Part shown: positions 1 through 64,000 of the stretch, piece after piece
How positions within the stretch are numbered: the first letter of the stretch is position 1
Layout: every line of letters begins with the position of its first letter
Assembly (NCBI RefSeq): GCF_036365825.1
Contig: NZ_CP142675.1
Location: 1,860,001-1,924,000 of the forward strand
Reading direction: 5' to 3'
From: Qipengyuania sp. HL-TH1
GTDB lineage: Bacteria; Pseudomonadota; Alphaproteobacteria; Sphingomonadales; Sphingomonadaceae
DNA: 64,000 nt
The notes under the pieces: model-generated
The model's input: the letters and a program-made list of their open reading frames with translations, nothing else
What the model was told of the DNA's origin: nothing
Database searches by the model: none
Program-made: the position numbers and the translations under genes

Positions 1-459
1 GCGCGCGCCGCCTTCGAGATTGGCGAAGGGATCGTCGGGGTCGACGCCGAGGTCGCGTGCCGTACCGGGCATCAGCTGCGCCAGGCCGCGTGCGCCCACT
101 GGCGAGACCGCATTCGCGCGCCAGCGGCTTTCCTGCCACACCAGCGCCTCGATCAGCGTCGGGCTGAGATCGAACCGCGCGGCGAGTTCGGCCACCTTGG
201 CCTGGTAATCGGCGGGAACGAGGCGCGCATGCTCGCCCGGATCGGCAATGGCGATGTCGGGCACGAAGATATCGGCCGGCACTTCGGCCAGCGGCGCGGC
301 AAACCCCGGTTCGGCCGGGGCAGCGACCAGCGCGGCGCCCCCGCCGGTGATCCAGCGCGCGCCGTCCGTATCGATCTCCATAACATCCGCTTTCGCTGCG
401 AAAGCGGTAAGCGCGGCGCAGGACAATCCCATCACCAGCGCCAAGCGTGCCAGAATCAT
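1..459 (-). CDS. Lytic transglycosylase (SLT domain), truncated by the window edge
   Basis: This is the N-terminal part of an exported murein transglycosylase that would cleave peptidoglycan glycan strands in the periplasm. Translating the minus strand from the ATG at 457-459 gives a signal peptide (MILARLALVMGLSC...AKA) and a roughly 50-residue linker. The SLT catalytic core then begins: a helix ending in LIEALVWQESRW, which contains the catalytic Glu in its ES context, followed by SPVGARGLAQLMPGTA, the hallmark second motif. The reading frame is open to base 1, so the C-terminus lies outside. The gene starts independently; a terminator-like hairpin separates it from the gene to the right. 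The family is clear, but the subfamily is not. Confidence 0.85.
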   Translation of the reverse strand, partial: MILARLALVMGLSCAALTAFAAKADVMEIDTDGARWITGGGAALVAAPAEPGFAAPLAEVPADIFVPDIAIADPGEHARLVPADYQAKVAELAARFDLSPTLIEALVWQESRWRANAVSPVGARGLAQLMPGTARDLGVDPDDPFANLEGGAR

Positions 460-544
460 TGCACCCTCCGTGCGGCCCCATTGGGCATACTACATGACAG
501 GCGGGTGACAAAAAGCCGAATATCGCGGGAAAGTATTACGCCCC

Positions 545-582
545 AAAAGGAAAAGGCCCGCCTCCCGGTAAGGAGACGAGCC
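545..582 (-). terminator. Rho-independent terminator of the TPR-like gene
   Basis: On the minus strand an 11-bp stem (arms 572-582 and 555-565, with two G-U pairs) closes a short loop and is followed by TTTTCC. It lies 27 bases downstream of the stop of the small exported protein at 609-992. Confidence 0.7.
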
Positions 583-608
583 CAATAGTGCCGCGATCTC
601 GCGTAGAT

Positions 609-992
609 CTACCGGAGCGACAAGGCGTAATAGCGGGCGAATTCGCCCTTATCGAGCATGGCCAGCGCCTTGCGGGCGAGCCGGCGCGAATCCACCCAGT
701 CACCCGCAGCGGTTTCCAGCTCGACGCTGTCGCGCGCGCCGGCAGCGGCTTCGAATTCGGTCCGCGCCGCATCATAGTCGCCCATGCGCGCGAGCGCGAT
801 TCCGTGATTGATCAGGCGGGCCGGATCGGCCGCGGCCAGTTCTTCGCAGTTTTCAATGGCCTGGCGGGCGGCGCGATTGTCGTTCGCGACCAGTTCCTCG
901 TAGCCGACATCATAGCCGGCCTGGGGGCCCGGAACCGCTTCGACCGGTCCCTGCGCCAACAGGGCCAATGCAACGCTTGTGATGATCGCCAT
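609..992 (-). CDS. Small exported TPR-like protein, function unknown
   Basis: The product is 127 residues long. It starts with a short hydrophobic leader (MAIITSVALALLAQG), so it is probably exported to the periplasm. The middle, roughly residues 30-75, reads as one or two TPR-like helical hairpins (NDNRAARQAIENCEEL, ARLINHGIALARMGDYDAARTEFEAA), the second with the Gly-Asp-Tyr turn and Ala spacing typical of TPRs. The C-terminal third is another helical pair. Proteins of this kind are common and uncharacterised in sphingomonads; a scaffolding role is the usual guess. It is monocistronic, with its own terminator downstream. No catalytic motif is visible. Confidence 0.7.
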   Translation of the reverse strand: MAIITSVALALLAQGPVEAVPGPQAGYDVGYEELVANDNRAARQAIENCEELAAADPARLINHGIALARMGDYDAARTEFEAAAGARDSVELETAAGDWVDSRRLARKALAMLDKGEFARYYALSLR

Positions 993-1050
993 GACAGCTC
1001 TCCCTATTCATCTTGTGGGAGCGTTTATGCCGCCTTGTTACGATTGCTGC

Positions 1051-1188
1051 AATAAAACTGTAACGTTGTCATAATTGTGCAATCTGAGGGCCGATCGGGC
1101 TTTTTTTCGCAAAGCCCTTCGGTTCGTCGCACTAAGCGATGGATTTGCAACATAACGGTCACGAACCGAATAAAACTGTCACGAAGCC
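1051..1188 (+). promoter_or_regulatory. GTCAC/GTAAC repeat region upstream of the lipoprotein-receptor pair
   Basis: A 15-base element occurs twice with one mismatch, AATAAAACTGTAACG at 1051-1065 and AATAAAACTGTCACG at 1169-1183. A further GGTCACGAA sits about two helical turns before the second copy. TGTCA-type direct repeats in helical phase are what OmpR/PhoB-family regulators, including PhoB, bind. The repeats lie in the gap before the lipoprotein start, so they are most likely its operator and promoter region. Which regulator binds is inference. Confidence 0.45.
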
Positions 1189-1259
1189 CCCCTAGCGGAC
1201 GAGTCGCGATCAACGACTTCGCATTCTGATTCATCCGGTTTTTGAGGGGACCGTTACCC

Positions 1260-2828
1260 GTGACCAATTTCCATCGTTCGCTCGTCCTCGGCTGCTCCGC
1301 TCTGGCTCTCGCCAGCTGCGGCGCCGACGAAATCGTCTCGCCGGGTACCGGCGGTGACGTGATCATCAACAATCCCACCCCGGCACCCACGCCGACCCCG
1401 ACGCCGACCCCGACGTCGGCACTGGTCACCCCGGCAGCGGGCTGCCCGACCATTTCGGATCCCGCCGGCCTGACGGATGACAACACGATCTCGGGCCCGA
1501 CCGGCGAATACCGCGTCTGCACCCTGCCCGCGCGCTTCACCGCTTCCTCGACCCTGCCCTACATCGAAGGCCTGCTCTACCGCATCGACGGCCGCGTCGA
1601 TGTCGGCACCGATGGCGGCGCCGCCGATACCGGTGCGGATACCGATGTCGAACTGACGATCGAGCCGGGCGTCATCCTGTACTCGGCCGGTTCGGGCTGG
1701 CTCAACGTCAACCGCGGCAACACGATCGACGCCAACGGCACCGCCGCCCGTCCGATCATCTTCACCAGCCGTGACAACGTCCAGGGGCTCAACACCGCCA
1801 ATTCGTCGGGCCAGTGGGGCGGCGTCGTCCTGTCGGGCCGCGCTCCGGTCACCGACTGCATCGCTCCGGGTGCAACCCCCGGCACCACCGCCTGCGAACG
1901 CCAGGTCGAAGGCGCGGCACAGCCCGCCCTGTTCGGCGGCGCGACCGTCAACGACAGCTCGGGCAGCATGAGCTTCGTGCAGATCCGCTATTCGGGCTTC
2001 GTCCTCTCGGGCGACAGCGAGCTTCAGGCGCTGACCACCGGCGGCACCGGCACGGGCACGCAGCTGAGCAACATCATGAGCTACAACAGCTCGGATGACG
2101 GCGTCGAATTCTTCGGCGGCCAGTTCAATCTGCGCAACCTGATCGTCGTGGGCGCCGAAGACGACGGCCTCGACACCGATACCGGCGTCAAGGTCGACAT
2201 GCAGAACGTGATCGTGATGCAGCGCCCCGGCGTTGGCGACACGATCATCGAAGCCGATTCGTCGAACGGTCTCGAGGAAGACACCCCGCGCCAGAACACG
2301 CGGATTTCGAACGCCACCTTCATCGCCAACAGCGGCGTGGGTGACCAGGCGGTCCGCATCCGCGGCTTTGCCGACTATACGATCGTCAACTCGATCCTGG
2401 TCGACAACGAAGGCGCGACGGCCTGCCTGCGCGTCGACAACACCGAAACGCTGAACCGCGCAGCCAATGCCGCGATCGACGAAGCCGGTCCGGTGGTGTT
2501 CAACTCGTTCGTGCTCGACTGCGCCGTGGACTTCCGCGACAGCTCGGGCGGGGTCACAGGAGCCAATATCGAAACCCGCTACAACGCCGGTTCGGACAAT
2601 GATGCGGCCTTCACCAACACGCTGACCATGGGCTTCGTCAACGGTTCGAACGAAGACGCCGTGACCGTGTTCGACCCGACCGGGCTCTCGTCGTTCTTCC
2701 AGCTCCCGACCAACATCGGCGCCGTCTATGTCGGCAACGACACCTGGGTGAACGGCTGGACCTGCAACTCGGCCACCGTGACGTTCGACGCCGCTGTGTC
2801 CGACTGCGCGAGCCTGCCGGTCTACTAA
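1260..2828 (+). CDS. Outer-membrane lipoprotein with Pro/Thr linker and beta-helix-like body
   Basis: The product is about 522 residues. I place the start at the GTG at 1260 because AGGGGA at 1245-1250 is correctly spaced before it. A lipoprotein signal peptide ends in LALASC, so the mature N-terminal Cys would be acylated. A linker of alternating Pro-Thr (residues about 38-52) then tethers a large secreted domain. That domain is rich in Asn, Asp, Thr and Gly, with repeated short strands (for example GVEFFGGQFNLRNLIVVGAEDDGLDTDTGVKV) suggestive of a right-handed parallel beta-helix. It sits 126 bases upstream of a TonB-dependent receptor on the same strand and probably captures or processes that receptor's ligand at the cell surface. 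The ligand is unknown. No catalytic residues could be assigned. Confidence 0.8.
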   Translation: MTNFHRSLVLGCSALALASCGADEIVSPGTGGDVIINNPTPAPTPTPTPTPTSALVTPAAGCPTISDPAGLTDDNTISGPTGEYRVCTLPARFTASSTLPYIEGLLYRIDGRVDVGTDGGAADTGADTDVELTIEPGVILYSAGSGWLNVNRGNTIDANGTAARPIIFTSRDNVQGLNTANSSGQWGGVVLSGRAPVTDCIAPGATPGTTACERQVEGAAQPALFGGATVNDSSGSMSFVQIRYSGFVLSGDSELQALTTGGTGTGTQLSNIMSYNSSDDGVEFFGGQFNLRNLIVVGAEDDGLDTDTGVKVDMQNVIVMQRPGVGDTIIEADSSNGLEEDTPRQNTRISNATFIANSGVGDQAVRIRGFADYTIVNSILVDNEGATACLRVDNTETLNRAANAAIDEAGPVVFNSFVLDCAVDFRDSSGGVTGANIETRYNAGSDNDAAFTNTLTMGFVNGSNEDAVTVFDPTGLSSFFQLPTNIGAVYVGNDTWVNGWTCNSATVTFDAAVSDCASLPVY

Positions 2829-2840
2829 TCGGCCACGACA

Positions 2841-2880
2841 GGCCGCGGGGCGCGCGCTCGTTGCGCGTCCCGCGGCCTTC
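2841..2880 (+). terminator. GC-rich hairpin between lipoprotein and receptor genes
   Basis: GGCCGCGGG...CCCGCGGCC arms at 2841-2849 and 2869-2877, extended by inner GCGCGC pairing, are followed by TTCTTCGCTTTT. It may act as a partial terminator that sets lipoprotein expression above receptor expression, as is common in binding-protein/receptor pairs. Confidence 0.6.
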
Positions 2881-2954
2881 TTCGCTTTTCGCACCGGAGC
2901 CATCGCCTGGCTCCAGCCAAGTTTAAAGGCCTGAACATGAGGGGGTCTCGAACC

Positions 2955-5705
2955 ATGTCGACCGGCAAGCAGCTCACCGCGCTGCTCCTGCTCACCACCG
3001 CGCTCACCTTTCCTGCCGGCGCTGCTTTCGCCCAGGATGCGAGCACGGGCGCCGAAGGCGTTCCCGCCGAACAAGATCCCGCGACCGACGCCGTCATGGC
3101 GCAGCAGGCCGAGGGCATCGACGACACGCCGGAGGAAGAAGAGTTCGAGCAAACCGAGATCTCGGTTCCCGGCGGCGCGATCGTCGTCACCGGCCGCCGT
3201 CGCCAGGACGTCACCCGCGCCTCGTCGCAGGTCGTCTCGGTGCTCGACAGCGCCAGCATTGCGCGGACGGGCGAAGGCGACATCGCCGGCGCGCTGACCC
3301 GCGTCACCGGCCTGTCGACCGTGGGCAACGGCCTCGTCTATGTCCGCGGCCTCGGCGATCGCTACTCGCTCGCGCTGCTCAACGGCCTGCCGCTGCCTTC
3401 GCCGCAGCCGCTCAGCCGCGTGGTCCCGCTCGACATCTTCCCGACCAGCGTCATCGCATCGAGCCTGGTGCAGAAGACCTATTCGGCCAACTTCCCCGGC
3501 GAATTCGGCGGCGGCGTGATCAACCTCACCACCCGCGCGGTGCCGGAAGAAAGTTTCCTCAAGATCAGCGCGGGCATTTCGGGCGATACCGAAACCGCCT
3601 TCGGCACGGGCTACACCTATTACGGTTCGGACTACGACTGGTTCGGCTTCGACGACGGGCGCCGCGACCCCGGCCCCAATCTGCAAAGCTTCTTCGACAG
3701 CGGGCAGGCGATCAACGACGAAGGCGTCGACCAGCAGGCGATCCTGACCGAATTGGGCGATCCCAATCTGATCCTGCTGCAAAGCACCGACGAACTGCCG
3801 GTCAACTGGTCGGGCGGCATCACTGCGGGCACCAGCGTCGATGTCTTTTCCGATGGCCGCTTCGGCGTGATCGCGACGGCTTCGCTGAGCAACAAGTACC
3901 GCAATCGCTACATCACGCGGCAGGCCGCGCTGAACGGCGATCTCGACCTCGACCAGACGGGCAACCAGTTCCAGACCGACCAGCGGATCCTGGCCAATGC
4001 CATGCTCGGCTTCGGGCTCGAAGTGGGCGAGCACCGCTTCCGCCTCACCAACCTCTACATCCGTGATTCGCTCAAGCGCGCATCGCTGGCGCAGATTTCC
4101 GATCTCACCGACGACGATGACGATCTGTTCCAGAACACCGGCTGGTACGAGCGCGAGCTGATCGACACGCAGTTTGTCGGCGAGCTCGAATTCGGCGATT
4201 TGTCGATCGACCTGCGCGGCGGTTATGCGCAGACGCAGCGCGAAGCCCCGAACGAATGGGAATTCATCTATTCGCGCGATCTCAATCCGACCGGCGGGTT
4301 CGACGACATCTACCTCAACCTGCAGAACGGCGGGCAGCGGGGCCGGACCACGGTCGCCTTCTCCGACCTGACCGAAGACCTCTATTACGGCGGCGTGGAC
4401 GTCAGCTACCAGTTGGCCAACTGGCTCGGCGTGACGGTGGGCGGCGCCTATACCGATACCGACCGCCTGTCGCGTCGCCGCGAGTTCGATATCCGTACCA
4501 CCGGCGATTACCCGCTGGCATTCGGCGCCTTCCGCCCGGATAATCTGCTCGGCGATGCGCTGATCGAACTGGGTTACGACACCGAAGCGCAAGCCGCAGG
4601 CGGGATCGGGCCGTTCTCCTACACCATCATCGAAACGACCGCAGCCGACCCGGCCTTCTCCGCCGGGCTCGAGATCAAGGCGGGCTACGCACAGGCACGC
4701 GTGACCCCGGTCGATCGGCTGTCGCTCGATGTCGGCGTGCGCTACGAAGACGCCACGCAGCAAGTCGTGCCGCTCGGCCTCGACGGATTGCCCAGCGGTT
4801 CGGCCAATGCCACGCTGCTGAACAATGACTACTGGCTCCCCGCGGCGACGCTGACCTGGGAACTGACCGACAGCCTGCAGGCGCGCTTCAACGCGTCGAA
4901 AACGATTGCGCGGCCGCAGTTCCGCGAATTGATCCTGCAGACCTATTACGATCCTGAATCGAACCGCCAGTTCACCGGCAACCCCGGCCTGATCGACAGC
5001 GAGCTGACCAATTACGAGGCCCGCGTCGAATATTACTGGGGCTCGGGCAGCAAGTTCAGCCTCGCCGGGTTCTACAAGGACATCGAGAACCCGATCGAGG
5101 TGTTCTCGAGCTTCAACGACAACACCGTGGTCAGCCGCTTCGCCAATGCGCCGCAGGCTGAACTCTACGGTGCGGAAGTCGAAGTCCAGTGGAACAAAGA
5201 CCTCTATTCGCTGGGTGAATGGTGGGACAGCAAGCGCTTCGTCGCGATTGCCAACTACACTTACACCCAGTCCGAAATCAGCGTGCAGTCGAGCGACATG
5301 GTCAACGTGCCCGAGCTTGGCGGCCTGCAGGCGGCGACCAACTTCTTCGAAGACGGTACCGCGCTGACGGGTCAGTCCGACCATATCGCCAATGTGCAGC
5401 TGGGCCTGGAAGATCTCGACCGGGTGAGCCAGGTGACCTTCCTGTTCAATTACGGCAGCAAGCGCGTCATCAGCCGCAGCACGCTGTCGCGCCCGGACAT
5501 TCTCGAAAACCCCGGCCTGACGATCGATTTCGTCGCGCGGCAGGGTTTCGAACTGGCCGGGACCGACATGGAAGTGAAGTTCGAGGCGCGCAACCTGACG
5601 GGGCGCGACCACTTCGAATACCAGACCACCGGCACCACGCGGATCGAGAACAACAGCTACGATGTGGGCCGCAGCTTCAGCCTGTCGGTATCGGCCGAGT
5701 TCTGA
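2955..5705 (+). CDS. TonB-dependent outer-membrane receptor
   Basis: The product is 916 residues from the ATG at 2955, preferred over the in-frame ATG at 2937 because GAGGGGG lies about 10 bases before it. The signal peptide (MSTGKQLTALLLLTT...AFA) is followed by an acidic N-terminal extension. The plug domain begins at about residue 75 with AIVVTGRRRQDVTRASSQVVSVLDS and contains VRGLGDRYSLALLNGLPLP and the plug-closing FGGGVINL. A roughly 22-strand barrel follows, ending in Phe (SLSVSAEF), the usual barrel-assembly signal. It imports a ligand in a TonB- and proton-motive-force-dependent way. The surface lipoprotein immediately upstream is its probable partner. The substrate is unknown; phosphate-related control is only suggested by the upstream repeats. 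Confidence 0.92.
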   Translation: MSTGKQLTALLLLTTALTFPAGAAFAQDASTGAEGVPAEQDPATDAVMAQQAEGIDDTPEEEEFEQTEISVPGGAIVVTGRRRQDVTRASSQVVSVLDSASIARTGEGDIAGALTRVTGLSTVGNGLVYVRGLGDRYSLALLNGLPLPSPQPLSRVVPLDIFPTSVIASSLVQKTYSANFPGEFGGGVINLTTRAVPEESFLKISAGISGDTETAFGTGYTYYGSDYDWFGFDDGRRDPGPNLQSFFDSGQAINDEGVDQQAILTELGDPNLILLQSTDELPVNWSGGITAGTSVDVFSDGRFGVIATASLSNKYRNRYITRQAALNGDLDLDQTGNQFQTDQRILANAMLGFGLEVGEHRFRLTNLYIRDSLKRASLAQISDLTDDDDDLFQNTGWYERELIDTQFVGELEFGDLSIDLRGGYAQTQREAPNEWEFIYSRDLNPTGGFDDIYLNLQNGGQRGRTTVAFSDLTEDLYYGGVDVSYQLANWLGVTVGGAYTDTDRLSRRREFDIRTTGDYPLAFGAFRPDNLLGDALIELGYDTEAQAAGGIGPFSYTIIETTAADPAFSAGLEIKAGYAQARVTPVDRLSLDVGVRYEDATQQVVPLGLDGLPSGSANATLLNNDYWLPAATLTWELTDSLQARFNASKTIARPQFRELILQTYYDPESNRQFTGNPGLIDSELTNYEARVEYYWGSGSKFSLAGFYKDIENPIEVFSSFNDNTVVSRFANAPQAELYGAEVEVQWNKDLYSLGEWWDSKRFVAIANYTYTQSEISVQSSDMVNVPELGGLQAATNFFEDGTALTGQSDHIANVQLGLEDLDRVSQVTFLFNYGSKRVISRSTLSRPDILENPGLTIDFVARQGFELAGTDMEVKFEARNLTGRDHFEYQTTGTTRIENNSYDVGRSFSLSVSAEF

Positions 5706-5727
5706 TCACACCAGCATATCCCTCGGA

Positions 5728-5756
5728 AAGGGCCGCCTTCGGGCGGCCCTTTTTCG
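5728..5756 (+). terminator. Rho-independent terminator after the TonB receptor
   Basis: GGGCCGCC/GGCGGCCC arms surround a TTCG loop and are followed by TTTTTCG. It lies about 25 bases after the receptor stop and can also serve the converging histidine kinase gene. Confidence 0.85.
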
Positions 5757-5837
5757 TTGATGGTGGGCTGAATGTGGGGGGGGCCGTGTTTTTGGAAAGC
5801 GGACCTTTCGGGTACAGGCTGTGCCCTTCCGCCAGTG

Positions 5838-7022
5838 TCAGAGCTGCTTCCGGACAATAGGCATCCGGAATGTGAACGTGGTTTCCCGCCCTTCGGATTT
5901 CGCAGTTAACTCACCCTCATGCGCCTGCGCGATCTGCGAGGATATGTAGAGGCCGAGACCCAACCCCTGAAGGCTTGATCGAGCTTCCCCCCTCTCGAAC
6001 GGGGAGAAAAGGCTTTCCATCGCTTTGGCAGGGATGGGCTCGCCGAAATTGCTCGTTTCGAATGTAAGGTGATCGCCATCGCGCCCCAGCACGGCATGGA
6101 TCGGTTGATCCGGATCGCCATGCATCAGAGCGTTGCCTAGCAGATTGGAAAACAACTGCCCCAGCCGGTCATGGTCGGCGTGCAAGTCCGTTTCGAGCTT
6201 CAGATCAAGGACGATCTCCCGGTCCGGATAGGTCAAACGCAATTCATCGGCGACCTGCTGCACGGTGGCATCTATTCGCTTTAGTGAAGGATCGAGGGTG
6301 ATGCCGCCGCCAAGACGCCCGCGCGCGAAGTCCATCACATTATCGATCAGGCCGCTCATTCGATCGATAGTCGCATCGACCATATCGAGCACAGCCTTGC
6401 CCCTGTCGCTCAGTTCCTCGGCCCCGAGCATGCGCATCCCGCCCTTGATGCCGGCAAGCGGGTTGCGCAGATCGTGACCCAGCACCGCGATGAACTGTTC
6501 TCGCAGGGCGGACGTCTCCTGTTCTGTAAGGAGCGCTGTCTTGCTCTCGACGAGCGATTGGCTCGCCTCGATGTGATACCCGATCATCTGGGCAAACAGC
6601 GTAAACATTCCCAGGATCTCCGGCTTGCTCACTTCGGCAGGCTCGGGAGATATCGCGCACAGCGTGCCGAAGAAGCTGTCGTCAGACAGGATGATCGGTA
6701 CGGAAATATAACTCTTCAGTCGGTAAGTTTTTGGTGTGTGATGATCGCGATATTGCGGGTCGCAATCGACGTCGTCGATAAGAACCGGGTTCCTATGCGC
6801 GCGGATTTCGTGGCAGATCGTGGTTTCGATTGGCAGCTCGCCTCCCGGTTCGAGCCCGAAATTTATTTCGTCGCGCACACCGCATGCGATCCAGCGATCT
6901 TCCGTGACGCGGGCCACCGCGGCATAACCCATTCCCGTCGCCTGACAGATCACTTCCAGGATCGACGGGACGACATCGATCGCGTTTACCATGCTGATGT
7001 CGTTGGCGAATTCTCGGTCCAT
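5838..7022 (-). CDS. GAF-domain sensor histidine kinase, soluble
   Basis: The product is 394 residues with no membrane segment, so it should be cytoplasmic. Residues about 15-160 form a GAF sensor domain (for example YISVPIILSDDSFFGTLCAISP). The dimerisation/phosphoacceptor helix carries the H-box LGHDLRNPLAG, and the ATPase domain has the N-box SNLLGNALMHG, an F-box LFSPFERG and the G2 box GLGLGLYISSQIAQAHEG. The usual DxGxG G1 box is replaced by SNFGEPIP, as in bacteriophytochrome-like kinases. It lies downstream of a winged-helix response regulator on the same strand but 113 bases away, so pairing is possible but not proven. The GAF ligand is unknown. Confidence 0.9.
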   Translation of the reverse strand: MDREFANDISMVNAIDVVPSILEVICQATGMGYAAVARVTEDRWIACGVRDEINFGLEPGGELPIETTICHEIRAHRNPVLIDDVDCDPQYRDHHTPKTYRLKSYISVPIILSDDSFFGTLCAISPEPAEVSKPEILGMFTLFAQMIGYHIEASQSLVESKTALLTEQETSALREQFIAVLGHDLRNPLAGIKGGMRMLGAEELSDRGKAVLDMVDATIDRMSGLIDNVMDFARGRLGGGITLDPSLKRIDATVQQVADELRLTYPDREIVLDLKLETDLHADHDRLGQLFSNLLGNALMHGDPDQPIHAVLGRDGDHLTFETSNFGEPIPAKAMESLFSPFERGEARSSLQGLGLGLYISSQIAQAHEGELTAKSEGRETTFTFRMPIVRKQL

Positions 7023-7135
7023 GAGACTTTACTAGATTGAGTGCCGCGCAGAGTCATGCTCGAAAAGCAAGAGTAATGTGCGCCTTAGTGCGCACCGGCG
7101 ATGCAAGCAGACATGAGCGCAAAGAGGCCGTTAGC

Positions 7136-7828
7136 TCAGTCGTAGCTGTCGTAGACATATCCCAGCGAGCGCACCGTCCGCACGCGCTCGCCCGCGCCCA
7201 CCTTGCGGAGCGCGCGGCGCAGGCGGCCGATCCAGACATCGACCGTGCGCTCGTCGATCGGCGGTTCCTGCTTGCCCAGTGCTGCGATCAGATCGCCGCG
7301 CGACAGCACGCGGTCGGGGTTCTGTGCCAGGAAATGCAGCAGGCGGAATTCATTGGGGCGCAGGTCGAGCGCCTGCCCGTTCCACCGCGCCTGCAGGGCT
7401 GCGAGATCGACCAGCAACGCCCCCAGTTCGAGCCGTTCGTTGACGCGCGGCTGCGCACCGCCGACCTGCAGCGCCATCACCCGGTCGAGCACCACGGTGC
7501 GATCGATCGGGCCGACGATGTAGTCATCCGCCCCGGCACGCAGTGCGCGGCGTTTGTCCTCGGCATCGTCCTCTTCGAGCACGATGGTGATATGCGCGTC
7601 GTCCATACGCGGATCGGAGCGCAGCCGGCGGCACATTTCGAGCCCCGACATATCGGCCATGACCCAGTCGACGAAGGCACAGACCGGCCCTTCGACAAGC
7701 CGCCGCGGGCCATCGGGATAAAGCCGCGCGAAGGCATAGCGAATGTCCCCATTGTCGAAATCGGGAAGGTCGCCTGCCATCGGGTCTGTCAGGAAGATAT
7801 TGATCGTTCGCACGCTGCAGTGTCCCAC
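7136..7828 (-). CDS. OmpR/PhoB-family winged-helix response regulator with atypical receiver
   Basis: The product is 230 residues from a GTG at 7828; a GTG five codons later is an alternative start. The receiver keeps the phospho-acceptor Asp (CAFVDWVMADMSGLE, about residue 54) and GADDYI, but the invariant Lys of the KPF motif is Gly (IVGPID) and the acidic pocket is reduced to one Asp (FLTDP). The C-terminal half is a standard winged helix: LRPNEFRLLHFLAQNPDRVLSR, then ERTVDVWIGRLRRALRK and VRTVRSLGYVYD. It should bind direct-repeat operators. Missing the Lys suggests altered or phosphorylation-independent activation. Tandem TGTGAC repeats upstream suggest autoregulation. Confidence 0.88.
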   Translation of the reverse strand: MGHCSVRTINIFLTDPMAGDLPDFDNGDIRYAFARLYPDGPRRLVEGPVCAFVDWVMADMSGLEMCRRLRSDPRMDDAHITIVLEEDDAEDKRRALRAGADDYIVGPIDRTVVLDRVMALQVGGAQPRVNERLELGALLVDLAALQARWNGQALDLRPNEFRLLHFLAQNPDRVLSRGDLIAALGKQEPPIDERTVDVWIGRLRRALRKVGAGERVRTVRSLGYVYDSYD

Positions 7829-7852
7829 CCAGTCAAGGGCAGCGATGCCGCA

Positions 7853-7893
7853 GTCATGTGACCTGTTTGTGACCCGATTTGCGTGTTTGTAAC
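7853..7893 (-). promoter_or_regulatory. Direct-repeat operator upstream of the response regulator
   Basis: Read on the minus strand, GGTCACAAACAGGTCACATG contains two GGTCACA units exactly 11 bases apart. A third related unit, GTTACAAAC, lies about 20 bases further upstream. An 11-base direct repeat is the spacing used by OmpR/PhoB-family dimers, and the adjacent gene encodes such a protein, so autoregulation is the simplest reading. The units resemble the GTCACGAA elements before the lipoprotein gene. Confidence 0.5.
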
Positions 7894-7917
7894 ACTTTGG
7901 GAAAAGCGCGCGATTTC

Positions 7918-8940
7918 CTATTCGGCGACCTGCGATAGCGACCAGTTGCGCGGCACGGTGGAGACCACGCCAACCAGGGTCTTGGGCAGATAGGGCTGCT
8001 CGAGCCGCGCGACCTCGTCATCGGTCAGGTTAAGGTCCATCGCGGCCACGGCTGCGGCGATATGGCCGTCCTTGGTCGCGCCGATGATCGGAGCGGTCAC
8101 ATCCTTGGCGAAGTGCCATGCCAGCGCGACGCTCGCGCGCGATACACCGCGGTCTGCGGCAATCGCGCCGACGGTGTCTACGATCGCGCGATCGGCGTCT
8201 TCCTGCTGGCGGTAAAGCATCTTGCCGAAGCCGTCGGTCTCGCTGCGCACGGTGGTTTCGTCCCATGCGCGGGCAAGCTTGCCGCGCGCCAGCGGGCTCC
8301 AGGGGATGACCCCCACGCCCTGATCGGCGCAGAGCGGCAGCATTTCGCGCTCTTCCTCGCGATAGAGCAGGTTGACGTGGTTCTGCATCGAGATGAACCG
8401 CGTCCAGCCATTCGCGCGGGCCACTTCCTGCGCCTTGGCGAACTGCCAGGCGAACATCGACGAGGCGCCGATATAGCGCGCCTTGCCCGCCTTCACGATG
8501 TCGTGCAGCGCCTCCATCGTTTCCTCGATCGGCGTGGCATCGTCCCAGCGGTGGATCTGGTAGAGATCGACATAGTCCATCCCCAGCCGCGTCAGGCTGT
8601 CGTCCACCGCCTGCATCAGCGCCTTGCGCGACAGACCGCCCGCATTGGGGGCCTGCTGCCAGGGCAGGAAGGCCTTGGTCGCGACCACGATCTCGTCGCG
8701 CCGCGCGAATTCGGGCAGCAGGCGCCCGATCACCTCTTCCGAGGCGCCGCGCGAATACATGTTTGCCGTATCGAAGAAGTTGATCCCCGCCTCCACCGCT
8801 TCGCGGATGAAGGGACGGCTTTCATCCTCGGACAGCACCCAGTCGCCGTGCCAGCCCTTGCTGGTGTCGCCATAACTCATGCAGCCAAGACACAGCCGCG
8901 ACACCTTGAGGCCCGACGGGCCGAGATTGACATAGTCCAT
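7918..8940 (-). CDS. Aldo/keto reductase
   Basis: The product is 340 residues and full length for the family. It is an NADPH-dependent (beta/alpha)8 carbonyl reductase. The catalytic tetrad is intact: Asp57 and Tyr62 in FFDTANMYS, Lys89 in VVATKA, and His130 in LYQIHRWD. Cofactor-binding segments IPWSPLARGKLAR and APIIGATKDGHI are also present. The sequence resembles the YajO/Tas/YakC-like group that reduces aliphatic and aromatic aldehydes or ketones. It is the most downstream (leftmost) member of a minus-strand set that includes an SDR, an acyl-CoA dehydrogenase and a flavoenzyme, so a role in substrate catabolism is likely. The substrate is unknown. Confidence 0.92.
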   Translation of the reverse strand: MDYVNLGPSGLKVSRLCLGCMSYGDTSKGWHGDWVLSEDESRPFIREAVEAGINFFDTANMYSRGASEEVIGRLLPEFARRDEIVVATKAFLPWQQAPNAGGLSRKALMQAVDDSLTRLGMDYVDLYQIHRWDDATPIEETMEALHDIVKAGKARYIGASSMFAWQFAKAQEVARANGWTRFISMQNHVNLLYREEEREMLPLCADQGVGVIPWSPLARGKLARAWDETTVRSETDGFGKMLYRQQEDADRAIVDTVGAIAADRGVSRASVALAWHFAKDVTAPIIGATKDGHIAAAVAAMDLNLTDDEVARLEQPYLPKTLVGVVSTVPRNWSLSQVAE

Positions 8941-8971
8941 GATCGTATCCCCTTTCAGGAGCAGGCCGGTT

Positions 8972-9709
8972 TCAGGCGAGCGTCATTCCGCCATCGACCC
9001 GTATGGTCTGCCCGACGATATAATCGGCCAGCGGCGAGGCAAGGAACAGCGCCGCCCCGGCCATGTCCTGCGGGGTGCCCATCCGGCCGGCCGGTATACG
9101 CGCCACCGCGCCTGCCGCGCGCTGCTCGTTCTCGGTCGTGACCTTGGTCAGCTTGGTCGGAACGAGGCCCGGCGCGATGCCATTGACGCGGATGCCCTCC
9201 CCCGCCCAGGCCTGCGCGAGACTGCCCACCAGGCTGACCGCGCCCGCCTTGCTCGCCGCATAGGCCGGGTTGCCCAGCATGGCGTGATAGCCGCCCACCG
9301 AACTGACCACGATCAGCGATCCGCCCTGCTCGGCCAGCCGGGGGCGGACGATCCGCGCGCAATCCATCAGCGAGTTGAGATTGACCTCCATCACCGCGTC
9401 CCAGCCCTCGCGCTCGAACTCCTCGCGGCGATAGCGGACAGTGCCCTGGCACAGCACGACCACATCGAGCCGCTCGGGCAGTGCAAAGCTGGCAGTGGCG
9501 GAGGCGTCCGACACGTCGAGCCGGTGGAAGGTCAGCCCCGCCAGATCGCTGCCTTCGGAGGCCGCATAATCGGATGCCGCAGCGCGGGTTCCGGTGACAT
9601 GGACCAGCGCCCCGTGCTGGCGGAAACCATGCGCAATGCCGTTGCCGATCCCGCTCGTCCCGCCAATGACGAGGACGGTCTTACCGGAGAAGTCGAGCGG
9701 ATCGGTCAT
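8972..9709 (-). CDS. Short-chain dehydrogenase/reductase (SDR)
   Basis: The product is 245 residues, a classical SDR. The cofactor loop is GGTSGIG at residues 16-22 with LDVSD at 64-68, and the catalytic residues are Ser137 (VVSSVGG), Tyr150 and Lys154 (YAASK). It ends with the typical GQTIRVDGGMTLA. It probably interconverts an alcohol and a ketone using NAD(P)H. The neighbouring acyl-CoA dehydrogenase starts its translation 13 bases away, suggesting co-transcription and a role in beta-oxidation-like or side-chain degradation. A 3-hydroxyacyl-CoA dehydrogenase or hydroxysteroid dehydrogenase activity would both fit; sequence alone does not decide. Confidence 0.92.
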   Translation of the reverse strand: MTDPLDFSGKTVLVIGGTSGIGNGIAHGFRQHGALVHVTGTRAAASDYAASEGSDLAGLTFHRLDVSDASATASFALPERLDVVVLCQGTVRYRREEFEREGWDAVMEVNLNSLMDCARIVRPRLAEQGGSLIVVSSVGGYHAMLGNPAYAASKAGAVSLVGSLAQAWAGEGIRVNGIAPGLVPTKLTKVTTENEQRAAGAVARIPAGRMGTPQDMAGAALFLASPLADYIVGQTIRVDGGMTLA

Positions 9710-9722
9710 GCGGTATTGCTCC

Positions 9723-10871
9723 TCAGATCGAACGGCTGATCACTTCCTTCATGATCTCGTTGGTGCCGCCGAAGATGCGCGTGACACGCGCATCGCGCCA
9801 CAGCCGGGCGATCGCATATTCGTTCATGTAACCCGCGCCGCCATGCAGTTGCAGCGCCATGTCGCAGGCTTCCCATTGCAGGTCGGTATGCCACAGCTTG
9901 GCCGCGCTTGCCTCGTCGGTGGTGAGCTCGCCCGCAAGGTGCTTCCTGATCGCCCAGTCGAGATGAGCCCAGCCGACCTGGATCTTCGCCTTGAGATCGG
10001 CGAGGACGAATTTGGTGTTCTGGAACTCGAACACCGTCTTGCCGAATGCCTTGCGGTCCTTGGTGAACTTGACCGCTTCGTCGAAAGCGCGCTGCGCCGC
10101 GGCCTGCGCGCCCACCGCGATACCCAGCCGTTCCTGCGGCAGTTCTTCCATGAGATGGATGAAGCCGCGCCCCTCGCCGCCGAGGATATTGGTCATCGGC
10201 ACACGCACATCGTTGAAGAACAGTTCGGACGTGTCGGCCGAATGCTGGCCGATCTTGTCGAGATTGCGCCCGCGCTCGAACCCTTCGGTGCCTGCATCGA
10301 CCAGCACCAGCGAGGTGCCCTTGGCGCCCTGCGCGGGATCGGTCTTGGCCACCACGATGACGACATCGGCGTTCTGGCCATTGGTGATGTAGGTCTTGGA
10401 CCCGTTCACCACGAGGTGATTGCCGTCCTTGATCGCAGTGGTGCGGATGCCCTGCAGATCGCTGCCCGCGCCGGGTTCGGTCATCGCGATCGCCGAAATC
10501 ACATCGCCCGAAACCATGCCGGGCAGGTATTTGGCGCGCTGTTCCTCGGTGCCGAGACGCTCGATATAATTCGCAGTGATATCGTTCTGCAGCGTGAAAC
10601 CGGCGGAGCTGCCAAGATAGGACAGCTCCTCGCACAACACGCAATTGAAGCCGAAATCGAGGCCGAGCCCGCCGTTCTCTTCCTTTACCGTGGGGCACAG
10701 CATGCCCGCTTCGCCGAGCGCTTTCCATGCGCTGCGCGGGACGATCCCCTCTTCCTCGTGCTGGTCGAGATAGGGCGTCATGTGCTCGGCAAAGACCTTG
10801 CGCACGGTGTCGCGGAACGCCTCGTGATCGTCGTTATAGGCAGTGCGATGGCTGGTATCGAGCATGTCCAT
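9723..10871 (-). CDS. Acyl-CoA dehydrogenase (long-chain-like)
   Basis: The product is 382 residues, an FAD flavoprotein that introduces the alpha-beta double bond into acyl-CoA. Visible motifs are AMTEPGAGSDLQGI and YITNGQNAD (flavin and substrate contacts), DRKAFGKTVFEFQ, and the C-terminal LQLHGGAGYMNEYAIARLWRDARV. The YEGT catalytic Glu of medium-chain enzymes is Gly here (FGGTNEI). As in long-chain and isovaleryl enzymes, the base is probably the Glu in LPQERL. It lies in a minus-strand run with an SDR and an NMO-type flavoenzyme, with gaps of 8-13 bases. Confidence 0.93.
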   Translation of the reverse strand: MDMLDTSHRTAYNDDHEAFRDTVRKVFAEHMTPYLDQHEEEGIVPRSAWKALGEAGMLCPTVKEENGGLGLDFGFNCVLCEELSYLGSSAGFTLQNDITANYIERLGTEEQRAKYLPGMVSGDVISAIAMTEPGAGSDLQGIRTTAIKDGNHLVVNGSKTYITNGQNADVVIVVAKTDPAQGAKGTSLVLVDAGTEGFERGRNLDKIGQHSADTSELFFNDVRVPMTNILGGEGRGFIHLMEELPQERLGIAVGAQAAAQRAFDEAVKFTKDRKAFGKTVFEFQNTKFVLADLKAKIQVGWAHLDWAIRKHLAGELTTDEASAAKLWHTDLQWEACDMALQLHGGAGYMNEYAIARLWRDARVTRIFGGTNEIMKEVISRSI

Positions 10872-10879
10872 CTCCCTCC

Positions 10880-11857
10880 TCAGCTATCCAGGAAACCGGT
10901 GAGACGCTGACGGATGAGGCTTTCGGCCTCGGCCATGATGCCGTCGATCAGTTCCTTGCAGGTCGGGATGTCGTTGATGAGCCCGGCCACCATGCCGCAC
11001 GACCACGCACCGGCATCCATATCGCCTTCGGTCATGATCCGCGGATAGACGCCCGCGACTTCCTCGATGATGTCCTCGAACTTGAGGTCGGCGCCCAGCT
11101 TGCGTTCCTTTTCCAGCAGCCGTTCGACGGCGTCATTGGTCATCACGCGTTCGGTATTGCGCAGCGGACGCATGACGAGCCGCGTGTCGAGTTCGCTCGC
11201 CGCGACGATCGCCTTCTTCACATTCTCGTGCACCGGCGCTTCCTGGGTGGCGATGAAACGCGTGCCCATGTTCATGCCTTCGGCGCCCATCGCGAGGCTG
11301 GCGACGAGGCTGCGCGCATCGGCCATGCCGCCGCTGGCGACAAAAGGAATGTCGAGTTCATCCGCCGCGCGCGGCAGCAGGATCATGTTGGGAATATCGT
11401 CTTCGCCCGGATGCCCGCCGCATTCGAAGCCGTCGACGCTGACCGCATCGCAGCCGATCGACTGCGCCTTGAGGCTGTGCCGCACGCTGGTGCATTTGTG
11501 GATCACCTTGACCCCGGCGTCCTTGAAGAAAGGCAGCACCTGCGCGGGATTGTTGCCCGCGGTTTCGACCGCCTTGACGCCGCCGTCGATGATCGCCTTG
11601 ACCAGGCCGGGATAATCGGGCGCGTTGACCGTCGGCAGGAAGGTCAGGTTCACGCCAAAGGGCTTGTCGGTCATGTCCTTGCAGCGCGCGATTTCGTTGG
11701 CGAGCTTTTCGGGCGTGCCGAGCGTCAGCCCGGTGATGATGCCCAGTCCGCCCGCATTGGAGACCGCCGCGGCCATTTCTGCAAAGCCGACATAGTGCAT
11801 GCCGCCCTGGATGATCGGATGCTCGATACCGAACATTTCGGTGATGCGGGTTTTCAT
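10880..11857 (-). CDS. Nitronate monooxygenase/2-nitropropane dioxygenase-family flavoprotein
   Basis: The product is 325 residues from the ATG at 11857; GGAAGAGG just upstream supports this start over longer readings. It is an FMN-binding TIM barrel: the N-terminal ITEMFGIEHPIIQGGMHYVG, the family signature VDGFECGGHPGE, and the phosphate-binding VASGGMADARSLVASLAMGAEGMNMGTRF. The family oxidises nitronates, but many members in degradation clusters have other roles, including enoyl-CoA reductase-like activity, so the reaction is uncertain. It is immediately upstream of an acyl-CoA dehydrogenase in the same transcription unit. Confidence 0.9.
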   Translation of the reverse strand: MKTRITEMFGIEHPIIQGGMHYVGFAEMAAAVSNAGGLGIITGLTLGTPEKLANEIARCKDMTDKPFGVNLTFLPTVNAPDYPGLVKAIIDGGVKAVETAGNNPAQVLPFFKDAGVKVIHKCTSVRHSLKAQSIGCDAVSVDGFECGGHPGEDDIPNMILLPRAADELDIPFVASGGMADARSLVASLAMGAEGMNMGTRFIATQEAPVHENVKKAIVAASELDTRLVMRPLRNTERVMTNDAVERLLEKERKLGADLKFEDIIEEVAGVYPRIMTEGDMDAGAWSCGMVAGLINDIPTCKELIDGIMAEAESLIRQRLTGFLDS

Positions 11858-11918
11858 GCGCTGTGCCTCTTCCCTTGGTTGCTTTTCGCAACGGGTATCG
11901 GCGCGAGCGCGCTGAGTT

Positions 11919-12509
11919 CTAGCGCTTCGCCAAGGCTTCGAGCGCGGCCAGCAATTGGGCACCGCTCGCCGTAAGGGAAAGTTCCTCGCCGCTGCGCTCG
12001 GCCAGGCCCTCGCGCTCGAGGTCGTCACCGGTGGGCGCGCGCATGACGCGGCCATAGCGCCCGCCGTGATAGATCAGCGGCTCGACCTCGCGGCGGTCGA
12101 AATCGACCACTTCGCCGAGGAAGATCGCATGGTCGCCGCCTTCATATTCGAACCGTGCGGTGCAGCCGAAGCGGGCGGCATAGCCATCCAGTTGCGGGGC
12201 GCCCTCGGGCCCGTCGGGGCAATCGATCCCGGCAAACTTGTCCTCGCCGGGGCGGGCGAACAGATCGGACATGGGTTGCTGGTCGGCGGCCAGCACATGG
12301 ACCGCCCAGCTGGATGCGTCGCGGAACACCGGCAGCGTCCCCGAGCGCAGCGACAGGCTCCACAGCACCATCGGGGGATCGAGGCTCACCGAATTGAAGC
12401 TGTTCGCGGTCAGCCCGAACGGGCGCCCTTCTGCGTCGCGTGCGGTCACGATGGTGACGCCGGTGACAAAGCTGCCGAGCGCATCGCGGAATGCCTGAGG
12501 ATCGAACAT
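11919..12509 (-). CDS. Flavin reductase-family protein with a C-terminal helix-turn-helix-like tail
   Basis: The product is 196 residues from the ATG at 12509. Residues about 1-150 are an HpaC/DIM6-type split-barrel flavin reductase (FRDALGSFVTGVTIVTARD, GLTANSFNSVSLDPPMVLWSL), which would supply reduced FMN or FAD to a monooxygenase using NAD(P)H. The last 40 residues (GDDLEREGLAERSGEELSLTASGAQLL) read like the wing and last helix of a MarR-type DNA-binding fold, which is not part of the basic reductase. It lies 61 bases upstream of the NMO-like flavoenzyme on the same strand, a logical partner. Whether the tail binds anything is unknown. Confidence 0.85.
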   Translation of the reverse strand: MFDPQAFRDALGSFVTGVTIVTARDAEGRPFGLTANSFNSVSLDPPMVLWSLSLRSGTLPVFRDASSWAVHVLAADQQPMSDLFARPGEDKFAGIDCPDGPEGAPQLDGYAARFGCTARFEYEGGDHAIFLGEVVDFDRREVEPLIYHGGRYGRVMRAPTGDDLEREGLAERSGEELSLTASGAQLLAALEALAKR

Positions 12510-12707
12510 GCCCGACCCAGCTAGTCCCGCCCCGCGCTTTGGGCAAGCATCGGCACGCGTCATTGCGCAGACTTTTGTCGCTCGGGAACGCATCCCTGCA
12601 GCATTGCTGTCGGCCGATTTCGCAACTGCAACATATCGGGGCTTCGCAAGGCTGCCCGTCTCTGCCATGTCGGGCGCCAGATTTTTGGACCTGGGGAATT
12701 TACCACG

Positions 12708-13439
12708 ATGACCGACGCCGAACTCGCCGCCCACCTCGCCAACGTGGCGGGCAAGATCCTGATCGAGGTACGCGAGAGCGGGATGTTCGCGGGCAAGGCG
12801 CTGGGCAAGGCCGGCGACGAGACCGCCAATCAGTTCCTCGTCCATGCACTGCGCGAACAGCGGCCCGAGGACGGCTTGCTGAGCGAGGAAAGCAAGGACA
12901 CCGACGAACGCCTGTCGAAAGAGCGCGTCTGGATCGTCGACCCAGTCGATGGCACGCGCGAATATGGCGAGGCGCGGACCGACTGGGCGGTGCATGTCGC
13001 GCTATGCGTGAACGGCAAGCCCGAAATCGGCGCGGTCGCGCTGCCCGGTCTCGACGTGGTCCTGCGCACCGATGCGCCGGTCAAGGTGCCCGCAGCGGCG
13101 GAAACGCCGCGCATGGTCGTCAGCCGCACGCGCCCCGCTGCCGAAGCGGTCGCGGTGTCGGAAGCCATCGGCGCAGAACTGGTCGGCATGGGTTCGGCGG
13201 GCGCCAAGTCGATGGCAGTGGTGCGCGGCGAAGCGGAAATCTACCTCCACACCGGCGGCCAGTACGAATGGGACAGCGCCGCCCCGGCCGCGGTCGCGCT
13301 CGCGCACGGCCTGCACGCCAGCCGCATCGACGGCAGCCCGCTGGTCTACAACAATGCCGACACCTACATGCCCGACCTGCTGATCTGCCGCCCCGAATGG
13401 GCCGAGCGGGTACTGGAAGAGGTCGGCAAGCTCGGCTGA
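12708..13439 (+). CDS. cysQ: Inositol monophosphatase-family phosphatase, CysQ-like
   Basis: The product is 243 residues. It is a metal-dependent phosphatase with the family residues in order: Glu60-Glu61 in LLSEES, the DPVDGTREY signature at 78-86, and EWDSAAPAAVALAHG towards the C-terminus. The closest named family is 3'(2'),5'-bisphosphate nucleotidase (CysQ), which removes the PAP by-product of sulfate assimilation or sulfonation; inositol-phosphate activity is the alternative. A GGGGAA motif precedes the ATG. It runs divergently from the flavin reductase and convergently with the lyase gene, so it is a single-gene unit. Confidence 0.82.
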   Translation: MTDAELAAHLANVAGKILIEVRESGMFAGKALGKAGDETANQFLVHALREQRPEDGLLSEESKDTDERLSKERVWIVDPVDGTREYGEARTDWAVHVALCVNGKPEIGAVALPGLDVVLRTDAPVKVPAAAETPRMVVSRTRPAAEAVAVSEAIGAELVGMGSAGAKSMAVVRGEAEIYLHTGGQYEWDSAAPAAVALAHGLHASRIDGSPLVYNNADTYMPDLLICRPEWAERVLEEVGKLG

Positions 13440-13462
13440 ACGATTGCCGACCTGCCGGGGTG

Positions 13463-14356
13463 TCAGTCCTCGACCTGCGCCAGCAGCTGGCGGGCGCGCG
13501 ACAGATGCGGACGGTCGAGCATGCCGCCCTTCCAGCCGATTGTCCCCGCTGAGGGATCGGCTTCGAACAGCTCGACGATCTCGCGCGCTTCGGCGATCTC
13601 TTCTTCGCTCGGAGTGAAGGCTTCGTTGATCACCGGCACCTGCGCGGGGTGGATCGCAAGCATGCCGCGATAGCCCTGGCGGCGCACCTCGATCGCGCGC
13701 TTGCGCAGCGCTTCGAGGTCGCGGAAATTGGTGTCGATGGTTTCAACCGGGACCACTTCGGCCGCCGCCGCGCCCAGCAGGCACAGACTGCGCGCCAGCT
13801 TGTAGGTGAAGGCGAAATCGCCGTCGAAATCCTTATTGCTCTGCGCACCGAGCGAATCGGCGAGGTCTTCCGCGCCCCAGGTCATTGCGGCAAGCCGCGG
13901 TGCACCGCCGTAATCGCCGGTGGTAAACATGGCGGCGGCGGTTTCGGTGACCAGCGCGATCACCGGGGTCGATCCGGGCGCGATGCCGTTTTCCACCTCG
14001 AGCGCGGTCATCTGCCGGTCGAGTTCCTCGACATCGCCGCGCCCGCGCGATTTGGGCAGCATGATCCCGCCGGGCCGCGCGGGCATGATCGCGGCGAGGT
14101 CGTCCGCCGTCCATCCGCCGTCGAGCGGATTGATCCGCACCCAAAGCCGCGCGCGCTCTTCCGCGCTCTTGCCGGCGAGGAATTCGGCGATTGCGGCGCG
14201 CGCGCTGGCCTTGCCGCTCTCGACCACCGCATCTTCCAGATCGAACAGGACGATGTCGGCGTCGCCCTCGGCGGCCTTGGTCATTTTCTTCACGCTGTCG
14301 CCCGGGGCGAACAGCCAGCTGCGCATGCGGATTTGCGGTTGGGATGCTTCAGTCAT
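13463..14356 (-). CDS. HpcH/HpaI aldolase-family CoA ester lyase (CitE-like)
   Basis: The product is 297 residues from the ATG at 14356; the longer open frame upstream has no family similarity. It is a CitE-type TIM barrel: RSWLFAPGDS with the CoA/oxaloacetate-contacting Arg, FDLEDAV, the metal-binding Glu in LVTETAAAM and Asp in WGAEDLADSLGA, and AIHPAQVPVINEAF near the end. Family members cleave malyl-CoA, beta-methylmalyl-CoA or citramalyl-CoA into acetyl- or propionyl-CoA plus a 2-oxoacid. Within this catabolic island it may process a short acyl product. The exact substrate is not readable. Confidence 0.88.
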   Translation of the reverse strand: MTEASQPQIRMRSWLFAPGDSVKKMTKAAEGDADIVLFDLEDAVVESGKASARAAIAEFLAGKSAEERARLWVRINPLDGGWTADDLAAIMPARPGGIMLPKSRGRGDVEELDRQMTALEVENGIAPGSTPVIALVTETAAAMFTTGDYGGAPRLAAMTWGAEDLADSLGAQSNKDFDGDFAFTYKLARSLCLLGAAAAEVVPVETIDTNFRDLEALRKRAIEVRRQGYRGMLAIHPAQVPVINEAFTPSEEEIAEAREIVELFEADPSAGTIGWKGGMLDRPHLSRARQLLAQVED

Positions 14357-14611
14357 CCGCGTGCTTGAGGCGAAACCCGCCCGCTGCGTCAAGCGCAAAG
14401 CGCCGTGCCGTAGCGTCCATGCGGTAGTGCTTGCCCGCTTTCGGTTGTCCGGTATGCTGCAACCACCCGGAGAGCGCGCGATTCCCACAGATTGGCGAAC
14501 GCGCGGGGTGTGGAGAGGAGAGCAAGAGGTGCGGCACCAGCCCCGCCACAGGGATTGCGTTTATACGGCGCATTTTCCGAATATCGGGTATCCTGCATCG
14601 GGTCCGCGGCA

Positions 14612-16111
14612 GTGAACCGCGCCGATCCCGTAGCCGCGCCTGCCGTGCCGCGCCTCTCGGCGGCGACCCGCCTGGCCTATGGCACGGGGGCGATGGCCAA
14701 CGGGGTCAAGAGCGCGGCCTTCTCCAGCTATCTGATGCTCTATTTCAACCAGGTGATCGGCGTGCCCGCAGGGATCGTCGGTACCGCGCTCGCTTGCACG
14801 CTGCTGGTCGATGCGATCGTCGATCCCTTCCTCGGCCGCTGGGCGGATGTCACGCGGACGCGGTGGGGGCGCCGCCACCCATTCATGTATGCCGCGATCG
14901 TGCCCACCGTCCTGCTGTTCTATTGTGCCTGGTTTCCGCCCGACGGGATGAGTCACATGCAGCTGGGCCTGTGGATCTTCGCCTTCGCTGCGGGGACGCG
15001 CGCCGCGATCAGCGCGTTCGAGATCAATTCTTCCGCCATGGCCCCCGAACTGAGCACCGATTATGCCGAGCGCACCCGGCTGTTTTCGCTGCGCTACTGG
15101 TTCGGCTATTCGGGCGCCTATGGCTTCACCGCCTTTTCGCTCGCCTTCATCTTCGTCGAAAGCGAGGCTTTCCCGCGCGGCCAGCTCAATCCGGCAAGCT
15201 ACGAGAATTTCGCGTTGCTGGGCGCCGTGCTGATCTTCCTCGCGATGACGCTCAGCACGCTGGGGACGCACAACCGCGTCCCCTATCTGCGGCAGGCCGA
15301 AGACAGCGCGCCGATGCCCGCCAGCCAGCACTTGCGCGAAATGTTCGCGGCATTCCGCAACCGGGCGTTCCTGATCATCTTCGGTTTCGGCGTCCTCAAA
15401 TACACCGCGGTCGGCCTCTACAGCGCGATGAACCTCTATTGGGGGACCTATCTGTTCAAGCTCAACGCAGGACAATTGGCGCTGCTGACGCTCGACAGCT
15501 TTCTGGCAGCGACCATTGCCGCCCCGCTGGCGCCCTGGTTCTCGAGGCGGATGGGCAAGCGCAACTCCAGCATCATCTTCGCCATCACCGGCATCACCAT
15601 CGGCCTGTCACCGCTGTACCTGTCCTATTTCGACCTGTTCTGGGTGCCCGGCGACGCGCTGCTGGTGCCCGTCCTGTTCACCATCGGGGCGATCTATATG
15701 GCGATGATCGCGATCAGCCTGATCAACACCAGCGCCATGCTGGCCGATGTGGTCGAGGACAGCGCGATCGAAACCGGCAAGCATACCGCGGGCACGTTCT
15801 TCGCCGCATCCAGCTTCATGCAGCAATGTTCCACCGCGCTCGGCCTGTTCTTTGCCGGCTGGCTACTGGCGGCGGCGGAGTTTCCCGAACGCGCTGACCC
15901 CGCAACGATTGCCGAAGGGCTGGTGGACAGGCTGCTTGTCCTTTACATTCCCACGATCCTTTGCCTGTGGATTGTCGGCGCGCTGATCCTGCTGTTCTAT
16001 CCGATCAGCCGCGCCCGCCACGAGCGCAATGTCGAAATCCTGCGCGCCCGCGAAGCCGAAGCGCGCGACCAGGTGCAAAGCAATACCCCGCTGGGCGGCC
16101 CTGCCCGGTAG
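14612..16111 (+). CDS. GPH/MelB-type MFS transporter
   Basis: The product is about 499 residues from a GTG at 14612; the open frame extends further upstream, but that part lacks transporter-like sequence. It has twelve predicted membrane spans. The glycoside-pentoside-hexuronide:cation symporter signature is clear: LVDAIVDPFLGRWADVTR followed by WGRRHPFMYAA. It probably carries an organic solute across the inner membrane in symport with H+ or Na+. It leads a plus-strand set with two acyl-CoA dehydrogenases and a second MFS gene, so it likely imports the compound degraded here. The start codon is uncertain because no strong ribosome-binding site is seen. Confidence 0.88.
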   Translation: MNRADPVAAPAVPRLSAATRLAYGTGAMANGVKSAAFSSYLMLYFNQVIGVPAGIVGTALACTLLVDAIVDPFLGRWADVTRTRWGRRHPFMYAAIVPTVLLFYCAWFPPDGMSHMQLGLWIFAFAAGTRAAISAFEINSSAMAPELSTDYAERTRLFSLRYWFGYSGAYGFTAFSLAFIFVESEAFPRGQLNPASYENFALLGAVLIFLAMTLSTLGTHNRVPYLRQAEDSAPMPASQHLREMFAAFRNRAFLIIFGFGVLKYTAVGLYSAMNLYWGTYLFKLNAGQLALLTLDSFLAATIAAPLAPWFSRRMGKRNSSIIFAITGITIGLSPLYLSYFDLFWVPGDALLVPVLFTIGAIYMAMIAISLINTSAMLADVVEDSAIETGKHTAGTFFAASSFMQQCSTALGLFFAGWLLAAAEFPERADPATIAEGLVDRLLVLYIPTILCLWIVGALILLFYPISRARHERNVEILRAREAEARDQVQSNTPLGGPAR

Positions 16112-16136
16112 GATGACACAAGAAAAGGAGAGGCCC

Positions 16137-17348
16137 ATGGCAACCCAGCTAGAACCCGATGTCCACGCCGACGAGGAGGCGTTTCGCACCGAAGTGCAGC
16201 AATTCCTCGCCGCCCATTTCACCGACGAGCTCAAGGGCAGCGCCAATGCGCTGGCCGGGGTCGACGGCCCGACCGACGAAACGCCTGCGCAGACCAAATG
16301 GCGGGAAGCGGTGGGCGAACGCGGCTGGGGCACCCCGACCTGGCCCAAGGAATATGGCGGCGGCGGCCTGACCAAGGCGCAGGCGAAGATCGTCGACCAG
16401 GAATTCGCCAAGGCCGGCGCCTACAACCCGATCGGCGGCATGGGCGTGATGATGTTCGGCCCGACGCTGCTCGAATATGGCAGCGAGAAGCAGAAGCAGG
16501 AGCATATCCCGCCGATCTGCCGCGGGGAAATCCGCTGGTGCCAGGGCTACAGCGAACCCAATGCCGGGTCCGACCTCGCCAATCTGCAGACCTTCGCCGA
16601 AGACAAGGGCGACCATTACATCGTCAATGGCCAGAAGACCTGGACCAGCGGCGGCCAGTGGGCGGACAAGTGCTTCGCCATCGTCCGCACCGACAAGAGC
16701 GACAAGCACCGCGGCATCAGCTTCATGCTGATCGACATGGATGCCCCCGGCGTCGAAGTCCGCCCGATCACCATGATCAGCGGCACCAGTCCGTTCTGCG
16801 AGACCTTCTTCACCGATGTTAAGGTGCCGAAGGAAAACCTCGTCGGCGAGGAAGGCCAGGGCTGGACCATCGGCAAGCGCCTGCTCCAGCACGAGCGGAC
16901 CAATATTTCGGGCGGCGGACGCCTCGCCAGCATGATGGGCCAGAGCCTTGGCGATATCGCCAAGAAATACGGCGAAACCGACGCCCAGGGCGAACTGGCC
17001 GACAAGGTCCTGCGCGACCGGATCGCCGATTTCGAAATCCGCTGGAACAGCTTCCTGCTCACTGCGCGCCGCGCGGTGGAGGAAAGCAAGGCGCAAGGCG
17101 GCGTGTCCGAAATCAGCTCGGTGCTCAAGAAGCTCGGCACCAAACTGAGCCAGGAACGCAGCGAGCTGCTGATCGAAATCCGCGGCCTGCAGGGGCTCGG
17201 CTGGGAAGGCGACGAATTCACCAAGGGTGAACTCGAAGCCGTGCGCGGCTGGCTCTTCGGCAAGGCCACCACGATCTACGGCGGCTCGACCGAAATCCAG
17301 AACAACATCATCGCCAAGCGTGTGCTCGGCATGCTCGATCACCAGTAA
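16137..17348 (+). CDS. Acyl-CoA dehydrogenase, larger member of an adjacent pair
   Basis: The product is 403 residues from the ATG at 16137, directly after AGGAGAGG; an ATG at 16113 is an alternative start. It has FAD and substrate motifs CQGYSEPNAGSDLANL and QKTWTSGGQWAD, and a C-terminal IYGGSTEIQNNIIAKRVLGM. The N-terminal domain is long and acidic. A smaller acyl-CoA dehydrogenase follows 18 bases downstream. Adjacent unlike subunits of this kind form alpha2-beta2 heterotetramers in the FadE/ChsE enzymes of steroid side-chain degradation (established for actinobacteria), which is a plausible but unproven model here. Confidence 0.92.
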   Translation: MATQLEPDVHADEEAFRTEVQQFLAAHFTDELKGSANALAGVDGPTDETPAQTKWREAVGERGWGTPTWPKEYGGGGLTKAQAKIVDQEFAKAGAYNPIGGMGVMMFGPTLLEYGSEKQKQEHIPPICRGEIRWCQGYSEPNAGSDLANLQTFAEDKGDHYIVNGQKTWTSGGQWADKCFAIVRTDKSDKHRGISFMLIDMDAPGVEVRPITMISGTSPFCETFFTDVKVPKENLVGEEGQGWTIGKRLLQHERTNISGGGRLASMMGQSLGDIAKKYGETDAQGELADKVLRDRIADFEIRWNSFLLTARRAVEESKAQGGVSEISSVLKKLGTKLSQERSELLIEIRGLQGLGWEGDEFTKGELEAVRGWLFGKATTIYGGSTEIQNNIIAKRVLGMLDHQ

Positions 17349-17366
17349 GAGAGGGGAGCACAGACA

Positions 17367-18437
17367 ATGGCAGTTCTCAACGAAGAACAGGAAATGCTGC
17401 GCGACATGGCGCGCGACTGGGCGACCAATGAAAGCCCGGTGGCCGAATTTCGCAAGGTCCGTGCGGCCGGCGAGCCGCAGGCCTATAATACCGATGCCTA
17501 TGCCACGATGGCGGAAATGGGCTGGGCCGGGGTGATCATCCCCGAAGCGCAGGGCGGCTCCGACTTCGGCTTCATGTCGGCAGGCCTCGTGGTCGAGGAA
17601 CTGGGCAAGACGCTGACCGCCAGCCCGCTGGTCGCAACGACGATCGCCGCGAGCGCGATCATCCTCGGCGGCAGTGACGAACAGAAGGCCAAATGGCTGC
17701 CCAAGCTCGCCAGCGGCGAAACCGTGGCGACGCTCGCCGTCGATGAAGGCGCCCACCACGATCCTTCCGCGATCGAAGCCAGCGTGTCGGGCGGCAAGCT
17801 GTCGGGCAAGAAGGCGTTCGTCCACGAAGCGCATGGCGCCGATCTGTTCGTGGTCGCCGCCAAGGACGGGCTCTATCTGGTCGAAAAGGGTGACGGCGTT
17901 TCGCTGACGACGCGCAAGCTGACCGACCAGCGCAGCCATGCCGATGTGGCGTTCGACGGCGCCGCGGCGGAGAAACTCGAAGGCGGCGGCGACACGCTGC
18001 TCGACGATGTGCTCGACCGGGCGCGCGTGCTGGCGGCTGCCGAAATGCTCGGCATGGCGCAGCAGGTGTTCGACACCACGCTCGATTATCTGAAGCAGCG
18101 CGTGCAGTTCAACCAAGTGCTCGCCACCTTCCAGTCGCTCCAGCACCGCATGGCCGATCTGTTCGCCGACCTCGCGCAGATGCGCTCGGCGGTGGAAGCT
18201 GGCCTCCAGGCGGTCGATGGCGGCTTTGGCGTGGCCCGCGCGGCCACGGTCGCCAAGGCCGAGGCCAATCGCGTGCTGCACGTGATCAGCAACCAGGGCA
18301 TCCAGCTGCATGGCGGCATCGGCATGACCGATGAATACGACATCGGCTTCTACGTCAAACGCGCGCGCGTGCTCGAGGCAAGCTGGGGTTCGACGAGCTA
18401 CCTCAAGGACCGGTTCGCCAAGCTGGGTAGCTATTGA
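17367..18437 (+). CDS. Acyl-CoA dehydrogenase, smaller member of an adjacent pair
   Basis: The product is 356 residues, shorter than the roughly 380-400 usual for homomeric enzymes. The N-terminal helical domain and C-terminal bundle are present (YLKQRVQFNQVLATFQSLQHRMADL, and QLHGGIGMTDEYDIGFYVKRARV). The central flavin loop is weak: the TEPxxGSD motif is replaced by AVDEGAHHDPSAIEA, and no EGT-type catalytic segment is seen. Such degenerate subunits act with an adjacent full-length partner, which would be the gene 18 bases upstream. The stop overlaps the TTG start of the next gene. Confidence 0.88.
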   Translation: MAVLNEEQEMLRDMARDWATNESPVAEFRKVRAAGEPQAYNTDAYATMAEMGWAGVIIPEAQGGSDFGFMSAGLVVEELGKTLTASPLVATTIAASAIILGGSDEQKAKWLPKLASGETVATLAVDEGAHHDPSAIEASVSGGKLSGKKAFVHEAHGADLFVVAAKDGLYLVEKGDGVSLTTRKLTDQRSHADVAFDGAAAEKLEGGGDTLLDDVLDRARVLAAAEMLGMAQQVFDTTLDYLKQRVQFNQVLATFQSLQHRMADLFADLAQMRSAVEAGLQAVDGGFGVARAATVAKAEANRVLHVISNQGIQLHGGIGMTDEYDIGFYVKRARVLEASWGSTSYLKDRFAKLGSY

Positions 18438-19735
18438 GCAAGACCTTCGACCCTTCAGGCGAAACAACGGAGGCGCTCCCGGACACGGATGTCTGGGGGC
18501 GCCATCGTGCTTTCATGGAGGACAACCTCCGGCGCAATTACGCGACCAATCTGACGCATGGCGTGTTCGGGATGACCGGCTTCCGCCTGATCTATGCGCC
18601 CACGATCATCCCCGCCTATCTCTATTTGTTGACCGGCAGCGCCGCCGCGGTCGGCCTCGGCACCGCGCTGCTGCAATTGGGCGGTACGGTGTCGCCGATC
18701 CTGTCGGGTGCCAAGGTCGAGAGCCGCAAGCGCATCCTGCCCTATGCGATCACCGTCGGTTCGATGATGCGCGTGATGGTGCTGGTGCTCGCTATCGCCG
18801 CATGGATGCTCGAAGGCACGGCGCTGCTGGTCGTCACGCTCGCCGCGTTCCTCCTGCTGGGCTTCTTCAGCGGTGCGCAGCGGGTGGCGTTCCAGATGCT
18901 GATGGCCAAGCTCATCCCGCTCGATCGGCGCGGGCGGTTGCAGGGGATCCGCAACATGGCCGGCGGGCTGATCGCCGCCGGGCTCGCGTGGGTCGCGGGG
19001 CATTATTTCATCGAACAGGAATGGCTCGGCAATGGCTATGCCACGACCTTCCTGCTGGCCTTCATCCTGACCTCGATCGGTCTCGTGGTGCTGCGGCTGG
19101 GCATTCGCGAACCCGATGCGCCGCGGCTACGCCCGCTACTGCCATGGCGCGAGCGGATCGGGCAGTTCGGCGAACTGCTCCAGCACCGCGATTTCCGCGC
19201 CTTCCTCGTCGCGCACGGGCTGGCCGCGATCGCCCGAGTCGGGCTGCCGTTCTGGACGCTGTATGTGGGGGACCGGCTGGGGCTCGACGGGGCGCTGATC
19301 GGTTCGCTCAGCCTCGCCTTCCTTGCCGCCGATACCCTATCCAATCTGGTCTGGGGCGCGCTGGGTGACCGGGTCGGCTTCCGCGCGGTCTATCTCGGCG
19401 CGCTGACCTGTAGCATCGCGGGCATGGCGCTGATGGTGTTCGGTGATGGCTGGCTGCTCTACGCCAGCTTCGCTGCGCTGGGGTTTGGCTTTTCCGGCTG
19501 GATGATGGCCGCGGTGACGCTGGTGCTCGAATTCGGCGAGCATGAGGATATTCCGATGCGGCTGGCGCTGACCACCACGGTCGAGGGCGGCGTGTCCTCG
19601 ATCGGGCCGGTGCTCGTCGGGCTGAGCATCGCGGCGCTGGGCTATGCGCCCTTGATCGTTGCGGCCTTCGCCTCGCTGATCGCCAGCCTCGCGCTGATGA
19701 TCTGGCGCGTGCGCGAACCGCGCAGCCTAGCGTGA
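18434..19735 (+). CDS. MFS transporter
   Basis: The product is 433 residues from a TTG at 18434 that overlaps the previous stop by 4 bases, indicating translational coupling; an ATG at about residue 28 is the alternative. About twelve hydrophobic spans are seen. The loop 2-3 region is atypical (GTVSPILSGAKVESRKR), and a second-half counterpart reads SNLVWGALGDRVGFRAVYLGAL, the usual G-x-x-x-D-R-x-G MFS motif. The direction of transport and the substrate are unknown. It ends convergently with the tandem TetR gene, their last codons overlapping by 9 bases. Confidence 0.87.
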   Translation: MSKTFDPSGETTEALPDTDVWGRHRAFMEDNLRRNYATNLTHGVFGMTGFRLIYAPTIIPAYLYLLTGSAAAVGLGTALLQLGGTVSPILSGAKVESRKRILPYAITVGSMMRVMVLVLAIAAWMLEGTALLVVTLAAFLLLGFFSGAQRVAFQMLMAKLIPLDRRGRLQGIRNMAGGLIAAGLAWVAGHYFIEQEWLGNGYATTFLLAFILTSIGLVVLRLGIREPDAPRLRPLLPWRERIGQFGELLQHRDFRAFLVAHGLAAIARVGLPFWTLYVGDRLGLDGALIGSLSLAFLAADTLSNLVWGALGDRVGFRAVYLGALTCSIAGMALMVFGDGWLLYASFAALGFGFSGWMMAAVTLVLEFGEHEDIPMRLALTTTVEGGVSSIGPVLVGLSIAALGYAPLIVAAFASLIASLALMIWRVREPRSLA

Positions 19736-20953
19736 CGGCGCCAGCATTCCCGCGGACATGACCGACAGATAGGTCGCGATCGCCTGTTCGGGCCGCTCGA
19801 ACCGTGCCGCCCAGTGCCGCGCTTCATAGGCCGAATTGACCGTCGACATCATCACCTGCCCCGCAATCAGCGGATCGATCGCGCGCACCGAACCATCGGC
19901 AATACCGTCGATCAACATCCCCGCAAACCGCCGCGCCAGCCGGTTCGAGCGCGTGACCACATCGACCTTTTGCCCGGCATCGAGCGCCTGCAGCGCGGTG
20001 GTGCGCAATAGCGGGGTGCGGTCGAAGAACTGAACATCGACCAGCTCGGCCAGCACGCTGGTCAGGCGGGTCCAGTAATCGGCTTCGATCGCCTGCCCCG
20101 CCATCTGCACCGACGACATGCGGTCGTAGCTCTGCTGGAAGCAGGCGAGCACGAGGTCGTCCTTGGCTTCGTGGTGGTGGTAGAAACTGCCCTTGGTGAC
20201 ATTGAGGCTTTCGGCGATGCGATTGACCGAGGCACCGCGATAGCCGCGCTCGTTGATGGTCACTGTCGCGGCGCGCAGGAACGCCTCGTTCTGGTTGGTC
20301 TCGTCACTTTCGGGGGTACGCCAGTTGCCCGCCAGCGGCTGCGGCGCGAAGGTCCCCTGCTGCGCGGGCAAGCCGTTGGCGAGCACATCGAACAGGCGTT
20401 CCTCGATGCGCGGGAAGTCGAGCACCGAATAGCGCAGTGACCACACCGGCCACCACATCACCGCCTCGAGCAGGATATGCGCGCGCGCCGAAAACACCGC
20501 TCGCTCGTCGCTATCCTGCCATTCGCCGAAGAAACGGCGCACCAGATCGACCACGCGCAGGTAATGCGCCATCAGCGGATCCTGCACTTCGGGATCGAGC
20601 GTGCGGATTTCGGACAGCGCGACCGTCAGCCCGCGCTCGCCCGCGCGGATCCGCTTCCGCAGCGCGACATGCGCGCCGATCAGATGCCGCAATCGCGCCG
20701 CCGGATCGGGCTGCGCCAGCGCCTCGCTCGCCATCTCCTCCATCAGCGACAGCGTCTGGTCGTAGACAGCGACGACCAGCTGTTCCTTGCGCGGGAAATA
20801 ATAGGTCACGCTGGTGGCGTTGAGACCGATCGCACGCGCGACTTCGGCCAAGGTGGTCGCCTGCACCCCCACCTCGTTGATCAGCACTGCCGCGGCATGG
20901 ACGATCGCCTCGCGCTTTTCGCCGAACTTGCGGGTCGCTGTCGGGCGGCTCAT
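19727..20953 (-). CDS. Two-domain TetR/AcrR regulator (tandem fusion)
   Basis: The product is 408 residues, about twice a normal TetR. The first DNA-binding domain spans residues about 12-60 (TLAEVARAIGLNATSVTYYFPRKEQLV) and is followed by a helical ligand-binding domain up to about 195. A linker with Pro and Gly leads to a second complete TetR unit whose helix-turn-helix is at about 222-270 (SVNRIAESLNVTKGSFYHHHEAKDDLV), again followed by a helical domain. It overlaps the acyl-CoA ligase stop by 4 bases (ATGA), so it is probably translated with it and may respond to the acyl-CoA that ligase makes. Fused TetR pairs are uncommon. Confidence 0.9.
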   Translation of the reverse strand: MSRPTATRKFGEKREAIVHAAAVLINEVGVQATTLAEVARAIGLNATSVTYYFPRKEQLVVAVYDQTLSLMEEMASEALAQPDPAARLRHLIGAHVALRKRIRAGERGLTVALSEIRTLDPEVQDPLMAHYLRVVDLVRRFFGEWQDSDERAVFSARAHILLEAVMWWPVWSLRYSVLDFPRIEERLFDVLANGLPAQQGTFAPQPLAGNWRTPESDETNQNEAFLRAATVTINERGYRGASVNRIAESLNVTKGSFYHHHEAKDDLVLACFQQSYDRMSSVQMAGQAIEADYWTRLTSVLAELVDVQFFDRTPLLRTTALQALDAGQKVDVVTRSNRLARRFAGMLIDGIADGSVRAIDPLIAGQVMMSTVNSAYEARHWAARFERPEQAIATYLSVMSAGMLAPSR

Positions 20954-22686
20954 GCGAAGAACGCCCCGAGATCCTTCTTGAGGATCTTGCCATTGGCGTT
21001 GCGCGGCAGCGTGTCCTCGACGAACACCACGCGCACGGGCACCTTGAACTTGGCCAGCCGCGCCGCGACCCATTCGCGCAATTCGTCTTCGGTGGCGGAC
21101 ATTCCGGGGGCGAGGTGGACGACGGCTGCCGGTTCTTCGCCCAGAGTGGGATGCGCCAGTCCGATCAGCGCCGCGTCGGTCACCGCCGGGTGGTCGTAGA
21201 GCACGTTCTCGATTTCCGACGAATAGATGTTCTCGCCGCCGCGGATGATCATGTCCTTGGCGCGGTCGACGATATAGCACCAGCCTTCCTCGTCGAGCTT
21301 GGCGAGGTCGCCCGTGCGGACCCAGCCGTCGACGAAGGTTTCCGCGGTCGCCTCGGGGCGGTTCCAATAGCCCTTCACCACCATCGGCCCGCGCGCCCAC
21401 AGTTCGCCAACCTCGCCCACGGGAAGCTCGGTCTCGCCGTCGTCGCCCACGATCTTGAGGTCGGCCACCCCCACCGGGGGGCCGCAGCTGTCGGGCCGGT
21501 TGAGATAATCCTCGGACGAATGGCCGGTCACCGTCGCCATGGTCTCGGTCATGCCCCAGCCATTGCCGGGCAGCGCGCCGAAGACCTCGTGGATCTTGCG
21601 CACCAGCTCGGGCGCGGCGGGCGCCCCGCCATAGGCAATCGCCTCGAGGCTGGAGAGATCGTAATTCGCGCGCTCGGGATGTTCGAGCAATTGCCAGGCG
21701 ATGGTCGGCACGCCGCCGGTCAGATTGACCTGCTCGCGCTCGATCAGCTGGAAGGCCTTCACCGGGTCCCATTTGTGCATGAACACCATCGTATGACCCG
21801 CCGCGACATAGCCCATCAGCCCCGCCGAACAGGCGGTGACGTGGAACAACGGGATGACGGTCAGGCCGACCTTCTGCACCGGTGCAGGCAGTTCCTCACC
21901 GCGCCGCAAGGCGGCCATCGCGCCATTGTAGCCGCTCGACAGGATATTGGTGCACAGATTGCGATGCGTGCCCAATGCGCCCTTCGGCTGGCCGGTGGTG
22001 CCGCTGGTGTAGAAGATCGTCGCCTCGTCCTCGGGCTCGATTTCGACCTCGGGCAGTTCGGCCTGCGGCAGAGAGGCGTAATCATGCGGCGTGCCGAGGA
22101 CATCCTCGAGCCGCTCCGCCCCATCGGGCGCGGCATCGCTACGTGACACCAGTACGGTCGCGAGATCGGGCAGCTCGGCCCGGTGCGGCGCAATCCGGTC
22201 CCAGCGCTCGGCATCGCACACCAGCAGCTTGGCGCCCGAATTGGCCAGGCCGAAGGCGAGCTCGGGTCCGGTCCACCAGGCATTGAGCGGCACGCAGATC
22301 GCCCCGATCGTCGTCGCGGCGAAAAAGGCCACCGGCCATTCGGGCAGATTGCGCATCGCCAGCGCGACACGGTCGCCCTTCTCCACCCCGCGGGCGCGCA
22401 ATTCGCCCGCCAGCTGCGCAACCGCGCGGAACCACGCGTCATAAGTGACCCGCTCGTCCTCGTAGATCGCGAACAGGCGCTCTCCATGCGCGCGGCCCAC
22501 CATGGCGACCTGCCGCAGGTTGGCGGGCGCGTTCTTCCATACCCTCGTGGGGACGCCGCGGATGTCGACCGTATCCATTTCGAACCGGGCACCCGGAGCG
22601 GTGAGGTAGTCGTGACATTCGGCCCTGGTCCTTGCCGGCCAGTCAGCCGGCGGCACGAACCCGATCGCGCGCGCGAGATCGCTCAT
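20950..22686 (-). CDS. Acyl-CoA ligase (class I adenylate-forming enzyme)
   Basis: The product is 578 residues. It activates a carboxylic acid with ATP and joins it to CoA. The core motifs are present in order: FYTSGTTGQPKGALGTH (A3, phosphate loop), NGWGMTETM (A5), VRTGDLAKLDEEGWCYIVDR (A7-A8 hinge), KDMIIRGGENIYSSEIE and the catalytic Lys in LPRNANGKILKKDL (A10). The N-terminal 40 residues resemble the sphingomonad and actinobacterial FadD-type enzymes. It is the probable entry step of the island's pathway. The chain type is unknown. The tandem TetR gene follows with a 4-base overlap. Confidence 0.93.
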   Translation of the reverse strand: MSDLARAIGFVPPADWPARTRAECHDYLTAPGARFEMDTVDIRGVPTRVWKNAPANLRQVAMVGRAHGERLFAIYEDERVTYDAWFRAVAQLAGELRARGVEKGDRVALAMRNLPEWPVAFFAATTIGAICVPLNAWWTGPELAFGLANSGAKLLVCDAERWDRIAPHRAELPDLATVLVSRSDAAPDGAERLEDVLGTPHDYASLPQAELPEVEIEPEDEATIFYTSGTTGQPKGALGTHRNLCTNILSSGYNGAMAALRRGEELPAPVQKVGLTVIPLFHVTACSAGLMGYVAAGHTMVFMHKWDPVKAFQLIEREQVNLTGGVPTIAWQLLEHPERANYDLSSLEAIAYGGAPAAPELVRKIHEVFGALPGNGWGMTETMATVTGHSSEDYLNRPDSCGPPVGVADLKIVGDDGETELPVGEVGELWARGPMVVKGYWNRPEATAETFVDGWVRTGDLAKLDEEGWCYIVDRAKDMIIRGGENIYSSEIENVLYDHPAVTDAALIGLAHPTLGEEPAAVVHLAPGMSATEDELREWVAARLAKFKVPVRVVFVEDTLPRNANGKILKKDLGAFFA

Positions 22687-22865
22687 TGCACTCCCCCTCG
22701 TTTCTCGCCTCCACGGGCGACTCTTTTCTCTCTCGCATCGGTCTAACCCCGCTTGCCCCTGCCACGCAAGCCGCCTTCGAAGTTAAGGTATGAGGGTGGC
22801 AAGAACAGATGAATTCGCTATTCGTGCAAAACCGAAGCATAGGTATGCGCGGAGAGGAGAGCAGG

Positions 22866-24101
22866 ATGTTCGATCTGGCAGATGCCGGGGCGCTGGGTTT
22901 CGACGCCGACAGGCTGGGCCGAATCGCGCCCTTCCTGGCCAAGACCTATATCGACAATGGCCGCTTGCCCAATGCGCAGCTGCTGGTCGCGCGCGACGGG
23001 CAGCCGGTGCATTACACCAGGCTTGGCGTGATGGGCGACGACCAGCGCGAACTGCGCGACGATGCGCTGTTCCGCATCGCCAGCATGACCAAGCCGGTCA
23101 CTTCCATCGCCTTCATGCAGCTGGTCGAACAGGGCCTCGTCGCGCTCGAGGAACCGGTCACCAAGGTGTTTCCCGAATTCGCCGACCTCGCGGTCTATGC
23201 CGGCGGCGGCGGGTCGATCCCCTTTGCGCCCGGCACGCCGACGCATGCGATGCGCTTCGTCGATCTGCTGACGCATATGTCGGGCTTCACCTACGGATTG
23301 CAGAACCGCAACAATATCGATGCGGTCTACCGCGAGCATAATTTCGACTTCGCCCGCGACCATCTCGACAGCGACGGCTTCATTGCGAAACTGGCCAAGC
23401 TCCCGCTCGAATTCGCCCCCGGCGAAGGGTGGAATTATTCGGTGTCGACCGATGTCCTCGGCATAGCGGTCGAACGGATCAGCGGGATGCGGCTGGGCGA
23501 CTATTTCGCCAAGCACATCTTCGCCCCGCTGGGCATGGTCGATACGCATTTCGGTGTTGCCGAGGGGCAGAGCGAGCGACTGGTCGATGCCTATGCCTAT
23601 CGCCCCGGGCAGGCGCCCAAGATGATCAATGCAGGCGCAACCAGCAAGCTCAACCGAGCGGGCACGTTCGACAGCGGCGGCGGCGGGCTGATCAGCACCA
23701 TTGCCGATTACCACCGTTTCGCGACCATGCTGCTCAATGGCGGCGAACTGGGCGGCGCGCGTATCATCAGCCCCAAGACATTGCGGCTGATGCGGACTAA
23801 CCATTTGCCGGGCAATGCCGACCTTACCGAAATGTCGAGCAGCCTGTTTTCCGAAGCCAACAATGCCGGCACCGGGTTCGGCCTTGGCTTTGCGATGGTG
23901 ATCGATCCGGCAAAGACGCTGATGCCCTCCAGCCTCGGCGAATTCTACTGGGGCGGCGCGCATTCGACCGCCTTCTTCGTCGATCCGGTGGAACGTATCA
24001 CCATGGTTTTCATGACGCAGGTTTACCCCTCGTCGACCTATCCCATCCGGCGGCAGCTCAAGACGCTGATCTATTCCGCCCTCACCCAAACCCACGCCTG
24101 A
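22866..24101 (+). CDS. Class C beta-lactamase-like serine hydrolase/esterase
   Basis: The product is 411 residues from the ATG at 22866, chosen because AGGAGA lies before it. It has no signal peptide and is probably cytoplasmic. The nucleophile motif is Ser73-x-x-Lys76 (SMTK) and the second catalytic element is Tyr191 (NYSVS); the third motif is HST rather than KTG/HxG ([13 protein letters not shown]). This pattern is that of EstB-like esterases and LACTB-type hydrolases rather than drug-inactivating lactamases. It lies 10 bases before the FadJ-like gene, so it may hydrolyse an ester or lactone intermediate in the same pathway. Confidence 0.88.
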
Positions 24102-24111
24102 GGAGAACCCC

Positions 24112-26148
24112 ATGACCTCCCCCATCCGCACCGAACGCCATGACAATGTCCTGGTCGTCATTTCCGACAATCCGCCGGTCAACGCGCTGGGCCAGGCCGT
24201 CCGCGCCGGACTAAAAGACGCAATCGAGGAAGCGCTGTCGGACGACGCCGTCGAGGCGGTGGTGATCCGCTGCGACGGGCAGACCTTCTTTGCCGGCGCC
24301 GATATCACCGAATTCGGCAAGCCGCCGGTCGGGCCCAATCTGCCCGAAACGCTCGACGCGATGGAAGCCAGCGACAAGCCGGTGGTCGCGGCAATCCACG
24401 GCACTGCACTGGGGGGCGGCTGCGAAGTCGCACTGGCCTGTCACTACCGTGTCGCCGTGCCGAGCGCGAAGCTCGGCCTGCCCGAGATCAAGCTCGGCCT
24501 GATCCCGGGCGCGGCGGGCACCCAGCGCCTGCCCCGGCTGGTCGGCGCCGAAGCCGCGCTGCCGCTGGTCGTGGGCGGCAATCCGATCCCGGCCAAGAAA
24601 GCCGAAGCGATCGGGCTGGTGGATGCGCTCGTCGGCGCGGACAGCCTCGAAGCCGATGCGATCGCCTTCGCCAAGTCGAAGATCGGCCAGCCGGTCCCGC
24701 GCTCGTCGGAAGGCAAGGCCAATGAAGACGGCGTGCGCGATCCCGACCTGTTCGACCGCTTCCGCGCCTCGCAGGCGCGCAAGATCCGCGGCTTCGATGC
24801 CCCCAATGCCGCGATCGCCGCGGTCAAGGCGGCGGGTGAGCTGTCCTATGAGGACGGCGTCAAGAAAGAGCGCGAGCTGTTCATGGAGCTGATGAGCGGC
24901 ACGCAAAGCGCCGCCATGCGCCATTATTTCTTCGCCGAACGCGCGGCGAACAAGATCGATGACGTGCCCAAGGATACCCCGCTGATCCCGATCAAGAAGG
25001 TCGGCGTTATCGGTGCGGGCACGATGGGCGGCGGGATCGCGATGAATTTCCTGTCCGCCGGCATCCCGGTAACCATAATCGAGATGGCGCAGGACGCGCT
25101 CGACCGCGGTACCGGCGTGATGCGCAAGAATTACGAAAACACCGCCAAGAAGGGCCGCATGACCGGCGAGCAGGTCGAACAGGCGATGGGCCTGCTGACC
25201 CCGACGCTGTCCTATGACGACCTTGCCGATTGCGACCTCGTGATCGAAGCCGTGTTCGAGAACATGGACGTCAAGAAAGAGGTCTTCGCCAAGCTCGACA
25301 GCGTGGTGAAGCAGGGCGCGATCCTGGCGTCGAACACCAGCTATCTCGATGTCGACGAGATCGCCACCGCGACCAAGCGGCCGGGCTATGTGGTCGGCCT
25401 GCATTTCTTCTCGCCCGCGAACATCATGAAGCTGCTCGAGGTCGTGCGCGGCAAGGAAACCCGGCACGATGTGCTCGCCACGGTGATGAAGCTGGCCAAG
25501 AAGATCGGCAAGGTCGCCGCCGTGTCGGGCGTGTGCCCGGGCTTCATCGGCAATCGCATGCTCTCGAAACGGCAGGAACAGGCCAATGCGCTGATCATGG
25601 AAGGCGCCAATTACTGGGACGTCGATGACGTGCTGCTCGATTTCGGCTTTCCCATGGGGCCGTTCCAGATGGGCGACCTCGCAGGGATCGACATCGGCTG
25701 GCACCGCGACCCGAGCAAGGTCACCACGATCCGCGAGGCGCTGTGCGCGGCAGGCCGTTTCGGGCAGAAGAACGGCAAGGGCTTTTACGATTACGACGAG
25801 GCGCGCAACCGCACCCCGTCGGACGAGGTCAAGCAGATCATTGCCGATTTCGCCGCGCGCGAAGGCAAGGAGCAGCGCGACATCTCGAAGGACGAGATCC
25901 GCGAGCGGCTGCTCTATCCGATGGTCAACGAGGGCGCGAAAATCCTCGAAGAAGGCATGGCGCAGCGCGCCAGCGATATCGATGTCGTGTGGATCAACGG
26001 CTACGGCTGGCCGCTCTATACCGGCGGGCCGATGTTCTGGGCGCAGACGATCGGCCTGGACACGGTGGTGGCAGGGCTGGAGCGCTATGACCTGCCGGTC
26101 AGCGCCCATCTGCGGTCGGCCGCGGGAGGCAGCGGAAAGTTCGCCTGA
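24112..26148 (+). CDS. fadJ: Bifunctional enoyl-CoA hydratase/3-hydroxyacyl-CoA dehydrogenase
   Basis: The product is 678 residues with two fused enzymes of beta-oxidation. Residues about 1-190 are a crotonase: an oxyanion-hole segment [11 protein letters not shown], then [19 protein letters not shown], and the catalytic [22 protein letters not shown]. From about 295 the dehydrogenase begins with the NAD-binding [14 protein letters not shown], followed by the catalytic [17 protein letters not shown] and [11 protein letters not shown]. The C-terminal helical domain carries [15 protein letters not shown]. The protein is somewhat shorter than E. coli FadB or FadJ and matches the compact alphaproteobacterial form. 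It acts after the acyl-CoA dehydrogenases of this region. Confidence 0.93.
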
Positions 26149-26226
26149 TTAACCAGGAATCTGCGACAATTTAGAAACGCCGGTATGCAAATCCGTCGAA
26201 CGGGCAAGTCGTTCGTCCGCTGCGTC

Positions 26227-26255
26227 TTGACAGCGCACGGATGGCGGGTTTGAAA
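26227..26255 (+). promoter_or_regulatory. Sigma-70-type promoter of TonB receptor 1
   Basis: TTGACA at 26227-26232 is followed after exactly 17 bases by TTGAAA at 26250-26255. The -10 is weak, but the same layout occurs before the next receptor gene, and the distance to the ATG is 54 bases here and 50 there. Confidence 0.5.
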
Positions 26256-26309
26256 CGAAAAAAACATAAATGGGCGCGGCAGGGGCCGGGTCCGGTGAGA
26301 GGAGAAAAT

Positions 26310-29087
26310 ATGAGACAGTTCGGTTTACGCCACCAATGCGCCTTCGGCGCGCTCGCCTGCGCACTGGCCCTCACCCCGGCCATTGCCCAGGCGCAGGATA
26401 CGACGACCGCAAGTTCCGAAGAAGCGGACCTAATCGACAATGCCGATATCGATAGCGGCAATGTCATCATCGTCCGCGCGCAGGGCCGCGACCAGGCGCT
26501 GTCCGATGTCCCGGTGGCGGTCTCCGCGGTATCCGGCGAAATGCTCGAAAAATCGGGCGTCTCCGACATTCGCGACCTCAACCAGGTGGCCCCGTCGCTG
26601 CTGGTCTCCTCGACCGGTAACGAAGCCAATGGCTCCGCGCGTATTCGTGGCATTGGTACGGTCGGCGACAACCCCGGCCTCGAAAGCTCTGTCGCGGTCT
26701 TCGTCGACGGGGTTTATCGCTCGCGCTCGGGTAACGCATTGTCCGAACTCGGACCGCTCGACCGGGTCGAAATCCTCCGCGGCCCGCAGGGTACGCTGGG
26801 CGGCCGCAACTCCTCGGCCGGTCTGATCAACATCTACACCGCCCCGCCCGAGTTCGAATTCTCGGGCTACGGCGCCTTCACCTATGGCAATTACGACGCG
26901 ATCAAGGTCGAGGGCGGGATCAACGCACCGCTCGGCGATACGGTCGCCGCGCGGATCGACGGCGTCTATTTCGAGCGCGACGGTTTCTACAACGATGTCG
27001 TCAACGATGTGCGGATCAATGACCGCGACCGCTATCTGGTGCGCGGCCAGCTGCTGTTCGAACCGACCAGCGATCTCAGCATCCGCCTCGTCGGCGACTA
27101 TTCGAAGAAGGACGAGGCCTGCTGCGCCGCAACCTTCGTCCAGCCCGAATTCGCGCCGCTGGCGCGCGTATCGCCCGGGCTCGATTCCTTCGCGCGTCCC
27201 AATGGCGGGCCCGCACTGACCAGCACCGACAATCCGATCGTCCCGATCCTTCTGGGTCTGGGCCAGGATCCGCGTGCGCTGACGCAGTCGACGTTCAACC
27301 GCGATATCTACGTCACGCCGGGCCGGACCTATCAGGGCGAAACCGAGGACTGGGGTATCTCGGGTGAGGTCAACTGGGACTTCGGCGATGTCACGCTGAC
27401 TTCGATCACCGGCTATCGCCAGTATTCGAACACGCAGGCCTCCGACACCGACTACACGCAGGTCGACCTGTTGTATCGCGCCCCCGGACCCGATGCCGGC
27501 GCACGTGAATTCAAGACCTTCACGCAGGAGCTGCGCCTGAACGGCACGGCCTTCAACGATACGCTCGATTGGCTCGTCGGCGCCTATTACGCCAATGAGA
27601 AGCTGGAAACGCGCGACAATCTGCGCTTCGGCAATGATTACGGCACCTTCGCCAATTGCCGGATCGTGCTGGCGATCAATCCGGCACTGGCCAATCCGTC
27701 GGCAGACAATTGTTTGGGCGCCAATGTCGCTGCACTGACGGGTGCCAATGGCGGCGCTGGCGCGTTCGGTGCGGCGACGCCGCTGATCATCGCGGGAATG
27801 AACAATCTCGCACAGGTCCGCGACATCGGCAGCACGGGCGATCGGTACAACCAGACAAGTGAGAACTTCGCCGTCTTCACGCATAATATCGTGCATGTCA
27901 CCGACACGGTCGATCTGACGCTTGGCCTTCGTTACACCAACGAAACCAAGGATTTCCGCGCCGCATTCAGCAATGACAACGTGTTCTGCCCGCAGAGCCG
28001 TGCGATCCTCAACCCGTTGCTCGTACCGTCGGTCGATACCGACGGTGACGGTGTGGCCGACCTTGCTCCGCTTGGCGGGCTCGCAGGCGGCCTGATCTCG
28101 CTGTCCTGCCAGGGCAATTCGACCGCCGAGCTCGACGGTGTGACGCTGGCCGATACACGTGACGAAGACGAGTTCACCGGCACGGCCATCCTCAGCTGGA
28201 AGCCCGATCCCGACTGGTTGGTCTATGGCTCCTTCTCGAAGGGCTACAAGGCCGGCGGCTTCAACCTCGATCGGTCGGCGCTCGCCGTGCCGGTGGCTTT
28301 CGATGCCGCCACGCTCAACCCGACCGCGCTGCAGTTCGACGCCGAAACCGTCGATGCCTTCGAAGTGGGCGTGAAATATGCCGCCCGCGACTGGGGCTTC
28401 AGCATTGCCGGGTTCCGCCAGGAGTTCTCGAACTTCCAGCTGAACACGTTCAATGGTTCGGTCTTCCTGGTGCAGAACATCAATGGCTGCGACAGCGACC
28501 TTGGCGGGGCCGACCGCGATGCGGATGGCACCACCGGCGCCTGCGCCGCGGACAACGTTGCCCCGGGCGTCATCGCCCAGGGTTTCGAGTTCGAGGCTTC
28601 GCTCAGCCCGATCCGCGACCTGACCATGACCATGGGCGTCACCTATTCGGACACCAGCTACGAGGACAATCTCGTGGGCCAGGACAATGGGTCGCCGCTC
28701 GATCCCGCGCTGCGGCTGCTTCCGGGCGACAATCTGTCGAACGCCCCCGAAGTGACCGCCACCGCGTCGCTGAGCTGGACCCCGCCGATCGGCAATTCGG
28801 GTCTCTCGGGCCTGTTCTTCATCAATGCCCGCACGACCGACGATTACAACACCGGGTCGGACCTGCTGCATGGCAAGGAACAGGATGCCTATACGATCGT
28901 GAACGGTCGTATCGGGATCACCGGGCCGGACCGTCGCTGGGGTCTCGAGCTGTGGGCGAACAATCTGTTCGACGTCGATTACACCCAGGTCGCGTTCAAC
29001 ACGCCGTTCGTGGCACCGCAGCAGACCTATTCGGCCTTCCTCGCCGAGCCGCGGACCTACGGGATCACGGTGCGCGCAGGCTTCTAA
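26310..29087 (+). CDS. TonB-dependent outer-membrane receptor
   Basis: The product is 925 residues from the ATG at 26310, preceded by GAGAGGAG. The signal peptide is MRQFGLRHQCAFGALACA...AQAQ. The plug starts with IIVRAQGRDQALSDVPVAVSAVS and includes VFVDGVYRSRSG and EILRGPQGTLGGRNSSAGLINIYT, the form typical of the large sphingomonad receptor family linked to degradation of organic compounds. The barrel ends in TYGITVRAGF with the terminal Phe. It follows the FadJ-like gene and precedes a second receptor. It probably imports the island's growth substrate; the identity is unknown. Confidence 0.93.
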   Translation: MRQFGLRHQCAFGALACALALTPAIAQAQDTTTASSEEADLIDNADIDSGNVIIVRAQGRDQALSDVPVAVSAVSGEMLEKSGVSDIRDLNQVAPSLLVSSTGNEANGSARIRGIGTVGDNPGLESSVAVFVDGVYRSRSGNALSELGPLDRVEILRGPQGTLGGRNSSAGLINIYTAPPEFEFSGYGAFTYGNYDAIKVEGGINAPLGDTVAARIDGVYFERDGFYNDVVNDVRINDRDRYLVRGQLLFEPTSDLSIRLVGDYSKKDEACCAATFVQPEFAPLARVSPGLDSFARPNGGPALTSTDNPIVPILLGLGQDPRALTQSTFNRDIYVTPGRTYQGETEDWGISGEVNWDFGDVTLTSITGYRQYSNTQASDTDYTQVDLLYRAPGPDAGAREFKTFTQELRLNGTAFNDTLDWLVGAYYANEKLETRDNLRFGNDYGTFANCRIVLAINPALANPSADNCLGANVAALTGANGGAGAFGAATPLIIAGMNNLAQVRDIGSTGDRYNQTSENFAVFTHNIVHVTDTVDLTLGLRYTNETKDFRAAFSNDNVFCPQSRAILNPLLVPSVDTDGDGVADLAPLGGLAGGLISLSCQGNSTAELDGVTLADTRDEDEFTGTAILSWKPDPDWLVYGSFSKGYKAGGFNLDRSALAVPVAFDAATLNPTALQFDAETVDAFEVGVKYAARDWGFSIAGFRQEFSNFQLNTFNGSVFLVQNINGCDSDLGGADRDADGTTGACAADNVAPGVIAQGFEFEASLSPIRDLTMTMGVTYSDTSYEDNLVGQDNGSPLDPALRLLPGDNLSNAPEVTATASLSWTPPIGNSGLSGLFFINARTTDDYNTGSDLLHGKEQDAYTIVNGRIGITGPDRRWGLELWANNLFDVDYTQVAFNTPFVAPQQTYSAFLAEPRTYGITVRAGF

Positions 29088-29109
29088 ACCGCGTTCATCG
29101 CGACAAGCA

Positions 29110-29143
29110 GGGGCCCGGCATCACGCGATGCCGGGCCCCTTTT
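29110..29143 (+). terminator. Rho-independent terminator after TonB receptor 1
   Basis: A perfect 13-bp stem, GGGGCCCGGCATC with its complement at 29127-29139, closes a 4-base loop and runs into TTTT. It starts 23 bases after the stop codon. Confidence 0.92.
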
Positions 29144-29284
29144 GCGTGGATGCCACCTAAGCGTCTGACGAGGCTGGAAAACAATGGATTTTCCGGTTTC
29201 CGCTACGGCACCGATATCATTGAGCAATTTCGAAAAAGCGGTACGAGCACGCGCGACAGATTTCCTAATATTTACCCCTATCCC

Positions 29285-29313
29285 TTGACATAAAGGCAAA
29301 GAGGGCATTGAAT
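29285..29313 (+). promoter_or_regulatory. Sigma-70-type promoter of TonB receptor 2
   Basis: TTGACA at 29285-29290, a 17-base spacer and TTGAAT at 29308-29313. The leader to the ATG is about 50 bases. The same hexamer pair and spacing occurs before the neighbouring receptor gene. Confidence 0.55.
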
Positions 29314-29363
29314 TTCGATTGGAAGGTACGCGGACAAAAGACGTACCCCCGAGGGAGAGACCA

Positions 29364-32336
29364 ATGACCAGATTCACTTTACGCCACAGTTGCGCGCTCG
29401 GCGCACTTGCGATTTCGGCTCTGTCGGCGGGCCCTGCCCTCGCCCAGGCGGAGGTCGAAACTGCCGGAGCGGCGAACCAGAACGACAACCGCATCATCGT
29501 TACCGGCTCCTATATCCGCGGCACGCCCGAGGATGCGGCGCTGCCGGTGGACGTCTTTACCGCCGACGATCTGGCCGAGCAGGGCGTCGACAGCCCGCTC
29601 GAATTCATCAAGGAACTGCCCTCGGTCGGCGCCTCGCTGGGCGACACCAACCAGTTCTCCACCGACGCGCAGGGCTTCCAGGGCGTCGGTTCGCTCAATT
29701 TGCGCGGCCTCGGCCCGCAGCGCACGCTGGTGCTGCTCAATGGCAAGCGGACGATCCTGACGCCGGGCGCCGGGTTCGTCGATACGCAGCTGATGCCGCT
29801 GTTCGCGCTCGAACGGATCGAACTGCTCAAGGACGGTGCCGGGTCGACCTATGGTTCGGATGCGATCGCCGGCGTCGCAAACTTCATCACCCGCTCGACC
29901 TTCACCGGCTTCGAACTGCAGGGGGATTACAATTTCATCGACGGTTCGGACAACAATTACAGCCTCAGCGCGCTGGCCGGCTTCGAGTTCGCCGATTCAG
30001 CGAATTTCGTGATTGGCGCAGGCTGGCAGCACCGCAGCGAATTGGGCTCGATCGAGCGCGACTTCGCCAATGTCGGCTACGAGACCAATCCCTCGGCCTA
30101 TTCGGCGCTGGCTACTCCGGGGCTGTTCGCGGTCAGCTATTTCGATACCGGCACCGGCACGGTGAACACGCAGGTCAGGCCCGACGTCGGGTGCGAAGAC
30201 CTCGGCGGGACGGTCGACATCGGTCGTTGCTATTTCACCTATGTCCCGTTCGACAACATTACCGAGGACGAGGACCGCTATCAGGTCTTCGGCGAACTCA
30301 CGATCGACCTCAGCGATACGATCCGCTTCCAGGCCGACGCGCTCTATTCGCGGAGCGAGCTTACCTCGCTCAACTATTCGCCGGCATTCCCACCGACGCA
30401 GGGGCCGCGCGGGTCGGGCTTCGTCAGCGCGTTCACGACCTCGCCCGCGAACCCGGGCGTGGCGGCCTTCCTCGACCAGGTCGGCCTGCCGCAGAGCTCG
30501 CCCACGGCCCCGATCGTCGCCGTCACCAACGTGCTCTATCGCCCGTTCGGCTTTCTCGGCAATCCGCTCGACCCGGATCGCGGTGCCGGCACCGGTGGTG
30601 CGGTCAACGATGCCTTCCGCTTCAGCGGCGGCTTCGAATTCGCGCTCAGTGATACGCTCACTTTGAACGTGGATGGCACGTTCTGGGAATCGGATCGCGA
30701 AGCCTATGCCCCCGGCATCATCGGCTCGCGCCTGCAGGCCGCGCTGAACGGCTTCGGCGGTCCCGATTGTACCGGGAGCACAGCGGGCGAGAATGGCTGC
30801 CTGTGGTTCAATCCCTTTGCCAATGCCGGCCCCGGCAACGGGACGTTCAACATCGACAATCCGTTCTACGTCCCGGGTAACGAGAACAGCCAGGAGCTGG
30901 TCGGCTGGCTGCAGGTACCCAACGGCACCCGCGAACAGGAATCGCAATTCGTGTTCGACATGGTCCTCGCGGGCGAAACCGGAATCCAGCTGGGCGGCGG
31001 TCCGCTGGCCTTCGCCGTCGGCACCCAGTTCCGCGATACGCGCTATTCCAGCGATCCGATCATCCCGGAATCGAATCTCGACATCAATCCGTGCTTCGTC
31101 GAGGGCGACCAGAGCTGTGTCGGCACCACCACCGAAGGGGTCGGCCCGTTCATCTTCCTCGGCGGTTCGCGCCCGGTGAAGCTCAAGCAGGACGTCTATG
31201 CGTTCTTCGCCGAAGTAAACGCGCCGATTACCGACCGGCTCGAACTGTCGGCGGCCGTCCGCTTCGAGGATTACGGCAGCCCGATCGGTTCGACGATCAA
31301 TCCCAAGGGCTCGGCGCGCTTCGAAGTGACCGACTGGCTGACCCTGCGCGGTTCGGTAGGCACCACCTTCCGCGGCCCGCTGGCATCGAACGTGTCGCCC
31401 AACTTCGTAACCGCACTCGAAGGCTTCACTGCGGCAGGCGGCAATTACAAGTCGAAGGACATCTACGGTAATCCGACCGACCTCGATCCCGAAACCGCCT
31501 TCACCTACAACATCGGCGCAATCTTCTCGGCGCCAGTCGGCGGCGGCGATCTGACCCTCTCGGTCGACTACTGGTCGATCGATCTAAAAGACCGCATCAC
31601 GATCACGCCGGGCAATGCGATCGCGAGCTATGTGGGCAATTTCCAGACCACCGGTCAGGAAGAGGTCGACTGTTCGAGCCCGCTGGTCAATCTGGTTACC
31701 TTCTCTAACAATCAGTGTATCCAGGGCACCACGCTGGGGATCGACATCAGCCGCGTGCGGACCGATTTCGTCAATGGTCCGGACGTCAAGATCGCCGGTC
31801 TCGATTTCGCCTTCGATGCGGAATTCCCGTTGGGCGACAATGCCGAGCTGGGCTTCGGTGCCAATGCGGTGTGGAATCTCGATTACAGCTTCGACGATTT
31901 CATCGTGCAGGATGTCAACGTCCAGCCGGCCTATGATGCGGTCGGTTTCGGCAATTACTTCCGCGATCCGAACACGGTGCCGGAATGGCGCGCGAATGCC
32001 TTTGTCCGGCTTGGTTTCGGCGATTTCAATGCGCGCTATTCGGTCCAGCATATCGACGGCGTGACCGACGATCGCTGCCTTACCCGCGATCCCTGCTTCA
32101 GCACGGCCGGCGGTGTGGGGACCAACTTCGGTGTCGAGAGCGGCTCGTACACGCAGCACGATTTCTCGGTCACCTACGACCTCCAGCTTGCAGGTGCGGA
32201 TGTGCAAATGCAGGCATCGGTCGACAACTTCACCGATGCCGAACCGGCCGAGGCGCAGCTGCCGCTGGGCTACAACCCGTTCATCGGCAATGCCATCGGC
32301 CGCAACTATCGTCTTGGTATCCGGACCCGCTTCTAG
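29364..32336 (+). CDS. TonB-dependent outer-membrane receptor
   Basis: The product is 990 residues from the ATG at 29364, after GAGGGAGAG. The signal peptide MTRFTLRHSCALGALAIS is clearly related to that of the preceding receptor, although the mature proteins belong to different subgroups. The plug has RIIVTGSYIRGTPEDAALPV, RGLGPQRTLVLLNGKRT and ELLKDGAGSTYGSDAIAGVANFITR, typical of the large receptors with a cysteine-containing barrel. The final residues are RLGIRTRF. It has its own promoter and a hairpin separates it from the SDR downstream. The substrate is unknown. Confidence 0.93.
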   Translation: MTRFTLRHSCALGALAISALSAGPALAQAEVETAGAANQNDNRIIVTGSYIRGTPEDAALPVDVFTADDLAEQGVDSPLEFIKELPSVGASLGDTNQFSTDAQGFQGVGSLNLRGLGPQRTLVLLNGKRTILTPGAGFVDTQLMPLFALERIELLKDGAGSTYGSDAIAGVANFITRSTFTGFELQGDYNFIDGSDNNYSLSALAGFEFADSANFVIGAGWQHRSELGSIERDFANVGYETNPSAYSALATPGLFAVSYFDTGTGTVNTQVRPDVGCEDLGGTVDIGRCYFTYVPFDNITEDEDRYQVFGELTIDLSDTIRFQADALYSRSELTSLNYSPAFPPTQGPRGSGFVSAFTTSPANPGVAAFLDQVGLPQSSPTAPIVAVTNVLYRPFGFLGNPLDPDRGAGTGGAVNDAFRFSGGFEFALSDTLTLNVDGTFWESDREAYAPGIIGSRLQAALNGFGGPDCTGSTAGENGCLWFNPFANAGPGNGTFNIDNPFYVPGNENSQELVGWLQVPNGTREQESQFVFDMVLAGETGIQLGGGPLAFAVGTQFRDTRYSSDPIIPESNLDINPCFVEGDQSCVGTTTEGVGPFIFLGGSRPVKLKQDVYAFFAEVNAPITDRLELSAAVRFEDYGSPIGSTINPKGSARFEVTDWLTLRGSVGTTFRGPLASNVSPNFVTALEGFTAAGGNYKSKDIYGNPTDLDPETAFTYNIGAIFSAPVGGGDLTLSVDYWSIDLKDRITITPGNAIASYVGNFQTTGQEEVDCSSPLVNLVTFSNNQCIQGTTLGIDISRVRTDFVNGPDVKIAGLDFAFDAEFPLGDNAELGFGANAVWNLDYSFDDFIVQDVNVQPAYDAVGFGNYFRDPNTVPEWRANAFVRLGFGDFNARYSVQHIDGVTDDRCLTRDPCFSTAGGVGTNFGVESGSYTQHDFSVTYDLQLAGADVQMQASVDNFTDAEPAEAQLPLGYNPFIGNAIGRNYRLGIRTRF

Positions 32337-32359
32337 GCGGTTCCGGCACCACCAGTTAC

Positions 32360-32391
32360 GAAGGGCCCGGGGCGCAAGCTTCGGGCCCTTC
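32360..32391 (+). terminator. Hairpin between TonB receptor 2 and SDR
   Basis: GAAGGGCCCG and CGGGCCCTTC form a 10-bp stem around a 12-base loop. There is no run of T after it, so it may attenuate rather than fully end transcription into the SDR gene. Confidence 0.55.
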
Positions 32392-32415
32392 CCATTGCTC
32401 ACAAAGGAAACCACC

Positions 32416-33180
32416 ATGTCGCCATTCGACCTGACCGGGAAAGTCGCCATCGTCACCGGATCGAGCCGCGGGATCGGCCGCGCCATTGCCGAGGGCCTCG
32501 CGGCGCAGGGCGCGCGCGTGGTCATCTCGAGCCGCAAGCAGGATGCCTGCGAGGCGGTCGCCGCCGAAATCAACGCCGCGCATGGCGATGGCAGCGCCGT
32601 CGCGATCGCAGCCAGCATTTCGGAAAAGGCACAGCTCGAGGATCTGTTCGTGCAGACCGCCGCCCAGCTCGGCCCGGCCGATATCCTCGTCTGCAATGCC
32701 GCGAGCAATCCCTATTACGGGTCGATGGACGGGATCGCCGACGAGCAGTTCCGCAAGATCCTCGACAACAATGTCCTGTCGAACCACTGGCTGATCCAGC
32801 TTGCGCTGCCCCATATGCGCGAAAAGGGCGACGGGGCGATCGTGATCATCAGTTCGATCGGCGGCTTGCGCGCCTCGACCGAGATCGGCGCCTATTGCAT
32901 CTCCAAGGCGGCCGACTTCCAGCTGGTGCGCAATTACGCCGCCGAGAACGGCAAGCACGGCATCCGCGTCAACGGCATCGCACCGGGGCTGGTCAAAACC
33001 GATTTTGCCAAGGCGCTATGGGAAAATCCGCAGGCATTGGCCGCGACTGAAAAGGCATTGCCGATGCGCCGGATTGGGGAGCCGGGCGATATTGCCGGCG
33101 CCGCGGTCTACCTGTCCTCGCCCGCCGCCCGGTGGACCACCGGCCAAACCATCGTTGTCGATGGCGGGGCGACGATCTAG
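32416..33180 (+). CDS. Short-chain dehydrogenase/reductase (SDR)
   Basis: The product is 254 residues from the ATG at 32416, preceded by AAAGGAAA. It is a classical SDR with TGSSRGIG at 14-21, NAAS at 94-97, and catalytic Ser147 (IISSIGG), Tyr160 and Lys164 (YCISK). It ends TGQTIVVDGGATI. It resembles DHRS4-type and glucose/ribitol-type dehydrogenases that act on alcohols or ketones with NAD(P). It follows a TonB receptor of the catabolic island and probably oxidises a hydroxyl group in the imported compound. It ends 10 bases before the converging efflux operon. Confidence 0.92.
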   Translation: MSPFDLTGKVAIVTGSSRGIGRAIAEGLAAQGARVVISSRKQDACEAVAAEINAAHGDGSAVAIAASISEKAQLEDLFVQTAAQLGPADILVCNAASNPYYGSMDGIADEQFRKILDNNVLSNHWLIQLALPHMREKGDGAIVIISSIGGLRASTEIGAYCISKAADFQLVRNYAAENGKHGIRVNGIAPGLVKTDFAKALWENPQALAATEKALPMRRIGEPGDIAGAAVYLSSPAARWTTGQTIVVDGGATI

Positions 33181-33190
33181 CGCGGTGGCA

Positions 33191-34600
33191 TCAGGGTAGT
33201 TCGCTGCCGCCGAGCGCCTGCCACAGCACCACCCGCGCCCGCTGCGCCCGGCCCCGCGCTGCCGCCGCACGCTCGCCGCTGGCATCAGCGGCGCGGCGCG
33301 CCTCGAGCACTGTCAGGAAATCGGCGAGCCCGGCTTCGTAGCGGGTATTCGCGAGACGCGCGGCGCGTTGCAGATTGGCCGCTTCCTGCGCCACCGCTGC
33401 GGCTTCGCCATCGGCTGCCGCGACCAGCCCATATCCCGCCTCGGCATCGCCGAAGGCGGTAAAGACCGCGCCGCGATAGCTCTCGAAGGCCAAGCGCTTT
33501 TCCGCTGCAGCGCCGTCGATCTCGGCCTGCACCCGCCCGAAGTCGAGCAAGGGTCCGGCGATCGTCGCGGCCAGCGAGCCGACGACCGATTCGCTGTCGA
33601 AAACATCGCCGATTCCGAAGGCGAGCAGGCCGATCGCGCCCGAGAGGTCGAACACCGGGAAGCGGCGGCGCGCGGTCGCAGCCAGTTCGGCATCCTGCGC
33701 CACCAGCGTGGCGGCGGCGGCGAGCACGTCGGGCCGATTGGCGAGCAGCGCGGAAGGCAAGGTTGCAGGCGGTGCGGGCACATCGGTGACAGGCTCACCC
33801 AGCGCCAATGCGCTGCGGACCTGCGCCCCGCCCTGCGCGGTCAGTGTCACCAACCGGCCCAGCAGCCGCGCGCGTTCGCTTTCCAGCGCGGCGAGACGGC
33901 TCCGCGAACTGGCGGCAGAGCTTTCCGCGCGGACCCGGTCGAAACCGGGCGCAATGCCCGCACGCTCGCGCACACCGGCGAGCCGCGCCAGTTCCTCCGC
34001 CGAGTCCAGATCGTTGCGCACTTCCGCCTCGCGCGCCTGCAGCGTGCGCCAGTCGATCACCGTCGCGGCAATTTCGGCGAGCAGCGCGCTGCGCACAGCG
34101 CGTGCGCTGGCATCGGCGGCATCGACCCGTGCCAGTGCGGCGCGCTCCTGCGCGCGTAGGCGGCCGAACAGGTCGAGATCCCAGCGCGTGGTCAGATTGG
34201 CCGCATAGGACACGCGTTCGGTCTCCAAACTCACCCCGGTCGGCAGGCTTCCGCCGAAGGAATTGGGATTGGTCCGCGTACCGGTGACCGAAGCTTCTAC
34301 GCCCACGGCGGGCAGGCGCTCGGCTCCCGCGCGGTCGGCCCCGGCGCGGGCCTGCTCGACGCGAGCCGCGGCTTCGGCGAGCGTGGGAGACGACGCGAGC
34401 GCCTGCGCCGCCAGCGTATCGAACGCCGGATCGCCGACGGGCAAAAGCTGGGCCAGCGCGGTGCCGACAGGCGCCTCGGGAGCGAACAGGAAGCTGTCGG
34501 GCAGGACCGGAACGGGAGTTGCGACTTCGCGCGGCGGCCCGCCGACGCAGGCGGCCAGCGACAACGCACTGGCGACCATCAGGAGCGCGCGGGGTTTCAT
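33191..34600 (-). CDS. Outer-membrane efflux lipoprotein (TolC/NodT family)
   Basis: The product is 469 residues. A lipoprotein signal ends in LSLAAC, anchoring it in the outer membrane. Two repeats of long helices and paired strands give the TolC-type channel; PFAM-like landmarks are LAAQALASSPTLAEAAARVEQAR in the first half and LANRPDVLAAAATLVAQDAELAATARRRFP in the second. It is the exit duct of a tripartite pump. Its start overlaps the stop of the HlyD-type adaptor gene (ATGA), so the two are translationally coupled. The exported compound is unknown. Confidence 0.92.
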   Translation of the reverse strand: MKPRALLMVASALSLAACVGGPPREVATPVPVLPDSFLFAPEAPVGTALAQLLPVGDPAFDTLAAQALASSPTLAEAAARVEQARAGADRAGAERLPAVGVEASVTGTRTNPNSFGGSLPTGVSLETERVSYAANLTTRWDLDLFGRLRAQERAALARVDAADASARAVRSALLAEIAATVIDWRTLQAREAEVRNDLDSAEELARLAGVRERAGIAPGFDRVRAESSAASSRSRLAALESERARLLGRLVTLTAQGGAQVRSALALGEPVTDVPAPPATLPSALLANRPDVLAAAATLVAQDAELAATARRRFPVFDLSGAIGLLAFGIGDVFDSESVVGSLAATIAGPLLDFGRVQAEIDGAAAEKRLAFESYRGAVFTAFGDAEAGYGLVAAADGEAAAVAQEAANLQRAARLANTRYEAGLADFLTVLEARRAADASGERAAAARGRAQRARVVLWQALGGSELP

Positions 34601-35580
34601 TCTTCGGCTCCCCGCGCGGCGATATAGGCATCAACCTGCTGGCCCACGCGGAACAGCCCGTCCGCCTCCGGCAGTTCGTAGATCACTTGCAACACGCGAA
34701 CATCGACGCGTTCGGCCGCGCTGTTGGTGAGCGAGCGCTTGGGCACCACCCGCGGTTCGGCGCGGACGAACTCGGCCTCGACCTGCCGGTCCGCAGCGCC
34801 GCGCGGGCTGACCGTGGCAGGGGCGCCAAGCTGGAGCCGCGGGGCCTGTTCCTCATCGATGTCGATGCGCACATGCAGCGGCTGGGTCTGGCCCATCTCG
34901 ATAAAGGGCTGCGAGCCGCCGCCGCCCATTGTGCTGACATATTCGCCCTTGCGGATATTCACCGCGAGAATTTCGCCCGCGATCGGTGCGCGAACGGTCA
35001 GCCGCGCGATTTCGGTCTGCGCCGAACCCGCACGCGCCTGCGCGGCCTGCAAGCGTGCCTGCGCCAGCCGGGCGCGTTCATTGGCCGACGCTGCCTCCCC
35101 CTCTGCGCGGATGACTTCGGCGCGGCTGACCGCGGCGGGATCCTCGACATTGCGATACAGCGCAAGCTGGCGCGCGGCGGTGGCGCGTGCGCTTTGCGCT
35201 TCGGAAATCGCCGCGCGGGCTTCGGCAATCGCGGCATTGGCTTCGCGCAATTGCGCGCGGACCGCCCGGTCGTCGACCGTGAACAGCACGTCGCCTTCTT
35301 CGACGCGGTCACCCGGCTCGACCAGCAGTCCGGTGATCAGTCCCGACAGCGCCGAGCCGATCTGGATGGTTTCGCTCGACGGCTCGACCACCCCGGCGCC
35401 TGCGACACGGGCCTCGGCGGCGAGGTTTGCCGGTGCATGCGGCGGTTCGCGGCCCGGTTCGGACAGCTCGCGGTCGGGCAGGCCGACCAGGATGAAGATC
35501 ACTGCGGCAACCAGGCCGACCAAGGCGACCACCGGCAGGGTCTGGCGCGAGAAGCTGAGGTTGTTCCAGTCGAGAGCCAT
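34597..35580 (-). CDS. HlyD-family periplasmic adaptor of an ABC efflux pump
   Basis: The product is 327 residues from the ATG at 35580; the longer frame reads into the ATPase gene. One N-terminal membrane span (TLPVVALVGLVAAVIFILVG) anchors it. A split biotinyl-lipoyl domain (TIQIGSALSGLITGLLVEPG and RLTVRAPIAGEILAVNIRKGEYV) flanks a long coiled-coil hairpin rich in Ala, Arg and Glu, followed by a beta-barrel domain. It joins the inner-membrane ABC permease to the TolC-type duct. It resembles DevB-type adaptors that pair with DevC/DevA ABC exporters. It sits one base after the ATPase stop. Confidence 0.9.
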   Translation of the reverse strand: MALDWNNLSFSRQTLPVVALVGLVAAVIFILVGLPDRELSEPGREPPHAPANLAAEARVAGAGVVEPSSETIQIGSALSGLITGLLVEPGDRVEEGDVLFTVDDRAVRAQLREANAAIAEARAAISEAQSARATAARQLALYRNVEDPAAVSRAEVIRAEGEAASANERARLAQARLQAAQARAGSAQTEIARLTVRAPIAGEILAVNIRKGEYVSTMGGGGSQPFIEMGQTQPLHVRIDIDEEQAPRLQLGAPATVSPRGAADRQVEAEFVRAEPRVVPKRSLTNSAAERVDVRVLQVIYELPEADGLFRVGQQVDAYIAARGAEE

Positions 35581-35581
35581 G

Positions 35582-36325
35582 TCAGTGTCCTTCGGGCATA
35601 TCGCTGCCGTCGTGGGTGATCCGCCCGTCTTCGAGCACGAGGATGCGGTCGGCGAGGTCGAAAATGCGGTTGTCGTGGGTGACGATGATGCAGGCGCGAT
35701 CGGGCGCGACGGCAACTTCGCGCAGCAGGTCCATCACCCGGCGCCCCGAAGAGGCATCGAGCGCGGCGGTGGGTTCGTCGCACACCACCAGCCGCGGTTC
35801 GTGCACCAGCGCGCGGGCGATCGCGACGCGCTGCTGCTGGCCGCCTGAAAGCTGGCGCGGCAGCTTGTCAGCCTGATCGCCGATGTTGAGCTTCTCGAGC
35901 ATGGCGACCGCCCGTGCCCGCGCCTCCAGCCGGTCCATTCCCTGCGCGATCAGCGGGACGGCCGCGTTGCTGGCGGCATCGATGGAGGGGATGAGATTGT
36001 ACTGCTGGAAGATGAAGCCGATGTTCTGCAGGCGAAATTCGACGAGCGCGGTGTCGTCGAGTTCGTAAATGTCGGTGCCGAAGACCTTCACCTCGCCCAG
36101 TGTCGGCCACAGAATGCCGCACATGATCGAGATCAGCGTGGTCTTGCCCGACCCGCTTTCCCCCACCAGGAAAGTCAGCTCGCCCGCGCGGATATCGAGG
36201 TCGATGCCGTGCAGCACGGTAATCGTCTGCTGCCCCGCCTGGAAATCGCGCGTGACGCCGCGCGTGCAGATTGCCGCGTCGGGCTTGCAGCCGCCGATGG
36301 CGCTGGTGTCCAAGATCGTCCCCAT
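35582..36325 (-). CDS. ABC transporter ATP-binding protein (MacB/DevA type)
   Basis: The product is 247 residues, a complete nucleotide-binding domain: Walker A GESGSGKTT, Q-loop FIFQQYNLIPS, signature LSGGQQQRVAIARAL, Walker B LVVCDEPTAALD and the switch His in IIVTHDNR. The sequence groups with the LolD/MacB/DevA ATPases that power mechanotransmission-type exporters rather than classical transport through the permease. Its ATG overlaps the permease stop by one base. It supplies energy for the four-gene efflux system. Confidence 0.93.
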   Translation of the reverse strand: MGTILDTSAIGGCKPDAAICTRGVTRDFQAGQQTITVLHGIDLDIRAGELTFLVGESGSGKTTLISIMCGILWPTLGEVKVFGTDIYELDDTALVEFRLQNIGFIFQQYNLIPSIDAASNAAVPLIAQGMDRLEARARAVAMLEKLNIGDQADKLPRQLSGGQQQRVAIARALVHEPRLVVCDEPTAALDASSGRRVMDLLREVAVAPDRACIIVTHDNRIFDLADRILVLEDGRITHDGSDMPEGH

Positions 36326-37482
36326 CAGCGGAACACCGAAGCGGGTTCGGTGCGCAGCACATTGCGCAGCGCCAGCCAGCCGGTCAGCGCAAGGATCAGG
36401 AACACCGCGACCATGCTGATCAGCGGAATCTGCCAGGGAATATAGAATCCCTTGAAGGTCGGATTGGCGGAAAAGCCCCAGATGAAGAACACCGTACCGA
36501 GCACGCCCAGCCCATAGCCGATCAGCCCGACCAGCCCCGCCTGTACCGCCACCATCCGGCGGATCTTGCGGTTGGTCACCCCGATCGCCTTGAGCGCGCC
36601 GAACTGCTTGATATTGTCGCGGATGAACAGGCTGAAGGTCAGCCCGACAATGGCCACGCCGACAATAAAGCCAAGCAGGACGGTGATCCCGAAATTGAGC
36701 GGGATGCCCGTATTCTCGATTATGAAGTCGATCCCGTCCTGCGCGAATTCGTCGCGCGTCTGCGCTTTCAGCCCGGTTTCGCGTTCGATCCGTTCGGACA
36801 GGGCTTTGGCCTGCAGCGGATCTTCGGCGCCCACCAGCACGAAGGACAGGCGGTTGCGCGTTCCGGGGACGTAATTCAGCGCCTGGCTGTATTTTGTGTA
36901 AAGCACCACCGTGCTGGTGAAGCTGGGCGTGGCATCGGCGATCCCGCGGATCACCGCGCGCTGGTCGTTGAGTTCGAGCCGTTCGCCGATCGGCGACTGG
37001 CCGGGGAACATGCGAGTGGTGCCGACATCGTCGATGATGACGCTGTCGGGCTGCGACAGGACATCGGGCGAGCCTTCGATCATGCGCTTGGGCAGGCCGA
37101 TCAGCGTGGCATCATCGACCCCGATCACCGCGACCCCTTCGAGATCGCCATCCTTAGTGCGTACGCTGGCCTGCGCGCGGATATGCGGCACTGCCCAGCC
37201 CACCCCGGGCACGCTGCGCACCTTGTCGAGCGCAGTGGAAGGCATGGCATAGGCGACGTCGGTCGTCCGGCTGACCGGGTCCATGACCCAGATATCGGCG
37301 CTGGAGACATTGTAGACGCCGCTGGCGCCGCGCTCGATCAGATTGACGAAAATGGTCAGCTGCTGGGTGATCAGCAGCGTCGAAAAAGCGATTCCGAAGA
37401 CCAGCCCATAGAACTTCTGGGCATCTCCGGTGAGCATCCTGATCGCGATCCAGAGCACGTTCGCTTGCCTTCGCCTGACCAT
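36325..37482 (-). CDS. ABC transporter permease (DevC/FtsX-MacB type)
   Basis: The product is 385 residues. It has one N-terminal membrane span (FYGLVFGIAFSTLLITQQL), a large periplasmic domain of about 220 residues, and three C-terminal spans ending in LALTGWLALRNVLRTEPASVFR. This is the MacB/FtsX topology in the short DevC form, working with a separate ATPase. It is the first gene of the efflux operon, starting only 10 bases from a pair of palindromic operators shared with the divergent TetR gene, so the pump is almost certainly TetR-controlled. Confidence 0.9.
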   Translation of the reverse strand: MVRRRQANVLWIAIRMLTGDAQKFYGLVFGIAFSTLLITQQLTIFVNLIERGASGVYNVSSADIWVMDPVSRTTDVAYAMPSTALDKVRSVPGVGWAVPHIRAQASVRTKDGDLEGVAVIGVDDATLIGLPKRMIEGSPDVLSQPDSVIIDDVGTTRMFPGQSPIGERLELNDQRAVIRGIADATPSFTSTVVLYTKYSQALNYVPGTRNRLSFVLVGAEDPLQAKALSERIERETGLKAQTRDEFAQDGIDFIIENTGIPLNFGITVLLGFIVGVAIVGLTFSLFIRDNIKQFGALKAIGVTNRKIRRMVAVQAGLVGLIGYGLGVLGTVFFIWGFSANPTFKGFYIPWQIPLISMVAVFLILALTGWLALRNVLRTEPASVFR

Positions 37483-37492
37483 TCGTCCATTA

Positions 37493-37528
37493 TTGAACGA
37501 GGACGTTCAATTGAACGGAGGCGTTCAG
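37493..37528. promoter_or_regulatory. Two abutting palindromic TetR operators
   Basis: TTGAACG-AGGA-CGTTCAA at 37493-37510 is followed without a gap by TTGAACG-GAGG-CGTTCAG at 37511-37528. Each is an 18-base palindrome with 7-base arms and a 4-base centre; the only arm mismatch is the last base of the second. They fill nearly all of the 47-base space between the divergent permease and TetR genes, and the TetR gene's GGAGG lies inside the second site. This is the expected layout for autoregulation and pump repression by the adjacent TetR protein. Confidence 0.85.
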
Positions 37529-37529
37529 A

Positions 37530-38183
37530 TTGTCAAGTAACGAACCGAAGCGCACCGGGCGTCCGGCCGACGAGGCCAAACGCGAGGCGATCCTGGCCGC
37601 CGCGGCCGCCAGCTTCTTCGAGCACGGGTTTGCCGCCAGTTCGATCGAGCAGATCGCAGCTGATGCGGGCGTTTCGAAAGTCACGATCTACAACCGGTTC
37701 GGCGACAAGCGCGCGCTGTTTGCGGCGGCAGTCGAGGTCGAATGCGAACAGATCCGGGGCAGCCTGCAAGTCCCCGAGGTCGCCTCGGGCAGTCTGCGCG
37801 ATCGGCTGACCGCGGTGGGCGAGGCGATGGTCGCGTTCACGTCGCGGCCCAAGATGGTCCAGTTCGAACGGCGCATCGCGGCCGAGACCGAGCATGACCC
37901 GGCGGTTGGCGCAGCCTTCCTCGAGGCCGGCCCGCATCGCATGAAGGAGTCTTTCGCGGCGCTGATCGCCGCGATGCACGAAACGGGGGAAGTCGATGTC
38001 GCCGACCCCGCGCTCGCCGCCGAGCAGTTCGCCGGCATGTGCAAGGGAATGGGCGATCTCGAACGCCGCTTCGGCGCGCCCGCCGACCCGCAGCGCAATC
38101 GCGAGCGGATCGCCGGCGCAGTCGAGGTATTCTGCCGCGCCTATGCCCGCGACCCGTCCTGCGAGACCGAGGCGGGGAGCTAG
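37530..38183 (+). CDS. TetR-family repressor of the ABC efflux operon
   Basis: The product is 217 residues from a TTG at 37530, 8 bases after GGAGG. The DNA-binding domain is at residues about 14-62 (FEHGFAASSIEQIAADAGVS, then KVTIYNRFGDKRALFAAAVE). The C-terminal helices form a ligand pocket of the AefR/TetR_C type (GMGDLERRFGAPADP). It is divergent from the pump genes and overlaps two palindromic sites, so it most likely represses both itself and the pump until an exported compound binds. Its stop overlaps that of motB by 4 bases in convergent orientation. Confidence 0.92.
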   Translation: MSSNEPKRTGRPADEAKREAILAAAAASFFEHGFAASSIEQIAADAGVSKVTIYNRFGDKRALFAAAVEVECEQIRGSLQVPEVASGSLRDRLTAVGEAMVAFTSRPKMVQFERRIAAETEHDPAVGAAFLEAGPHRMKESFAALIAAMHETGEVDVADPALAAEQFAGMCKGMGDLERRFGAPADPQRNRERIAGAVEVFCRAYARDPSCETEAGS

Positions 38184-39007
38184 TTCTCCAGCGAGATCGA
38201 GATCCGGCGGTTGCGCGGATCGGTGGGATCGCCCGCGATCAGCGGTTCGGTATCCGCGACCCCTTCGATCCGGCGGAAGCGCTCGCGCGCAATCCCGTGA
38301 CGGATGAGATCCTGCCGCGTCGTTTCCGCGCGCCCGGCCGACAGCGACCAATTGTTGACCCGCGTCGGATCGCGATATTTGAGCGCATCGGTATGGCCGC
38401 GCACGGTGATCTTGCCGCCTTCGGGCGCGATCGCTTCGGCGACGAGATCGAGCAGGTCGCGCGCATCGGTGGTGAGGACCGTCGTGCCGAGCGAGAACAT
38501 CGAGAAATCGGCATCATCGACCAGGTCGATCCTAATGCCGGTGGTGGTGTTGATCATCCGCACCTGGCGCATCAGCCGCTTGAGCCGTTCGCGGTCGGCG
38601 ACCGCTTCGGTCACGCGCTGCTGGATACGCTTGATGCTCGCCGCGCCTTCCTTGGGCCCACCCGTGGCATCGCGCGGAACGGTCAGCGTCTGGGTCCCCG
38701 TCTGCCCCGCGGCATGCGGGTAGTTATCGACGTCGACGAGCGACGACCCGCCCAACACGCCGTCGGCGCCCGCGCTTTGTTCCTTGGTCTTCACCAGCGT
38801 CGGAGTGAAATAGTCCGCCAGCCCCTTGCGCTGGTCCTCGGTGGTTGCACCGAGCAGCCAGAGCAGCAGGAAGAACGCCATCATCGCGGTGACGAAATCG
38901 GCATAGGCGACCTTCCAGGCGCCGCCATGATGACCCGCCTCGACGACGGTCACCTTCTTGACGATGATCGGGGCCGGATCGTTGCGACCCGCGGCGGAGC
39001 TGGCCAT
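38180..39007 (-). CDS. motB: Flagellar motor stator protein MotB
   Basis: The product is 275 residues. One N-terminal membrane span contains the proton-binding Asp37 (YADFVTAMMAFFLLLWLLG). A flexible linker is followed by an OmpA-like peptidoglycan-binding domain (ITVRGHTDAL, NWSLSAGRAETTRQDL, NRRISISLEN) that anchors the stator to the cell wall. It is one base downstream of motA, and both sit at the 3' end of the flgB-flgL run, so they may be expressed with the hook and basal-body genes rather than only late. Confidence 0.95.
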   Translation of the reverse strand: MASSAAGRNDPAPIIVKKVTVVEAGHHGGAWKVAYADFVTAMMAFFLLLWLLGATTEDQRKGLADYFTPTLVKTKEQSAGADGVLGGSSLVDVDNYPHAAGQTGTQTLTVPRDATGGPKEGAASIKRIQQRVTEAVADRERLKRLMRQVRMINTTTGIRIDLVDDADFSMFSLGTTVLTTDARDLLDLVAEAIAPEGGKITVRGHTDALKYRDPTRVNNWSLSAGRAETTRQDLIRHGIARERFRRIEGVADTEPLIAGDPTDPRNRRISISLEN

Positions 39008-39008
39008 C

Positions 39009-39872
39009 CTACCTACCCCGCAGCGCGTCGAGGAGTTCGTTCAGCCCCGGCCGCACCGTATGGCCCAGACCCGACCGCGCGCTTTCCACCACCAGCGGCT
39101 GCGGATGGCCGTAGAGCGAGGCGATGATCACCTGCTTGACCGCGTGGAAGATCTGTTCGTCCTGCTCGAGCACCTGCTTGAGCCGGCCGGCGAGCGGGCC
39201 GACGATACCATAGGCAAGCAACACGCCGAGGAAGGTGCCCACCAGCGCCGCGCCGATCATCTTGCCGAGGATTTCAGGCGGCTTGTCGATCGAGCCCATG
39301 GTTTTCACCACGCCCAGCACCGCCGCGACGATGCCCAGCGCGGGGAGCGCATCCGACAGCGTTTCAAGATTGTGCTGCGGTTCGCGCAATTCGTGGAAAT
39401 GCGTCTTCATCGCATTGTCCATCACCTCTTCGACCGCATGAGTTTCCAGCGTGCCCGACGACACCACCAGCAGCGTCAGCGTGTCGCAGATCAGCGCGAT
39501 GAGCGCGGTATTCTTGAGCAAATTGGGATAGGCGCTGAACACGGTGGAATTTTCGGGTTCCTCGAGATGGCTTTCGAGCGCCACGGGCCCATCGTTCTTG
39601 AGCATGCGCATCAGCTGCGTGGTCAGGGCGATCGCATCGATATGGTCCTGCTTGTCGTGCTGGGGCCCCTTGAAGATCTTCCCGAAAGCACGGCCGATCG
39701 CCTTGAGCCCGTCGAGCGAATTGCCCGCGACCATCGCGCCGATCGCGGCGCCGCCGATGATCAGCATTTCATAGGGCATGGCGGCCATCACCGGGCCGAG
39801 CGCGCCGCCGCTGAGCATGAAGCCGCCAAACACCATGACGAGCAGAACAACGATGCCGATAATCGCGTACAT
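39009..39872 (-). CDS. motA: Flagellar motor stator protein MotA
   Basis: The product is 287 residues with four membrane spans. It conducts protons with MotB and drives rotor turning. The N-terminus is MYAIIGIVVLLVMVFGGFML. The large cytoplasmic loop carries charged residues for FliG contact, and the last two spans have the signature PALGIVAAVLGVVKTMGSID and ALVGTFLGVLLAYGIVGPLA, including the conserved channel Pro residues. A GGAAGGAA site precedes the ATG. This is the long, E. coli-type MotA, in contrast to the shorter MotA-like protein at 47827-48483. Confidence 0.95.
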   Translation of the reverse strand: MYAIIGIVVLLVMVFGGFMLSGGALGPVMAAMPYEMLIIGGAAIGAMVAGNSLDGLKAIGRAFGKIFKGPQHDKQDHIDAIALTTQLMRMLKNDGPVALESHLEEPENSTVFSAYPNLLKNTALIALICDTLTLLVVSSGTLETHAVEEVMDNAMKTHFHELREPQHNLETLSDALPALGIVAAVLGVVKTMGSIDKPPEILGKMIGAALVGTFLGVLLAYGIVGPLAGRLKQVLEQDEQIFHAVKQVIIASLYGHPQPLVVESARSGLGHTVRPGLNELLDALRGR

Positions 39873-39898
39873 TTGAAAAATTCCTTCCGAAGGCGCGA

Positions 39899-40816
39899 TC
39901 AGCGCAGCATTGAGAACAGCGAGAGATTGGCGAGGCGCACGAAGCTGGCCTGGGTCGCCTCGAGAACCGTCAGCGTTTCCTGCAGCCGGCTCATGGTCAC
40001 CGCGATATCCGCGCCGCCGACGCTCGTGCGTTCGTCGGCAATGCGTTCGGTGTTGATTTCGCGGCGCTCGGTCATGAGGTCGATCCAGTTGAGCCGCGAG
40101 CCGACGACGGTCTGCGCCGTAGTCACCTTTTCAAGCCCCCGGTCGAGATCGGCGAGCGCCGCCGAACTGGCATCGGCTGCCGCCTGGCCGCCGCCTGCCA
40201 GCGCAATCGCGAGGCCATCGAGCACTGCGAACAGATCGGTCGGCCCGGAGGCGGCGTCGAACTGGAAGATTTCCGGCCCGGTCAATCCGGGGATCACCGA
40301 TTGCCCTTCGCCGATTTCAAGCGGCGTGACGGCGGCGGTGCCGACGAATTGCACGCCATTGCCGCTGCCATTGTCGACATAGGCCTGGCCCGCAGCCTGC
40401 CCCCCGAAGAGCGCGTGCCCCGTGATGTTGCGGCTGTTGCCGAGCAGCACGAGGTTTTCGCGCAGGCTCGCCACTTCCACGCCGATGGCGGCGCGCTGGT
40501 CATCGTTGAGCGTGCTCACTGTCGCCTGCACGGCCAGTTCCCGCACCCGCATGACGATATCGGCAATCGAGCTGAGTGTCTGGTCGGTAAGCGCGAGATC
40601 GGCCTCGGCGAGCTCCGAATTGCGCGTGTCGACGCTGGTAATGCGTTCGGTGCGCGCGAGCATCCGCAACCGCGCAGCGGCCACCGGATCGTCCGACGAG
40701 CGTTCGAGCCGTTCGCCTGTCCCGATCTGCTGCTGCAGCGTTTCGGCCTGCGCGCGCAGGCTGCCGATCTGGCGGGTGCTGCGTTCGTAGAACGCCCCGG
40801 TGCTGAGATTGATCAT
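39899..40816 (-). CDS. flgL: Hook-filament junction protein FlgL
   Basis: The product is 305 residues. The N-terminal helix (TRQIGSLRAQAETLQQQIGTGERLERSSDDPVAA) and the C-terminal helix (VTMSRLQETLTVLEATQASFVRLANLSLFSML) form the flagellin-like coiled-coil ends that pack in the filament-type D0/D1 layer. It lies outside the cytoplasm at the junction between hook and filament. Its ATG overlaps the flgK stop by 4 bases. Confidence 0.92.
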   Translation of the reverse strand: MINLSTGAFYERSTRQIGSLRAQAETLQQQIGTGERLERSSDDPVAAARLRMLARTERITSVDTRNSELAEADLALTDQTLSSIADIVMRVRELAVQATVSTLNDDQRAAIGVEVASLRENLVLLGNSRNITGHALFGGQAAGQAYVDNGSGNGVQFVGTAAVTPLEIGEGQSVIPGLTGPEIFQFDAASGPTDLFAVLDGLAIALAGGGQAAADASSAALADLDRGLEKVTTAQTVVGSRLNWIDLMTERREINTERIADERTSVGGADIAVTMSRLQETLTVLEATQASFVRLANLSLFSMLR

Positions 40817-42153
40817 CGCCCGATCCCCAGGAGAGTGTCGAAGATATCGCTGGCCGCCTGCATCGCCCGCCCCGAGGCCTGGAAGGCCTGCTGGAAGCGG
40901 ATCAGATTGGCGGCTTCGGAGTCGAGATCGACGCCCGATTGCTGTTCGAGCGAGATGCGCGCGGAGGACGCGATCGTTTCGAGCGCGCTCTGCGTGACAT
41001 TGCGCCCCGCGACCTTGCTCGACACGTCGAACAGGATCCCGCTGAGCTCCTGCGCCGGATCGAGCGCGGCCAGCGACTGGCGCAGCGCGTTGAGATTGGC
41101 ATCATCGCGGCTGGAGGCCCCCGCCCCTGCGGGCGCCGTCGCCAGACCGCGGCCCTCGCTCATGACGACGCGCAGCGTTCCGGCGGTACTACCAGAGAAG
41201 ATCGGTTGCCCCTGCGTGCCGTCGAGCGCGACGCCCGCGGCCTGCGCATTGTTCACTGCATCGGCAATGGTCGCCGCGACCGTATCGAGACGGGTGCGGA
41301 CCGCCGCCAGTTCGGTCAGCGCGAGCGATGCGCCCGCGAGGCTGCCCGAACCCGGGCTCACCGCCTGGCCGTCGACTGCGAAGCTGAGCGTTCCGTCGGC
41401 AGCCGTGGCCGAAGACAAGGTCCCCGCATTGCCGCCCTGGACGAAACTGCGCGGGGGATTGGTGCCCAGCGAAACCGCGACGGTTCCGTCTGCAGCGAAA
41501 CTCGTCGTGAGCGCGGTGAAGCCCGACAGGCGTTCGAGCAACTGGTCGCGTTGGTCGAGCAGTGCCGCGCGGTCGCTGCTGCCGCTGCCGGCGCGCGTCA
41601 GCCGCAGGTTCACCCGCGCCAGTTCGCCGCCGATGATGTTGGCATCGGATATCTGCGCTTCGGCATCGAAGCGCAGGCCATCGCCCACCGCATCGAAGCC
41701 CGAGGCGGTGATGTTGAACTTGTTCGCCAGCGTCGAGGCTTCGGCGACCACTGCGGCACGCCGCGAGGGATCGACCGGATCGCCGGCAAGCTGCTGGAGC
41801 GCGGCTTCGAATTCAACGATCGAGGTGAACACGCCCGATTGTTCGAGCGCGCTTTCCATATTGCTCAGGCCCGTTAGCTCGACATTGGCGCGCGCGAGAT
41901 CGCCCGAGGTGCGGCGCACTTCGCCCTGGAGGAAGGCATCGGCATTGCGGCGGATTTCCGCGACACGCGCACCCGACAGCGAGATATCGCCGATCCGCCC
42001 CGCCCCGCCCGAGGCCGAGACTTCCTCGATCCGCAGGCTGCGCCGGACATAGCCGTCGCTCGACGCATTGGCGATGTTCTGAGCGGTAACGTCTAGCGCC
42101 CCACGCGCCGCGCGCGCGCCGCTGGCGGCGATAGAGAGGAGATCGGAGGCCAT
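40813..42153 (-). CDS. flgK: Hook-associated protein 1 FlgK
   Basis: The product is 446 residues. The N-terminus has the rod-hook family motif LLSIAASGARAARGALDVTAQNIANASSDGYVRR, and the C-terminus ends with a helix of the same family (LIRFQQAFQASGRAMQAASDIFDTLL). The middle Ala/Gly-rich part is variable. It forms the first ring of the hook-filament junction after secretion. It overlaps flgJ by one base (start 42153) and flgL by 4. Confidence 0.92.
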   Translation of the reverse strand: MASDLLSIAASGARAARGALDVTAQNIANASSDGYVRRSLRIEEVSASGGAGRIGDISLSGARVAEIRRNADAFLQGEVRRTSGDLARANVELTGLSNMESALEQSGVFTSIVEFEAALQQLAGDPVDPSRRAAVVAEASTLANKFNITASGFDAVGDGLRFDAEAQISDANIIGGELARVNLRLTRAGSGSSDRAALLDQRDQLLERLSGFTALTTSFAADGTVAVSLGTNPPRSFVQGGNAGTLSSATAADGTLSFAVDGQAVSPGSGSLAGASLALTELAAVRTRLDTVAATIADAVNNAQAAGVALDGTQGQPIFSGSTAGTLRVVMSEGRGLATAPAGAGASSRDDANLNALRQSLAALDPAQELSGILFDVSSKVAGRNVTQSALETIASSARISLEQQSGVDLDSEAANLIRFQQAFQASGRAMQAASDIFDTLLGIGR

Positions 42154-42458
42154 CAGCGGTCACCCTGCGGGAGGAAATGCGCCAATTGCTGTTCGATCGC
42201 ATGGGCGAAGCCAAGCTGGCCGGATTCGGCCGTGACTTCGGCGAAGCGCGCATCGCGCATCTCGCGGAAGGTTTCCTCGCCTTCGCCGCCGAACAGATCG
42301 TTGCCGCCGAAATCGGTGCTGCGCGCGCTCGACAGCATCTGCCGCAGCAGGATCGCTTCGAACTGCTGCGCGGCCTGCCGCAATTCCTCGCGGATCGGCG
42401 AGGCTTCGCGTTCGGGCAGCGGCGTCGCACCGGCCAGATTGATGGGGTAAGTCGTCAT
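42153..42458 (-). CDS. flgJ: Rod-binding protein FlgJ, N-terminal domain only
   Basis: The product is 101 residues and contains only the rod-cap/rod-binding domain (EELRQAAQQFEAILLRQMLSSAR, then GGEGEETFREMRDARFAEV). The muramidase domain present in enterobacterial FlgJ is absent, which is usual in alphaproteobacteria. A separate SLT-domain gene at 50270-51124 may supply that activity. It overlaps flgI and flgK starts and stops. Confidence 0.88.
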   Translation of the reverse strand: MTTYPINLAGATPLPEREASPIREELRQAAQQFEAILLRQMLSSARSTDFGGNDLFGGEGEETFREMRDARFAEVTAESGQLGFAHAIEQQLAHFLPQGDR

Positions 42459-43552
42459 ATGATCACGAGCTCCGCGGTCAGCGACCCGGCCTGTTTGAGG
42501 CCTTCGAGAATGGCGACCAGATCGGCCGGGCTGGCCCCGAGCGCGTTGAGCGCATCGACCACTTCGGCGAGCGAGGCACCGGGGCCGACGCGCGACACGA
42601 CGCTGCCCTCCTGGCGCGCGGTGATCGTGCTGTCGGGTTCGAGCGCGGTCTGGCCGCGGGTAAAGGGTTCGGGCTGGACCACGAGCGGGTTCTCGTCGAT
42701 CCGCACCACCAGGCTGCCATGGCTGATCGCCGCCGGCGCCAGCCGTACCGCGCTGGAGATGACGATGGTGCCGGTCCGGCTGTTGATCACCACCTTGGCC
42801 GCGCGTTCGGCCGGGTTGATGTCGAGCATTTCGATATCGGCCATGATTTGCGCGCGCGTGTTGGCGCCCGGGGGCAACATCAGCGCCAGCGTGACGCCGT
42901 CCTCGACCAGCGCCATCCCGGGATAGACGGCGTTGATCGCATCGCGCACACGCGAGATGGTGAGGAAATCGGCTTGGTAGAGGTTCCAGCGCAGCACTTC
43001 GGTGAAATCGAAATTGCTCGCCACCGCCTGTTCGACGCTCGCGCCGTCGGCAATGCGGCCCACGGTCGGGACATTGACCGTCAGCTTCGATCCGTCCTGC
43101 CCCGATACACCCAGACCGCCGACCGCGAGGTTGCCCTGCGCCATCGCGTAGATCTGTCCGTCGGCCCCATAGAGCGGGGTCATCACCAGCGCGCCGCCGC
43201 GCAGCGACTTGGCCTTGCCCATGGTCGAAACGGTCACATCGATCCGCTGGCCGGGCTTGGCGAAGGCAGGCAATTCGGCAGTGATGATCACCGCGGCCGC
43301 GTTCTTGAGCGCCGGATTGACCCCTGGCGGAAGCTGCAGGCCGAGACGGCCCGACACGCCGCGCATGGCCTGGGTCGCATAGGCGAAATTGTCATCGCCC
43401 GACCCGTCGAGCCCGACGACGATGCCATAGCCGGTGAGCTGGTTCGAACGGACCGACTGGAACTGGCCGAGGTCGCGCACGCGCTCGGCAGCTGCCGGAA
43501 CCGGCAGCAGCGCGAGCAGGGCGACGAAGAAGAGAGCGAAACGGCGGATCAT
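42455..43552 (-). CDS. flgI: Flagellar P-ring protein FlgI
   Basis: The product is 365 residues from the ATG at 43552; the frame runs on upstream into flgH but has no start context there. The signal peptide (MIRRFALFFVALLALLPVPAAA) is followed by the highly conserved ERVRDLGQFQSVRSNQLTGYG and VVGLDGSGDD. The end has PGASLAEVVDALNALGASPADLVAILEGLKQAGSLTAELVII, the usual C-terminus. It forms the periplasmic bushing in the peptidoglycan layer. FlgA, encoded at 48978-49493, is its assembly chaperone. Confidence 0.95.
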   Translation of the reverse strand: MIRRFALFFVALLALLPVPAAAERVRDLGQFQSVRSNQLTGYGIVVGLDGSGDDNFAYATQAMRGVSGRLGLQLPPGVNPALKNAAAVIITAELPAFAKPGQRIDVTVSTMGKAKSLRGGALVMTPLYGADGQIYAMAQGNLAVGGLGVSGQDGSKLTVNVPTVGRIADGASVEQAVASNFDFTEVLRWNLYQADFLTISRVRDAINAVYPGMALVEDGVTLALMLPPGANTRAQIMADIEMLDINPAERAAKVVINSRTGTIVISSAVRLAPAAISHGSLVVRIDENPLVVQPEPFTRGQTALEPDSTITARQEGSVVSRVGPGASLAEVVDALNALGASPADLVAILEGLKQAGSLTAELVII

Positions 43553-43563
43553 GGTGACTATCC

Positions 43564-44217
43564 TCAGAAGGGCGAAATCGCGCCGAAGAAGCGCGACAGC
43601 CAGCCTTCGCGGCTGGCGCGCTGGACCGAACCGGCGCCCGAATAGGAAATCCGCGCATCGGCCACGCGGATCGACGGGATCCGGTTGTCCTGATCGATAT
43701 CGGAGAGGCGGATGATGCCCGAAAGCTGCACCCATTCCTCGCCCTGGCTCAGCTGCATGACCTTTTCTCCGCGCACCAATGCCGTTCCGTTGGGACGGAC
43801 CTCGGCAATGGTGACGGTCAGGTCGGCCCGGATCGAACTGGCCTGAGAGGCATCGCCCGATCCCTTGAACGACGCGCGGCCCGAGGCATTAAGGTCGCTG
43901 TCGTCGATGCCGACGAATTCGGGCAGCGACAGGCCGATACTGCCATCGCGCTTGGTCGAACCGCTGGTCGATTTGGACGTCTGCGTCCGCTCGACCAACA
44001 CGATGGTGACGATGTCGCCAACCCGCGCTGCGCGGTTGCCGTAATAGAGCGGCGCATAGCCGTGGCTGGCCTGGTAGATGGCCCCGTCGTGATGGCGCGC
44101 CGGCGCGGCCTGGGGTGCGGGCGGAAGGACCGCAGCGAACCCTTCGGGGCGCGAGGCGCCGCCGCCGCAGGCGGCCAGGGCGAGTGTCAGCGGGGCAAGA
44201 CAGAAAGCGGATTTCAT
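43564..44217 (-). CDS. flgH: Flagellar L-ring protein FlgH
   Basis: The product is 217 residues from the ATG at 44217, which follows GAGGAC; a GTG at 44232 is the alternative. A lipoprotein signal ends in LTLALAAC. The family core is DIVTIVLVERTQTSKSTSG and VRGEKVMQLSQGEEWVQLSGIIRLSDI, and the end is SREGWLSRFFGAISPF. It forms the outer-membrane ring around the rod. It sits between flgG and flgI in the normal order. Confidence 0.95.
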   Translation of the reverse strand: MKSAFCLAPLTLALAACGGGASRPEGFAAVLPPAPQAAPARHHDGAIYQASHGYAPLYYGNRAARVGDIVTIVLVERTQTSKSTSGSTKRDGSIGLSLPEFVGIDDSDLNASGRASFKGSGDASQASSIRADLTVTIAEVRPNGTALVRGEKVMQLSQGEEWVQLSGIIRLSDIDQDNRIPSIRVADARISYSGAGSVQRASREGWLSRFFGAISPF

Positions 44218-44228
44218 GGCGAACGTCC

Positions 44229-45017
44229 TCACAGCGTCTGGTTGGCGTTGCGCAGCATTTCGTCGACGGCGGAAACCATCTTCGAGCTGATTTCATAGGC
44301 GCGCTGGCATTCGATCATCTCGACCAGCTCCTCGACGATATTGACGTTCGAGGCTTCGAGCATGCCCTGGCGTAAATTGCCGCGACCGTTCTCGCCGCCC
44401 GGCGCCAGTTCGGCTGCGCCGCTGGCAGCGGTTTCGACGAGGAAGTTGTCGCCGATCGCCTGCAGGCCTGCGGGATTGGTAAAGCGGGCCACCTGGATCT
44501 GGCCGAGCTCGGCAGGTTCGGCCTCGCCGGGGATCGCTGCCGACACGGTGCCGTCGGGCGAAACCGCGACCGCGGTCGCGCCTTCGGGGATGGTGATCGC
44601 CGGCTGGACGGCATAGCCCTGCTGGGTGACCAGCTGCCCTTCGGCGGACTGGGTAAAGTTGCCTGCGCGGGTGTAGCCAATGCGGCCACCGGGCAGTTCG
44701 ACCTGGAAATAGCCATCGCCGTCGAGCGCGAGGTCATAGGCGTTTCCGGTGGTGCTGAGCGCGCCCTGCGTCATGATCTGGCTGGTCGACTGGACCGCCA
44801 CGCCGGTACCGAGGTTGAGCCCGGCGGCATAGGCGGTTTCGCCCGACGAGCGCTGGCCCGCGACCCGCGCATCCTGATAGGCGAGCGTGGCGAAATTGGC
44901 GCGGTCGCGCTTGAAGCCGGTGGTGCCGACATTGGCGAGGTTGTTGGCGATGACGCGCATGCGCAGATCCTGGGCCTCGAGCCCGGTGCGGGCGACCTGA
45001 AGGGCTGAAGTGGGCAT
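44229..45017 (-). CDS. flgG: Distal rod protein FlgG
   Basis: The product is 262 residues, the family's usual length. The N-terminal motif is ALQVARTGLEAQDLRMRVIANNLANVGTTGFKRDRANF, the middle carries LALDGDGYFQVELPGGRIGYTRAGNF, and the C-terminus is SNVNIVEELVEMIECQRAYEISSKMVSAVDEMLRNANQ. All are diagnostic of FlgG. It builds the distal rod of the basal body after export. Confidence 0.95.
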   Translation of the reverse strand: MPTSALQVARTGLEAQDLRMRVIANNLANVGTTGFKRDRANFATLAYQDARVAGQRSSGETAYAAGLNLGTGVAVQSTSQIMTQGALSTTGNAYDLALDGDGYFQVELPGGRIGYTRAGNFTQSAEGQLVTQQGYAVQPAITIPEGATAVAVSPDGTVSAAIPGEAEPAELGQIQVARFTNPAGLQAIGDNFLVETAASGAAELAPGGENGRGNLRQGMLEASNVNIVEELVEMIECQRAYEISSKMVSAVDEMLRNANQTL

Positions 45018-45035
45018 GGTCTATCCTTTCCCTGA

Positions 45036-45776
45036 TTAGCCGAGGCGCATGAGCTGCGCGCCGCTTTCGTCGATTTCGCGTGCGGTCGCGATGACCTTGC
45101 TGCGCATGGCGAAGAGGCGCTGGGCATCGATCATCTCGACCAGCACTTCGGTGGTTTTGACATTGGAGCCTTCGACCGCGCCGACTGTGACGGTGGCCGC
45201 TTCGTCGGTCGGCAGGATGCCGCCGCCTTCGACCCGGAAGAGGCCGTCGAGCCCCTTGCTGATCGGTGAGCCCTGCCACGCCGCCAGCTTGATCCGGCCG
45301 ATTTCGGCGGGTGGCTGGTCGGGCGTGGCGGGATCGGCCAGCGTAATCGTGCCGTCGGGCGCGATCGCGGGAAAGCCGGTCGGCGGAATGGTGATCGGGC
45401 CGGTATCGCCGAGCACCGGCAGCCCCTCGCCATTGACGAGCAGGCCGGTGGCCGAAACCGACAGGTCACCGCGCCTTGTATAGGCTTCGGTCCCGTCGGT
45501 CGCCTGCACCGCCATCAAGGCATCGGTCGCCATCGCGATATCGAGATCGCGCCCGGTCTGGACGATTTCGCCTGCGGCCATATTCGCGCCGCGCACGCGG
45601 GCGGTCTGCATCGCGCGCGCCTCGTTGGGCTGGCCCTCGATGGTGACGGCGCGCTGGTCGAGCATTTCGGCACGGAACCCGAGCGTGTTGGCATTCGCCA
45701 TATTGCTCGCGATGACGCGCTGGCTGTCCATCGACGCCCGCATGCCCGAAAGCGCGGTATGGATGAGGCGGTCCAT
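45036..45776 (-). CDS. flgF: Proximal rod protein FlgF
   Basis: The product is 246 residues. It belongs to the rod-hook family (ALSGMRASMDSQRVIASNMANANTLGFRAEM at the start; VEMIDAQRLFAMRSKVIATAREIDESGAQLM at the end). It starts MDRLIHTALSGM, the FlgF-type N-terminus. It is part of the proximal rod. It is 5 bases downstream of flgE. Confidence 0.93.
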   Translation of the reverse strand: MDRLIHTALSGMRASMDSQRVIASNMANANTLGFRAEMLDQRAVTIEGQPNEARAMQTARVRGANMAAGEIVQTGRDLDIAMATDALMAVQATDGTEAYTRRGDLSVSATGLLVNGEGLPVLGDTGPITIPPTGFPAIAPDGTITLADPATPDQPPAEIGRIKLAAWQGSPISKGLDGLFRVEGGGILPTDEAATVTVGAVEGSNVKTTEVLVEMIDAQRLFAMRSKVIATAREIDESGAQLMRLG

Positions 45777-45781
45777 CGCGA

Positions 45782-46594
45782 TCAGGTCCGCAGGTTGATG
45801 ACGGTCTGCGAGATCTGGGTCGCGGTGTCGATCGCCTTGGCATTTGCCTGGAAGTTACGCTGGGCGGTAATCAGCCCGACGAGTTCCTCGGCGATGTCGA
45901 CGTTCGAACGCTCGAGCGCGCCCGAGAGCAGCGAGCCATTGGCGCCCGAGCCGGGCGAGCCGTAGCTTGCCGGACCCGACAGGCCGGTGCCTTCCCAGTT
46001 GGCCGAGCCGACCTTCTTGAGGCCGGTAGGCGAAATGAAGTTGGCCAGCGCGACCCCGCCGACCGGCTCGACCGAACCGTCGGTATAGGAGGCCTGGACC
46101 ACGCCCGTGCTGGAGATGGTAACCCCGGCGAATTCGGCGCCCGCGGCATTGGTCTGCGGGACCGCGGCATCGCTGATCGCGTTGCCCGTCACTGCGCCAT
46201 TGGCGTCGACCGCGAACAGCTGCAGCCGGTTGCCCGCACTGTCGGCGATATGCCCGGTCTCGGTCATCGTGAACGAGCCTGCGCGGGTATAGAGCGTCGA
46301 GCCGTCGGCGGGCGAGCGCATGGTGAAGAAGCCATCGCCGGTCAGCGCGAGATCGAGCGCCGAACCGGTCTGTTCGACCGGGCCGAGCGAGAAGTTCTGC
46401 GTGATCGATTCCACCGAGGCGCCGATCCCCTGGATCATGCGCGGGTTGGTCAGCGCCGAACCGGCGACGATTTCGGAAAATTCGGTGCGGCTGCGCTTGA
46501 AGCCGTAGGTTTCCGAGTTGGAGATATTATGCGCGATCACGCCAAGCGAGGTCTGCGCATTCTTCATGCCGTTGAGCGAGGTATAGAAGGACAT
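45782..46594 (-). CDS. flgE: Flagellar hook protein FlgE, short form
   Basis: The product is 270 residues. The N-terminal SFYTSLNGMKNAQTSLGVIAHNISNSETYGFKRS and the C-terminal NVDIAEELVGLITAQRNFQANAKAIDTATQISQTVINLR are those of FlgE rather than FlgG, and its position between flgD and flgF agrees. FlgE proteins are commonly about 400 residues or more; this one lacks most of the outer D2 region and is about FlgG-sized. It should still form the hook, possibly with a thinner surface. Confidence 0.87.
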   Translation of the reverse strand: MSFYTSLNGMKNAQTSLGVIAHNISNSETYGFKRSRTEFSEIVAGSALTNPRMIQGIGASVESITQNFSLGPVEQTGSALDLALTGDGFFTMRSPADGSTLYTRAGSFTMTETGHIADSAGNRLQLFAVDANGAVTGNAISDAAVPQTNAAGAEFAGVTISSTGVVQASYTDGSVEPVGGVALANFISPTGLKKVGSANWEGTGLSGPASYGSPGSGANGSLLSGALERSNVDIAEELVGLITAQRNFQANAKAIDTATQISQTVINLRT

Positions 46595-46609
46595 CGAATG
46601 TCTCCCTGG

Positions 46610-46891
46610 TCAGATTTCGGTGGCGGTCTGGGTGGTGACGATCAGCTGGTCGAGCTTGTCCGCGATCTGCTCGAGCATGGCATTGGTTTCCGACACGCCG
46701 GCGAGCGAGGAGAACTGCGCCATCTGGGCGAGCATTTCCTTGTTATCGACCGGATCGAACGGGTCCTGCTGCTGCATCTGGACGGTCAGCAGGCGCAGGA
46801 AATCGCCCTGCCCCAGCGCGTCCATGCCGCGGCCGGATGTGGAAGTGGTGGAAGCGACCGGCGAGGTCGTCTGGGTGGTTATGGTGGTCAT
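46610..46891 (-). CDS. flgD: Hook-cap protein FlgD, N-terminal part only
   Basis: The product is 93 residues. The conserved FlgD segment is present (LGQGDFLRLLTVQMQQQDPFDPVDN, then QMAQFSSLAGVSETNAML). The C-terminal tudor-like and Ig-like domains of the usual 200-plus-residue protein are missing; the gene ends in a natural stop with flgE starting 15 bases later, so this looks like a shortened form rather than a decay product. It caps the growing hook. Confidence 0.88.
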   Translation of the reverse strand: MTTITTQTTSPVASTTSTSGRGMDALGQGDFLRLLTVQMQQQDPFDPVDNKEMLAQMAQFSSLAGVSETNAMLEQIADKLDQLIVTTQTATEI

Positions 46892-47298
46892 TTCATTCTC
46901 ATCGTTTCGAGCATGAGCTGCTTGGCGGTCGACATGGCCTCGACCATGTTGCGGTACTGGCGCGAGGCTTCGAGCATCTCGACCATCTCGGCGTTCTCAT
47001 CGACGGGGGCTTCCCAGACATCGCCGTTCTCGTCGGCGAGCGGGTGGCCCGGATCGTGGCGGCGGATCGGCGCGACATCTTCGCGCACCACCCCGCCGAC
47101 GCGGACCGACGACAGGCCCGAAGCACGGTCGAGCTCCTGCTCGAACACGGTGCGCATCGGGCGATAGGCTTCTTCCTCGCTGCCCGAGACCGAACCCGCA
47201 TTGGCCAGGTTCGACGCCGCGGTGTTCATCCGCACGAGCTGCGCGGACATGGCGCGGTGGCCAACCTCGAAGAAGGATGTGGGGCCCGCCATCGTCAT
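46888..47298 (-). CDS. flgC: Proximal rod protein FlgC
   Basis: The product is 136 residues. Typical FlgC features are VRMNTAASNLANAGSVSGSEEEAYRPMRTVFEQE and the C-terminal ENAEMVEMLEASRQYRNMVEAMSTAKQLMLETMRM. It follows flgB with a 4-base overlap and overlaps flgD by 4 bases. It is a structural rod protein. Confidence 0.94.
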   Translation of the reverse strand: MTMAGPTSFFEVGHRAMSAQLVRMNTAASNLANAGSVSGSEEEAYRPMRTVFEQELDRASGLSSVRVGGVVREDVAPIRRHDPGHPLADENGDVWEAPVDENAEMVEMLEASRQYRNMVEAMSTAKQLMLETMRMK

Positions 47299-47642
47299 TC
47301 GCCCCGGATCGCGCGAGTGACGGTTTCGACCCGTCCGCGCAGGAAGTTGAGCGTGGCGGTATAGGCCACCGCGTTTTCGGCGAAGGCCGCCTGTTCGGTC
47401 GACATCTCGACGGTGTTGCCGTCGAGGCTGGCCATGGTCGGGATACGGTACTGGATCGCGCCATCGGTCGCGCGGTCGGCCTGCGCGCCGCCAAGGCGTG
47501 CCTGCAGCGCGGCCGCAAAGTCCACGTCGCGGGCCTTGTATCCCGGTGTCGCCGCATTGGCGATATTCGAACCGAGCACACCCATGCGCTGCGACCGGAT
47601 CTCCAGTGCCGCCCCGTGAATGCCGAACAAACCTTCGCTCAT
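47295..47642 (-). CDS. flgB: Proximal rod protein FlgB
   Basis: The product is 115 residues, the FlgB size. Motifs are LEIRSQRMGVLGSNIANAATPGYKARDVDF at the start and VEMSTEQAAFAENAVAYTATLNFLRGRVETV at the end. It is the first gene of the minus-strand flgB-motB run and has a perfect sigma-54 promoter 34 bases upstream of the ATG, with GGAGG as ribosome-binding site. Confidence 0.94.
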   Translation of the reverse strand: MSEGLFGIHGAALEIRSQRMGVLGSNIANAATPGYKARDVDFAAALQARLGGAQADRATDGAIQYRIPTMASLDGNTVEMSTEQAAFAENAVAYTATLNFLRGRVETVTRAIRGE

Positions 47643-47675
47643 GTGAGCCTCCGCAAAAATATACGGGAGATGTTC

Positions 47676-47691
47676 AGCAAGGGGCGTGCCA
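47676..47691 (-). promoter_or_regulatory. Sigma-54 promoter of the flgB operon
   Basis: On the minus strand the sequence is TGGCACGCCCCTTGCT, an exact match to the TGGCACG-N4-TTGCW consensus. The expected start of transcription is about 20 bases before the flgB ATG. Promoters of this class need an enhancer-binding activator; nearby palindromes are candidate sites. Confidence 0.9.
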
Positions 47692-47700
47692 AAACCCGAT

Positions 47701-47773
47701 TGCCGGGCCCCGGCAGGCGAAACCGGCAGGATGTGGCAAGGCCTTGCCGGAAAGCGGCAAAGTTCGGCTGCCG
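47701..47773. promoter_or_regulatory. Cluster of CGGCA/TGCCG palindromes in the divergent flagellar hub
   Basis: Three inverted repeats lie between flgB and the MotA-like gene: TGCCGGG-C-CCCGGCA at 47701-47715, GGCAAGGCCTTGCC at 47735-47748, and CGGCA-N9-TGCCG at 47755-47773. They are just upstream of the sigma-54 promoter on one side and a sigma-28-like promoter on the other. Binding by the flagellar enhancer protein (FlbD/FleQ type) is inference; a similar palindrome precedes flgM. Confidence 0.5.
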
Positions 47774-47775
47774 CA

Positions 47776-47802
47776 TAAATCCTGCCCGGTTCGCGCCGTT
47801 CT
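47776..47802 (+). promoter_or_regulatory. Sigma-28 (FliA)-like promoter of the MotA-like gene
   Basis: TAAA at 47776-47779, a 15-base spacer and GCCGTTCT at 47795-47802. The flagellar sigma consensus is TAAA-N15-GCCGATAA, so the -35 and the GCCG core match and the 3' half differs. The same GCCGTTCTG occurs before flgM. AGGAG lies just before the downstream ATG. Confidence 0.55.
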
Positions 47803-47826
47803 GGGTCGGCAAGGAGTAGCTACCCC

Positions 47827-48483
47827 ATGTTGGAAACCTGGTTCGATCCCGCAGCGATCGCCATCGTCCTCGTCGGCACGCTCGTCGCCACGCTGCTGCG
47901 TTGCGGTGTGGCGGACAGCCGCATCGCCATCGCCGCACTGCGCGGATTGTTCGAACGGGCGTTCGACGTGACGCGCGCCAAGAGCGAACTGGCCCTGCAG
48001 ATCCGCGAGATTGCCGATGACGGCTTTATCCGTGCCGAACCGCATCATTTCGGCGATAGCGAATTCGACAGCCTGTCCGATCTGATCATCAGCCAGCGCT
48101 CGATCCAGTCGCTTCACGGCGAACACCAGAAATTCAAGGAAGCGCGGCTGGCCAATGCGCAGACCGCAGTGCGCGTATTCGACTGTGCGGCGGAACTGGC
48201 GCCGGTGCTGGGTCTCGCGGGCACGCTGATTGCGCTGGGCCAGGCGCAGGGCGCGGCAGCGCAGGATACCGGCCTGGTCGGCGCCATCGCCATGGCGGTC
48301 GTCACCACGCTGTACGGCCTCCTCGCCGCGAATTTCCTTTTCGCCCCGCTGGGCGCCGCAGTTGCGCGCAAGTCGCGGCAGGAAGAGCGCGACCGCGATG
48401 CGGTTCTCGAATGGCTCGCCCGCGGGATCCGCCAGACCGGCGTGGCCGGCGGCACCCCGCACAGCGAACGCGAAGCGGCATGA
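47827..48483 (+). CDS. MotA-like proton-channel protein, second stator candidate
   Basis: The product is 218 residues. Membrane spans are seen at about 7-25, 119-140 and 150-178, three in place of the four of MotA. The last two contain the MotA/TolQ/ExbB channel signature: APVLGLAGTLIALGQA and AMAVVTTLYGLLAANFLFAPLG, the second being closest to MotA, MotP and PomA (TLYG...AN.LF.PL). The cytoplasmic loop between spans 1 and 2 is helical and charged. The gene is inside the flagellar cluster, has a sigma-28-like promoter, and overlaps the next gene by 4 bases. It may be a motor stator or an accessory ion channel; a true motA lies at 39009-39872. Confidence 0.82.
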   Translation: MLETWFDPAAIAIVLVGTLVATLLRCGVADSRIAIAALRGLFERAFDVTRAKSELALQIREIADDGFIRAEPHHFGDSEFDSLSDLIISQRSIQSLHGEHQKFKEARLANAQTAVRVFDCAAELAPVLGLAGTLIALGQAQGAAAQDTGLVGAIAMAVVTTLYGLLAANFLFAPLGAAVARKSRQEERDRDAVLEWLARGIRQTGVAGGTPHSEREAA

Positions 48484-48923
48484 TCCTGCGCGCGGCTTCG
48501 GGCTGGCAGACGGTAACTGCGGACCTCGCGCTGATCCTGTTTCTGATCACGGCACAGGCGGTGCGCGAGCCTGCCGCTCCGTCGCCGCAGGAGGAGACCG
48601 AGGTCGAGGCTGAGGCCGATACCGCGGAACCCGCGCCGGTGGCATCCTCCGCGCTTGCGCTGCACAAGCCTGCCAAGGGCGAAAGCGTAGAGGAATGGCT
48701 GCTCGCCGCGGTCACCGACGAGCGGCAGGTGGCGACGATTTCGATCGGCTATGCACCCGGGCAGCGTGAAGAGGCCCTTGCCGAGGGCGAGCGTCTGCTG
48801 GCCGAAGCCGAGGCCGCAGGCGTCGCCGCCCGGCTGATTGCCATGCCGAACAGCTCCGACGACATCCTGGTGTCGGTCGATTACCTCCGTCCGGCGCCGG
48901 ATGGCACGAACCTTGCTCCATAA
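48480..48923 (+). CDS. MotB/ExbD-like partner without recognisable peptidoglycan-binding domain
   Basis: The product is 147 residues from the ATG at 48480. A single N-terminal span contains one acidic residue, Asp15, at the position used for proton binding in MotB and ExbD (TADLALILFLITAQAV). A Glu/Ala/Pro-rich linker leads to a small domain of about 75 residues (EEWLLAAVTDERQVATISIGY, then QREEALAEGERLLAEAEAAG). That domain has a beta-alpha-beta feel but lacks the GHTD and NxxLSxxRA motifs of OmpA-type domains, so cell-wall anchoring would have to differ. It is translationally coupled to the MotA-like gene. The last codons contain the flgA sigma-54 promoter. Confidence 0.75.
   Translation: MILRAASGWQTVTADLALILFLITAQAVREPAAPSPQEETEVEAEADTAEPAPVASSALALHKPAKGESVEEWLLAAVTDERQVATISIGYAPGQREEALAEGERLLAEAEAAGVAARLIAMPNSSDDILVSVDYLRPAPDGTNLAP
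48902..48917 (+). promoter_or_regulatory. Sigma-54 promoter of flgA
   Basis: TGGCACGAACCTTGCT matches the sigma-54 consensus exactly. It lies inside the last codons of the MotB-like gene and 60 bases before the flgA ATG. Confidence 0.85.
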
Positions 48924-48924
48924 C

Positions 48925-48957
48925 CGCGAAGACCCCCATGCCGGGGGTGGTTTCGCG
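48925..48957 (+). other. Hairpin in the flgA leader
   Basis: CGCGAA-g-ACCCCC pairs with GGGGGT-ggt-TTCGCG around ATGCC. No T run follows. It would lie at or just after the predicted sigma-54 start site, so it may be part of the flgA leader, or end read-through from the MotA/MotB-like genes. Confidence 0.5.
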
Positions 48958-48977
48958 AACCGGAGTCAGGATCGACC

Positions 48978-49493
48978 ATGCGTCACACATTGCCCCTAAC
49001 ACTCGCCGCCGCGCTTTTTGCAAGCGCCGCCGCCGCCGCAGCGCCGATGGACCTGTCGATCATCGACCGCGCGGTCACCGATTTCACTGGCGCCGATGTC
49101 GGCCAGCCAGGAGGCGCCAAGCTGCCCGTCGACCGCCGCCTTCGGCTGACCGCCTGCCAGGCGCCGCTCGACCTGCAATGGTTCGGCCGTGACCAGCGCT
49201 CGGTCCAGATCGCTTGTCCGACTGCCGGCTGGCGCATCTATGTAGCGGTCGATGGCGGTTCGGGCAGCGGCCGCTACGCCGCCGCCCCCGAATATGGCGA
49301 AACGATCATCTCGCGCGGCGAGAACGTCAGCATCCTCGTGCGCGGCAAGGGGTTCACCCTCACCCGGCAGGGGGCTGCCGTCGAGGACGGCGCGCGCGGC
49401 GAATGGATCAAGGTCCGCGCCACTGGGCAGCGCACCGAAACGCTGCGCGCCATGGTGATCCGCCCGGGCCAGGTCGGCATCGATTTGCCGTAA
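48978..49493 (+). CDS. flgA: P-ring assembly chaperone FlgA
   Basis: The product is 171 residues. The signal peptide is MRHTLPLTLAAALFASAAAAA. It has the conserved N-terminal Cys-containing segment (RRLRLTACQAPLDLQW) and the C-terminal SAF-like domain (GETIISRGENVSILVRGKGFTLTRQGAAVEDG) ending TLRAMVIRPGQVGIDLP. It acts in the periplasm to help FlgI form the P ring. It is on the opposite strand from flgI and has its own sigma-54 promoter. Confidence 0.93.
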   Translation: MRHTLPLTLAAALFASAAAAAAPMDLSIIDRAVTDFTGADVGQPGGAKLPVDRRLRLTACQAPLDLQWFGRDQRSVQIACPTAGWRIYVAVDGGSGSGRYAAAPEYGETIISRGENVSILVRGKGFTLTRQGAAVEDGARGEWIKVRATGQRTETLRAMVIRPGQVGIDLP

Positions 49494-49543
49494 GCGGCAA
49501 AATTATTGCCGGGGAGTTAAACCCGCGCATCGATCGCCGTTCT
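49492..49543 (+). promoter_or_regulatory. Palindrome and sigma-28-like promoter of flgM
   Basis: AAGCGGCAAA at 49492 starts the palindrome CGGCAA-N5-TTGCCG (49495-49511). TTAAA at 49517-49521 and GCCGTTCT at 49536-49543 follow, 14-15 bases apart. The AAGCGGCAAA element and GCCGTTCTG also occur in the same order before the MotA-like gene, with nearly the same spacing. Confidence 0.55.
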
Positions 49544-49572
49544 GTTGGTCAACCAGCTTATGGAGCGAAACG

Positions 49573-49860
49573 ATGCGTATTGTCGGATTGCCGGAATTCT
49601 CGGGAGCAGTGGTGCGTCCAGGCGCAGCCATTACCCCTGCCGGAAAGGTCTCTCCCGCGCAGAAGGTGGCCACCGAAGCGCAACAGACCGAAGCCCCCAT
49701 AGCGACATCGCGCGTTTCCGCCGGCCTCGAGGGCCCTGTCGACCACGACCGCGTGGCCGATATCCGCAAGGCGCTGGAAAGCAATTCCTACCCGCTGATC
49801 CCGACCGAGATCGCCGATGCGATCATCGCTGCGGGCATGTACGGAAAGGTCGGGAAATGA
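49573..49860 (+). CDS. flgM: Anti-sigma-28 factor FlgM
   Basis: The product is 95 residues. The C-terminal half carries the FlgM signature (HDRVADIRKALESNSYPLIP, then TEIADAIIAAG) that wraps around FliA; the N-terminal half is low-complexity and probably disordered, as in known FlgM. It holds FliA inactive until the hook is complete and FlgM is exported. It is coupled to the next gene by a 4-base ATGA overlap. Confidence 0.9.
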   Translation: MRIVGLPEFSGAVVRPGAAITPAGKVSPAQKVATEAQQTEAPIATSRVSAGLEGPVDHDRVADIRKALESNSYPLIPTEIADAIIAAGMYGKVGK

Positions 49861-50192
49861 CCCGCAAACAGCAGACACTGGCTACCCTGCAACAGATGCT
49901 CGCACTTTTGCAGGGTGAGCGGCAGGCGCTTGCCGCTCTCGACCTCGATCGCATCGTCGCCTGCACCAATGGCAAGCTCGACCTGTGCGCCAAACTGGAC
50001 GTGGTCGAGCAGGACAGCCTGGATGAAGAATGCCTCGGTGTGCTCGACGCGGTGCGCCGCCTCAACGAGATCAACCGCCGCCTGCGCAACCTGATCGCCA
50101 GCAATGTCCAGAATCGCCTCGGCGCACTGGCCGGCAGTAGCGAACCCTACGCCGCGCTGCCCCGCCAGGGCATCAGCGTCGCGCTCGCCTGA
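49857..50192 (+). CDS. flgN: FlgN-like flagellar export chaperone
   Basis: The product is 111 residues from the ATG at 49857, overlapping the flgM stop. It is predicted as a helical bundle (LATLQQMLALLQGERQALAALD, ECLGVLDAVRRLNEINRRLRNLIASNVQNRLGAL). The flgM-flgN order and size are those of the FlgN chaperone for the hook-filament junction proteins FlgK and FlgL. Sequence identity in this family is low, so the name rests partly on position. Confidence 0.78.
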   Translation: MTRKQQTLATLQQMLALLQGERQALAALDLDRIVACTNGKLDLCAKLDVVEQDSLDEECLGVLDAVRRLNEINRRLRNLIASNVQNRLGALAGSSEPYAALPRQGISVALA

Positions 50193-50221
50193 TAGCGGCG
50201 CCAATTCCTAGCCAGGAAATT

Positions 50222-50237
50222 TGGCACGGACCTTGCT
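50222..50237 (+). promoter_or_regulatory. Sigma-54 promoter of the SLT-flhA-fliA operon
   Basis: TGGCACGGACCTTGCT matches the consensus exactly. It is 32 bases before the GTG of the SLT-domain gene. It would place fliA under sigma-54 control. Confidence 0.9.
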
Positions 50238-50243
50238 GAACAA

Positions 50244-50265
50244 CCGGGAACGCAATTCCCGGAGG
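50244..50265 (+). other. Hairpin partly covering the ribosome-binding site of the SLT gene
   Basis: CCGGGAA (50244-50250) pairs with TTCCCGG (50256-50262). The right arm includes the first two bases of GGAGG (50261-50265), the Shine-Dalgarno site of the next gene. It could limit translation; this is inference. Confidence 0.4.
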
Positions 50266-50269
50266 TTTC

Positions 50270-51124
50270 GTGCCTACAGTCAGTCCAGTCCAGAATGCCG
50301 ATGTGCAGGGTGCCATCGCCCGCGCCGCGACGCGGACGGGTGTCGATTTCGATTACCTGCTGGCGCAGGCGCGGCTCGAATCCGGGCTCGACCCCAGCGC
50401 CAAGGCCCAGACCTCGAGCGCGTCGGGTCTCTATCAGTTTATCGATTCCACCTGGCTGCGCACGCTCGACCGGCATGGCGCCAAACATGGCATGGACTGG
50501 GCCGATGCGGCGATCGCGCCCAATGGACGCGTGGCCGATACCGCCACGCGCCAGCAACTCCTCTCGCTGCGCTACGATGCCGATGCCTCGTCGCTGATGG
50601 CGGCGGAGCTGACGCGCGAAAACGCCGCGGGCCTGCGCTCCAGCCTGGGGCGCGACGCCGAACCGGCGGAACTCTATCTCGCGCATTTCCTCGGGCTTGG
50701 CGGCGCGCAGAAATTCCTCGGCGCGCTGGGCAGCAATCCCGACCAGTCGGCCGCGGCGCTGATGCCCCAGGCCGCGCGTGCCAACCGCTCGATCTTCTAC
50801 AGCGGCGGATCGCCGCGCTCGGTCGGCGAAGTCATGACGCTGATGCGCGACAAGGTATCGGCAGCTTATGGCGACATGCCGATGCCCACCGGCGGCAATC
50901 GCGTAGAATTCGACCCGGCCCGCTTTGCCGCCCATGCGCCCGCCAGTACCAGCCGGCCCAGCCGCGGCAGCCTTGCGCTGCCCGCCCTGCCCGGACCCGG
51001 CGGCCCGCGCCCGTCGATGGCCGACACGCTGCGCACGACCTTTGGCGAAGGAGGCGCCGGCGCAGGCCGCGCGAATGACCATATCGCCGCCGCCTACGGC
51101 AAGTTCAGGGCGTTCGGCCTGTGA
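50270..51124 (+). CDS. Lytic transglycosylase (SLT domain), flagellar
   Basis: The product is 284 residues from a GTG at 50270, after GGAGG. There is no signal peptide, so it is probably exported through the flagellar apparatus or another route. The SLT core is FDYLLAQARLESGLDPSAKA, then SSASGLYQFIDSTWLRTL, and catalytic Glu is in the ESG context. The C-terminal 90 residues are Pro/Ala/Gly-rich. It likely opens the peptidoglycan for the rod, replacing the missing muramidase domain of FlgJ. It overlaps the flhA start by 4 bases. Close relatives are annotated as transglycosylase or FlgJ-like. Confidence 0.85.
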   Translation: MPTVSPVQNADVQGAIARAATRTGVDFDYLLAQARLESGLDPSAKAQTSSASGLYQFIDSTWLRTLDRHGAKHGMDWADAAIAPNGRVADTATRQQLLSLRYDADASSLMAAELTRENAAGLRSSLGRDAEPAELYLAHFLGLGGAQKFLGALGSNPDQSAAALMPQAARANRSIFYSGGSPRSVGEVMTLMRDKVSAAYGDMPMPTGGNRVEFDPARFAAHAPASTSRPSRGSLALPALPGPGGPRPSMADTLRTTFGEGGAGAGRANDHIAAAYGKFRAFGL

Positions 51125-53225
51125 ACCCGCTCCGCTTCATCAACCCCGGCCTCGCGCTGCCGATCGGGATCCTGACGATCATCCTGCTGATGGTCGTCCC
51201 GATCCCGGCAATGCTGCTCGACGTCTTCTTCGTGCTCAACATCGCCTTGTCGGTGTCGGTCCTGATGGCCGCCATGAACGCGCAGAAACCGCTCGATTTC
51301 TCCTCCTTCCCCTCGGTCCTGCTGTTCGCCACGCTGCTGCGGCTCGCGCTCAACGTGGCATCGACGCGGATCGTGCTGCTCAACGGGCATGAAGGCGGCG
51401 CTGCCGCGGGCAAGGTCATCGAGGCCTTCGGCGCCTTTCTCATCGGCGGCAATTTCGCGGTCGGTATCTTCGTCTTCCTGATCCTGATGATCATCAATCT
51501 GATGGTCGTCACCAAGGGCGCGGGGCGCGTCTCCGAAGTCTCCGCCCGCTTCACGCTGGATGCATTGCCCGGCAAGCAGATGGCGATCGACGCCGATCTC
51601 GCCGCCGGGCTGCTCACCGCCGACGAAGCCAAGGCCCGCCGCCGCGAAATCGCCACGGAGGCCGATTTCTACGGTTCGATGGATGGTGCCAGCAAATTCG
51701 TGAAGGGCGATGCGGTCGCCGCGCTGCTGATCCTGCTGATCAATGTGATCGCAGGCCTGGTGCTGGGCATGTCCACCCACGATCTTTCGGCGGGCGACGC
51801 AGCCAGCTTCTACATCACGCTGGCGGTCGGCGATGCGCTGGTCGCTTCGGTCCCGGCACTGCTGCTGTCGATCGCCGCCGCGGTTATCGTCACGCGGGTT
51901 TCCGATGCGCGCAACCTGACCGACCAGATCAGCGGGCAATTGTCCGATCCGAAGATCTGGCTGCCGGTCGCCTGCATCCTGTTCATCATCGGCTGCATTC
52001 CCGCGATGCCGCAATCGATCATCCTGCCGCTGGCGGCGGGGGCGTTCTGGCTGTGGCACAGCCTGCGCAAGCGGGAAGAGGCGGAATTCAACGTTCCCGA
52101 GGCGGTGGTCATCCCCGATCCGGCGCATATCGCGATCGACGAGGTCACCGACCAGACGCTGGTTACCATCCAGCTTGGCTATGGCCTTATCCATCTGACC
52201 GACGAGAAACATGGCGCCACGCTGATCGCGCGGCTGACCGGGCTGCGCAAGCAAATGTGCCAGACCTTCGGCTTCATCGTGCCGCAGTTCCGGATCGAGG
52301 ATAGTTTCGAAGTCGATCCCGACAGCTACCGGATCACGCTGGGCGGCGCGGCGATCGGCGGCGGCAAGATCAAGCCGCACCATCTACTCGCCATCGATAC
52401 GGGCGATGTCATGCACTCGCAGGCGGTCCCCGGCGAAGCGACGATCGACCCCAGCTTCGGCTGCCCCGCGCTGTGGATCGACGCGGGCTCGCGCGACCTT
52501 GCGGTGGCCGAGGGCTATCTCGCGGTCGATCCCGAAAGCGTCATCGCCACGCAGATCCACCAATTGCTCGCCGTCAGGGCGCAGGATTTGCTCGGCCCCG
52601 ACCAGGTCCGCGACCTGATCGACCATTTGCGTGGCCGCCATGGCCAGCTGATCGAAACGATCACCCCGCAGCCGCTGTCGCTCGCGGCGGTGACTCGGCT
52701 GCTCAAGGCGCTGCTCGCCGACGGAATTTCGCTGCGTCATTCGCTGCGGGTCTTCTCTCGAGCCTTTCGCTCGCGGCGCAGCAGACTACCGAGCACGACC
52801 GCCTGATCGATATCGTCCGTGCCGACCTGGGTGCGATGATCGTCGCCGAAGCCTGCCCGCCCGATGCCAAATTGCCGGTCATCACGCTGGCCGCCCAGCT
52901 CGAAGACATGGTCGTCGGCGGGCTGCAGGACCCGGCTTCGGGCGAAATCGTGATCGAACCCGACCTCGCCCGCTCGATCGGCGAGCGTATCGCCACCATC
53001 GTGGCACAGCGCGATCCTGCCGCAACCCGGCCCGCGCTGATCGTCCAGCCGCGCGCCCGCCGCGCGCTGACCGCGCTCCTGCGCCTGCGCGCACCGCACT
53101 GCCTGGTGCTGTCGATCAACGAACTCCCCGCTGCCCAGCCGATCGAAGTGATCGCGGTGGTCGGCGACGAAGCACCCGCCCAACCTGCCCAACTCGGCCA
53201 TGAAACGGAGGCCCTCGCGGCATGA
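51121..53225 (+). pseudogene. flhA: Flagellar export gate FlhA, split by an apparent frameshift
   Basis: The first frame (51121-52806) encodes 561 residues: eight N-terminal spans with the FHIPEP-family stretch NLMVVTKGAGRVSEVSARFT, LDALPGKQMAIDADLAAG, and the start of the cytoplasmic domain, up to LLADGISLRHSLRVF. After about 52755 this frame becomes Arg/Ser-rich and stops. The remaining FlhA C-terminus (SSLSLAAQQTTEHDRLIDIV, then PALIVQPRARRALTALL and SINELPAAQPIEVIAVVG) continues in another frame to 53225. Removing one TC from TCTTCTCTCG rejoins them to give about 700 residues, the normal length. It could be a real mutation or an indel error. The joined protein is the export gate. Confidence 0.88.
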
Positions 53226-53947
53226 AGTACGACCACTCCCATTTCAAAGCGCAGCGCGCCTATGCGAGCGAGATCAACGAGCGGATCGGAAACTTCCTGC
53301 CGATGGTCCGCAAGCTGGCCTGGTATTACGAAGGCAGTTGCGGCGCATCGGTCGATGTCGACGATTTGCTCCAGGCGGGAATGATCGCGCTGACCGAATG
53401 CGCGCAGCGCCACGACCGGCCGGGCGAAGATGGCTTTGCCGCCTATGCCAAGATGCGCGTGCGGGGGGCGATGATCGACCTGTTGCGCGGGCAATCGCCG
53501 CATGCGCGCGGTGCAGCAGCGCAGCGCCGGCGGATCGATGCGACCATGGACCGCCTGCGCAGCGCCTTGGGGCGCGATCCCTCGGCCGAGGAGATGGCGC
53601 AGGAACTGCATGTTTCAGTGGGGGAATATCACGATATGCGAACACAACTGGCGACGCGGGTCGTGGATCTGGAGGACTGTTATTCGGACTCCAATCCGGC
53701 CTTCGGTTCGACCGAGCCCGATGCCGAGGCGCGGCTGCTCGAAGCCGATGACCGGACGGCGCTCGCCGAAGCCATCGCACAGCTCCCCGAGCGGTTGCAG
53801 CTGATCGTGAAGCTCCATTTCATCGAGGAGCTGAACCTGACCGAAATTGCCACGGTGCTCGATGTCAGCGTTCCGCGTGTTCACCAGCTCAAATCATCCG
53901 CGCTGGCGAAGCTCCAACTCGCCATTGTCGAACGCTCCAGCGATTAA
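53222..53947 (+). CDS. fliA: Flagellar RNA polymerase sigma factor FliA (sigma-28)
   Basis: The product is 241 residues. Region 2 is FLPMVRKLAWYYEGSCGASVDVDDLLQAGMIALTECAQ, and region 4 is LPERLQLIVKLHFIEELNLTEIATVLDVSVPRVHQLKSSALAKL. It binds RNA polymerase and directs it to late flagellar promoters, and is inhibited by FlgM (gene at 49573). Its ATG overlaps the flhA stop by 4 bases. The sigma-54 promoter at 50222 probably drives its expression. Confidence 0.95.
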   Translation: MKYDHSHFKAQRAYASEINERIGNFLPMVRKLAWYYEGSCGASVDVDDLLQAGMIALTECAQRHDRPGEDGFAAYAKMRVRGAMIDLLRGQSPHARGAAAQRRRIDATMDRLRSALGRDPSAEEMAQELHVSVGEYHDMRTQLATRVVDLEDCYSDSNPAFGSTEPDAEARLLEADDRTALAEAIAQLPERLQLIVKLHFIEELNLTEIATVLDVSVPRVHQLKSSALAKLQLAIVERSSD

Positions 53948-53954
53948 CAATTGC

Positions 53955-53977
53955 TAAACGGTGTATGGCTACCGCCG
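53955..53977 (+). promoter_or_regulatory. Sigma-28-like promoter after fliA
   Basis: TAAA at 53955-53958, exactly 15 bases, then GCCG at 53974-53977, continuing CGAA. This matches TAAA-N15-GCCGATAA except for the two bases after GCCG. It precedes the unknown gene starting at 54086 by about 110 bases. No other promoter is apparent there. Confidence 0.45.
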
Positions 53978-54085
53978 CGAAATCGGTGCGGAATTTGGGG
54001 TCCAGCCGGTGACATGGGTCTTAGTGAAGGTGTAATGACACCGCGTCGCGCCCTCTTCAGGGCTCGTCCGTTGGGGAAGCAAGAA

Positions 54086-54490
54086 ATGTCACTCTGGGAA
54101 ACCAGGATCCTGACTTTTGTCGAGGCCTGTTCGGTCGGTGGGTTCGGAGCCGCTAACGAAGCGATCCTGGCCCTGGCCGATATTCTCGATGAAGCCCCCG
54201 AGGAAGTCGCGCCGATCATCTCGCCCCGCGCCAGCCGCGAGCGCTTGATCCAGCTGATCGAGGTCGATGCGCATATCTGCGCCGCCATGGAACTTGTCGG
54301 CCCGCTCTGCGGAATCCTCGTATCCCGCTCGCCGATCGGCTCGTCCTCGGGACTGGTGAAGATCGTCGACGAGGTCGAGGAAGGCAATTTCTTTGCCGCC
54401 GATCCGGCGGTGGCGCTGCTTGGGGCCTATGGCCGGGCGCTGGTTTCGGTCATGACCTCGGGCACCATACCCAGCGACGTCGACAGCTAA
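54086..54490 (+). CDS. Unknown protein in the flagellar cluster
   Basis: The product is 134 residues from the ATG at 54086, after GGGGAAG; earlier in-frame starts (for example 54014) would add residues unlike the rest. I do not recognise the family. The protein is probably soluble and mostly helical (FVEACSVGGFGAANEAILALADILDE, SRERLIQLIEVDAHICAAMELVG), with an acidic stretch VKIVDEVEEGNFFAADPAVALLG. It has no signal peptide or membrane span. It lies between fliA and a LuxR-type regulator and behind a sigma-28-like promoter, so a role in motility or its control is likely but unproven. Confidence 0.65.
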   Translation: MSLWETRILTFVEACSVGGFGAANEAILALADILDEAPEEVAPIISPRASRERLIQLIEVDAHICAAMELVGPLCGILVSRSPIGSSSGLVKIVDEVEEGNFFAADPAVALLGAYGRALVSVMTSGTIPSDVDS

Positions 54491-54512
54491 TCCTGGCCTA
54501 TCGGAAGACGGG

Positions 54513-55181
54513 CTATTGCAGGACCCGAGCAGGAGCGGGACTATTGCCCCCTTCGCCCCCGCGGCCCGATGGGCTCGCAAAGGCCTGCGCTGCTCCGCAA
54601 GCGCCGCCTTCGACCGCCACCCGGATCGCCTGCGTCGCAGTACGCACGTCGAGCCGAACCATCAGATTGGCGCGATGCGCCTCGACGGTGCGCGGACTGA
54701 TACCCAGATAGCGGGCGATTTCCTTGCTCGTGCCATAGTCCAGCATGCAACCGAGTACCTGGCGTTCGCGATTGCTGAGTGTGTCGAGCCGCCGCCGCGC
54801 CGTGCTGGCGCGTTTGCGCTGCGCGAGCCGGGCCGCGAAACTGCCCTGCAGCTTGCCGTATTCGGCCATGATCTCCGCCGGGTCGATGGGAAAGCCGACA
54901 TAGGAGGCGGCTCCCGCCTGCATCGCCCGGACGACGCGCTGGATGTCCGGCTGGTGGGCATAGGCGATCACCGGCAGCCACGAACGCTGCTCCAGCGCCT
55001 CGACCAATTGCGCCATATCGCCGCGCTCGTCGCAGTACAGAACCAGCCCCTGCGAGGGCATGTGCTCGGCAAACTCCGCCACGGTCTCGAACGGTTCTGA
55101 GTGAATCCGGCAGTCCATCAGCAGGCGGCACACTTGCGCCCTGCGCGCCGCGGCACTGTCGATCACGAAAACCTTCAACAT
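54513..55181 (-). CDS. LuxR/FixJ-type regulator with degenerate receiver
   Basis: The product is 222 residues. The receiver-like domain has only one Asp at the strand-1 end (VFVIDSAA), a possible phospho-acceptor Asp51 (LVLYCDERGD), and no conserved Lys (YVGFPID). The C-terminal DNA-binding domain is intact (LSNRERQVLGCMLDYGTSKEIARYLGISPRTVEAHRANLMVRLDV). A low-complexity Gly/Ala/Pro tail of about 30 residues follows. It sits between fliS and the unknown gene in the flagellar cluster, and may regulate flagellar genes in a phosphorylation-independent way. Confidence 0.87.
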   Translation of the reverse strand: MLKVFVIDSAAARRAQVCRLLMDCRIHSEPFETVAEFAEHMPSQGLVLYCDERGDMAQLVEALEQRSWLPVIAYAHQPDIQRVVRAMQAGAASYVGFPIDPAEIMAEYGKLQGSFAARLAQRKRASTARRRLDTLSNRERQVLGCMLDYGTSKEIARYLGISPRTVEAHRANLMVRLDVRTATQAIRVAVEGGACGAAQAFASPSGRGGEGGNSPAPARVLQ

Positions 55182-55358
55182 TCAGGAAGTCCCAGGAAAC
55201 AAACGCACGATCCGGCCAGCCCCAACTGGCGCGGGTCTCGGGGTTCGCTTGGGATGCACAAGGTGCGCGAATCCATCGAGACCGCGGCCACGATACAATT
55301 GCTCTGCGCGGTTTGCGATTGCGACGTTCTCCGTTTCGGAGATCGCGCGTGACGCCGG

Positions 55359-55751
55359 TCAGGCCTGCATCGTGCCCTGTTTCGCAGCCCGGAAGGCAGC
55401 GGAAATTTCGCGCAGATCGCCGCGTAGCTGCGCGATTTGCTCCAGATCGATGGCGCGGATCGAATCGAGCAGCATGCTTTTCGCCGCACCGTAGAATTGC
55501 GCCAGGCTCTCGGCCATTTCGGCTTCGCGGTCGATCCCGATCTCCAAAGCGGTCAACGCGGTGACGCAGCGCGTCAGCACGCGGCTGCGCGCGGCGCGGT
55601 CGTGGCGCGATTCGGCGATTTCGAGCAGGCCCAGATTGTCGATCAGATCGTCGAGGCAGAACAAGACGAGGTCGTCGCGCCCGCTGGCGATCAGCCGGGC
55701 TTCGAAATTGCTTTGCCGGTAGGCATCGCCGGGTCGGGCACGGGCCAGCAT
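55359..55751 (-). CDS. fliS: Flagellin export chaperone FliS
   Basis: The product is 130 residues from the ATG at 55751, which lies one base after the fliD stop. It is a small helical protein with the FliS-like start (AYRQSNFEARLIASGRDDLVLFCLDDLIDNLGLLEIAES) and the middle VLTRCVTALTALEIGIDREAEMAESLAQFYGAAKSMLLDSI. FliS binds flagellin and prevents early polymerisation. The fliD-fliS order agrees. The family similarity is moderate. Confidence 0.82.
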   Translation of the reverse strand: MLARARPGDAYRQSNFEARLIASGRDDLVLFCLDDLIDNLGLLEIAESRHDRAARSRVLTRCVTALTALEIGIDREAEMAESLAQFYGAAKSMLLDSIRAIDLEQIAQLRGDLREISAAFRAAKQGTMQA

Positions 55752-55752
55752 G

Positions 55753-57171
55753 TCAGTTCCCCTGGTTGTTCCAGATGTCGATCTGGGACTGGAGGAAGGA
55801 CAGGGTGGATTGCGACGCGGTGATCCGGCTTTCGGACTTGGCGAAACGCGCGACCATGTTCGAACGGAAGGTTTCCTGCTGTTCGGCGAGCTTTTCGAGA
55901 TCGCGCGTAAGCTGGTCCGATTGCGACTGGTAGCGCGCCACCGATCCGGCCAGCGTTCCCGGATCGCTCGCCATGCTGTTCGCACGCGCCATCCGGTCGA
56001 TCGTGGCATAAATGCCGTTGATGCCAGTGGTAAACATGGCGGCCACGCCCGAGGCATCGCGCGCCAGCGCATCGACCAGCTTGGCCTCGTCGAAGCGGAA
56101 GCTGCCGTCACGCTCGATCGCCAGGCCCAGTTCGGCCAGCGTTTTCGGAGCGCCTTCCGCCGCATTGGGCATGATCACGGTGGAGCCGAGTGCGGACAGA
56201 TCGCGGCGCAGCGCGCGCGCACCGGTGTCGCGCGAGAGCTCTCCCGTCAGCGGGTCGACCGCGCTGCTCAGTTCGGCGGCGATTTCATTGAGCGCGCCGG
56301 TAATGTCCTGCATCATGCCGGAGATCGCGCTGGTGGCGCTGTTGAAGCCGATCGTCGCAGGGGCGCCGACATTGGTGCCCGTCAATGTCAGCGACAGGCC
56401 CGGCGCAATGCTGTCGATCGTGTTCGACGCACTGCGGCGGGCAAGGCCGTCGAGGAGGAATTCGGCATCGGCGGAGGTCTTGACCAGCCGCGCGGGGTCG
56501 TCGCCCGGCTGCCAGGCCAGTGCCGACAGCCCCGGATTAGCGCCATCTTCGGTGGCTTCGATGGTGAAGCCGTTCTGCACACCGTCGGCCCCCTTGACCA
56601 CCAGCTGTGCGCCCGCATCGGTCTGTGCGACATAGGCGTTCAGCCCGGCGTTCTTCCCGTTGATCGCGGCGGCCACCTGCGACAGCGTCGCTCCGGCGGC
56701 GATGTCGATCGTCAGCGGTGTCTTGCCCGTATTCTCGGTAAAGCTCGCATTGCTCGTCGTGCCGAAACGGATGGTAAGCGTGCCGGCCCCGACCGTGTCG
56801 CTTGCGCTGGCATAGGTAGGCCCGGTGAGGATCTGGTTGTTCGCCAGCTTGGTGACTTCGAGCGAATAGCTGCCCTTGCCCACCGCCCCCAGCGGGGTGG
56901 AGACTGCGGCGACCGCGGTGTTGCTGATCGTCGGCAGGGGCGCGAGATCGCCGGTCCGCAGCCGATCGCCCAGCGCCGTGGCAAAGGTGGAGAGGCTGCT
57001 GCGGATCGATCCCGCAAGCGAGATCCGCCGCTCGAGCGTTTCCGACTTGTCGGCCAGCCGCTGGTTGCGCCCGGCGAACTGCGCCTCGGCCAATTGCTCG
57101 GCCAAACCGGTCATGTCTACGCCGCTGCCGATACCGAGCGAGGTGGCGATCGAGGAACTGGAAATACTCAT
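55753..57171 (-). CDS. fliD: Flagellar filament cap protein FliD
   Basis: The product is 472 residues. The N-terminus is SIATSLGIGSGVDMTGLAEQLAEAQFAGRNQRLADK with the family SGVD motif. The middle has the FliD_N/FliD_C features (LTIRFGTTSNASFTE, TPLTIDIAAGATLSQVAAAIN, GLSLTLTGTNVGAPATIGF), and the C-terminus has a long coiled coil (ARYQSQSDQLTRDLEKLAEQQETFRSNMVARFAKSESRI). It forms the cap under which flagellin is added. It overlaps flhB by 4 bases. Confidence 0.94.
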   Translation of the reverse strand: MSISSSSIATSLGIGSGVDMTGLAEQLAEAQFAGRNQRLADKSETLERRISLAGSIRSSLSTFATALGDRLRTGDLAPLPTISNTAVAAVSTPLGAVGKGSYSLEVTKLANNQILTGPTYASASDTVGAGTLTIRFGTTSNASFTENTGKTPLTIDIAAGATLSQVAAAINGKNAGLNAYVAQTDAGAQLVVKGADGVQNGFTIEATEDGANPGLSALAWQPGDDPARLVKTSADAEFLLDGLARRSASNTIDSIAPGLSLTLTGTNVGAPATIGFNSATSAISGMMQDITGALNEIAAELSSAVDPLTGELSRDTGARALRRDLSALGSTVIMPNAAEGAPKTLAELGLAIERDGSFRFDEAKLVDALARDASGVAAMFTTGINGIYATIDRMARANSMASDPGTLAGSVARYQSQSDQLTRDLEKLAEQQETFRSNMVARFAKSESRITASQSTLSFLQSQIDIWNNQGN

Positions 57172-58328
57172 CGCCCTGATAACGACGCATTGCGCGGCGG
57201 ATTAACCGGCACGCGGCCATCGGCGTCGAACCGCAGCGCGGCGGGCACCTCGATTGCCGGGAGCGGCGGCGCTTCGCCGCGCTTGAGCGAGAAGACATAG
57301 GCCAGCACCGAGGCGACTGCGCCATACAGGTCTTCGCAAATGATCTGCCGTTCGCGCGTGGTGTAATAGACCGAGCGGGCCAGCTGCGGGATTTCGAGCG
57401 TCGGCAGGTCGAGTTCGCGCGCCAGTTCCTTCATCGCCATCGCCTTGTCGCCGCGCCCCTTGGCGAGGACGATGGGGGCCGAGGCCTTGTCCGGATCATA
57501 GGTCATGGCGACCGCGAAATGGGTCGGATTGGTGATCACGAACTGTGCTTCGCGCATTGCCCCGGCAACCGATCCGGTGGCGATATCGCGCTGGCGCTGC
57601 CGCCGCGCGGCGCGCATTTCGGGTGAGCCTTCGGTTTCCTTGTTTTCGTCGCGCAGCTCCTGATAGCTCATCTTCAGCCGCTTCTGCTGGCGCAGCCACT
57701 GGATCGGCAGATCGACGAAAGCGATTACCACCAGCCCGGCACCCAGCGCGAAGATCAGCGAAACGATGGCATGCCAGGCAGCGGTCAGCTGGGCCGACAG
57801 ATTGCCCCGCCCCAGCCCGATGACCGTTTCCATGCTGGTCCACCACCACCACGCCGCAATGCTGCCCAGCAGCGCGACCTTGAGCAGGCCCTTGCCCATT
57901 TCGACCAGCCCCTGCGGGCCGAACATGCGCTTGAGGCCGGACATGGGATTGATCCGCTGCCCCTTGGCCTTGAGATTGGCCGCCACCCAGCGCCCGCGGC
58001 CGAAGCCCAGCTGCGAAAGCAACGTGACCAGGATGACAGGCACCGCCAGCGTGAGGATTGCAGGCACGCCCAGCAGCAGGCCTTGCATCAGCAGGCCCCC
58101 GACGCTGAAATCGCGAATATCGCGCGCATCGAACAGGAAGGCTTCGCGTGTCAGCTGTGCGAGCCCTTCGAGCAGCAACGGCCCCGCAATCGCCAGCCAA
58201 GCGCCGCCGAACAGCATGACGGCAGCCGTGCCCGCGTCCTTGGAACGCAGGACGTCGCCCTTCTTGGTCGCGTCCGCCAGCCGCTTCTCGGTTGGGGCAA
58301 AGGTCTTTTCGCCGGCAGTCTCGCTCAT
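57168..58328 (-). CDS. flhB: Flagellar export switch protein FlhB
   Basis: The product is 386 residues. Four membrane spans in the first 210 residues are followed by the cytoplasmic domain with the autocleavage motif NPTH at residues 267-270 (FVITNPTHFAVAMTYDPDKA) and the downstream VLAKGRGDKAMAMKELARE. It switches secretion from hook to filament substrates. The N-terminus, EKTFAPTEKRLADATKKGDVLRSKD, is typical. It overlaps fliR and fliD by 4 bases each. Confidence 0.95.
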   Translation of the reverse strand: MSETAGEKTFAPTEKRLADATKKGDVLRSKDAGTAAVMLFGGAWLAIAGPLLLEGLAQLTREAFLFDARDIRDFSVGGLLMQGLLLGVPAILTLAVPVILVTLLSQLGFGRGRWVAANLKAKGQRINPMSGLKRMFGPQGLVEMGKGLLKVALLGSIAAWWWWTSMETVIGLGRGNLSAQLTAAWHAIVSLIFALGAGLVVIAFVDLPIQWLRQQKRLKMSYQELRDENKETEGSPEMRAARRQRQRDIATGSVAGAMREAQFVITNPTHFAVAMTYDPDKASAPIVLAKGRGDKAMAMKELARELDLPTLEIPQLARSVYYTTRERQIICEDLYGAVASVLAYVFSLKRGEAPPLPAIEVPAALRFDADGRVPVNPPRNASLSGR

Positions 58329-59110
58329 CGCGCGATCACGCTTTCAGTCTGGTCGAGCGCGTCGCCGACGAGGCCGGTGAACTGGTCGTAAATCAGCGGT
58401 GCGGAAATGATCAGCGCGGCCAGTCCGGCAAGCACGCCAGCGGGCAGGCCGAGCGCGAAGAGATTGAGCGACGGCGCCGAGCGGCTCAGGATGCCCGTCA
58501 GCACCTGCACCAGCAACAGGATCACCGTGACCGGCAGCGCGATCCTCAGCGCGGTTTCGAACATGAAGCTGGCAAAACCCGCGATTGCCGCGAACCGTTC
58601 TGCCCCCAGCCAGGTCTGGCCCGGCGGGAAAGCGTTGTAGCTTTCGGTAACCAGCGCAATCCAGTGCAGATGCGCGCCGGTCGCCAGGAAGATCAGGGTC
58701 AGCACGATGACGAAGTACTGGCCGAAGGAGGTGGTGGTCCCGCCGCCCATCGCATCCTGCGATACCGCCATGCTCATACCCATGCCGCCGCCGATCAGTT
58801 CGGCGGCCACGGTCGGCGCGGCAAAGGCGAGCTGGAGCACGAAGCCGAGCGCCAGCCCGATGATGACCTCACCCGCCACTGCGAGCAATCCCTCAAGCGA
58901 GAGCAGGGCTTCGGGGGTCTCGACTGCCGGCATCCAGGAGGACACGAAGATCGCCAGCGCGCCAGTAATCGCGACGCGCACCGACATCGGCACCGAGGTT
59001 GCGCCGAAGAAGGGTGCGGCAAGCAGCGCAGCACCCAGCCGCGTCATCAGGAAGACGACGCGCCACATGTCCTGCTCCAGCGCACCAAGGCCGAGATCGA
59101 GGCCGTTCAC
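58325..59110 (-). CDS. fliR: Flagellar export gate protein FliR
   Basis: The product is 261 residues from the GTG at 59110, preceded by GAGGA. A longer start at 59170 would overlap fliQ heavily and add unlikely residues. Spans are seen throughout (VVFLMTRLGAALLAAPFFGATSVP, EVIIGLALGFVLQLAFAAPTVAAELIGGGMG, ALRIALPVTVILLLVQVLTGILSRSAPSLNLFALGLP). It forms the export gate with FliP and FliQ. It follows fliQ by 10 bases. Confidence 0.94.
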   Translation of the reverse strand: MNGLDLGLGALEQDMWRVVFLMTRLGAALLAAPFFGATSVPMSVRVAITGALAIFVSSWMPAVETPEALLSLEGLLAVAGEVIIGLALGFVLQLAFAAPTVAAELIGGGMGMSMAVSQDAMGGGTTTSFGQYFVIVLTLIFLATGAHLHWIALVTESYNAFPPGQTWLGAERFAAIAGFASFMFETALRIALPVTVILLLVQVLTGILSRSAPSLNLFALGLPAGVLAGLAALIISAPLIYDQFTGLVGDALDQTESVIAR

Positions 59111-59120
59111 GGCAAGGTCC

Positions 59121-59393
59121 TCAGTCGCCGATCGCTGCGATTTCGGCGAAGATATCCTGCGTGAAATCACCCACCAGCGCCATCATCGATGCGCCCAGGA
59201 TAACCAGCACGAAGGCGACCGCGCCCAGCTTAGGGACGAAGGTCAGCGTCTGTTCGTTGACCGACGTCGCGGCCTGCACCAGCCCGATCACGAGACCGAT
59301 CGCGAGGCTCGCGAGCAGGATCGGGGCGGCAACCAGTGCGGCGATCCACAACATGCGGTCGGCCATCGAAAGGAGTACGGCGCTTTCGTCCAT
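59121..59393 (-). CDS. fliQ: Flagellar export gate protein FliQ
   Basis: The product is 90 residues, the usual size, with two membrane spans (LWIAALVAAPILLASLAIGLVIGLVQAAT and LGAVAFVLVILGASMMALVGDF) and the linking SVNEQTLTFVPK, a highly conserved FliQ segment. It lies between fliP and fliR. Confidence 0.94.
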   Translation of the reverse strand: MDESAVLLSMADRMLWIAALVAAPILLASLAIGLVIGLVQAATSVNEQTLTFVPKLGAVAFVLVILGASMMALVGDFTQDIFAEIAAIGD

Positions 59394-59398
59394 GAGAT

Positions 59399-60166
59399 CT
59401 ATCCGAAGCTTGAGGCGAGCGAGCCCATCAGCAGCGCCCAGCCGTCGACGAGGACGAACAGCAGCAGCTTGAAGGGCAGCGACACGATCATCGGGCTCAT
59501 CATCATCATGCCGAGGCTCATCAGCACGCTGGAGACGACGAGGTCGATGACGAGAAACGGCAGGAACAGCATGAAGCCGATCTGGAAGGCGGTCTTGAGT
59601 TCGCTGGTGACGAAGGCCGGCAGCAGGATCGAGAAGGGCACGTCCTGCGGGCTGGCGAACTGCCCCGCCCCGGCGATATCGGCGAACATTTCAAGGTCGT
59701 ATTCGCGTGTCTGGCGGATCATGAAGCCGTGGAACTGGTCACCGGCGCGTTCGATCGCGACTTCGGCACCGATCTCGCCTGCAGAATAGGGGGCGATGGC
59801 GTTTTCGTTCACCGCTTCCAGCGTCGGCGCCATGATGAACAGCGACAGGAACAGGCTGATCCCGATCAGCACCTGGTTGGGCGGCGATTGCTGCAGGCCG
59901 AGCGCCTGTCGCAGGATCGCCAGCACCACGATGATCCGGGTGAAGCTGGTCATCATCAGCAGCAGCGCGGGCAGAATGGTCAGCAGGCCCATCACCAGCA
60001 GCAGCTGGAGCGACAGGCTCAGCGGTTCGCCGCCGGCCCCTGCCATCTCGCCGAAAGCGCGGTCGAGCGCGCCCGACACCGCGGCATCCCCGGTCTGCGC
60101 GCGGACGAGCGCGGGATAGGCCAGCGCAGCCAGCGCCGCGGCGAGTTTGGCGAGACGAGCGATCAT
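59399..60166 (-). CDS. fliP: Flagellar export gate protein FliP
   Basis: The product is 255 residues from the ATG at 60166. A signal peptide (MIARLAKLAAALAALAYPALVRA) precedes the core. Conserved stretches are LLMMTSFTRIIVVLAILRQALGLQQSPPNQVLIGI and QIGFMLFLPFLVIDLVVSSVLMSLGMMMMSP. It forms the gate ring of the export channel. Its start overlaps the fliO stop by 4 bases. Confidence 0.95.
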   Translation of the reverse strand: MIARLAKLAAALAALAYPALVRAQTGDAAVSGALDRAFGEMAGAGGEPLSLSLQLLLVMGLLTILPALLLMMTSFTRIIVVLAILRQALGLQQSPPNQVLIGISLFLSLFIMAPTLEAVNENAIAPYSAGEIGAEVAIERAGDQFHGFMIRQTREYDLEMFADIAGAGQFASPQDVPFSILLPAFVTSELKTAFQIGFMLFLPFLVIDLVVSSVLMSLGMMMMSPMIVSLPFKLLLFVLVDGWALLMGSLASSFG

Positions 60167-60444
60167 GCGGCGACGTCCTGCGCTTCCGGCCGCGCCGGTG
60201 CCTCGGCCAGCCGGACGAGGCCGTTGCGCGAGGTCGAAACGAGTATTTCGCGGCCATGGAATTCGATTACCGCCAGCCGCAAGGTGGGCGAGAGCATCGT
60301 GCTTTCGACAATGCGCACGGCCTTGCTGCCACCTGTCGGCGCACCGAACTGGCCCTGCATTTTCTTTGCCAGTTTCAGGCTGCCCCAGATCATGACACCG
60401 ATCAGCGGCAGCAGGACCAGCAGCTTGAGGACGTACCAGAGCAT
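60163..60444 (-). CDS. fliO: Flagellar export accessory protein FliO
   Basis: The product is 93 residues. One N-terminal span (MLWYVLKLLVLLPLIGVMIWGSL) is followed by a basic cytoplasmic domain (RIVESTMLSPTLRLAVIEFHGREILVSTSRNGLVRLAE), the usual FliO form. It helps assemble FliP. Start and stop overlap its neighbours by one and 4 bases. Confidence 0.86.
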   Translation of the reverse strand: MLWYVLKLLVLLPLIGVMIWGSLKLAKKMQGQFGAPTGGSKAVRIVESTMLSPTLRLAVIEFHGREILVSTSRNGLVRLAEAPARPEAQDVAA

Positions 60445-60767
60445 CAGGCCGCCTCGCCTGCACCGGTCGAGGTGACGGTAATCGGCTGGGCGCGCCGTTC
60501 GACCGCGGCTTCGTTCGAACCCGCGCCGACGATCTCGATCACGCGGATCGCGAAACGATTGCCCTGCGCCACCACTTCGCCGCGCGCGATCAGCTTGCCG
60601 TTGACGAACATGTCGAGCGGTTCGTCGGTCAGTCGGTCGAGCTCGATTACGCTCGATTCCCCCAGCGCGAGCACGTCGCGCAGGCGCATCGACTTACGGC
60701 CGAGTTCTACGGTGAGGCGGACATCGATGTCCTGGATAAGGCCGAAGCCATCTGCATGCGAAGCCAT
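60444..60767 (-). CDS. fliN: Flagellar switch protein FliN
   Basis: The product is 107 residues. The surface-presentation (SpoA) domain is complete: IQDIDVRLTVELGRKSMRLRDVLALGESSVIELDRLTDEPLDMFVNGKLIARGEVVAQGNRFAIRVIEI. The C-terminal tail of about 25 residues is extra. It forms the bottom of the C-ring with FliM. It follows fliM by 6 bases. Confidence 0.94.
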   Translation of the reverse strand: MASHADGFGLIQDIDVRLTVELGRKSMRLRDVLALGESSVIELDRLTDEPLDMFVNGKLIARGEVVAQGNRFAIRVIEIVGAGSNEAAVERRAQPITVTSTGAGEAA

Positions 60768-60773
60768 AAGGAG

Positions 60774-61670
60774 TTACTCCGAAAGGGAAGTTTGATTGAG
60801 TTCGAGCGCAACACGGTCGTCGAGTTCACCGACACAGCCATGCGCAATGGTAAGATTGCCGATCAGCAGCGGAACGTTGCGATTGACCGCGACGGGGATG
60901 ACCGATCCGGGCGTGAGACTGGCCAGCTGGGCGATCGACATCGGCACATCGACCAGCACTGCGCGCAGCGGCAGGTCGACATGCGCAATCGCCGAGCCTT
61001 CGATCCCGCGCGCACCGATCGTGCGTCCGGTGGCCGGCGAGACGGCGCGCGTCCCGACGATCTCGGCAATCATCGACTGGCACATGGCAAGCCGGACGGT
61101 CCACGAGCGCGAGATTTTCGGGCTGCTCACTGACAGCGTCACGGTCCACACGCGTTCGCTCGCAGCGAAAGGTGCGACCTGTTCGACCTCGTCGCCATTG
61201 GCGGCGGCGGCGATTTCGCGGCGGTCGCTGGTGCGCCGCAGCACATCGGCCATACGGTCTTCGAACTGCTGTGCGAAACGCAGTGCCGAAGCGGGCAGGA
61301 CGCTGCAACGCTCGTCGACGTCGCCGGTCCCGCCGAGAATGCGTTCGAACTGCGCGACGATTTCGCCGATCCGCGTGGAGATCAGGATCCCGCGGCTTTC
61401 CTGGCCGAGCGCGAAGAAGCTGTGGCGGTGCGCGGTACCGACCTTGGCATACCATTCGCCCACCGGCAGCAGTTCGGTTTCGGCGATCTCTGCAACCAGC
61501 GTCCGGTCGTCGCACAGCGCGCCCAGCTGCGTCGTCGCCTGCTCGGCGAACCCGCGGGCAAAACGCGCGAATTCGAGGTCGAGGTCGGGCGGGGTCGCCG
61601 CACGGCTCAAAAGCTCTTCGCAATGGCTCGCGGCACGGGCCGTGGCGGCGGGGATCGCGGAGGAGATCAT
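60774..61670 (-). CDS. fliM: Flagellar switch protein FliM, lacking the CheY-binding N-terminus
   Basis: The product is 298 residues, shorter than the typical 330. The CheC-like middle domain has the FliM GGxG loop (ERILGGTGDVDERCSVLPASALRFA), and the C-terminal SpoA domain (LRAVLVDVPMSIAQLASLTPGSVIPVAVNRNVPLLIGNLTIAHGCVGELDDRVALEL) binds FliN. The N-terminal LSQxEIDALL motif for phospho-CheY is absent; the start is MISSAIPAATARAASHCEEL. It overlaps fliL by 4 bases. Confidence 0.9.
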   Translation of the reverse strand: MISSAIPAATARAASHCEELLSRAATPPDLDLEFARFARGFAEQATTQLGALCDDRTLVAEIAETELLPVGEWYAKVGTAHRHSFFALGQESRGILISTRIGEIVAQFERILGGTGDVDERCSVLPASALRFAQQFEDRMADVLRRTSDRREIAAAANGDEVEQVAPFAASERVWTVTLSVSSPKISRSWTVRLAMCQSMIAEIVGTRAVSPATGRTIGARGIEGSAIAHVDLPLRAVLVDVPMSIAQLASLTPGSVIPVAVNRNVPLLIGNLTIAHGCVGELDDRVALELNQTSLSE

Positions 61671-62251
61671 TGGACGATGAACGACCGGAAATAGACGCTG
61701 TCGACGCCGCCGAAGCCTTCGCGTTCCTCGAGCGTTTCATTGATTGCCTTGGTCAGGCGCTTCTGCAGTTCTTCCTTGCCATGAATGCTGGCCAGTTCGG
61801 CTTCGCCGGTAGCAGCCAGTTCGGCGAGAATGCGAGAGCGAAGCGCCGTTTCGTGCTCTTCCAGCCACATCAGCACGCGCCCGTCGTAATGCGTCGAAGC
61901 CGCGAGGCTGATCTGCACCAGAGCGCCGCTATCGGCGAGGTTCGAGGTAAATTCCTCGGTGAAATCGTAATAGGCGGTGCGGTATTCGCCCCCGCCCACA
62001 CCGTAAACGATCGCTGCGCCCTTCGCCTCGTCGTCTTTGCCGGCGGGATAGGGGTCCTCGTCGCCCTTGAGGACCAGCTTCGGGTTGGGGTCCTCTTCTT
62101 CCGCCGGATGGGCGTTGAGCATGCCGCTGGCGAAAGCGGCATAGGTCCCGCCGCCGCCCGCGCCGAGAAGCACGAAAGCGAATAGCGCCAGCTTGAGCTT
62201 GCCGCCCTTCTTTTTCGCTACGGGTTCCTGAGGGTCATTTTCGTTCGGCAT
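61667..62251 (-). CDS. fliL: Stator-associated protein FliL
   Basis: The product is 194 residues. A basic N-terminal tail (VAKKKGGKLK) precedes one membrane span (LALFAFVLLGAGGGGTYAAFA), followed by an acidic linker and the FliL domain (AYYDFTEEFTSNLADSGALVQISLAASTHYDG, then ALRSRILAELAATGEAEL). It sits around the stator and affects motor torque. It overlaps fliM by 4 bases and lies 32 bases after fliK. Confidence 0.92.
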   Translation of the reverse strand: MPNENDPQEPVAKKKGGKLKLALFAFVLLGAGGGGTYAAFASGMLNAHPAEEEDPNPKLVLKGDEDPYPAGKDDEAKGAAIVYGVGGGEYRTAYYDFTEEFTSNLADSGALVQISLAASTHYDGRVLMWLEEHETALRSRILAELAATGEAELASIHGKEELQKRLTKAINETLEEREGFGGVDSVYFRSFIVQ

Positions 62252-62283
62252 GGTGTTGTCCTGCTAAAATCGGGTGCCGCGAG

Positions 62284-63597
62284 TCAGGCGTAGAGCGCGT
62301 CGTCGGAGGACGATTGCGCGGGCGCCTGGGGCTGGTTGGGAGCGCGCTCGCCATGGCGGCTGCGCTGGTCGGAAGTCTGCTGGCGCTGGTCATCGCCGGA
62401 CGCGTTGCCGGAGCCCGTGCCCGCATTGTTCGCCGAGCCGCCGCGTTCGCCGCCGGTCTGGCCGGGCTGGGTCGCGGAAGACGGCGTTTGCGCCGCCAGT
62501 TCCTGCGCGCGGGTAGCGCCGCGGTCATTGGCCATCGCCGCCGCCAGCGCACGCTGCGCCTCGCCATCCTCGGCGGCGATTTCGACATTCATGCCCCCGG
62601 CCGAGTGGTCGAAGGTAAGCGTCAGCGCGCCGAATTCCTTGTGCGCAACGGCAATCGCAGCCGGTTTGGAGAGATCGAACTGCCGCGCCGCCATGAGATG
62701 CTCGACGACGCGTTCGACATTGGCGAACTGGTCGGTAGCGATGGGCCGCGCTGCGCTCGAAACGGGCTGTATGGTGGATGCGCTGCCGTCCGCAGCCACC
62801 GCAAGTGCTTGCGGCATGGATTTCGCGGCATCGCTGGTCGCGCCGGTGCGCGGCTTGGACGCGAGTTTCTCCGCCAGCGCCTTGTCGCCGATCTTGCGTT
62901 CGCCGATGGCCGAGCGTTGGGCCGTTCCGGCGCCTTGCAGTGCAGCAGGTTCGGCCTTTGCAGGAGCCGCAACCGCGGTTTCGGTCGCCGCGGCTTTGAC
63001 CGAGGCTTTCGTTTCGCTCTGCGGTGCAGTCGCAACCGGCGCTGCTTCCGAGCGACCATGCGCAGCCACAGCCGGCAAGTCCATTGCGGCCTTGCCGGTC
63101 TGGAGCGACGACACCATGCCGGCCGCGCGCGGATCACGCGGTTGCTGGGCCGCGGAGATACGGACTTCGAGACCTTGGACCGGCGGTTCGCCCGCCGCAT
63201 CGGCAAGCCCTGCCCCCGGCGCAGTTGTGCGCGGGTTCGACGCGGTCATTGCCAGGTCGGTTTTCGGAGCGTTCGGGACCAGGCCGCCAGCCGCCGGTTT
63301 GCCCGCTCCACCTTTGGCGTCGAGGGCGGTCGGCGCCGCGAGCGTATTGTCGAGGACCGGCAGGCCCAAGGCGGCAAGCGGCAATTCCTTGCCGGTCGGC
63401 AAATCGCCCGCTTGCCGGTCCGCTTCCGCCGTATCGGCCTGACCGGCGGGCGGCGTGAACGACGCCAGCTGGCCCAGCAGTTCGGCGAACCCGTCAGTCC
63501 CCTCGAAACCCGCGCTTTTCTGCCCGTTCTCGCTGGTGAGGCCGGCGGCAGAGGACGCGGTGTCGAGCGACTTCGGTAGGGCGATTGAAAAGGTCAT
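62284..63597 (-). CDS. fliK: Hook-length control protein FliK
   Basis: The product is 437 residues from the ATG at 63597; a TTG at 63645 is an upstream alternative. The first 300 residues are low-complexity Ala/Pro/Lys-rich, the ruler part. The C-terminal domain (ERVVEHLMAARQFDLSKPAAIAVAHKEFGALTLTFDHSAGGMNVEIAAEDGEAQRALAAAM) is the FliK_C fold that interacts with FlhB, though diverged. It ends in a Ser/Gln/Gly-rich tail. The name is supported by position before fliL. Confidence 0.85.
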   Translation of the reverse strand: MTFSIALPKSLDTASSAAGLTSENGQKSAGFEGTDGFAELLGQLASFTPPAGQADTAEADRQAGDLPTGKELPLAALGLPVLDNTLAAPTALDAKGGAGKPAAGGLVPNAPKTDLAMTASNPRTTAPGAGLADAAGEPPVQGLEVRISAAQQPRDPRAAGMVSSLQTGKAAMDLPAVAAHGRSEAAPVATAPQSETKASVKAAATETAVAAPAKAEPAALQGAGTAQRSAIGERKIGDKALAEKLASKPRTGATSDAAKSMPQALAVAADGSASTIQPVSSAARPIATDQFANVERVVEHLMAARQFDLSKPAAIAVAHKEFGALTLTFDHSAGGMNVEIAAEDGEAQRALAAAMANDRGATRAQELAAQTPSSATQPGQTGGERGGSANNAGTGSGNASGDDQRQQTSDQRSRHGERAPNQPQAPAQSSSDDALYA

Positions 63598-63629
63598 AGA
63601 AAGTCCGTTTGTCGTGTGCGGACTATCTA

Positions 63630-63645
63630 TCAAGAAGCGTGCCAA
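63630..63645 (-). promoter_or_regulatory. Near-consensus sigma-54 promoter upstream of fliK
   Basis: On the minus strand the sequence is TGGCACGCTTCTTGAT, identical to consensus except that the -12 GC reads GA. It is 33 bases before the fliK ATG. The -12 change could weaken it; it may be inactive. Confidence 0.4.
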
Positions 63646-63657
63646 ACTCCGGGTCGG

Positions 63658-64000
63658 TCAGCCCTTTTCCAGACCGGCGACGATCGAACGCACCAGTTCG
63701 CGCGTCCCTTCCTCGGCCTTGCGCAAACGCATATCGGATTGGGCGAAGGCCTCGCGCCGGGTCTGCGATTGCAGTTCGGCCTCTTCGGCCTGGCGCGAGC
63801 TCACTTCGGACAGCTTCTGCAGCTGATCGCGCATCGCCTTGCCGCTACGCAGGTCGGCCCCGACCATATCGTCGGCGCGCTGCGCGTAATGCGCGGCGAG
63901 CGTGCGCGTTCGTTCCGCCACGCCAGACAGCCGCGTGCGTGTCGCTTCGGCTTCGCTCGCAGCGGCCGCCGACTGCATCCGTTCGACGGTCCGGACGCGC
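63658..64000 (-). CDS. fliJ: FliJ-like flagellar coiled-coil protein, continues beyond the window
   Basis: The frame is open to the window edge, with residues RVRTVER before the internal Met at 63978. It is strongly helical and charged (SGVAERTRTLAAHYAQRADDMV, RQAEEAELQSQTRREAFAQSDMRLRKAEEGTRELV), the profile of FliJ, a chaperone-like stalk that couples the FliI ATPase to the FlhA gate. Its place before fliK agrees. At least 114 residues are visible of the usual 140 or so. The name rests on size, composition and position. Confidence 0.72.
   Translation of the reverse strand, partial: RVRTVERMQSAAAASEAEATRTRLSGVAERTRTLAAHYAQRADDMVGADLRSGKAMRDQLQKLSEVSSRQAEEAELQSQTRREAFAQSDMRLRKAEEGTRELVRSIVAGLEKG

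Follow-up and report, generated by a model that had tools for sequence, protein, structure and literature searches.

The flagellar gene cluster of Qipengyuania sp. HL-TH1 raises the question of whether an ion unit that generates no torque could be a dedicated part of a flagellar motor. The stretch of DNA analysed here, called the window, is 64,000 nucleotides long and encodes canonical MotA and MotB as well as a second, smaller stator-like pair.

The gene pair, its neighbours and its promoters

The A subunit (MlaX, 218 amino acids) is encoded at 47827-48483 on the forward strand and matches PF01618 with 43.1 bits. The gene for the B subunit (MlbX, 147 amino acids) follows at 48480-48923 (+), and the two genes overlap by 4 bp in a common ATGA. 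The stretches TLYGLLAANFLFAPLG and TADLALILFLITAQAV are both found in the encoded proteins. A crude hydropathy scan, which gives canonical MotA five segments, one above expectation, finds three segments for the A subunit and a single one for its partner. The span of the B subunit (residues 7-28) contains Asp15 and is followed by a low-confidence stretch (31-55) and a small OmpA-like domain (approximately 58-136). A missed TM1 in the A gene is ruled out because the frame is closed by an in-frame TAA at 47776, 17 codons upstream; the open frame comprises 234 codons. The nearest named record is from Qipengyuania citrea, at 98% in the A protein.

The gene at 47295-47642 (-), which we take to be flgB, is the first of a divergent run from flgB to flgL that continues into motAB, an order conserved across loci; motAB starts 26 bp after flgL. 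Canonical motA (39009-39872, -) scores 332.8 bits against TIGR03818 (cut-off 303.8), and canonical motB (38180-39007, -) encodes MotB_plug and OmpA domains. On the other side of the pair lie flgA, encoding the P-ring chaperone (48978-49493, +; PF13144, ChapFlgA), and flgM, encoding the anti-sigma-28 factor (49573-49860, +; PF04316). A transglycosylase gene and flhA also belong to the surroundings, and a sigma factor with regions 2, 3 and 4 is encoded at 53222-53947 (+), probably by fliA (sigma-28), a name that is inferred. The genome contains five PF01618 genes: the A gene of the pair, canonical motA, and three more that score higher against PF01618 than the A gene does and are taken as ExbB/TolQ-type. 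The initial annotation had described two coupled genes encoding a three-span MotA/PomA-type channel protein and a 147-residue single-span partner with one Asp in the span, adjoining flgA and additional to real motA and motB; the description is borne out in each of these respects, including the match of the A protein to PomA (below).

The initial annotation had also assigned a sigma-28-like promoter to the pair. A site of the form TAAA-N15-GCCGTTCT is present at 47776-47802 (+), a second sigma-28-like site precedes flgM (49518-49543, +), and a looser pattern has two matches in the window versus 0.08 expected. Of 41 loci, 15 have a related site ahead of the pair; mononucleotide shuffles give a mean of 0.03, reversed sequences 1 and the opposite strand 0. 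Many of the 15 are close relatives, and four have the site 193-238 bases from the start, not approximately 50-65. The exact pattern has two matches genome-wide, as does a backwards control. Because the control matches as often, it is only conservation and position that argue for the site; genome-wide frequency lends it nothing. The flagellin gene has, as read by eye, the looser version only, TAAT-N14-GCCGGTCT. A search of open-licence papers for the sigma-28 motif yielded nothing useful.

A site of the sigma-54 type, TGGCACG-N4-TTGC, matches exactly upstream of flgB (47677-47691, -). Another exact sigma-54-type site lies upstream of flgA (48902-48916, +), where it overlaps the last codons of the B gene; the names of both kinds of site presume the usual consensus sequences. 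The flgB site is found, with a looser pattern, in 41 of 42 intergenic regions, and 35 of 41 loci have the flgA site. By these signals, the pair in the window resembles a late unit of its own. Such late expression would not be universal, because three loci of one clade (L046, L047 and L080) have instead a sigma-54-type site 27-31 bases before the A start, with flgA lacking one. Two other loci of this clade (L062 and L081) have neither type of site before the pair. The clade has type-I partners and the best-kept rotor charges, as described below. The constraint imposed by the flgA site embedded in the B gene may account in part for the conserved B C-terminus in close partners. Between the flgB and pair promoters, positions 47720-47775 contain conserved CGGCAA / TTGCCG inverted elements, and a similar element precedes flgM; these are possibly a binding site for an activator of the sigma-54-type promoters.

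Descent of the two subunits

Flagellar ion transporters (FIT) are described, in PMC12505986, as one group with four linked traits: a square fold, a torque interface, a plug and linker, and an OmpA-type domain. Profile comparison matches the A subunit to PomA at 4e-42 and to MotA at 1e-31, versus 0.003-0.009 for TolQ/ExbB. The PomA, MotP and MotA models are matched by 32/32 A rows and the TolQ model by 4/32. The predicted model (pLDDT 86) has a TM-score of 0.80 to PomA; the range is 0.70-0.80 for PomA/MotA (23 rows under 1e-3) versus 0.36-0.53 for the TolQ/ExbB rows shown. The A protein lies under the curated cut-off of the NCBIfam MotA/PomA equivalogs, with a best score of 50.3 bits versus 341. 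In the A tree, the A rows of the pair form one side of a branch supported at 72/99 (not starred) and canonical MotA stands apart at 100/99; ExbB/TolQ-type rows, of which there are three, are separated at 100/100 in a tree that the tool flags for possible long-branch attraction where long branches meet. The A subunit groups, as FIT subunits do, with flagellar MotA/PomA versus ExbB/TolQ (100/100), in agreement with the profile comparisons; among flagellar MotA, the tree gives the rows of the pair no exact position. The type-II clade sits on a long stem of 1.43 changes per site. With three spans, the A protein lacks the square four-helix transmembrane domain of FIT. Its model has helices at 28-41, 48-65, 78-89 and the start of 93-142, which would be candidates for the FIT torque interface of at least four helices. 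On profile, tree and predicted-fold grounds, the A protein is a descendant of PomA/MotA-type flagellar stators, not of ExbB/TolQ. An ExbBD/TolQR identity is dismissed on sequence, fold and tree alike. A Zorya-like phage-defence reading was also considered and set aside, there being no PADLOC match for the A or B protein.

Among profile models including Pfam, the partner encoded in the window matches no MotB, OmpA or ExbD model, and weak racemase models alone appear. These (Ala_racemase_C and a weak VanT) are below the cut-off, Ala_racemase_C is found in 2/32 members, and the racemase reading is rejected as chance; one source labels a close homologue (P0125) 'alanine racemase'. Partners align in two types, type I (A5, n=12) and type II (A6, n=26 rows), the latter being the kind in the window. 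Type I partners match PomB in two stretches, the span and the OmpA parts (4e-14). The plug-like Phe50 and Gly51 are each kept in 10/12 rows and Arg118 in 12/12. By the GHTD motif, which we assume to mark the acid position of OmpA-type domains, an Asp stands there in 7/12 type-I rows, so that the feature is patchy even in this type. The type II profile has no solved-structure match under E 1, no OmpA model match and no canonical MotB profile match. It aligns with the type I profile over 128 columns (probability 95.4, E 1.8e-8), and the type I profile in turn matches canonical MotB in the OmpA part (95.15). This chain of matches favours viewing the partner in the window as a MotB-type protein that has undergone strong reduction.

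The reduction appears to extend to both periplasmic elements of a MotB. A plug-like motif is found, by one rule, in 1/26 type-II rows versus 8/12 type-I rows, and residues 31-55 of the partner are modelled at low confidence and free of helix, leaving the plug and linker of FIT unseen. The small domain has as its top predicted-fold matches SiiA, in first place, and the OmpA and MotB domains. The claim that the B subunit lacks an OmpA domain thus holds at the sequence level, as there is no Pfam match, but not for the predicted fold, which resembles a shrunken OmpA-type domain without the wall-binding signature. Comparison of the C-terminal fold with OmpA-type domains gave this same divided outcome, resemblance in the model but no signature. 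The absence of GHTD and RA motifs was rightly noted, but the conclusion that the protein cannot be anchored like MotB is too strong, because SiiA is reported to bind peptidoglycan via two arginines (PMC12607715).

The residues of the ion channel are retained. The Asp in the span of the B subunit is invariant (32/32 rows), as are the Thr aligned with PomA T158 and both channel prolines in the A subunit (32/32 each). PomA Thr positions were found essential for Na+ (PMC6677748). The position aligned with T186 is Thr or Ser in 32/32 rows; at the T185 position, 22 rows carry Thr, 4 Ser, 5 Ala and one Cys. Since MotA rows that we take to be proton-driven carry these positions too, the kept Thr residues do not distinguish H+ from Na+.

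Charges at the rotor interface are far more variable. PomA R88, K89 and E96 are presumably the relevant residues, their identities being taken from PomA work. In one five-locus clade, the R88 position is Arg in 3/5 and the K89 position Lys or Arg in 4/5, with both basic in 3/5. The corresponding counts are Lys in 1/7 and Arg in 1/7 for the other type-I rows, and Arg in 6/20 and Arg or Lys in 8/20 for type-II rows; the A protein in the window has Ala/Asp. The E96 position is acidic in 12/12 type-I rows, including 5/5 in the five-locus clade, and in 9/20 type-II rows. The cytoplasmic part of the A protein is still conserved among close relatives. In eight comparisons near the window, dN/dS is 0.11-0.31 for A and 0.16-0.59 for B, within the range of FlgA/FlgM and above FlgB or FlhA, distant comparisons being near saturation. 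By these coding-sequence ratios, the pair is under purifying selection.

Distribution, gain and loss

The neighbourhood of the pair was surveyed in 40 loci taken by genome position, 32 from Sphingomonadaceae and eight from other families of the order. The A gene lies between divergent flgB and flgA in 32/32 Sphingomonadaceae loci (in L063 as found by motif, tblastn having missed it), and the partner is present in 31/32, being absent in L082. In the eight loci from other families, the gene is a longer one of MotA type and lies near flhA. A sequence-based search added nine contigs (L001-L009), which have identical gene order; some of them overlap with genomes of the position-based set. Approximately 1 kb above the usual distance separates the B gene from flgA in L048, L075, L078, L079 and L109.

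In a census of 199 Sphingomonadaceae genomes, 90 had strong A-profile matches; removal of G298, G320 and G322, whose matches are MotA-type genes near flhA, left 87 carriers (87/199). FlgI is encoded on the same contig as the A gene, 4.8-6.7 kb away, in 84/87 carriers; the other three (G356, G373 and G378) are draft assemblies in which no FlgI match shares a contig with the A gene. In 83/87, a match to the partner is adjacent to the A gene, no further than 336 bases from it. Of the remaining four, the A gene of G286 and of G381 sits at a contig end, the partner of G379 was found by another search, and G175 (the genome of L082) has none. Placement between flgB and flgA was itself read in 25/87 carriers. 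FlgI is present in 86/87 carriers (133/199 genomes) and MotA1 in 86/87 (128/199), and 65 genomes have neither FlgI nor the A gene; the pair co-occurs almost exclusively with a flagellar cluster, in counts that ignore kinship and with a marker, FlgI, that is shared by other kinds of flagellar cluster. Because 47/133 FlgI-bearing genomes, some with other cluster types, have no A gene, the gene is dispensable for a flagellar cluster. The reading as a replacement stator is rejected because 86/87 carriers have canonical MotA as well. The one carrier without it, G316 (L103), shows damage to its flagellar cluster: flgB and flgF are each matched in two pieces and the stretch has no MotA/MotB match, and the pair is still there.

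The distribution suggests that the pair is restricted to Sphingomonadaceae. In a search of 289 genomes of the class, only four rows, all from the family of the window, score better than 1e-60 among the matches listed, and the next is 2.5e-44. No other full-length match with a frame under 255 codons occurs among the matches listed. These scores are to be read with the carriers G379, G030 and G175 falling in the range of outsiders, and the length of a frame does not by itself give the number of spans. A search of open-licence literature gave no description recognised as this pair.

Where both ends of an empty site were found, the flgB-flgA gap is 213-528 bp, except in L097 (1,754 bp) and L124 (1,862 bp), which have approximately 1.8 kb between flgB and flgA and no pair. 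With the pair, the gap is 1,286-2,720 bp, and in L082 it is 914 bp. A tree of six flagellar proteins with 58 rows, built by a quick method, requires at least four changes to account for where the pair is present or absent. One 12-row clade is entirely without the pair, and L082 is sister to L099, whose site is empty. This pattern fits one gain followed by several losses, on a tree rooted at the midpoint and with a direction of change that depends on the root. L082 has a weak A gene (L082:6947-7624) and no partner, and is likely a snapshot of loss. In L064 (L064:7368-7958), an internal deletion has removed some of the cytoplasmic part of A, and the partner is intact.

Role of the pair and relation to known systems

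The preferred reading, to which a probability of roughly 0.5 is given, is that this flagellum-dedicated PomAB descendant serves the flagellar motor as an auxiliary unit that is driven by ions and probably decoupled from the rotor. It is based on the retention of the channel residues and on the loss or variability of TM1, the plug, the wall-binding signature and the rotor charges. A stator of the PomAB/MotAB type would have been reduced in several steps, and one branch of Sphingomonadaceae would have retained it at the place between flgB and flgA. From knowledge of the family, five A subunits would surround two B subunits and rotate as ions pass the Asp of the B subunit. The unit would be held by protein contacts instead of the cell wall, and may tune the motor through local ion flux, stator occupancy or speed, without being the main source of torque. 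The conserved cytoplasmic part of A counts against decoupling, as it could mean that rotor contact persists, and SiiA, a divergent domain of the same fold that is reported to bind peptidoglycan, counts against the unanchored state. A bolder version appears doubtful: a second rotary ion motor in the flagellum of one bacterial family, 5:2 and stator-derived, without wall anchor, plug or standard rotor charges, held by a basal-body protein and regulating or driving a step other than main torque.

It is also possible, if unlikely, that the pair is a genuine second torque stator, its A ring engaging FliG and its B dimer using the small OmpA-like domain as an anchor, in peptidoglycan or in the P ring, to add torque under some load or ion condition. 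The flagellar-type fold and conserved channel are as expected of such a stator. So are the five-locus clade, with its basic pairs and fully kept E96 acid, the type-I partners, with their plug-like Phe and Gly and invariant Arg118, and the SiiA precedent for wall binding. The protein in the window, however, has Ala/Asp at the R88/K89 positions and no TM1, and the plug-like motif has nearly vanished from type-II rows. Because both the four-span fold and the plug were looked for and are absent, the pair, as judged from sequence and model, does not belong under the heading of flagellar stators. A rather less likely alternative is an accessory channel resembling SiiAB that would act in basal-body building, export or wall remodelling, not in rotation. 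SiiA is the top fold match and is likewise made up of a span, a disordered linker and a small domain; published work describes SiiAB as a proton channel that is accessory to a secretion system (PMC12607715 and PMC6272769); and the pair lies among assembly genes (flgA, flgM, the transglycosylase gene and flhA). Descent from flagellar stators argues otherwise, as does the separation of the pair from early assembly genes in the clade of the window, where flgA is sigma-54-type and the pair late-type.

Decay is very improbable as an explanation. A stator relic without present function would agree with repeated gain or loss, with at least four changes on the flagellar tree, with L082, whose A gene is weak and whose sister lineage has an empty site, and with the deletion in L064. 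Purifying selection, with dN/dS near 1 seen in none of the eight comparisons, invariant channel residues and a partner beside the A gene in 83/87 carriers stand against it. Even slimmer is the chance that the pair is a motility-unrelated energiser of the ExbBD/TolQR type that lies in the cluster by accident, for which three spans, a short periplasmic domain and a PF01618 family spanning all these proteins could be cited. The best matches are to PomA and not to ExbB/ExbD, the model is far nearer PomA, the A gene has FlgI nearby in nearly all carriers, and the three higher-scoring PF01618 genes are better ExbB/TolQ candidates. The outcome named in advance as telling against a motor-linked pair, ExbB/ExbD-type matches without conservation beside flagellar genes, did not occur.

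The pair can be set beside several known systems. It resembles PomAB of Vibrio and MotAB of the TGI4 type in A sequence and predicted fold, in the channel Thr and Pro positions, in the Asp of the B subunit and in the match of sister partners to PomB. Unlike these stators, it has no TM1, an A subunit of 218 versus approximately 253 amino acids, no visible plug in the partner of the window, an OmpA-like domain that is small and lacks the signature, no retention of the rotor charges, and a genome that nearly always encodes an ordinary MotA too. The canonical MotAB of its own genome (TIGR03818 type) shares PF01618 and the Asp-bearing span with the pair, but belongs to another branch of the A tree and has a 287-residue A subunit with MotA_N and a B subunit with plug and OmpA domain. 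ExbBD and TolQR are similar in their three-span A and short, plug-free B subunits, and differ in the weak sequence match, low TM-score and full separation in the A tree. SiiAB, the accessory Mot/Exb/Tol pair of a Salmonella type I secretion system, is the closest functional parallel seen in print, by analogy. It serves another machine among other gene neighbours, and the pair has a flagellar context in the 32 Sphingomonadaceae loci rather than a link to type I secretion. In a comparison that covers the SiiA side, the SiiA domain is also larger (residues 93-210; PMC12607715). Relative to FIT, the family of the pair would be a derived one that is still in the flagellar cluster and has lost the four-span fold wherever examined. 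In the branch of the window, the plug and OmpA signature appear to be lost as well, with intermediate states in living lineages. The family may offer a natural series for telling the parts of a stator that serve ion flow from those for anchoring, gating and torque.
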